Source: a virus. From it: 23,662 nt of DNA. Where the stretch lies: IMG/VR virus record IMGVR_UViG_3300031952_000151, positions 1 to 23,662 of that record; one strand, 5' to 3'. The notes beneath the pieces were generated by a model. It was not told the origin of the DNA. It searched no databases and was given only the letters and a program-made list of their open reading frames with translations. The position numbers and the translations under genes were made by a program. This document shows positions 1 to 23,662 of the stretch, piece by piece (position 1 is the stretch's first letter; each line of letters opens with the position of its first letter).

Positions 1-1
1 A

Positions 2-289
2 ATTCCAATGGAAGATATCAATGGTAATTTGAATATAAGCGGTGACGGCATCAATTATGCTCAAAGAGTAATGGATGCTGGTGAAACAAATCATTTATTG
101 GTTAGTTCAGATGTAATGTTGAAATATGATAGACCCGCATATGTATTAGTGAATGATTTAGGAGATGTGGTTGTAAAACACGGTGTAGTGATGCACTTAT
201 ATAGTTTACATGGCAGTGACTTTGGCAACAAAGCATTTCCATCAAGTAGAGTAAAAAAAGCAGAACCAACAACAAATAAACCATTATGA
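2..289 (+). CDS. Class III nucleotidyl cyclase-like protein, C-terminal fragment (5' end outside window)
   Basis: The reading frame is open to the left edge, so the ATG at 8 is probably internal and only the C-terminal end of the gene is visible. Counting from that ATG, residues 12-20 (GDGINYAQR) match the late core motif of class III adenylate/guanylate cyclases. There an Asn and an Arg, spaced N-x3-R, stabilise the transition state; here they are N16 and R20. The following stretch (VMDAGETNHLLVSSDVM) matches the usual 'A..G.I.vS..V' continuation, and the 'DLGDVVVKHGV' segment resembles the closing beta strands. The position that is normally the purine-selecting Asp appears to be Asn (LNISG), so the product is uncertain. 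The metal-binding aspartates would lie upstream, outside the window. The stop overlaps the next gene as ATGA. The family call is fairly good; whether it is catalytic cannot be seen. Confidence 0.62.
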   Translation: MPMEDINGNLNISGDGINYAQRVMDAGETNHLLVSSDVMLKYDRPAYVLVNDLGDVVVKHGVVMHLYSLHGSDFGNKAFPSSRVKKAEPTTNKPL

Positions 290-498
290 AAATGATACCT
301 TTGGGAAGACAATATCATGCAAGTGTTGTTAATACAGATTTGGATGTATATAAAATAAAAGATAAAGTCATGGGTGTTCGTACAAGTAATCATCCAGGTC
401 CATTTCAAATTTCAGATAAACTTGGTATCATTAAAGATGATACTACCAAGACTAGAATTGTAGTTTATAATTCAAAAGGCTTGTTTTATTTGATCTAA
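286..498 (+). CDS. Hypothetical protein, 70 aa, translationally coupled to the cyclase-like gene
   Basis: This small ORF begins in an ATGA overlap with the stop of the cyclase-like gene, which suggests coupled translation. A second in-frame ATG lies two codons downstream (292). The product is basic and looks strand-rich (VYKIKDKVMGVRTS, TRIVVYNSKGLFYLI), with no signal peptide, membrane segment or Cys motif. I do not recognise a family. No promoter is visible between it and the upstream gene, so it probably belongs to the same transcript. An early promoter for the next gene begins 13 nt after its stop. It is probably a real gene because of the overlap and codon context, but its function is unknown. 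Confidence 0.55.
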   Translation: MKMIPLGRQYHASVVNTDLDVYKIKDKVMGVRTSNHPGPFQISDKLGIIKDDTTKTRIVVYNSKGLFYLI

Positions 499-511
499 GT
501 TGAAAAATAGG

Positions 512-541
512 TTGACACCTTCCAACTTTGTGATGTATACT
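512..541 (+). promoter_or_regulatory. Sigma70-type promoter directly in front of the DUF3307 gene
   Basis: A perfect -35 box TTGACA (512-517) is followed after 18 nt by TATACT (536-541), one base away from TATAAT. Transcription would be expected to start about 6-8 nt later, at 548-549, which is the A of the start codon at 549. No Shine-Dalgarno sequence precedes that ATG, so the transcript may be leaderless. This looks like an early phage promoter read by host RNA polymerase. Confidence 0.75.
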
Positions 542-548
542 ATAAAGT

Positions 549-959
549 ATGGAACAGTTACTTATTCATCTTTTTTCCGATTACTATCTCCAAAGTGATT
601 GGATGGCTCTAAACAAGAATAAAAAATCATTACCTTGTTTAGTTCATTGTATTTTATATACGATGCCGTTTTTATTGATTACCCAAAATGTATTGGCACT
701 ATTTCTTATTTTTGTCACACATTTTATTCAAGATAGATGGTGTATCATCAAATATTTCATTTGGTATAAAAATCGCATTGGACCAGACTGGTCATATCCA
801 TCGTTTGATAAATGTAACATAACAGGTTATTACGACGATTGGAAAAATGATGATGAGGATGCAAGACCAAAGTTTTTAACCACTTGGTTATACATCATTA
901 GCGACAACACATATCATCTTATTTGTAATTACTTCATTCTTAAATATCTGAGTGTGTAA
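549..959 (+). CDS. DUF3307-family membrane protein
   Basis: The 136-aa product starts with LLIHLFSDYYLQSDWMA, followed by a Lys/Asn-rich stretch and a His-Cys motif (LVHCILYTMPFLL). This matches the DUF3307 pattern: an N-terminal H..gD..LQtdwmA block, a K-rich stretch, then HC..Yt with hydrophobic helices. Residues about 28-75 form one or two membrane segments, ending in a conserved-looking THFIQDRW motif. The C-terminal half is polar and acidic (YYDDWKNDDEDA) and then hydrophobic again. DUF3307 proteins are found in phages and bacteria and their function is not established. The gene sits right behind a strong sigma70-type promoter, which suggests early expression at the host membrane. Confidence 0.75.
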   Translation: MEQLLIHLFSDYYLQSDWMALNKNKKSLPCLVHCILYTMPFLLITQNVLALFLIFVTHFIQDRWCIIKYFIWYKNRIGPDWSYPSFDKCNITGYYDDWKNDDEDARPKFLTTWLYIISDNTYHLICNYFILKYLSV

Positions 960-986
960 TTTAATTAAAAATTAATAAATAAAGAT

Positions 987-1124
987 ATGGACTTGACTTT
1001 CACTATTACTTCCAATGCCATCTTGGCCGTGTGTTGGGGCTACCTTCTGTATAAGAAGCTAAATGGAGCTACCTTCAACTGGTGGTGGTTTGTACTGGTC
1101 TCTGTTATCTGGGGATTGACTTGA
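987..1124 (+). CDS. Small membrane peptide, 45 aa
   Basis: The ATG at 987 opens a 45-codon frame ending in TGA at 1122-1124. The product begins MDLTFTITSNAILAVCWGYLLY, then has a short KKLNG turn, a Trp-rich segment (NWWWFVLVSVIWGLT) and the stop. This predicts two hydrophobic segments forming a membrane hairpin. It fills most of the otherwise empty space between the DUF3307 gene and the Mom-like gene. Just upstream lies TTAATAAATAAAGAT, an AT-rich element with only a weak AAAG as a possible ribosome site. It has no recognisable family. The strongly hydrophobic composition and the Leu/Trp-rich frame argue for real coding, but the short length keeps confidence moderate. Confidence 0.55.
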   Translation: MDLTFTITSNAILAVCWGYLLYKKLNGATFNWWWFVLVSVIWGLT

Positions 1125-1138
1125 ACCTAAAAAAGTTG

Positions 1139-1166
1139 TTGACATTCCTAGCAGCTATACTATAGT
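1139..1166 (+). promoter_or_regulatory. Sigma70-type promoter in front of the Mom-like gene
   Basis: TTGACA (1139-1144) is followed after 16 nt by TATAGT (1161-1166). An overlapping TATACT at 1156 is too close to the -35 box to be used with it. The expected start is near 1173, one or two nt before the ATG at 1175, so this transcript too would have almost no leader. The local sequence TATACTATAGTATG closely repeats TATACTATAAAGTATG at the first early promoter. Confidence 0.65.
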
Positions 1167-1174
1167 ATGTTTTA

Positions 1175-1951
1175 ATGAAGGAACCATATTGTGACACATC
1201 ACTAATCTTTTTACAACCTATAAGTAAACAGATTGCAAGAGGTATGATAGAAAAGAATCACTATACACACAAATGGACGTTGTGTACGGTTGCATATGGA
1301 GTTTATTATAAAGATTATATAGAAAGCAGTTTCTTTGGTGGTTATAATGTCAAACTAATAGGCGTATTGGTGTATGGTAATGCTGTTGGACGTAATGCTA
1401 GCACAAGTATAACCCCACTATTAACAAATGATAATGTATTTGAATTAACTCGGTTGTGGATAGAAGATGGATATGGTAAGAATATTGAAAGTTATTGTAT
1501 AGCTGAAAGTTTTAGATTACTAAATATAAATTACCCAAAAATAAAATGTATTTTGAGTTATGCAGATAGTGAGGTTGGTCACACAGGCACAATTTATCAA
1601 GCAACCGGATTTCTATATCAAGGTGATAACTATGTAGATATCGCTATAATGCCTAACTATAGTATTAGTTTAGTTGGCCCCACTGAATATGATTGGATAC
1701 ATAGTAGAAGTGTATATTCACGATGGAAAACTCATAGTGTAGATAAACTAAAAGAACGTATTGGTAAAACATTTTGGCGCAAACGTGAAAGCGGTAAACA
1801 TCGTTACATCAAATTTATAATCAACAAAATAGAAAATAAGAAATTGATTAAATCTCTAAAACATAAAGTTTTACCATATGTGAAAAGTACATCTTTCAAA
1901 GAAGAAGTGCAAGAAATTGTTGTAAACTCTACCAACGAATTTTTCGAATAA
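1175..1951 (+). CDS. Mom-like DNA adenine-modification protein (GNAT-related fold)
   Basis: The central part of this 258-aa protein resembles phage Mu Mom and its relatives. The conserved core runs VFELTRLWIEDGYGKN, then SYCIAESFRLL, then KCILSYADSEVGHTGTIYQATGF (about residues 88-147). This corresponds to the Mom signature of E/LxRl, a helix, 'isyaD...gh.GtiYqAtGf', and a following strand. Mom modifies adenine N6 in phage DNA and thereby protects it from host restriction. The N-terminal segment (about 14-30, ISKQIARGMIEKNHYTHKW) also fits the family's 'A.r.iekwHYs...' start. The C-terminal 80 residues are Lys/Arg-rich and may bind DNA. The gene has its own early-type promoter and ends just before a bidirectional terminator. 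The family call is good; the exact modification is not determined. Confidence 0.78.
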   Translation: MKEPYCDTSLIFLQPISKQIARGMIEKNHYTHKWTLCTVAYGVYYKDYIESSFFGGYNVKLIGVLVYGNAVGRNASTSITPLLTNDNVFELTRLWIEDGYGKNIESYCIAESFRLLNINYPKIKCILSYADSEVGHTGTIYQATGFLYQGDNYVDIAIMPNYSISLVGPTEYDWIHSRSVYSRWKTHSVDKLKERIGKTFWRKRESGKHRYIKFIINKIENKKLIKSLKHKVLPYVKSTSFKEEVQEIVVNSTNEFFE

Positions 1952-1956
1952 TGTAA

Positions 1957-1992
1957 GAAAAAACCCCCTACCTTTCGGCAGAGGGTTTTTGA
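1957..1992. terminator. Bidirectional terminator between the Mom-like gene and gp23
   Basis: The arms AAAAACCC (1959-1966) and GGGTTTTT (1983-1990) pair perfectly. The stem continues inward with CT/AG and CC/GG pairs, separated by single mismatches, around a TTTC loop. T-runs follow on both strands. It lies between convergent genes: the plus-strand Mom-like stop is at 1949-1951 and the minus-strand gp23 stop is at 2015-2017. It can serve both. Confidence 0.85.
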
Positions 1993-2014
1993 ATTATTTT
2001 ATTTCTACTAAATA

Positions 2015-3781
2015 TTATACGGTGTCGAGATCGCTGATAATAACTTTTCCATAAAATTCGGGTCTGACGACCTTCTTAGCGTAGCGGGTCATTACACCTC
2101 TACGTGGAGTGAAGTTCACTGGATCATAGACCAATGGAGTTTGAATTAGTGGAATATATGGAGCATATACTGCACCGGTTTCTAGGAAGTTACTTCCACG
2201 GAAACCAATCAAGATTACGTTATCGGTCATGTATGGGTTCTTGTAGACTTGGAAGCGACTTGCGAAGCTACCAACTCTGGCAACACCCATTGCGAACTTA
2301 GCAGAATCACCATCGGTGTTAACAACATATCCTGGGATTGATTCCAAGATGGTTGCTACGTCTGGTGAACATACCAAGAAGTTTGCACCACCACGTAGAG
2401 TCAATTGGTGAATCTTGTTAGAGACCTTTTGGATCTTGTTACCAAGAGTTTGGAACCAAGTGCTCTTTACGTAAGCAGTACGATTTGGTGAGCTGTTAAC
2501 TACACGTGTGAAGTTAGCAACTGGGGTACCAGTAGCGCCACCAGCGAAGCTAATTGTCTTTTGGAACTCAGTACCGATTTGGGCAGACCAAGCTTCGGTT
2601 GTGGTACCAGTTACGGATTCATTCAACATGTCTAGGATTTCAAGATCGATTTCCATAGATACATATTCACTCAATAGAGCAGTAAGTTCTGCTTCTGCAT
2701 CAATAGAATGATATGCGTTCAAGTCTTGAGCCAATTCTGGGGTCCAGACTGCTTTCAACTTACGGGTCTTAGCAACGATTGGTTCGCTGTTTAGTACCAA
2801 GTTTACTTCAGGAATATTGATATCAGTATCAATATTTTGAGTTGCTGTTGCACTGATGTTACCAGAACCTTCACCAGCGGTCTTACCAGCTTCGAAGTCA
2901 CCACGTAGGTTATCGGTAGGTTGAAGTGTGTAATTCAACTTTGGAGTTAGTGCTGGTGTAGCAGCGGTACTTGATTGACTCACGAACAAATTAATTACGT
3001 AATTTGGTGATGCAATTGTACTAGTGTTCACTGCGGTTGCGTATGTGTTCAATACGGTGTAAGCAACGTTACCAGTAGTTTGTAGACCAAATGAACGTAC
3101 TGCATTCAAGTCAACATTCCAAACGTAACCCGAAGCTGCTACGGTGCTTGCTTGTGTATTGTCATTAATGTCTAGAGCAAGCTTGAAGATACCCTTAACG
3201 TTACCGCTTCTCAATGATGAACTGAATTCACTAGCAAATTGTAGATCTACCCAGCTTGCTGAAGCAACGGTGACATTTGCAGATGTGAATGCTGAACTGG
3301 TTACTACACGTTCAGAATAACCATAACGTCCTTGACCATATAGACCATTTACTGCTGCATCGGTAGAACCGAACTTAGCAGAATTAGTACCACCAAACAA
3401 ACTAGTGCCTGGAGTTTGACCCAAATGATTACCAGAACCATACTTGAAGTCTAGATAGAACACTAGACCGGATGGTAGATTCATTGGTTGTACGCTGACG
3501 AATTCCTTTGCAGCAATTTCAGCGAATACACGGCGAACCAATGGTAGAGCAACACCGGCCCATTGTTCTGAACTGGTTGATGTACCAGTTGAAGAAGCTT
3601 CATCTAGTAGTTGCTTTGCTTGATTTTCCAATAGGATTGACATGTGCGCTTTTTCAACGCCACTTACGCCTTCAAGAAGACCTGTCTTTTCCCACTTGGA
3701 TTGTAGTCCACGGGTTTCAGCCATTAGCTTAGCCTGTGGATTCATATTATTTGTTAGTAGACTCTTTACGTCGATACTCAT
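2015..3781 (-). CDS. gp23: Major capsid protein, T4 gp23-like
   Basis: The 588-aa protein has the gp23 N-terminal layout: a cleavable head, then EQWAGVALPLVRRVFAEIAA (about 72-91) and the PMNLPSGLVFYLDFKYG motif (about 99-115), both hallmarks of T4-type capsid proteins. A prohead protease site fits L-D-E61|A62, very close to the T4 position (E65|A66). The C-terminal part contains the gp23-type core (ETGAVYAPYIPLIQTPLVYDP, then RRGVMTRYAKK). It is about 67 aa longer than T4 gp23, with extra Ser/Thr/Ala-rich sequence around 165-310. It forms the hexameric capsid lattice. It lies 50 nt behind gp22 with no visible promoter between, so it is probably cotranscribed. It starts at an ATG preceded by a purine-rich AAAGAAAG stretch. 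Confidence 0.95.
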   Translation of the reverse strand: MSIDVKSLLTNNMNPQAKLMAETRGLQSKWEKTGLLEGVSGVEKAHMSILLENQAKQLLDEASSTGTSTSSEQWAGVALPLVRRVFAEIAAKEFVSVQPMNLPSGLVFYLDFKYGSGNHLGQTPGTSLFGGTNSAKFGSTDAAVNGLYGQGRYGYSERVVTSSAFTSANVTVASASWVDLQFASEFSSSLRSGNVKGIFKLALDINDNTQASTVAASGYVWNVDLNAVRSFGLQTTGNVAYTVLNTYATAVNTSTIASPNYVINLFVSQSSTAATPALTPKLNYTLQPTDNLRGDFEAGKTAGEGSGNISATATQNIDTDINIPEVNLVLNSEPIVAKTRKLKAVWTPELAQDLNAYHSIDAEAELTALLSEYVSMEIDLEILDMLNESVTGTTTEAWSAQIGTEFQKTISFAGGATGTPVANFTRVVNSSPNRTAYVKSTWFQTLGNKIQKVSNKIHQLTLRGGANFLVCSPDVATILESIPGYVVNTDGDSAKFAMGVARVGSFASRFQVYKNPYMTDNVILIGFRGSNFLETGAVYAPYIPLIQTPLVYDPVNFTPRRGVMTRYAKKVVRPEFYGKVIISDLDTV

Positions 3782-3831
3782 ATTTTTGTTTCTTTCTTTA
3801 TTATTGTTAGGTTTTTACTCGCAAACTAATT

Positions 3832-4917
3832 TTACTTCTTGATTCCTGCGAGTTTTTGGAATCTTGAAGTCATCTCGTCAGCGTGTGGTTCTACAATAGT
3901 AGACACTGGCTTAGTTGATGATACTGGTTTGCTTGCCAAACCTTCGGTGATAGTACTTACAGTTGCATTGGTCTTCTTTTTGACAACTGATCCACCGGAA
4001 TTAAATGATTCGGCTAAAACGGTATATGCCAACTTGACTTCACGGATGTTTCTGGTCAAGTCGAAAGTGTTAATGATCTTCAACTTATGATCTTCGGTAA
4101 GAGACTTACCTTTGAACAACTTGTTGGTGTATAGCAACTTAGCATTTAACAAATTGGTTTCTGCGAGCACACCCTTCAAATACTTGACGGTGTTTATGTG
4201 TTCACTCAATTGGTTCTTTAATGCTTCGTTTTCTTCATTGATAGCTACTAGAGCTTCTGCCATTTCTTCGTAGGTTACTTCACCTTCAGATGGTGATGGA
4301 ACTTGGCCAGGAACTGGAGCTACTGGAACAGCTGGTGCTGGAACAGCAGCCATTGGATCAACTGGCGCAACTGGCGCAACTGGTGCTGCTGGAGGTGCAA
4401 CGGCCATTGGATCAACGTTTTGTTCTTCCATTTCCAATTCAGCTAGAAGTTCATCAAGATTTACTTCTTCACCATCAGAATCTGATTCAGAACCCATTAC
4501 CTCGCCGTCTTCTACCATTTCTTCACTAACGACTTCACCTTCAAGTTCAGCTAGAATTTCATCTAGTTCTTCGCTAGTTACTTCTTCGTCGTCCATATTA
4601 GTTTCTTCTTCCAATTTTGCGTCGAATTCTTGTTTACCGGCTGCAGTTGTGCTCTTGTCAGCAGATGATGATGGCTTTACAGGATGTTGCTTAGAAGCTA
4701 CATTTCCCTTTTCTCCACCAATCTTTGAAGTTGACAAGTTTTCGTCAACTTGGTCTTCATCAGATGGTTCGTCTGTCATATCTTCCTTGAGTTTTTCTGC
4801 GAACATTTCTTTCATGCTCTTAGCAAAATTTTCCTCAAGAAAGGTCTTTGCATTGGCAATTGCTGTTTCACGAACAGCCTTTGCGTCTGCGATACTTTCC
4901 TTTAATAGATCGCTCAT
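3832..4917 (-). CDS. gp22: Prohead core scaffolding protein, T4 gp22-like
   Basis: This 361-aa, very acidic protein sits directly upstream of gp23, as in T4. It has an N-terminal helix (1-45), a Glu/Asp-rich region (100-165), an Ala/Pro/Val linker (170-205) and a coiled coil (about 216-260). The conserved C-terminal block is LLYTNKLFKG, then LKIINTFDLTRNIREVK and YTVLAESFNSG (about 261-308), as in gp22 proteins of T4-like phages. Several L/I-x-E sites suitable for gp21 are visible, for example LLKE7|S and ITE325|G, as expected for a core protein that is degraded during maturation. It assembles inside the prohead and guides the gp23 shell. An AAAGGA ribosome site lies 12 nt upstream of the ATG, one of only two clear Shine-Dalgarno sequences in the window. 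Confidence 0.92.
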   Translation of the reverse strand: MSDLLKESIADAKAVRETAIANAKTFLEENFAKSMKEMFAEKLKEDMTDEPSDEDQVDENLSTSKIGGEKGNVASKQHPVKPSSSADKSTTAAGKQEFDAKLEEETNMDDEEVTSEELDEILAELEGEVVSEEMVEDGEVMGSESDSDGEEVNLDELLAELEMEEQNVDPMAVAPPAAPVAPVAPVDPMAAVPAPAVPVAPVPGQVPSPSEGEVTYEEMAEALVAINEENEALKNQLSEHINTVKYLKGVLAETNLLNAKLLYTNKLFKGKSLTEDHKLKIINTFDLTRNIREVKLAYTVLAESFNSGGSVVKKKTNATVSTITEGLASKPVSSTKPVSTIVEPHADEMTSRFQKLAGIKK

Positions 4918-4929
4918 ATAATATTACTA

Positions 4930-4935
4930 TCCTTT
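4930..4935 (-). promoter_or_regulatory. Shine-Dalgarno sequence of gp22
   Basis: The minus strand reads AAAGGA 12 nt before the gp22 ATG, which is slightly far. It stands out because most genes in this window lack such a sequence. Confidence 0.55.
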
Positions 4936-4994
4936 CTTATTGTTTTTTTGGTGAAGTTATTGAAGAACTCCAAAGAAGATTTAATTTAGATGTG

Positions 4995-5012
4995 ACATCA
5001 AATGATTGATGT
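4995..5012. repeat. Perfect inverted repeat in the gp22/DUF3008 divergent intergenic region
   Basis: ACATCAA (4995-5001) and TTGATGT (5006-5012) form a perfect 7-bp stem with a 4-nt ATGA loop. It lies between the divergent starts of gp22 and the plus-strand gene at 5074. On the minus strand it would be in the gp22 leader if transcription starts near 5060. There is no T-run, so it is more likely a regulatory or RNA-stability hairpin than a terminator. Confidence 0.5.
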
Positions 5013-5016
5013 ATTT

Positions 5017-5024
5017 GATAAATA
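5017..5024 (+). promoter_or_regulatory. Possible late promoter box GATAAATA for the plus-strand islet
   Basis: The octamer GATAAATA differs at one position from the T4 late promoter TATAAATA and points to the gene at 5074. The region is very AT-rich, so a chance match is possible. A competing TATTTATT element lies immediately before the ATG. Confidence 0.3.
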
Positions 5025-5061
5025 AATATAATTAAAAATCGTAAGATGTTAAAAAAAATGA

Positions 5062-5069
5062 TATTTATT
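5062..5069. promoter_or_regulatory. AATAAATA (minus) / TATTTATT (plus) element in the divergent region
   Basis: On the minus strand this is AATAAATA, one base from the T4 late promoter, pointing to gp22 with a leader of about 140 nt. On the plus strand it is TATTTATT placed exactly 4 nt before the ATG at 5074, the same arrangement seen before three minus-strand genes. Either or both uses are possible. Confidence 0.35.
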
Positions 5070-5073
5070 GTAT

Positions 5074-5688
5074 ATGCCAGCACAAAGTGAAAAGCAAGCA
5101 AGACTATTCAGACTCGTAAGAGCCTTCCAAAAAGGTGATGTTAAACCAAGTAAAGTATCCCCACAAGTACGTAAAATGGCTCATACAATTAAACCAAGTA
5201 GTGTAAAAGATTTCACAAAAGTAAAAGAAATCATTAAAAAACTAAAAGAAGACTATGAATCACAGGGTTCTGAATATACACTAAGTAAAGCAAAAGAAAT
5301 TACTGACAAACCTTTCGATCAAGTTTTGAGAGAAAACGTTGGGGTTCCATTTGATGAAAAAGAATTGTTAACATTTCAATCAAAACAAAGTGGCTTTGCT
5401 GGATTTGGAAAAACAAACTTTGTTCATAAAAGAAGTACCAAAGAAGTTTCCGCTGAAGTACAAAGTAACGATTCTACCAAAAAGTTTGTGTTCAAGAAAT
5501 TGACCAATAATCAAAACAAAGGATTTTATAACTACGCTTGTTTCGTTAGAATACTATCCGATGATTCCGACGAACCAAAAGATAAAGTATTTTATACTTT
5601 GAGCAGCATATTCGACGAAGATGGCGGAACACAAAAAACAAAAATCTTAGCCGATTTTATAGATAGAATTAACTCATATGGCCTATAA
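5074..5688 (+). CDS. DUF3008-like N-terminal domain protein
   Basis: I place the start at the ATG at 5074 rather than the upstream TTG at 5068. The product then begins MPAQSEKQARLFRLVRAFQK, which matches the start of DUF3008 proteins ('MPAkSkaQqrlf...aya.kkG'). The 'SPQVRKMAHTI' and 'VKDFTKVK' segments continue the DUF3008 pattern to about residue 55. The remaining 150 residues are an extension that I do not recognise, Lys-rich and then acidic (ILSDDSDEPKDK). DUF3008 proteins are common in phages and have no assigned function. The gene is divergent from gp22 and opposite to all neighbouring morphogenesis genes. Its last 11 nt overlap the next gene. TATTTATT lies 4 nt before the ATG in place of a ribosome site. 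Confidence 0.7.
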   Translation: MPAQSEKQARLFRLVRAFQKGDVKPSKVSPQVRKMAHTIKPSSVKDFTKVKEIIKKLKEDYESQGSEYTLSKAKEITDKPFDQVLRENVGVPFDEKELLTFQSKQSGFAGFGKTNFVHKRSTKEVSAEVQSNDSTKKFVFKKLTNNQNKGFYNYACFVRILSDDSDEPKDKVFYTLSSIFDEDGGTQKTKILADFIDRINSYGL

Positions 5689-6106
5689 TTACAACCCAAA
5701 TTTCAGCAAACACATGGAACTTAATAAAAGTAATATTAAATTCTTAAAACAGCTTAGAAACAATGATAATTTTAATTATAAGCCTACTTCTATTAAGATG
5801 AAAAACTTCGTGAATAATGAACTTGAAGAAATTCAAAAATATAAAATTGCTGACATAGACAATCCAAATGGTTGGTCATTTAATGAAATTGATACGTTAG
5901 GACATATGGGTTTTAAGATGGATGATGACTATGATCTATCATGTGAAGTAGAAATCCCAAGTCTAGAACTAGAAGACCACAAACAAACTATTAAAATCTA
6001 TAAAGAAGAAGACGGGTATGTTTTGGAAACATCCCGCCGTTACGTATTTGAAACCTTCAATAAATTAATTGAATATATTGATAGTATTCCAACTAGAATA
6101 TTTTAA
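5678..6106 (+). CDS. Hypothetical protein, 142 aa, second gene of the plus-strand islet
   Basis: The start overlaps the end of the DUF3008-like gene by 11 nt, so the two are probably cotranscribed and coupled. The product starts MAYNYNPNFSKHMELNKSN and has a basic, Asn-rich N-terminal third. A C-terminal half of alternating charged and hydrophobic residues ends in a segment like a small strand-helix domain (YVLETSRRYVFETFNKLIEYI). No membrane segment, Cys motif or catalytic signature is visible and I do not recognise the family. Its stop codon overlaps the stop of the convergent gene at 6103 within a shared TTAA, so no space is left for a terminator. Confidence 0.6.
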   Translation: MAYNYNPNFSKHMELNKSNIKFLKQLRNNDNFNYKPTSIKMKNFVNNELEEIQKYKIADIDNPNGWSFNEIDTLGHMGFKMDDDYDLSCEVEIPSLELEDHKQTIKIYKEEDGYVLETSRRYVFETFNKLIEYIDSIPTRIF

Positions 6107-6567
6107 TTGGTTTGATCGATATCTCTTGAAGAAGCGATACTTACTGAGTCTGGTCTACCTTGTACTTGATAAGATTGTGGTGCTTCTGTAATTGGATCTG
6201 CAATTTCAAAATAACGTTCCAACTTCAAACCAATTTCTTCGTACAACATCTCAAGTTGTTTTTCAACACCTTTGATCTTGTGTGCTTCTTCGTATAGTTT
6301 ACCAGCCATCTTCTTTACATCCTTCATGTCACGTTCGATCATCTTGGCTTCCATCCATTCGTTACATTCTTTAATGGCATAACGTTCGGCTAGATTAACA
6401 GCTTCCATAATTTTGGTTGCGGTTTCATAGATAGATGATGCCTTTAATGAACCACGATATTCATTGTAAGCTTTGATTGTTTCATATAACTTCTTTTTCT
6501 CCTCTTTTGTTAAAGCGGAATAAGCAACTTCTGTGGAGTTTTCTACTAAATGTTTTAGCTTGATCAT
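6103..6567 (-). CDS. Hypothetical helical protein with capsid-targeting-like N-terminus
   Basis: The 154-aa protein lies between gp21 and gp22, inside the head-assembly cluster, but T4 has no counterpart at this exact place. It begins MIKLKHLVENSTEV, a short amphipathic leader ending in L-V-E9, which fits the L/I-x-E rule for gp21 cleavage and resembles T4 capsid-targeting leaders. The rest is predicted almost entirely helical and is rich in Glu, Lys and Ala (KKLYETIKAYNEYR, LAERYAIKECNEWMEAK, KQLEMLYEEIGLKLER), as expected for a core or internal head protein. The C-terminal 25 residues are polar and disordered-looking. TATTTATA precedes the ATG by 5 nt and no Shine-Dalgarno is present. A prohead-core or internal-protein role is inferred from position and leader only. 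Confidence 0.65.
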   Translation of the reverse strand: MIKLKHLVENSTEVAYSALTKEEKKKLYETIKAYNEYRGSLKASSIYETATKIMEAVNLAERYAIKECNEWMEAKMIERDMKDVKKMAGKLYEEAHKIKGVEKQLEMLYEEIGLKLERYFEIADPITEAPQSYQVQGRPDSVSIASSRDIDQTN

Positions 6568-6572
6568 ATGAA

Positions 6573-6580
6573 TATAAATA
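6573..6580 (-). promoter_or_regulatory. TATTTATA element 5 nt before the ATG of the 154-aa gene
   Basis: The minus strand reads TATTTATA, then TTCAT, then ATG. The same octamer with the same spacing occurs before the starts at 16579 and 16954, and a one-base variant before the start at 5074. It may be a promoter giving a near-leaderless message or an AU-rich translation start element. It lies in the 23-nt gap behind gp21. Confidence 0.4.
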
Positions 6581-6590
6581 TTGTTTGAAC

Positions 6591-7193
6591 TTACAATTCA
6601 GAAAGAATATTGTGAATTAATCTTTCTACATTGCTATATGGATTGATTATTATTTTTTGATCAATACTTTCATTGATCTTTCCTTGTGGATACATGAATG
6701 CACCTTGAGTACTTGGATTGCTTACAAAGTCGAATGCAATTAAATCAAAATCGTCTTGTACAACATCCGCGTTTTCACGCATGTCTTTTTTTACACTACC
6801 AAGACCACGACTACTGATACCCAAAAGAATACCTGATTGTAGTAAATCTCTTAAAATATTACCACTTGGTGTAGGAAGAATTTCTACAGTACCCACTAAA
6901 TCTTTACCATCCCAACCCATATCTACGATATTATGACTAACGTTCTTTAAGTTAACAACGCTACTTTCTGGATGATCCAATTCACCCATAGCACGACGTT
7001 GTTTTACAAAGTTATCCATATATTTGTTAGCTTCACGTTTCAAAATATCTTCTGGATAAACACGTCCATTTTGGTTCTTTGCATCAGCACGTTGCAAAAC
7101 TCCATTAACAAGGAGTTTGCCATCTTTCAATGATTCGTTTAGTGATGTTCTTTTAAATTCAAAAGGTAATACGTCGATTAGAATTTGTTTCAT
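6591..7193 (-). CDS. gp21: Prohead core protein protease, T4 gp21-like
   Basis: This serine protease of the herpesvirus-assemblin type cleaves scaffold and capsid proteins after L/I-x-E during head maturation. The catalytic His lies in GELDHPE (H74), the catalytic Ser in GISSRGLGS (residues 127-128), and the downstream FDFVSNPS motif is also conserved. The 'NGVLQRAD..NQNGRVYP' block near the start matches T4 gp21. I use the ATG at 7193, giving 200 aa. A longer frame from a GTG at 7229 would add 12 His/Asn/Leu-rich residues inside the preceding gene and has no ribosome site. The chosen ATG begins 2 nt after the stop of the upstream gene, which suggests translational coupling. Confidence 0.93.
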   Translation of the reverse strand: MKQILIDVLPFEFKRTSLNESLKDGKLLVNGVLQRADAKNQNGRVYPEDILKREANKYMDNFVKQRRAMGELDHPESSVVNLKNVSHNIVDMGWDGKDLVGTVEILPTPSGNILRDLLQSGILLGISSRGLGSVKKDMRENADVVQDDFDLIAFDFVSNPSTQGAFMYPQGKINESIDQKIIINPYSNVERLIHNILSEL

Positions 7194-7194
7194 A

Positions 7195-8364
7195 TTAAGC
7201 TGTAGGTTGAGATTGTGGTGGTTTTTCACCAGCGGTTTGTCCAGTTGCGGGTGGTTCTTCGGATGTCACACTATTTGCGGATTGAGTTGCGGTTTGTTTA
7301 TTCGGATCAACCAATGCTTTAGATTTAGCTATTTGATATTGATCTTTAGGTTTGACATCCGCGCTTCCTAAAATTTTGATCTTAAATCCTGGTTTAACAA
7401 AGAATTTAGCAGTTTTTTGTTTGCTTTCTTCACGACCCATAATTACAATAACATAACGATCATAATAATAGTCGATTTGTACGCCAGTTACATTAATTGT
7501 ATAATCGGCCTCAGGTTGTTTATATCCCTTACTAGCACGAACCACAATCTTTTTATCTAAAATTGAATCTTGAATCTTCTTTTGAAGATCAGTCTTTAAT
7601 TGTTCAGTACTATTTTTCAACTTAGAATCAAAAGCAGTAAAATCTGGTTGAATATCGTAAGATTGAAGATTGACATCAACAGGAGCTTTAGGAGTTGTTG
7701 GAACTGGTTGAGTTGGAACAGCAGGTTGTGCTGGTGCTGGTGCTGGTGCTGGTGCTGGTGCTGGTGCTGGCGATTGTTGATCAGCCTCATTCTTTAACTT
7801 ATACAATAAACCACCAACTCCCTCTTTACGCATTTGTCTAACAAGTCTAATTGCGTGTTCTGTTACAGGCAGCATTCCTTGTTCATGACCAGCCAATGCC
7901 GGATCTAGTTCTGGATCTCCGTGTTGTACTAACCCATTTGAATCTGTGTATGTATCTATTGGCTCAATGTTTTGAGCTGGATTAGCATATGCTGGTTCAC
8001 TATACATTTGATTTTCCAAAGCATAACCAGTATTGTTTTTAACAGGTTTTGCCAATTTATATCCGAATTGTGTAGCAGCACGAACATTACCAGTAGATTT
8101 TTTATTGGAACTAAATGCAAATGGTGTCATTACACCAGGAACACCGGCTGTAGTGCTAGCTTCATTCTTCTTCTTTAATTGGGTATCTACCTGTTTTTTT
8201 ATTTTTTCACGGGTAGATGGTGAAATTTTGTCTGCGTGTGATTGCAACCACGCATTGTAATCTTGTTTAGAAATACGAGACATTTCGCTATCTCTGTAAT
8301 ATTGAGCGTATTTTTTTACAATGTCTCTAAATGGATCACCCGATTCTTTAAGCAGTTTTTTCAT
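7195..8364 (-). CDS. Hypothetical head-cluster protein, 389 aa, with Ala-Pro repeat
   Basis: The gene sits between the portal region and gp21, where T4 carries the small core genes 67 and 68, but the sequence does not obviously match either. The N-terminus MKKLLKESGDPF contains L-K-E7|S, a possible gp21 cleavage site; gp22 begins with a nearly identical MSDLLKES. A helical region follows, then a low-complexity Ala-Pro run at about residues 199-211. A more folded C-terminal region (about 235-345) contains alternating strands (KIVVRASKGYK, YYYDRYVIVIMGREE, KFFVKPGFKIKI). The final 40 residues are polar. The start overlaps the preceding gene by 17 nt, and the stop is followed almost at once by the gp21 ATG. 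The function is unknown; a core or internal head protein is a reasonable guess. Confidence 0.7.
   Translation of the reverse strand: MKKLLKESGDPFRDIVKKYAQYYRDSEMSRISKQDYNAWLQSHADKISPSTREKIKKQVDTQLKKKNEASTTAGVPGVMTPFAFSSNKKSTGNVRAATQFGYKLAKPVKNNTGYALENQMYSEPAYANPAQNIEPIDTYTDSNGLVQHGDPELDPALAGHEQGMLPVTEHAIRLVRQMRKEGVGGLLYKLKNEADQQSPAPAPAPAPAPAPAQPAVPTQPVPTTPKAPVDVNLQSYDIQPDFTAFDSKLKNSTEQLKTDLQKKIQDSILDKKIVVRASKGYKQPEADYTINVTGVQIDYYYDRYVIVIMGREESKQKTAKFFVKPGFKIKILGSADVKPKDQYQIAKSKALVDPNKQTATQSANSVTSEEPPATGQTAGEKPPQSQPTA
7733..7770. repeat. Hexanucleotide tandem repeat inside the 389-aa gene
   Basis: GGTGCT occurs six times in perfect tandem plus two further bases, encoding an Ala-Pro dipeptide run on the minus strand. 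The DNA-level perfection indicates recent slippage and likely copy-number variation between strains. Confidence 0.9.
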
Positions 8365-9223
8365 TTTGAATTTTTTTCAATTCTTCGACCAATTCGTATG
8401 CGGTCAAAAGAGATGTAAGTTGATTTTCTTTAACCAATCCTACAACGTTTTTACTTGAAAGTTGAGTTATAGTTTCATTCAATTTAATCTTAATAACCTC
8501 GTTATTATTGATTGATGAAATATACTCTTTCAAAATCTCAGAAACCCTCTTGTATTCTATATTTACAAACTCGGTGAATTTGTTAGTATTAGATACGTTT
8601 GTAATATATTCTTTCAACAAACGCTTTTGATCTGGTAGCAAGTTACTATATTTTTTATTGAAGTTTTCAATTAGGAACTTATACGCTAACAATCTAACCT
8701 CGGCTGGTTGACTATCATAAATGTCTAGTGGTTGTAAATCACTCTTTTTATCCTTAGTTAAACTTTCAATGACACATTCTCTTGCTTCTACCAATTCTTC
8801 TACTCCAAACTTAACTTCATTTAAATTCTGATTCTCAAATAATTTATAAACCGATGCATGCAATTTATAATTTGGAATCTTATTCTTCAAAAATTCATCG
8901 ATGTTGTATTGTTCCTTGATTTCTTTAACCAAGTTATATTTTTGTTTATTCAACTTATGTGCATCAATTTTGGAACGTGTTTGCAAAACCACATCAAGAA
9001 TTCGTTCTGCGGTTTGAGGATTTTTAGAAGACTGTGATGATACGAAGTTGTATAATTGGAACTCCCTGCCAAGTTCTTTTGATTCGTTGAAATATCTGAA
9101 CATTAGATTTTTCGTGAATGATTCATCACGGCCGGCAAGAATATCAGACGTTATTTGTCTGGTAAGTAGTTCGAATAGAATACCGCTATTCTTAAACTTT
9201 GAATGTTTCGCTTTCTTATGCAT
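8348..9223 (-). CDS. Conserved head-cluster protein next to the portal, 291 aa
   Basis: I start at the ATG at 9223 (MHKKAKHSKFKNSGILFELL), since GGAA lies 4 nt upstream; a TTG three codons earlier is less likely. The basic N-terminus leads into a helical protein with conserved-looking segments such as ILFELLTRQITSDILAG and ELGREFQLYNFV. The remainder is helical, with Lys, Asn and Glu predominating and no Cys motif, membrane segment or enzyme signature. The position, immediately downstream of gp20 and before gp21, corresponds to the T4 67/68 region of prohead-core proteins. I cannot show homology to them. A late-type promoter (TATAAATA) lies about 47 nt upstream, in the gap after gp20. The last 17 nt overlap the next gene. 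Confidence 0.7.
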   Translation of the reverse strand: MHKKAKHSKFKNSGILFELLTRQITSDILAGRDESFTKNLMFRYFNESKELGREFQLYNFVSSQSSKNPQTAERILDVVLQTRSKIDAHKLNKQKYNLVKEIKEQYNIDEFLKNKIPNYKLHASVYKLFENQNLNEVKFGVEELVEARECVIESLTKDKKSDLQPLDIYDSQPAEVRLLAYKFLIENFNKKYSNLLPDQKRLLKEYITNVSNTNKFTEFVNIEYKRVSEILKEYISSINNNEVIKIKLNETITQLSSKNVVGLVKENQLTSLLTAYELVEELKKIQNEKTA

Positions 9224-9269
9224 AAGTTCCAATTAAATATAAATATAAATAGAATTTAAAAATAATCAC

Positions 9270-9277
9270 TATTTATA
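9270..9277 (-). promoter_or_regulatory. T4-type late promoter box TATAAATA
   Basis: The minus strand reads GTATAAATAGTG just after the gp20 stop, an exact match to the T4 late promoter octamer, which is recognised by the gp55 sigma factor in T4. It would drive the 291-aa gene and the genes behind it. The extended form AAATAGTG recurs near 21040. Confidence 0.6.
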
Positions 9278-9284
9278 CTATTCT

Positions 9285-12239
9285 TTATTCTTTTATGTTG
9301 TTTTCGTCCATGAACGAAGGTTTATTTTGAGATTCCTTTAAAATATCTTTGTGACTATTGAATGCTTTAACTAGAGATGATATAGATTCCATAGACAATG
9401 GAGATTTATTTTTGTACTTGTGTGTTGGTGATAAATCACTATCTCTATTATTTTCTAAAGTGCCTAGTGGGTCTTCTCCAAATGGATATTTGCTAGCATC
9501 TTTTCTACCGGTTTGATCTCTTTTCTTTTCTGTGATTGGAGGAGTGCCACCCGCTGGTGCTGCACCAGCGGACGATGTATCGGCTTCTGCACCGCCGCCA
9601 CCGGCTTCAGCACCACCAGCGGATGATGCATCGGCTTCTGCGCCGCCGCCACTGGTTTCAGCGCCTCCACCAGTACCTCCATCAGTTTCTTCACCCTTTG
9701 ATTTCAAGAAATTCAAGGCTGGATCATTTCCTTCTTCTTCAATTTGTTTAAATCTATATGTTGCTTTAGCATCATCAATAAGTTGCTTTTGTAGATTAAT
9801 CATGTCTTGATCAGACATACTGAATACGTTGTCATAAATCCACTTCTTACTGAACAACTTTTGTTCTTGCATGTCCTTACTAACTTCAACCTTACTCTTC
9901 CAAACATCAATCTTTTCTTTTTCAAAGATTGTAGATGGATTTGTCAATTCTAATGTAAAGTCAACAAGTGATTCGTCACGATATCCTTGAGAATATAAAT
10001 GAATAACAGCAATCTTGTTCAATTCACTAACAATAATACGTTGAACACGTTGAATTGTACGAGCAAAACGGATATCTTCAGCTGCCAATGTAGCTTTACC
10101 ACTTAAACTTTCGTCGTATCCCAAAAATGCTTTTGGAATTTTGAGTGCTGCCATCAACTTGTTACGTAGATATTCGATATCGTCTGTTCCGGTCCATTCA
10201 AGACCTGGCAAATTGCTAATATCGGTACCACTATCACCACCACGAACTGGCAAGAAAAAGTCTTCTACCATGTTTTGTAGATTGAAACGAAGATTGTAAT
10301 CACCGGTAGCTTGATCCAAATACGGAGTCTTTTTCATCTGCGCGATGATACGTTCCATATGATTATCAACCTCATTTGGTGGAATATTACCAATATCTAC
10401 CTTGAAAATTCTCTTTTCAGGAGCACGCATAATACGATGAATCAACATTGCGTCTTCCATCAAACTTAATTGTTTCCATACACGACGAGCACCTTCCAAC
10501 ATACTCTTACCGTATGGTAAAAAATTGCTATCGCTTAACAAGCGAAAATGTGCAATTTGATAATTTTCTAAATCTTCCATTTTGTTTCCGTATGGAAGAT
10601 TGACTTGGAACTTAACGAAATTCTTGTTTTCTAAATGTGTATTTTCTAAACGAGTTACATAATATGAACTGAGAGGTTCAACCATGTATACACCATATTC
10701 TGGACTAATATGTAATCTCAAATAAAAATCACCATACTTTGCTAAACTACGAGTCCAACTCCAAAGATTGAATTCAATATTCAAGATATCATAAAACAAA
10801 TTGTTTAATATTTGTTTGATATCATCATTTGATGATTTTACTGAAATGATATCACCCAATTCATTTTTACTAGTACATTCGTCTGCATAAATGTCAAGTG
10901 CGGATGAAAGGATTGGATCCATATCCATTGTATTATGGACGAAACAAGAATCCGTAGCAAAATTCTGATACTTTTCAACAGTAACATCGTAAACTTCTAT
11001 TTCTCCTATATATTCAATATCAACAATTTTGTGATTAAGAGATGACTCTATATAATTTTTAAATGATTTCCAATCAGTGTTACTTTTCTTCAAACGATTC
11101 TGTAGAACCGAATAATCACAATTTAAATCTTTAACTAATCCCCAAGATGTTAATTTTCCGTGTTGTTTGTAATAATTTAACGCTTTAATTTTTAATATAT
11201 CAATTGTTAAATCATCTCTATATTTTGGATTGTTTTTTTCCGTTTGATCTCTATTAACAAATATTTCTTTTAAAGTATTAGATCTTTTATCATTTGATTC
11301 AATGGAATGTTGTTTTCCATAGAAAGGATTGTTTATACCAACTCGATATCCGTTCCATCTGTGAAATTTTCTATTTTTATATCCAGTTGAATTTTTGATC
11401 TTTTCCAACGTATTTTGTTTATTTTCAACCGACCAAATAATTTTATTATTTAATTCTGCGTGAAATTTTCTATGATCAGAATCTAACATTATACGTAAAT
11501 TCTCTGGAAGATTGTTTGTTTTATCAAAATTTTTATGATGAACAACTTCGTTGGAACTTAATTCCCGATTAAATTGTTCGGCGACTATTTTATGTTCTGT
11601 TTGCCATCCTTTACTAAAATTATACAAACTTCTATATCCATTGTTGTAGAAATCTTTTTGATAAAAAGGCATCACAGACTCGCCAATTGATAGATCTTCT
11701 AATTTTTTATATTCTCCATTTCTCATTAAAAATGGATGTCCGGCACTTCCTATTATGAATTGTCCATTGTCAAAAATTACTTTCCAACACTTTCTAGGAC
11801 CACCTTCTTTCTTTCTAGGATGATATGCTTTACCTAATTTTACACTGTCAGTTTCGTGATCGTATGAAAATACATAAAATCTTTCTTGGGGTTTATCTTT
11901 ATATCTCTCCGTTAGTTCAGCTATAGTTGGTTTAGTACCATCTGGTAGAGGTATGATTGTATCAGGACCAACACAGTCATAATCACGAAATAATTCTATA
12001 CGACTGCTTTGATATGATAGATTAAAGTCGCGGGTATACGAATTATATGCCGTAGTTCTGAGACGATTAAAACGATCTCTTAGACTATTACGATCAGTTG
12101 CATACTGAATTTCATCAGTATCTATAACCTTCAACTTCTTACCGCCAACGTTTCTAACAATTACGTCGTTGCTAAACAGACGTTTAAGTCTGGCAAAAAG
12201 TGATCTATTCTTTAATTCTTGAAATGATTTATCAGTCAT
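9285..12239 (-). CDS. gp20: Portal vertex protein, T4 gp20-like, interrupted by an in-frame intein
   Basis: The 984-aa precursor consists of an N-extein (1-88), an intein (89-436) and a C-extein (437-984), giving a 636-aa portal after splicing. The portal forms the dodecameric vertex through which DNA enters and leaves. The join restores IELFRDYD/TMDMDPILSSALDI, a conserved gp20 region. Further gp20-type segments are SWTRSLAKYGDFYLRL, the MEDAMLIHRIMRAPEKRIF block and GYDESLSGKATLAAEDIRFA. The C-terminal tail after about residue 860 carries a Gly/Ala/Glu-rich linker of two 17-residue repeats, then a short basic/acidic end. It is about 110 aa longer than T4 gp20, mainly from this tail. It follows gp17 directly with a TATAAATA promoter in the 25-nt gap. 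Confidence 0.94.
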   Translation of the reverse strand: MTDKSFQELKNRSLFARLKRLFSNDVIVRNVGGKKLKVIDTDEIQYATDRNSLRDRFNRLRTTAYNSYTRDFNLSYQSSRIELFRDYDCVGPDTIIPLPDGTKPTIAELTERYKDKPQERFYVFSYDHETDSVKLGKAYHPRKKEGGPRKCWKVIFDNGQFIIGSAGHPFLMRNGEYKKLEDLSIGESVMPFYQKDFYNNGYRSLYNFSKGWQTEHKIVAEQFNRELSSNEVVHHKNFDKTNNLPENLRIMLDSDHRKFHAELNNKIIWSVENKQNTLEKIKNSTGYKNRKFHRWNGYRVGINNPFYGKQHSIESNDKRSNTLKEIFVNRDQTEKNNPKYRDDLTIDILKIKALNYYKQHGKLTSWGLVKDLNCDYSVLQNRLKKSNTDWKSFKNYIESSLNHKIVDIEYIGEIEVYDVTVEKYQNFATDSCFVHNTMDMDPILSSALDIYADECTSKNELGDIISVKSSNDDIKQILNNLFYDILNIEFNLWSWTRSLAKYGDFYLRLHISPEYGVYMVEPLSSYYVTRLENTHLENKNFVKFQVNLPYGNKMEDLENYQIAHFRLLSDSNFLPYGKSMLEGARRVWKQLSLMEDAMLIHRIMRAPEKRIFKVDIGNIPPNEVDNHMERIIAQMKKTPYLDQATGDYNLRFNLQNMVEDFFLPVRGGDSGTDISNLPGLEWTGTDDIEYLRNKLMAALKIPKAFLGYDESLSGKATLAAEDIRFARTIQRVQRIIVSELNKIAVIHLYSQGYRDESLVDFTLELTNPSTIFEKEKIDVWKSKVEVSKDMQEQKLFSKKWIYDNVFSMSDQDMINLQKQLIDDAKATYRFKQIEEEGNDPALNFLKSKGEETDGGTGGGAETSGGGAEADASSAGGAEAGGGGAEADTSSAGAAPAGGTPPITEKKRDQTGRKDASKYPFGEDPLGTLENNRDSDLSPTHKYKNKSPLSMESISSLVKAFNSHKDILKESQNKPSFMDENNIKE
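9569..9670. repeat. Two 51-bp direct repeats in the portal C-terminal tail
   Basis: Two imperfect copies with a 51-bp period (starting at 9569 and 9620, for example CGGACGATGTATCGGCTTCTG and CGGATGATGCATCGGCTTCTG) encode 17-residue Gly/Ala units containing AEAD-SSAG. The region is markedly richer in GC than its surroundings. It probably forms a flexible linker. Confidence 0.75.
10932..11975 (-). mobile_element. Intein with HNH/NUMOD3 homing endonuclease in the portal gene
   Basis: The 348-residue element begins at Cys89 (CVGPDTIIPLPDG, block A). Block B, with its His, is GSAGHPF (165-171). Block F is EVYDVTVEKYQNFAT (415-429). It ends with the His-Asn pair of block G (SCFVHN, N436), followed by Thr as the +1 nucleophile, so all splicing residues are present. 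The middle holds an HNH endonuclease of the HNH_3 type: H216, the VVHHKN motif (232-237) and TNNLPENL (241-248). A NUMOD3 DNA-binding motif follows (NNPFYGKQHS, 303-312), then a helix-turn-helix-like segment (about 345-397) that may recognise the target. The inserted DNA is visibly more AT-rich than the flanking portal sequence, which fits horizontal spread by homing into portal genes lacking the intein. Confidence 0.93.
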
Positions 12240-12261
12240 GTTTTACCGCCATATATATAAG

Positions 12262-12269
12262 TATTTATA
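12262..12269 (-). promoter_or_regulatory. T4-type late promoter box TATAAATA upstream of gp20
   Basis: The minus strand carries an exact TATAAATA overlapping the TAA stop of gp17. Transcription would start about 15-20 nt before the gp20 ATG at 12239, leaving room for the GGCGG sequence as a weak ribosome site. Confidence 0.6.
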
Positions 12270-13878
12270 ACAACCATTTTAAGCTTTCTTTTTTGCCGTT
12301 TACATTGGCATTTGGAGAAAAGTCCCACGATTCAGATGCTTGACCAATTGGTTTTGTTAATATTGTTTGATTATGTACACTGGTTACTTTGTTGATTCCG
12401 GCCAACATTTGTCTATTATATTGTATTTGTTCGTTTCTCAATTTAAGTGCAGTATCTCTAACCCATAATCCAATCGCCAAAGACATTACCAAGTCATCAT
12501 TATAACCTCTCATAGCTTCTGCTTTTGGACCATTCCAAATAAATACATTCAATTCTTCGTACAATCGTAGTGAATGAATTATTATAGTTTTTTCTCTGAA
12601 AAATGCTTCTAATTTACTAACCATCAGTGGTCTATTTTTAGTAGTTGTAGTAAATCCTGGTACCAACTTCTTATCGGATGTGTTGAGTTTATTTGTATAA
12701 GTTCTTTCAACATCAACTATAGTCAAATCAGATGCACTATAAAATGTATTTTGATAACCTCTATCAACAACCTGTTGTATTGTTGCCCAACCAACGTTAT
12801 TATTTTCTATAACCAACAACGCATTATTGTACTCTGTAGCTATTGATACTAGAAGATTACCATAATCTTTTGTAGTTAATTGACCTTTATATTCAGCCAC
12901 TTGTTCCAAAGACTCCACATCAAATATGTGAAATGAACTAAAATCTCCACCATCTCCTCTCGCACAATCTGCGGTTAATATATAATTTTTGCTATAATCT
13001 GGATAAGACCATATCCACATGTCTTGATTATTACCACGTCTTTCAACTGGGTCTTTTATATATGTTTGTTTATAAAACTCTAAAATATCAACCGCAACAA
13101 CCTGATTACCAGATGTACTAAAATCACAGTCGCATTCTTGGGCTGCACCTTTTACACCAGATAATTCTGTTTGTTTATCTCTCCAAGATTGATCACGATC
13201 TGGATGTAAATGCCACGGCAGTCTTATTGTGTTGAATCCATCCTTACCAGAAACCTGGTTTGCTTCGGCTTCAACCCATGTTTTATGAAAGAAATTGCCA
13301 ACACCATTTGGAGTACTCAATACGATAGCTCTACCACCAGTACTTAATGTATATTGAGAAGATAGCCATATTTCTTCAACGCCGTCAATAAATGCAGCTT
13401 CGTCTATGATCAGTAATGAGAGTGCCGATGAACGACCTGCGGTACCAGCGGATGATACTGCTTTAATTTGAGATCCATTCTTTAAACGCAACGACAAACG
13501 ATTGTCTTCTACACAGGGAACTTTTAACCAACTTGGTAGATTGTCATTGGCAAAACGTACTTTGGTAACAATTTCCTTTGCGGTTTCTTGAGTAATACTA
13601 ATACACAATATATTTTTATCGTTATGAAAAGTCATCAACCATAAACTATAAGCGGCAGTAAGAGTACTAATACCCATTTGACGACTTTTAAGAACAATGT
13701 TTAATTGATTGTCAACAAAGTCTTGTAAAGCTTTTTCTTGAAATGGATATAGTTCAAATGCAACAGTACCACGTATAGGATGTTGAATCTTCACATACTT
13801 CTTCATGAAGTATATAGGATCCTCAATACACTTCTTATACTCGTTTCTTATTATCTCTCTTAAGTTTGGCTGACTCAT
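12265..13878 (-). CDS. gp17: Terminase large subunit, T4 gp17-like
   Basis: This 537-aa protein is the DNA-packaging motor ATPase and headful nuclease. The ATPase half shows YPFQEKAL (Q motif), a non-canonical Walker A SRQMGIST (65-72), Walker B LLIIDE (155-160) and coupling motif LSTPNG (188-193). The RNase H-like nuclease half shows metal ligands in TADCARGDGGD (D303), VIENNN (E357) and YNDDLVMSLAI (D460/D461). The length is slightly less than T4 gp17 (610 aa). The ATG at 13878 lies inside the upstream zinc-ribbon gene (44-nt overlap), like the T4 16/17 overlap. The stop carries a late promoter for gp20. No intein or frameshift is visible. Confidence 0.96.
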   Translation of the reverse strand: MSQPNLREIIRNEYKKCIEDPIYFMKKYVKIQHPIRGTVAFELYPFQEKALQDFVDNQLNIVLKSRQMGISTLTAAYSLWLMTFHNDKNILCISITQETAKEIVTKVRFANDNLPSWLKVPCVEDNRLSLRLKNGSQIKAVSSAGTAGRSSALSLLIIDEAAFIDGVEEIWLSSQYTLSTGGRAIVLSTPNGVGNFFHKTWVEAEANQVSGKDGFNTIRLPWHLHPDRDQSWRDKQTELSGVKGAAQECDCDFSTSGNQVVAVDILEFYKQTYIKDPVERRGNNQDMWIWSYPDYSKNYILTADCARGDGGDFSSFHIFDVESLEQVAEYKGQLTTKDYGNLLVSIATEYNNALLVIENNNVGWATIQQVVDRGYQNTFYSASDLTIVDVERTYTNKLNTSDKKLVPGFTTTTKNRPLMVSKLEAFFREKTIIIHSLRLYEELNVFIWNGPKAEAMRGYNDDLVMSLAIGLWVRDTALKLRNEQIQYNRQMLAGINKVTSVHNQTILTKPIGQASESWDFSPNANVNGKKESLKWLL

Positions 13879-14482
13879 ATTTTATTTCTAATTCCACAAT
13901 CTCCGCATCTATCTTTGATAATCTTTCATTGGTAGATTCTAAATCCTTGGTAACATCTTCTAATACTTTTGAATAGTTTTCAGCTCCACTCCAACGTTCA
14001 ATTGATCCATCTTCTTCTGAAAATTCAATTGGTTTGCCATGATTTTGTGTACACCAGATTTTTGTTTCTTCAAACCTTTGTTTGTAATCCTGCAATGCAG
14101 ATCTTACATTTTTAAGTTCACGGATTTTATTAAATGTATCCCAGATACCAAGTCTTTTGAGACGAGTTTCTTCATTGGTAAAACAATCATAACACATTTG
14201 TGTTTTTGGCCAAACACGATCATCCAAATAACTACCCCACCTAACATCCATATTACAACATGTACATCTTTGTTCTAAAACAAGAGTTGCACGTTTTGAA
14301 ACTCTACGTTTACTACTATTTTTCCACACCCATTTACGTCCTTGACTATCCTCCCACTCTTCACCTTCTTTACGGGTTGAATTTTCCAAATTGGAATCAT
14401 ATCCTACTTGAACGAATGGACGATTGCCATCGACATAATCTTTAACAATATCAAGATTGCTTTTACCTGATGATCTTTTCAT
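13835..14482 (-). CDS. Zinc-ribbon/coiled-coil protein, candidate small terminase
   Basis: The 215-aa protein overlaps the start of gp17 by 44 nt, the position of T4 gene 16. It has an N-terminal basic segment and a conserved-looking RPFVQVGYD and EGEEWEDSQGRKW stretch. Two pairs of cysteines, C73-x2-C76 and C97-x2-C100, are spaced as in a zinc ribbon. A long coiled coil covers about 118-210 (YSKVLEDVTKDLESTNERLS and following). T4 gp16 also has a central coiled coil but no zinc ribbon, so homology is not shown. A role in DNA recognition for packaging is a positional inference. The stop of the preceding gene and an AATAAATA element lie in the 18-nt gap upstream. It is certainly a gene; its function is tentative. 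Confidence 0.75.
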   Translation of the reverse strand: MKRSSGKSNLDIVKDYVDGNRPFVQVGYDSNLENSTRKEGEEWEDSQGRKWVWKNSSKRRVSKRATLVLEQRCTCCNMDVRWGSYLDDRVWPKTQMCYDCFTNEETRLKRLGIWDTFNKIRELKNVRSALQDYKQRFEETKIWCTQNHGKPIEFSEEDGSIERWSGAENYSKVLEDVTKDLESTNERLSKIDAEIVELEIKYESAKLKRDNKKRV

Positions 14483-14500
14483 AACAAATATGTATTTATT

Positions 14501-15535
14501 TTATTTCTTAAACTTACTTTCCAAACCTTTTATAATAAAACTTCCTGTGATTTTAAATGGATTGTTATAAATATTTGGATCTCTAACTACGATTCCTTCA
14601 TGTTTATCTAAGTCACCAATCTCACTAGTAGCATTTTTTAATACTTCATCTCCTAGTTTGATTGTTGCTAAATAAACAATAGTATCATTTATAACCTTTT
14701 GGATGTCTTGTCCGGCAAAATCCTGTGCAATATTCTTACTGTTTGAAGCATTGATAAATTGTTCACGGGTAATTAAAGGAGTATTTATCTTTACATTTTT
14801 TAACCAGTCTTTTAATGGTTTGATTTCAGCAACTCCGGTTGGATATAACGTCACTGGTTCTCTCAACACTTTCACCAAATTTGGATCTGATTTAAATGAT
14901 GTACCAACGCTACCTAGTATTTTGAATCCATACTTCATCGCAACCTTATTTAAATTGTTGATGTAGGACTGCATTGCCGCTTTATCATACGGTATTTCAA
15001 CCGCAACACGTGATTTCACACTACCATCCTTGCCAAGCGTCTTTGGTTTGATCTCTTTTAATCCATGAATTGCTAAAAAGTTTCCAATGTCACCATAACC
15101 AACTACGTTTGTTGTACCTTCTACATACTCAATATTAAACAATATATTTGGATTGGTTAATAAACCCAATTTCTTTAATTCAGACTTGGTACTTGGAATA
15201 GCTTCATCAAAAATATTGATTACTTTAGTTCCGATATTAATAAATCCATGACCTGGTTCAAATCTATTTGGCAAGTCCTCGGGTCTCATTCCCTTAATAT
15301 CAAGTGGTTTTGCTGATCCACGATCCATTACGAATTGACCATTTACCATACGAATACTAGCATTTACGCCATCGATTTTAACACTACCACCATCTTGTTT
15401 TAGTGAATCAACAGCTTTAACAAACACGTTTACTAAGTCTTTTCCAGTTGATGAAAAATCAAATGGGTGTGCCATATGCCCACCTGCACCGCCTTCTTGT
15501 ATCACTTCGTTTAATATATTATTTAGTCTTATCAT
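14501..15535 (-). CDS. RNA ligase-like nucleotidyltransferase with capsid-targeting-like leader
   Basis: The 344-aa protein shows the order of motifs of covalent nucleotidyltransferases. Motif I is VKIDGVNASI, with K53 as the likely AMP-accepting lysine and a K-I-x-G-x-N-x-S form close to T4 RNA ligase 2. Motif III is FNIEY (133-137), motif IV is EGIVVR (313-318), and a motif V-like FKITGSFIIK places lysines at 328 and 336. Such enzymes seal nicks in RNA or DNA through an adenylated intermediate. The leader MIRLNNILNEVIQEGG offers two gp21-type sites (L-N-E10 and I-Q-E14|G), so it may be packaged in the head. It overlaps the flavodoxin-fold gene by 17 nt. The exact substrate is unknown, and a structural role for a retired enzyme fold is an alternative. 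Confidence 0.68.
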   Translation of the reverse strand: MIRLNNILNEVIQEGGAGGHMAHPFDFSSTGKDLVNVFVKAVDSLKQDGGSVKIDGVNASIRMVNGQFVMDRGSAKPLDIKGMRPEDLPNRFEPGHGFINIGTKVINIFDEAIPSTKSELKKLGLLTNPNILFNIEYVEGTTNVVGYGDIGNFLAIHGLKEIKPKTLGKDGSVKSRVAVEIPYDKAAMQSYINNLNKVAMKYGFKILGSVGTSFKSDPNLVKVLREPVTLYPTGVAEIKPLKDWLKNVKINTPLITREQFINASNSKNIAQDFAGQDIQKVINDTIVYLATIKLGDEVLKNATSEIGDLDKHEGIVVRDPNIYNNPFKITGSFIIKGLESKFKK

Positions 15536-16292
15536 ATGGTTTTAAAAATGTTTTATCAAATACAGGAATTGCTTTTTTGTAAGAACTCTTTGTTTCATCA
15601 AGAGCATTATCTGTAAATTGCCAATTCCAAAATAATTCATTTGGTGTTTTGAATCCAAAAAATTGTAATACTTCTTTTTGTGTTTGAGTAACATCTTTTC
15701 CATTCCAATTTTGACCAGTAGCAATAAATCCTGAATCTATATCTTTTACTATATTGATTTCACCCAAAGTAGAATGTCTGTTCTCAATCCAAGTCAATCT
15801 TTCAATTAATTTCTGATAAAAACCGTTAGCTTGTCCCCATCTTACACTAGCAAAAAATAAAACGACATCACTTTCAAATAATTCTTTACTTATTTTCCAT
15901 AATTCATCACTTTTATTATTTATACTAGCCCAGCAACGATGATCACCTGTGGGATTTTTTTCTTTATCTTTTAATGAAGCATCTTTTGTTCCACAATGAT
16001 TTCCCCATTTAGATGACACATTACCTTCACACGGAAATATGTTTAACTTGGTTGTATCAATCAAAGTTACTTTTTCTTTACCTAATAATTCTTGTATTTT
16101 AAATGCAAGTTGCGTACTTTTAGCAACATCGTCTTTGTGACCACTCCATCTATTACTAGTAGTTAATAATAGTACTTTGTTCTTGGTACGCAAATAATCT
16201 ATTGTTTTTTTGTATTTACGAGCATAAAGATCCATATCTTGCTCGCTCTGAGGAAGTTTGGCTTCTAATAATAAATCGGTTAAACTGATCAT
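15519..16292 (-). CDS. Flavodoxin-fold NAD(P)H-dependent FMN reductase-like protein
   Basis: The 257-aa protein has a Rossmann-like first strand and phosphate loop typical of the NADPH-dependent FMN reductase/flavodoxin group (VLLLTTSNRWSGHKDD, 40-55). A Cys-containing middle region follows (C88, C100, C120), then the segment SDVVLFFASVRWGQANGF and the KLIERLTWIENR helix (about 141-172). In the family the corresponding stretch binds flavin and ends in K..iDR. Its spaced cysteines recall iron-sulfur flavoproteins, but the motif is not a clean cluster site. The start MISLTDLLLEAK gives L-L-E10|A, an excellent match to a gp21 cleavage site after a capsid-targeting leader. It overlaps both neighbours (ATGA upstream, 17 nt downstream), indicating a tight operon. 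The reaction and electron donor are not determined. Confidence 0.68.
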   Translation of the reverse strand: MISLTDLLLEAKLPQSEQDMDLYARKYKKTIDYLRTKNKVLLLTTSNRWSGHKDDVAKSTQLAFKIQELLGKEKVTLIDTTKLNIFPCEGNVSSKWGNHCGTKDASLKDKEKNPTGDHRCWASINNKSDELWKISKELFESDVVLFFASVRWGQANGFYQKLIERLTWIENRHSTLGEINIVKDIDSGFIATGQNWNGKDVTQTQKEVLQFFGFKTPNELFWNWQFTDNALDETKSSYKKAIPVFDKTFLKPYDKTK

Positions 16293-16579
16293 TTTGCTAA
16301 CTCGTCTAGTTTAGATTGCATCGTCATACCACGAATCACTTCAGGCGTACCACCATTGTCTCTATTAAAATAACGTTTATAATTGCTTAGTGCAACGTCT
16401 AATCTAGCTTTATCAATTGGTTCTTTTGATAAAATATCCTTTATCATTTTCAAATTATTAACTACAAGTACATTTGTATCATTAATAACGTTGTCTATTA
16501 ATATTAATAGGGATGGATCAACTGCTTCTTTAACTTGTGGTTTTGTTAAATCTTCAATTATTTTAGTCAGTCGTATCAT
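16289..16579 (-). CDS. Hypothetical protein, 96 aa, with capsid-targeting-like N-terminus
   Basis: This is the first gene of the operon leading to the flavoprotein, RNA-ligase-like protein and terminase. Its stop overlaps the flavoprotein ATG as ATGA. The product begins MIRLTKIIEDLTKPQ, sharing the MI-R/S-L start with its two downstream neighbours and offering I-I-E9. The remaining sequence is helical (LLILIDNVINDTNVLVVNNLKMIKDIL) and ends in a polar tail. No family is recognised. It starts only 24 nt after a strong terminator, so its promoter must lie in that small space. The only visible element there is TATTTATA, 4 nt before the ATG. No Shine-Dalgarno sequence is present. Confidence 0.65.
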   Translation of the reverse strand: MIRLTKIIEDLTKPQVKEAVDPSLLILIDNVINDTNVLVVNNLKMIKDILSKEPIDKARLDVALSNYKRYFNRDNGGTPEVIRGMTMQSKLDELAK

Positions 16580-16583
16580 AATA

Positions 16584-16591
16584 TATAAATA
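16584..16591 (-). promoter_or_regulatory. TATTTATA element 4 nt before the ATG of the 96-aa gene
   Basis: The minus strand reads TATTTATA, TATT, ATG. It lies between the terminator at 16604-16637 and the start codon. Because the transcript from upstream should end at that hairpin, this is the best promoter candidate for the downstream operon. Confidence 0.45.
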
Positions 16592-16603
16592 TACTCATTA
16601 AAT

Positions 16604-16637
16604 AAAAAACCCCACTAAATCAATAACGGGGTTTTTG
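16604..16637. terminator. Strong rho-independent terminator
   Basis: AAAAACCCC (16605-16613) pairs perfectly with GGGGTTTTT (16628-16636) around a 14-nt loop, and the minus strand continues with a T-rich tail (TTTTTTATTT). It ends the transcript of the 80-aa gene. Confidence 0.9.
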
Positions 16638-16711
16638 ATTAATATTTTAAATTATTACTTCTTACAAACGAATTCTTGATAAACTCGTTCTGCTCTAATT
16701 AAAAGGCAGAC

Positions 16712-16954
16712 TCAGAGCTTATTAAAAGGTGAGTTTGGATCTCTATCTTCGTCGATTAGACGAATGATGTCACCCGCCGCCACTCTACCTTTCCGTTGTA
16801 GATCTGGACGAGATATCAAACTATGAACAATATAGTTTAATTTATGAGCAGCCTCTTGCGCCTCTTTAGATTTTCCCATTGGCAAACCTTCGTTTACGAA
16901 TTGGGTTTCAGATAAAACTTCCTTGATTAATTTTTTAAGTTCCACTTTTGTCAT
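16712..16954 (-). CDS. Small hypothetical protein, 80 aa
   Basis: The N-terminal leader MTKVELKKLIKEVLSETQ is amphipathic and rich in L/I-x-E triplets (LIKE12, LSE16, VNE22|G), of a type common in small proteins of aquatic T4-like phages. The rest is helical (EAQEAAHKLNYIVHSLISR), then a basic turn and an acidic end (AGDIIRLIDEDRDPNS). The ATG follows a terminator by 26 nt and is preceded by TATTTATA, so the gene has its own transcription unit. Oddly, the TGA stop at 16712-16714 is followed in the same frame by 18 further sense codons (ending in RAERVYQEFVCKK) up to TAA at 16655, close to the terminator. This may be a C-terminus lost by a point mutation, or readthrough. The function is unknown. 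Confidence 0.65.
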   Translation of the reverse strand: MTKVELKKLIKEVLSETQFVNEGLPMGKSKEAQEAAHKLNYIVHSLISRPDLQRKGRVAAGDIIRLIDEDRDPNSPFNKL

Positions 16955-16959
16955 ATGTT

Positions 16960-16967
16960 TATAAATA
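16960..16967 (-). promoter_or_regulatory. TATTTATA element 5 nt before the ATG of the 80-aa gene
   Basis: The minus strand reads TATTTATA, AACAT, ATG, between the tail-sheath terminator and the start codon. This is the same octamer and nearly the same spacing as at 6573 and 16584. Confidence 0.45.
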
Positions 16968-16980
16968 TATAGAAAAAAAT

Positions 16981-17009
16981 AAAAAACCCCACCTTTTTAG
17001 CGGCGGGGT
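16981..17009 (-). terminator. Terminator of the tail sheath gene
   Basis: On the minus strand ACCCC-G-CC pairs with GG-T-GGGGT (one mismatch) around an 8-nt loop, followed by TTTTTATTTTTTT. It lies 25 nt after the sheath stop codon at 17035. Confidence 0.88.
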
Positions 17010-17034
17010 CTTGTTTAATTTTCTTTAACCTAGA

Positions 17035-20000
17035 TTAGGAAGAAAATTGAGCGCCTGTTGGTAGAATGTTGAAATCGAGGATGATGAATTCAGCAGTTCT
17101 AGTTGGTTGGATGAAGATTTGTCCGTAAAGAATATTACGATCAATCAAGTCAGGAGTATTATTTTGTTCATCCATCTTGACTTGGAATGCGTAGATACCA
17201 TTACGTTGTTGTACAGATTCCAAGTAAGGATTTACGATACTCAAGAAACGATTTCTTGTAGCAGCTACGTTTTGTTCAAACACTAAGTAGTTGCTTGAAC
17301 TTGCGACAAACTTCTTCAAGTTGATCAACAAGCGACGAACATTGATACGATCCAAAGCGCTTGGGGCAATTTGTAGAGTCTTTTGACCCCATACACAAAT
17401 ACCTTGGCCAGGGAATGCCGCGATTGGATTTACACGACCTTCATACAAGGTATCACGTTCACTATGAGTTAAACGATCAAGCACTTGTACAGCGGTTGTA
17501 ATACCACCACGATTTAGACCGGCTGGTGCGTACCATTCAGCAGCAGCATTGTCATTAGCAGCATAAACTGCAGGCAATACTACTGAAGGTGGAACACTGA
17601 TAATCTTGTTGGTATTTGTATCTAGGATCTTAACCCATGGATAATATGTACCTACGTAGTTACTATCAATTGTTGCTACGCTGTTGACAGCGGCATCAAT
17701 TAATCCAACGGTTTGGTTACTTGCTGGGAACACAATGTTATCCATGATATAGAAACAATCGCCACGAGCTTCACACATATTGATAGTAATATCAGTTACG
17801 TAACTATGTTGTTCACAGAAGATACCAGGCAATACGATCAAATTGATATCAAATTCATCAGAATTACCTAGAGCAGCAATTGCTTGTTTGTAAGCAATAC
17901 TACCTGGACTATTGATGTTTGTACAATCTAGACCTTGTGTATTACCAGCAGTAATATCACTACCTATATTGATTGGAATTGCTGGCCATTGGCCTTCAAA
18001 TCCACCTTGGAATCCAACTAAGAACTTACGTAGTCTGACATATGTAGATTCATTAACTGGATCATAGTTGCTTGGAATACTACCACTCAATGTTGGAGAT
18101 AGTAATGAACCAGTTCCATTTGCGTAGAACTTAGCACTATCAGTACCCCATGTCTTGTCTTCCAAGTCGAAGTCAATATTGATACCATTTACACTACTTG
18201 GTAGTGGCTTGAAGTATTGATATGTATCGTTATATACACCTACGTTAGCAGATGATGTTGGATACAATGATGCCAATTCGTCGTCAGCTTGTGGAACGTC
18301 GTTAAAGACTGTACCAGAAGCATATTTACCAGGAGCCAATGACCAGATACTTGCTTTGCTGTATCTTACTGGTGGAATAATATCTGCCAAAGTACCTGCA
18401 ACCGGAGTTGAATATGATTCAAATCCATATGGAATAGATACTTCTGGATATAGACCATCAGCCATTTCAATTCTGATAAATTGACTCAAGTTTGTATATG
18501 TGCCAAACTCAATAATCTTACCAGAGAAGGTAATGTAAGCATATCTGTCACCGATTCTACGAGCAACAAAGTTAGCAGACTCAGGATTTAGATTCAAGTT
18601 TTGATAAATTTCCAAATACTTTGGACGTTTATCAGTATCACTATAAGCACGAACTGCTAGTGTAAATGAACCCCAATCACTACCTGGGACTGTACCAGCC
18701 AACTTAACGTTGCTGATTTCAATCTTGTACTTCTTGTTGCTCAATGTACCATCACTCATGGTGTGTACCTTAAATAATTGGAACTTAGTTGGTGTAGAAG
18801 CTGCACCAGCACTACCTTTGAATGGAGCAATCTTTTGGGAATAGATCCATGGGGTGTATGCGTTGGTAATACTAAATTGGCTATCACCAGCATTTAAATT
18901 TGTACTATATTGATCTACAAACTTCAAAGGTTCTCCAACTGCAAATCCGGTTTCTGGAGCAGTCTTGGCAGACAATTTCCAACCACCACCTTCTGCACTT
19001 GGACGAGTCTTTTCAGCGATGAATCGTTGAATACTATCATTGAACAACAAGTAGTTGTAAGCAGCTTCTATCTTTTGACCGGCAACTTGCTTAACAGGAT
19101 TACCAGCTGTAGGATCAAATCCGAATACGTTAGCAATATAATTATTATCACTTTCATTTAGGGTGAAGTCATAATAACCATATGTACCAGCGCTTGTAGT
19201 ACCATCATCATTTGCGAAGTTATACTTCAAAATTAGTTGGTAGTTATTTTCGTTTGGATTGATCAAACCCTTATATGGGAATACAGAACTTGTCAATTGA
19301 CTCAAGGTTGATGTATCAAAACCAAATACTTCATATCTGTTATTGAATTGAGTTGAACCATTTTGAGTGTTATTCAAAACAGCCAATACCATCTTGGTTC
19401 TTGCGGATGAGTTTGGATTACATGGATCACCACCTGAAGTGTCTTGACTTGTGAATGTACCATTAAAATCACCATAAGAACCACCTACTAAACCTAAGAA
19501 TTGTAGTGATGAACCACAACTGGTTGTACTTCTAATGGATTTTACACTTGCGCTATATAATGATAAAGTACCATTTACATCAAATGTGGTTGTATCATAA
19601 TCTAATGAAATCTTGGCACTTGAAGTCATTGATGCTGAGAAGTAAGCAACAGTTTCAGAACTTTCGTTGAAAGCTGTAGAAATCTTAACTTCTGGACTTA
19701 CATCTTGATTTTGTACACTTGAACTTAGATAATAACGACCAGCAAATACTCCAGATGCTGGAATTAAATCAGATATCTTTCTAAACAAGTATGTGTTAGC
19801 ACCAGAACTATTTGTTGTAGTTACTGTTCCAAGATTTACTTGTTTTCCAGCATACAATACTGAACCACTTAATGATCCGCCTTTACCATTGTATCCAGCT
19901 GGATAGTTACTTACAGCTGCCTTTGGAGCAAACTTACCATTAACTACACCATTTAGTCTCAAACGTGATGTATCATGTCTGAAAGTAAAAGTAGCGTAAG

Positions 20001-20976
20001 ACTTTGAACTACTGATACTAGCATTACTAAAGTCGAGAGCATTATTTGCTGAGTAACTACCGAATACTAATCCATAAGTTATATCATTACCATTCAAAGT
20101 ATATGACGAACTTAAATAATTATAATATGGTCTTGCACTTTTCAAAGTTGCTGAATCGAAATCAACCTTATATTTGGTTGATCCGATAGAAGCTGAAACA
20201 GCACCATTAATTAAAGTTTTATCATAATCAAAGTTAGCTAATACATATTCACTAGAACCACCTGGTGGTTGTACCTTCAAACCTTGTTGTACTACAGAAG
20301 CACTAAAGATATAGCTATTTCTTGTAGTTGCAATCTTGAACAATTTACCTTTACTACCAGATGCGGCTAATGATGCGGATAATGTTGAACTATTTGATGC
20401 GTCTGGCCATCCGGCAGATACGAGAAATTGTTCAACTTCCGTATTCGTAGCTCTGGTTACAGACACAGATGATGAAATAAATCCATTACCAAGTAGACCA
20501 CGAACTGCTCCTGTATTACTTGCCACCAAGGTTGAAGAACTATATTCAAGGATTATATTTGATGTATACGCATCACTATCTAAATACATAAATGATGCTG
20601 TGGTCAAAGCACCCAAGTCGTTATTTTTGTTCCAGTAGCCTGGTTCAGCATATACGACCAATGGATTCTTTTGCCAGTATCCGGTTAGACCACCGATACG
20701 TACAACGGTTACTACACCTTGTTGAATTAGATACTCTTTGGTTGTGTATGGACCATAATAAACTCCGTCAGCTACGCCGAAACGTTGTTCAAGCATTGCT
20801 ACTTCGGTTATTCTTGCTGGGAAGAATGCTGGTCCGTCTGAAAATGGTGCTACGATGGCACCACCGATATTGGCTACACCTTGTGCTAGCCCTGATAGAT
20901 CATTTTCTCTGGTAAATACACCAGGACTTACTATATTTTGTGTTGGTGAAAATCTTCCACCTTCTTGTATTGGCAT
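17035..20976 (-). CDS. gp18: Tail sheath protein, T4 gp18-like, unusually long
   Basis: The N-terminus (SPGVFTRENDLSG, about 17-29, then VANIGGAIVAPFSDGPAFFP) and the AMLEQRFGV and TTKEYLIQQG segments match contractile sheath proteins. The C-terminal 300 residues contain the conserved sheath core: EFDINLIVLPGIF, AANDNAAAEWYAPAGLNRGG, GICVWGQKTL, DRINVRRLLINLKKF and the closing AEFIILDFNILPTGAQFSS. At 1313 aa it is twice T4 gp18 (659 aa). The extra sequence is one large central insertion of Ser/Thr/Asn/Tyr-rich, strand-like character (about 130-1000), presumably domains exposed on the sheath surface. It forms the contractile outer tube. A good AAAGGA ribosome site lies 7 nt before the ATG, and a hairpin with late-promoter-like boxes lies upstream. 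Confidence 0.93.
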   Translation of the reverse strand: MPIQEGGRFSPTQNIVSPGVFTRENDLSGLAQGVANIGGAIVAPFSDGPAFFPARITEVAMLEQRFGVADGVYYGPYTTKEYLIQQGVVTVVRIGGLTGYWQKNPLVVYAEPGYWNKNNDLGALTTASFMYLDSDAYTSNIILEYSSSTLVASNTGAVRGLLGNGFISSSVSVTRATNTEVEQFLVSAGWPDASNSSTLSASLAASGSKGKLFKIATTRNSYIFSASVVQQGLKVQPPGGSSEYVLANFDYDKTLINGAVSASIGSTKYKVDFDSATLKSARPYYNYLSSSYTLNGNDITYGLVFGSYSANNALDFSNASISSSKSYATFTFRHDTSRLRLNGVVNGKFAPKAAVSNYPAGYNGKGGSLSGSVLYAGKQVNLGTVTTTNSSGANTYLFRKISDLIPASGVFAGRYYLSSSVQNQDVSPEVKISTAFNESSETVAYFSASMTSSAKISLDYDTTTFDVNGTLSLYSASVKSIRSTTSCGSSLQFLGLVGGSYGDFNGTFTSQDTSGGDPCNPNSSARTKMVLAVLNNTQNGSTQFNNRYEVFGFDTSTLSQLTSSVFPYKGLINPNENNYQLILKYNFANDDGTTSAGTYGYYDFTLNESDNNYIANVFGFDPTAGNPVKQVAGQKIEAAYNYLLFNDSIQRFIAEKTRPSAEGGGWKLSAKTAPETGFAVGEPLKFVDQYSTNLNAGDSQFSITNAYTPWIYSQKIAPFKGSAGAASTPTKFQLFKVHTMSDGTLSNKKYKIEISNVKLAGTVPGSDWGSFTLAVRAYSDTDKRPKYLEIYQNLNLNPESANFVARRIGDRYAYITFSGKIIEFGTYTNLSQFIRIEMADGLYPEVSIPYGFESYSTPVAGTLADIIPPVRYSKASIWSLAPGKYASGTVFNDVPQADDELASLYPTSSANVGVYNDTYQYFKPLPSSVNGINIDFDLEDKTWGTDSAKFYANGTGSLLSPTLSGSIPSNYDPVNESTYVRLRKFLVGFQGGFEGQWPAIPINIGSDITAGNTQGLDCTNINSPGSIAYKQAIAALGNSDEFDINLIVLPGIFCEQHSYVTDITINMCEARGDCFYIMDNIVFPASNQTVGLIDAAVNSVATIDSNYVGTYYPWVKILDTNTNKIISVPPSVVLPAVYAANDNAAAEWYAPAGLNRGGITTAVQVLDRLTHSERDTLYEGRVNPIAAFPGQGICVWGQKTLQIAPSALDRINVRRLLINLKKFVASSSNYLVFEQNVAATRNRFLSIVNPYLESVQQRNGIYAFQVKMDEQNNTPDLIDRNILYGQIFIQPTRTAEFIILDFNILPTGAQFSS

Positions 20977-20983
20977 AATTTAT

Positions 20984-20989
20984 TCCTTT
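20984..20989 (-). promoter_or_regulatory. Shine-Dalgarno sequence of the tail sheath gene
   Basis: The minus strand reads GAAAGGA, with AAAGGA 7 nt before the ATG. It is the best ribosome site in the window and fits a highly expressed structural protein. Confidence 0.75.
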
Positions 20990-21008
20990 CAAAAGTTAGG
21001 TTTAATTT

Positions 21009-21047
21009 ATAAATAGTGTCAGAAAAAGTGAACATCTCACTATTTAT
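21009..21047. repeat. Inverted repeat with divergent late-promoter-like boxes upstream of gp18
   Basis: ATAAATAGTG (21009-21018) and CACTATTTAT (21038-21047) are perfect 10-bp inverted copies around a 19-nt spacer. The plus-strand arm extends to TATAAATA (21008-21015). The minus-strand arm extends to AATAAATA (21041-21048), which points to gp18 with a leader of about 60 nt containing the hairpin. No T-run follows, so termination is less likely than promotion or RNA structure. Confidence 0.55.
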
Positions 21048-21048
21048 T
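21041..21048 (-). promoter_or_regulatory. Possible late promoter AATAAATA for gp18
   Basis: The minus strand reads ATAATAAATAGTG, one base from the T4 late octamer. It has the same AAATAGTG extension as the exact TATAAATAGTG at 9270. It lies in the gap between the sugar-modification operon and gp18. Confidence 0.5.
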
Positions 21049-21063
21049 ATATCTTTTGAAGTT

Positions 21064-21591
21064 TTATAAACTGCCTATAAACTTTTTAATGATTTCGACA
21101 GATGGAACATCATTTAAGTCTGATAATTCTAAATTGTATATGATGTTATACTTTTCTCTGGAAATTTCAAAATTGTCCAGATCGTCATTAAACTCAGATA
21201 TATTTACATAATATTTAAAATTAGTACCATGTGTTTGGTTATATAAATCTATGTAAGACCCCCAAATTCTGGAATCGTTGAGATTATTGGTTTTTAAATT
21301 AAACATAAAATTGTAATCTTTTATGTTAAAGTCATACTCATCTATTAGATTCATACCATCATCCATACTAAATGCGTAGAGTCTGATATAATCAAATTGT
21401 AAGGATTTTATATTTGTACGTAGATACCAATACCCAATTTCTGGCGTTTCAGTTGAATAAAATTCATGCTCCTTACTTGAAATCACATAATGTAGTGTAT
21501 GATTAAAATAATAGTCGGGTACACTATTAAATGTTAGTTTAATAAATGAATCTGTATATTTTACGCTAAAAAAATTATTTTTTGTTTTCAT
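21064..21591 (-). CDS. Hypothetical protein, 175 aa, last gene of the sugar-modification operon
   Basis: The ATG overlaps the carbamoyltransferase stop as ATGA, so it is cotranslated with that gene. The product is rich in Tyr, Phe, Asn and Asp and looks strand-rich in the first half. The stretch from IDEYDFNIKDYNFMFNL through NDSRIWGSYIDLYNQTHGT to NFKYYVNIS (about 82-131) resembles the N-terminal half of TibC-like O-heptosyltransferases, which have '..fnl.dK.v.i.L.s..lGD..aW..yv..f...h...k.yvs'. The likeness is by eye and weak, and the glycosyl-binding residues are not evident. It could be a reduced paralogue of the neighbouring glycosyltransferase's N-terminal domain, or an unrelated accessory protein. 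Confidence 0.55.
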   Translation of the reverse strand: MKTKNNFFSVKYTDSFIKLTFNSVPDYYFNHTLHYVISSKEHEFYSTETPEIGYWYLRTNIKSLQFDYIRLYAFSMDDGMNLIDEYDFNIKDYNFMFNLKTNNLNDSRIWGSYIDLYNQTHGTNFKYYVNISEFNDDLDNFEISREKYNIIYNLELSDLNDVPSVEIIKKFIGSL

Positions 21592-23231
21592 ACGAGTTTA
21601 TAAATTTTATTATTTATGATCAATAAATCAACCGTACCTTCTGATAAGTGAGATAGAGCTTCATTTGGTGAATTTATTATAGGTTCTCCATGACCATTAA
21701 AACTTGTATTCATCAATACTGGTATATTTGTTTTTTCATTGAATTTACTTAGTATTTTATGAAACAATGAATGATGATCTTTATTCACCACCTGTGGTCT
21801 AGCAGTATTATCATGAAAATTTATGACTGCTGAAATTTTATTAACCCATTCTTCACGTACGGTATAACACAATGTCATAAATTCGGCTGTATTCTTAGAT
21901 TTATATACATGGCATATATCCTCAATATGTTCTTCCATAATGATTGGTGCAAATGGCATTATTTCATCTCTCTTTAATCGTTTATTAATATATGCGTGTG
22001 TTTCTAACCTAGTTGGTTCAACAACTATAGATCTAGACCCTAAAGCTCTGGGTCCATACTCAGCTGCACCATCAAAAATTCCAATAACTTTTCCATCAAC
22101 TAAATAATTTGCAACATTATCAAAGTCTAACTTTTCCTCTACTATATTTTTACCAAATTTGGATGAAAAATTGTTTATATCTTTTTGTATATCATCATCC
22201 GAGTTTCTTTTTCCAAAAAAAACATTTTTTATTCTGCGATTTGTAAATTCTCCAAGTTCTACACCATATGCAATTGCTGAACCCAAAGACAATCCTTCAT
22301 CTCCCATCGCCGGATACACCCATATATTTTTAAATGAAAGATATTCATTTATTTTTTGATTTAACTTTACATTTGCAAATACACCACCTGCTAAACAAAT
22401 ATTATCAAATGGACCATATTGGTCATATAATGACTTAATATGATTTAAAAGAGTGTTTTCTGTAATATATTGTAAATTATATGCTAAATTTCTTTTTAAA
22501 TCCAAAGCATCGTTTGGATTTAAACCATGTAGAAGTTGTTTAAATTTATTTTCAATGGTGCAAGTTGCTTTTATCATATCATTCTTAACAAAGAAATTTA
22601 ATATACTATGAATTTTATGATCAAACTTACCTTGTGCGGCGAGCCCCATTATTTTGCCTTCGTCCTTTAATGGAGTTAAACCAAATATATAACACATTAA
22701 ATACCACATATTCGCAATACTTCCATGTTTTAGTCTTTCACCCACTTCAATTAATTTGCCATTTTTAACTATATATGTCGCCGATTGATTATCATTTAAA
22801 TTATTAAACCAATTGTATTTTTGATAGTTAGAAATATTTAATTCGGTCCAATTATCATCCCCTATGTCACCACCATCGTATGATACAACCAATGTATTGT
22901 CATTAAATCCAGATGTATAGTAGGCTCCACATGCATGTGCGTAATGATGTCCTATCAATTTTATACTTTTATTTTTTAATACATTTACGATCTCATGATG
23001 TTTATGGTGAATAAACGGTTTTGCAACTGCAAATTTTACGTTTGGGTCTTTTATATCAAAATCAAAATCTTTTTGAATTGCTTCAAAACTATGTGATGGA
23101 AATGCTCCACCAGCATATGCGGATTTTATACGTGAGAATCTCTCCTCGGTATAACACGCGAGTATTTGATTATTTTCAATTAAAGAAAAACCTACATCAT
23201 GTGCGCCGATATAACTTCCTACAATTTTCAT
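21588..23231 (-). CDS. Carbamoyltransferase, NodU/TobZ/CmcH family
   Basis: The 547-aa protein has the full two-domain family architecture. The N-terminal Kae1-like domain starts IVGSYIGAHDVGFSLIENN and holds the metal-binding HHYAHA motif (95-100), VVSYDGGD (115-122) and LAGGVFANVKLN (280-291). The C-terminal YrdC-like domain has GAAEYGPRALGSRSI (388-402), MPFAPIIMEEH (425-435) and NTSFNGHGEPI (508-518). Family members transfer a carbamoyl group from carbamoyl phosphate, via carbamoyl-AMP, to a hydroxyl of a sugar or other small molecule. The length is typical and all main motifs are intact. It overlaps its neighbours on both sides as ATGA, tying it to the heptosyltransferase and the 175-aa protein. 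A glycan on the virion or cell surface is the likely acceptor, but a modified DNA base cannot be excluded. Confidence 0.92.
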   Translation of the reverse strand: MKIVGSYIGAHDVGFSLIENNQILACYTEERFSRIKSAYAGGAFPSHSFEAIQKDFDFDIKDPNVKFAVAKPFIHHKHHEIVNVLKNKSIKLIGHHYAHACGAYYTSGFNDNTLVVSYDGGDIGDDNWTELNISNYQKYNWFNNLNDNQSATYIVKNGKLIEVGERLKHGSIANMWYLMCYIFGLTPLKDEGKIMGLAAQGKFDHKIHSILNFFVKNDMIKATCTIENKFKQLLHGLNPNDALDLKRNLAYNLQYITENTLLNHIKSLYDQYGPFDNICLAGGVFANVKLNQKINEYLSFKNIWVYPAMGDEGLSLGSAIAYGVELGEFTNRRIKNVFFGKRNSDDDIQKDINNFSSKFGKNIVEEKLDFDNVANYLVDGKVIGIFDGAAEYGPRALGSRSIVVEPTRLETHAYINKRLKRDEIMPFAPIIMEEHIEDICHVYKSKNTAEFMTLCYTVREEWVNKISAVINFHDNTARPQVVNKDHHSLFHKILSKFNEKTNIPVLMNTSFNGHGEPIINSPNEALSHLSEGTVDLLIINNKIYKLV

Positions 23232-23662
23232 AAATTATTATCTTTTATAAGACTATCAATTTTTTCTATAACCATTTGTGGTGTAATTGATTTTGTACAC
23301 TCAAACATTTCCTTTTTATCGGATTTTGGACACCATAACCAATCACCTCTGTCAAAATAATTATCGTTCCAACACCCATTACACACATTTTTATTTTGAA
23401 CTCTATATGGAGTTTCAAATTCTGTATAATCATGAGAAAATCCGCTAATTAATGTTACAGGCTTTCCTATTGACCAAGCTAACCATGATAATCCTGATGG
23501 AAGTCCTATAAAAAATGAACTATGATAGATCTGATTGATACGTTCTTCCAAAGAATCATTTCCTGTTAAATCAATAACATTTGTTGGTATATAATTCATA
23601 TGATTTTTGTTTCCAAATGAACTATTTTTATCGATGCATACAACATCAAATCCTTTTGATTT
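23228..23662 (-). CDS. TibC-like autotransporter O-heptosyltransferase, C-terminal part (5' end outside window)
   Basis: The frame is open to the right edge; the in-frame ATG at 23599 is internal, because the upstream codons continue the family sequence (GFDVVCIDKNSSFG). Conserved elements are DLTGNDSLEERINQIYHS, FFIGLPSGLSWLAWSIGKPV, LISGFSHDYTEFETPYRV and the cysteine module CNGCW ... WCPKSDK ... MFECTKSI. In TibC these four cysteines form an iron-binding finger, and here all four are present. The family transfers heptose from ADP-heptose to serines of autotransporter adhesins. In a phage the acceptor is more likely a virion protein or a host surface structure, which is inference. It overlaps the carbamoyltransferase start by ATGA, suggesting the sugar may be carbamoylated. 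Confidence 0.85.
   Translation of the reverse strand, partial: KSKGFDVVCIDKNSSFGNKNHMNYIPTNVIDLTGNDSLEERINQIYHSSFFIGLPSGLSWLAWSIGKPVTLISGFSHDYTEFETPYRVQNKNVCNGCWNDNYFDRGDWLWCPKSDKKEMFECTKSITPQMVIEKIDSLIKDNNL

Follow-up and report, generated by a model that had tools for sequence, protein, structure and literature searches.

The window analyzed here, a virus contig of 23,662 bases taken over its whole length, harbors a T4-type portal (gp20) gene whose reading frame is extended by 348 codons, which raises the question of whether the extra residues form a domain of the portal or an intein that is removed from it and, in the latter case, whether that intein is still mobile. The reading we strongly favor from the sequence evidence is that the insert represents a class 1 intein, a mobile element which would home by means of its own HNH/NUMOD3 endonuclease; it very probably splices and probably still homes. 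The relevant features are as follows.

9285 to 12239, minus strand: T4-type portal (gp20) precursor open reading frame, 984 aa; 636 aa once spliced
11976 to 12239, minus strand: N-extein, residues 1 to 88, ending in FRDYD; 100% identical in the intein-free contigs L042 to L047
10932 to 11975, minus strand: intein, 348 aa, CVGPDT...SCFVHN; 1,044 nt, in frame; assigned from profiles and empty sites
11676 to 11975, minus strand: N-terminal splicing half with blocks A and B, Cys1 and His80; assigned from profile, residues and Foldseek
11472 to 11594, minus strand: HNH_3 endonuclease domain, His146-His147 ... Asn159 ... His172; Pfam match, residues kept in 47 of 47 full-length copies
11295 to 11339, minus strand: NUMOD3-like motif GINNPFYGKQHSIES; matched in 21 of 24 family members, best E 1.1e-5
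11037 to 11204, minus strand: helical segment at the C-terminal end of the endonuclease part, resembling a helix-turn-helix; modeled by AlphaFold2 as four helices
10932 to 11039, minus strand: C-terminal splicing half with blocks F and G, Asp330 and His347-Asn348; assigned from profiles and conserved residues
9285 to 10931, minus strand: C-extein, first residues Thr(+1)-MDMDP; Portal_T4 profile

A Pfam search of the precursor placed the Portal_T4 match (E 2.2e-67) downstream of the insert, and a Terminase_6N gene (Pfam) is located immediately upstream of the portal gene; as judged from sequence, the spliced gene product is a T4-type portal, gp20. The insert corresponds to precursor residues 89 to 436, or window positions 10932 to 11975 exactly, with Thr directly after it, and the complete intein described in the initial annotation was thus delimited correctly to the base. 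With the intein removed, the portal sequence reads ...IELFRDYD/TMDMDPILSSALDIY.... The earlier statement that excision restores a conserved gp20 sequence, FRDYD/TMDMDP, holds with respect to restoration but not to unusual conservation, as this insertion site (site a) lies at the 63rd percentile of entropy in the portal family, in which site e (listed below) is alone within the lowest few per cent. The open frame was kept in none of 2,000 shuffles of the intein's 1,044 nt, and the GC content of the intein is 0.29 versus 0.36 for the exteins. Across the contig, intein profiles were matched in the portal only, making this its single intein. Elsewhere in the window, positions 17035 to 20976 (minus strand) encode a tail sheath protein of 1,313 aa with a very long N-terminal part, its sheath domains being confined to residues 1029 to 1304, and a NodU-type carbamoyltransferase gene (21588 to 23231, minus strand) adjoins the structural genes.

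The Pfam profile Intein_splicing was matched across residues 96 to 436 (E 1.8e-13), and NCBIfam intein_Nterm and intein_Cterm were both above cut-off. All of the splice-site residues noted previously (Cys1, the block B His, the terminal His-Asn and Thr+1) are present. Their constancy was assessed in the intein family at portal site a, comprising 53 distinct intein DNA sequences (47 full-length), for which a stricter sequence pattern was applied that avoids false internal ends in some copies. Cys1, block B His80, block F Asp330 and Asn348 show no variation among the 53 distinct copies, and Thr occupies +1 in 52 of them, with Cys in the remaining one. A penultimate His, which the window has, is found in 18 copies, the other 35 having Ser, Lys, Gly, Arg or Ala at this position. 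An AlphaFold2 model of the intein, built from 24 relatives, is of moderate quality (pLDDT 68, pTM 0.42; residues 335 to 348 low), and its best Foldseek matches are solved inteins, namely PhoCDC21-1 (E 5e-6) and NpuDnaB (4e-5). The portal would accordingly be made first as a 984-aa precursor, in which Cys1 is predicted to initiate an N-to-S acyl shift, the N-extein would pass to Thr+1 and Asn348 would cyclize, yielding a seamless 636-aa portal with Asp88 joined to Thr89. It would follow logically that head production depends on splicing.

That the insert is instead a non-splicing domain retained in the portal would be in keeping with its being open and in frame, and with splicing being so far a prediction from sequence, and yet this explanation is hardly credible in view of the alleles that lack the insert. 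Six public intein-free contigs (L042 to L047) encode a portal which is 100% identical to the spliced sequence over the 501 residues searched, and their DNA is 98.1 to 99.3% identical to that of the window across the junction, over 4 to 9 kb, the closest empty allele being 99.3% identical over 6.5 kb. Where the window reads GATTATGAC/intein/ACAATGGAT, these contigs read GATTATGAT/ACAATGGAT, so that near-identical phages with empty sites at precisely this junction directly support the insertion point. Because taking out the 1,044 nt restores a natural allele, portals bearing the 348 residues as a fixed extra domain, a possibility raised at the outset, are excluded. The retention of every splicing residue, the purifying selection described below and the inteins elsewhere in the portal gene, whose removal likewise restores gp20, also argue against a retained domain.

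At the junction, a single base separates the window (GAC) from the six empty alleles (GAT), and five of the six show zero differences from it over the next ~390 nt downstream, such that a long conversion tract is not readable; GAC is present in 10 of 80 empty alleles and is, therefore, not a clean co-conversion marker. The site-a intein was absent from the best 80 matches to the spliced portal, a sample which favors uninterrupted genes, and no intein frequency is therefore claimed. One match of the precursor search, LR756501, was discarded, as its intein sits in ribonucleotide reductase and not in the portal. Flavobacterium phage immuto, which ranks with the nearest isolates, has a portal free of inteins.

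The endonuclease part of the window's intein is matched by HNH_3 (Pfam, E 1.6e-6 to 5.4e-7), in agreement with the type originally assigned, and every one of the 47 full-length copies retains the HNH residues (HH..N..H), His172 being slightly outside the profile match; sequence-profile matches include the HNH homing endonuclease PDB 1u3e (E 0.014). The NUMOD3 motif is borne out at the family level, the window's own sequence alone falling below the cut-off (E 0.007 to 0.013). Intein residues 258 to 313, which are without a Pfam match, are modeled as four helices, which is compatible with the helix-turn-helix-like segment recognized earlier, and this segment probably binds DNA.

An alternative is that the intein splices while its endonuclease is inactive, the element persisting in the portal by descent. 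Relatives in which the endonuclease is partly or wholly deleted do exist (L037, 189 aa; L039, 263 aa; several of 308 to 317 aa) and, as would be expected from the homing cycle, these retain the splice residues; moreover, dN/dS between the window and L004 is higher in the endonuclease (0.38) than in the splicing domain (0.08). We nevertheless consider this alternative unlikely, since the HNH residues are preserved in every full-length copy and near-identical empty alleles exist alongside. The endonuclease dN/dS of close pairs, at about 0.1 to 0.4, indicates purifying selection.

Very recent transfer between divergent portals also stands against persistence by descent. Comparison of the window with L004, L005 and L006 gave an intein dS of 0.04, 0.03 and 0.10 and an extein dS of 1.27, 1.37 and 2.08, respectively, and the corresponding values for L184 versus L185 are 0.02 and 1.77 (extein divergence was computed on projected columns, and earlier values for L007, L026 and L027, which carry further inteins downstream, were dropped). 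As synonymous divergence in these four pairs is far lower for the intein than for the extein, horizontal movement of the intein into the same portal site is clearly indicated by the sequences. The opposite case is presented by L021 and L194, whose portal DNA is 99% identical and whose intein DNA is 76% identical, while the correlation between intein and portal identity is r = 0.43 over 1,325 pairs, which are not independent. A donor was not found among bacterial MAG matches, which are distant (26 to 36%) and include the phage-like portal of L130 described below. Under the favored reading of a homing class 1 intein, the HNH, NUMOD3 and helical DNA-binding parts would cleave portal genes that lack the intein, at the junction sequence TTTCGTGATTATGAY/ACAATGGATATGGATCC or close to it, and in co-infected cells the break would be repaired from the intein-bearing copy, allowing the intein to spread.

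In related phages, portal gene inteins were found at ten sites, each insert restoring gp20, with two of the ten sites coming from one distant MAG contig (L130).

Site a: FRDYD/T, HNH intein
Site b1: DPILS/SALD
Site b2: ADE/C
Site c: WTRNM/CKYGD
Site d: LPYGK/S, LAGLIDADG-like by eye
Site e: WKQL/C or T
Site f1: SGK/STLA
Site f2: GKATLA/SEDV
Two sites of L130, a Wolfebacteria MAG contig: EF/TPEI and YNTL/SVDV

The inteins across these sites are of several types (HNH, LAGLIDADG-like and endonuclease-free). In L148 (positions 4671 to 10529), a longer copy of L014, inteins a, b1, c and f2 occur in one 1,953-aa open reading frame, with nine extein residues between sites a and b1; L200/L034 are listed with L148 for this four-intein portal frame. 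The 484-kb huge phage LR756508 carries three portal inteins. The portal of L130 (3239 to 8875; NVTD01000053, Candidatus Wolfebacteria MAG) contains four inteins, two of which begin with Pro1 at different sites, and this contig is probably of phage origin, having been binned with a candidate-phylum bacterium. In L035 (2690 to 6496), site a is empty and a 53% identical HNH intein is present at site b2, which suggests a move to a new site within the portal gene. Inteins with Pro in first position, and neither Cys nor Ser there, were observed in L011/L214 (3001 to 3921, site c), L014, L215, L217 and L130; in these, the fourth position of block F is Cys (DVYCMTVVGP), which is class 3-like, and +1 is Cys or Ser, but Phe and Val/Ile stand where the WCT motif has Trp and Thr, possibly making them an unusual splicing variant.

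Some relatives also have intein profile matches in the adjacent terminase and in the prohead protease. The prohead protease inteins of L211 and L213 end in SGN or TGN, not HN, and are inserted at ELDHPE/SSVVNL, adjoining a His which may be catalytic; the terminase large subunit intein of L212, LAGLIDADG-like by eye, lies in the stretch that separates the Walker B region from the STPRG motif. Such repeated hits on genes for head assembly (portal, terminase and prohead protease), together with the conditional splicing published for mycobacterial DnaB (PMC6195587, PMC7360933), could be taken to mean that splicing provides a checkpoint by which head assembly is regulated and is not neutral to the phage. 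This is very unlikely given that near-identical phages lack the intein and that its sporadic distribution and horizontal transfer suit a selfish element. A rather improbable proposition is that the portal ranks among the densest known intein targets and that, with the terminase and prohead protease inteins, head assembly awaits several, maybe conditional, splicing events.

Near-identical phages that differ in the presence of the intein constitute natural matched alleles, which allow tests of homing, of target-site change and of what an intein costs when it sits in an essential virion gene. The many kinds of intein within one protein family provide material for studies of intein competition, and the portal family represents a source of new HNH endonucleases and protein-splicing tools.

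The window intein is of a kind already known, HNH inteins being a published minority type and portal inteins likewise having been published. HNH inteins have been known since 1997 (Dalgaard et al., as cited by PMC8966425) and share with the window intein an HNH endonuclease between the splicing halves; on a comparison by description, the window intein differs in that its HNH_3 domain is combined with NUMOD3 and a helical tail and that its host protein is a T4-type portal. Six portal (PORT) inteins have been reported in cluster C1 mycobacteriophages, and phage terminase inteins have been published as well (PMC5050341); the PORT inteins sit in POG1190 and are set beside the window intein by host protein alone, both being in a phage portal protein. 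The spliced portal matches the T4 gp20 portal (PDB 3ja7, 6uzc; phmmer E about 2e-23), whose solved chains are intein-free; no description of inteins in T4-type gp20 was found in the literature searched, which does not prove their absence from it. Dense inteins are also known from crAss-like phages (TerL, Hint-Hop type; PMC7886860) and Jug phages (PMC12363816), where they similarly occupy core phage genes, several per genome and two in one TerL, but in another host gene and another phage lineage. The haloarchaeal MCM helicase, with four close intein sites, shares with the portal family several sites per gene, varied combinations and frequent horizontal transfer (PMC10643990). Whereas that protein is an archaeal helicase, the portal family described here offers ten sites, as many as four of them occupied at once, and it is this T4-type portal gene as a multi-intein hotspot that goes beyond the initial finding and forms the unusual part of the system.
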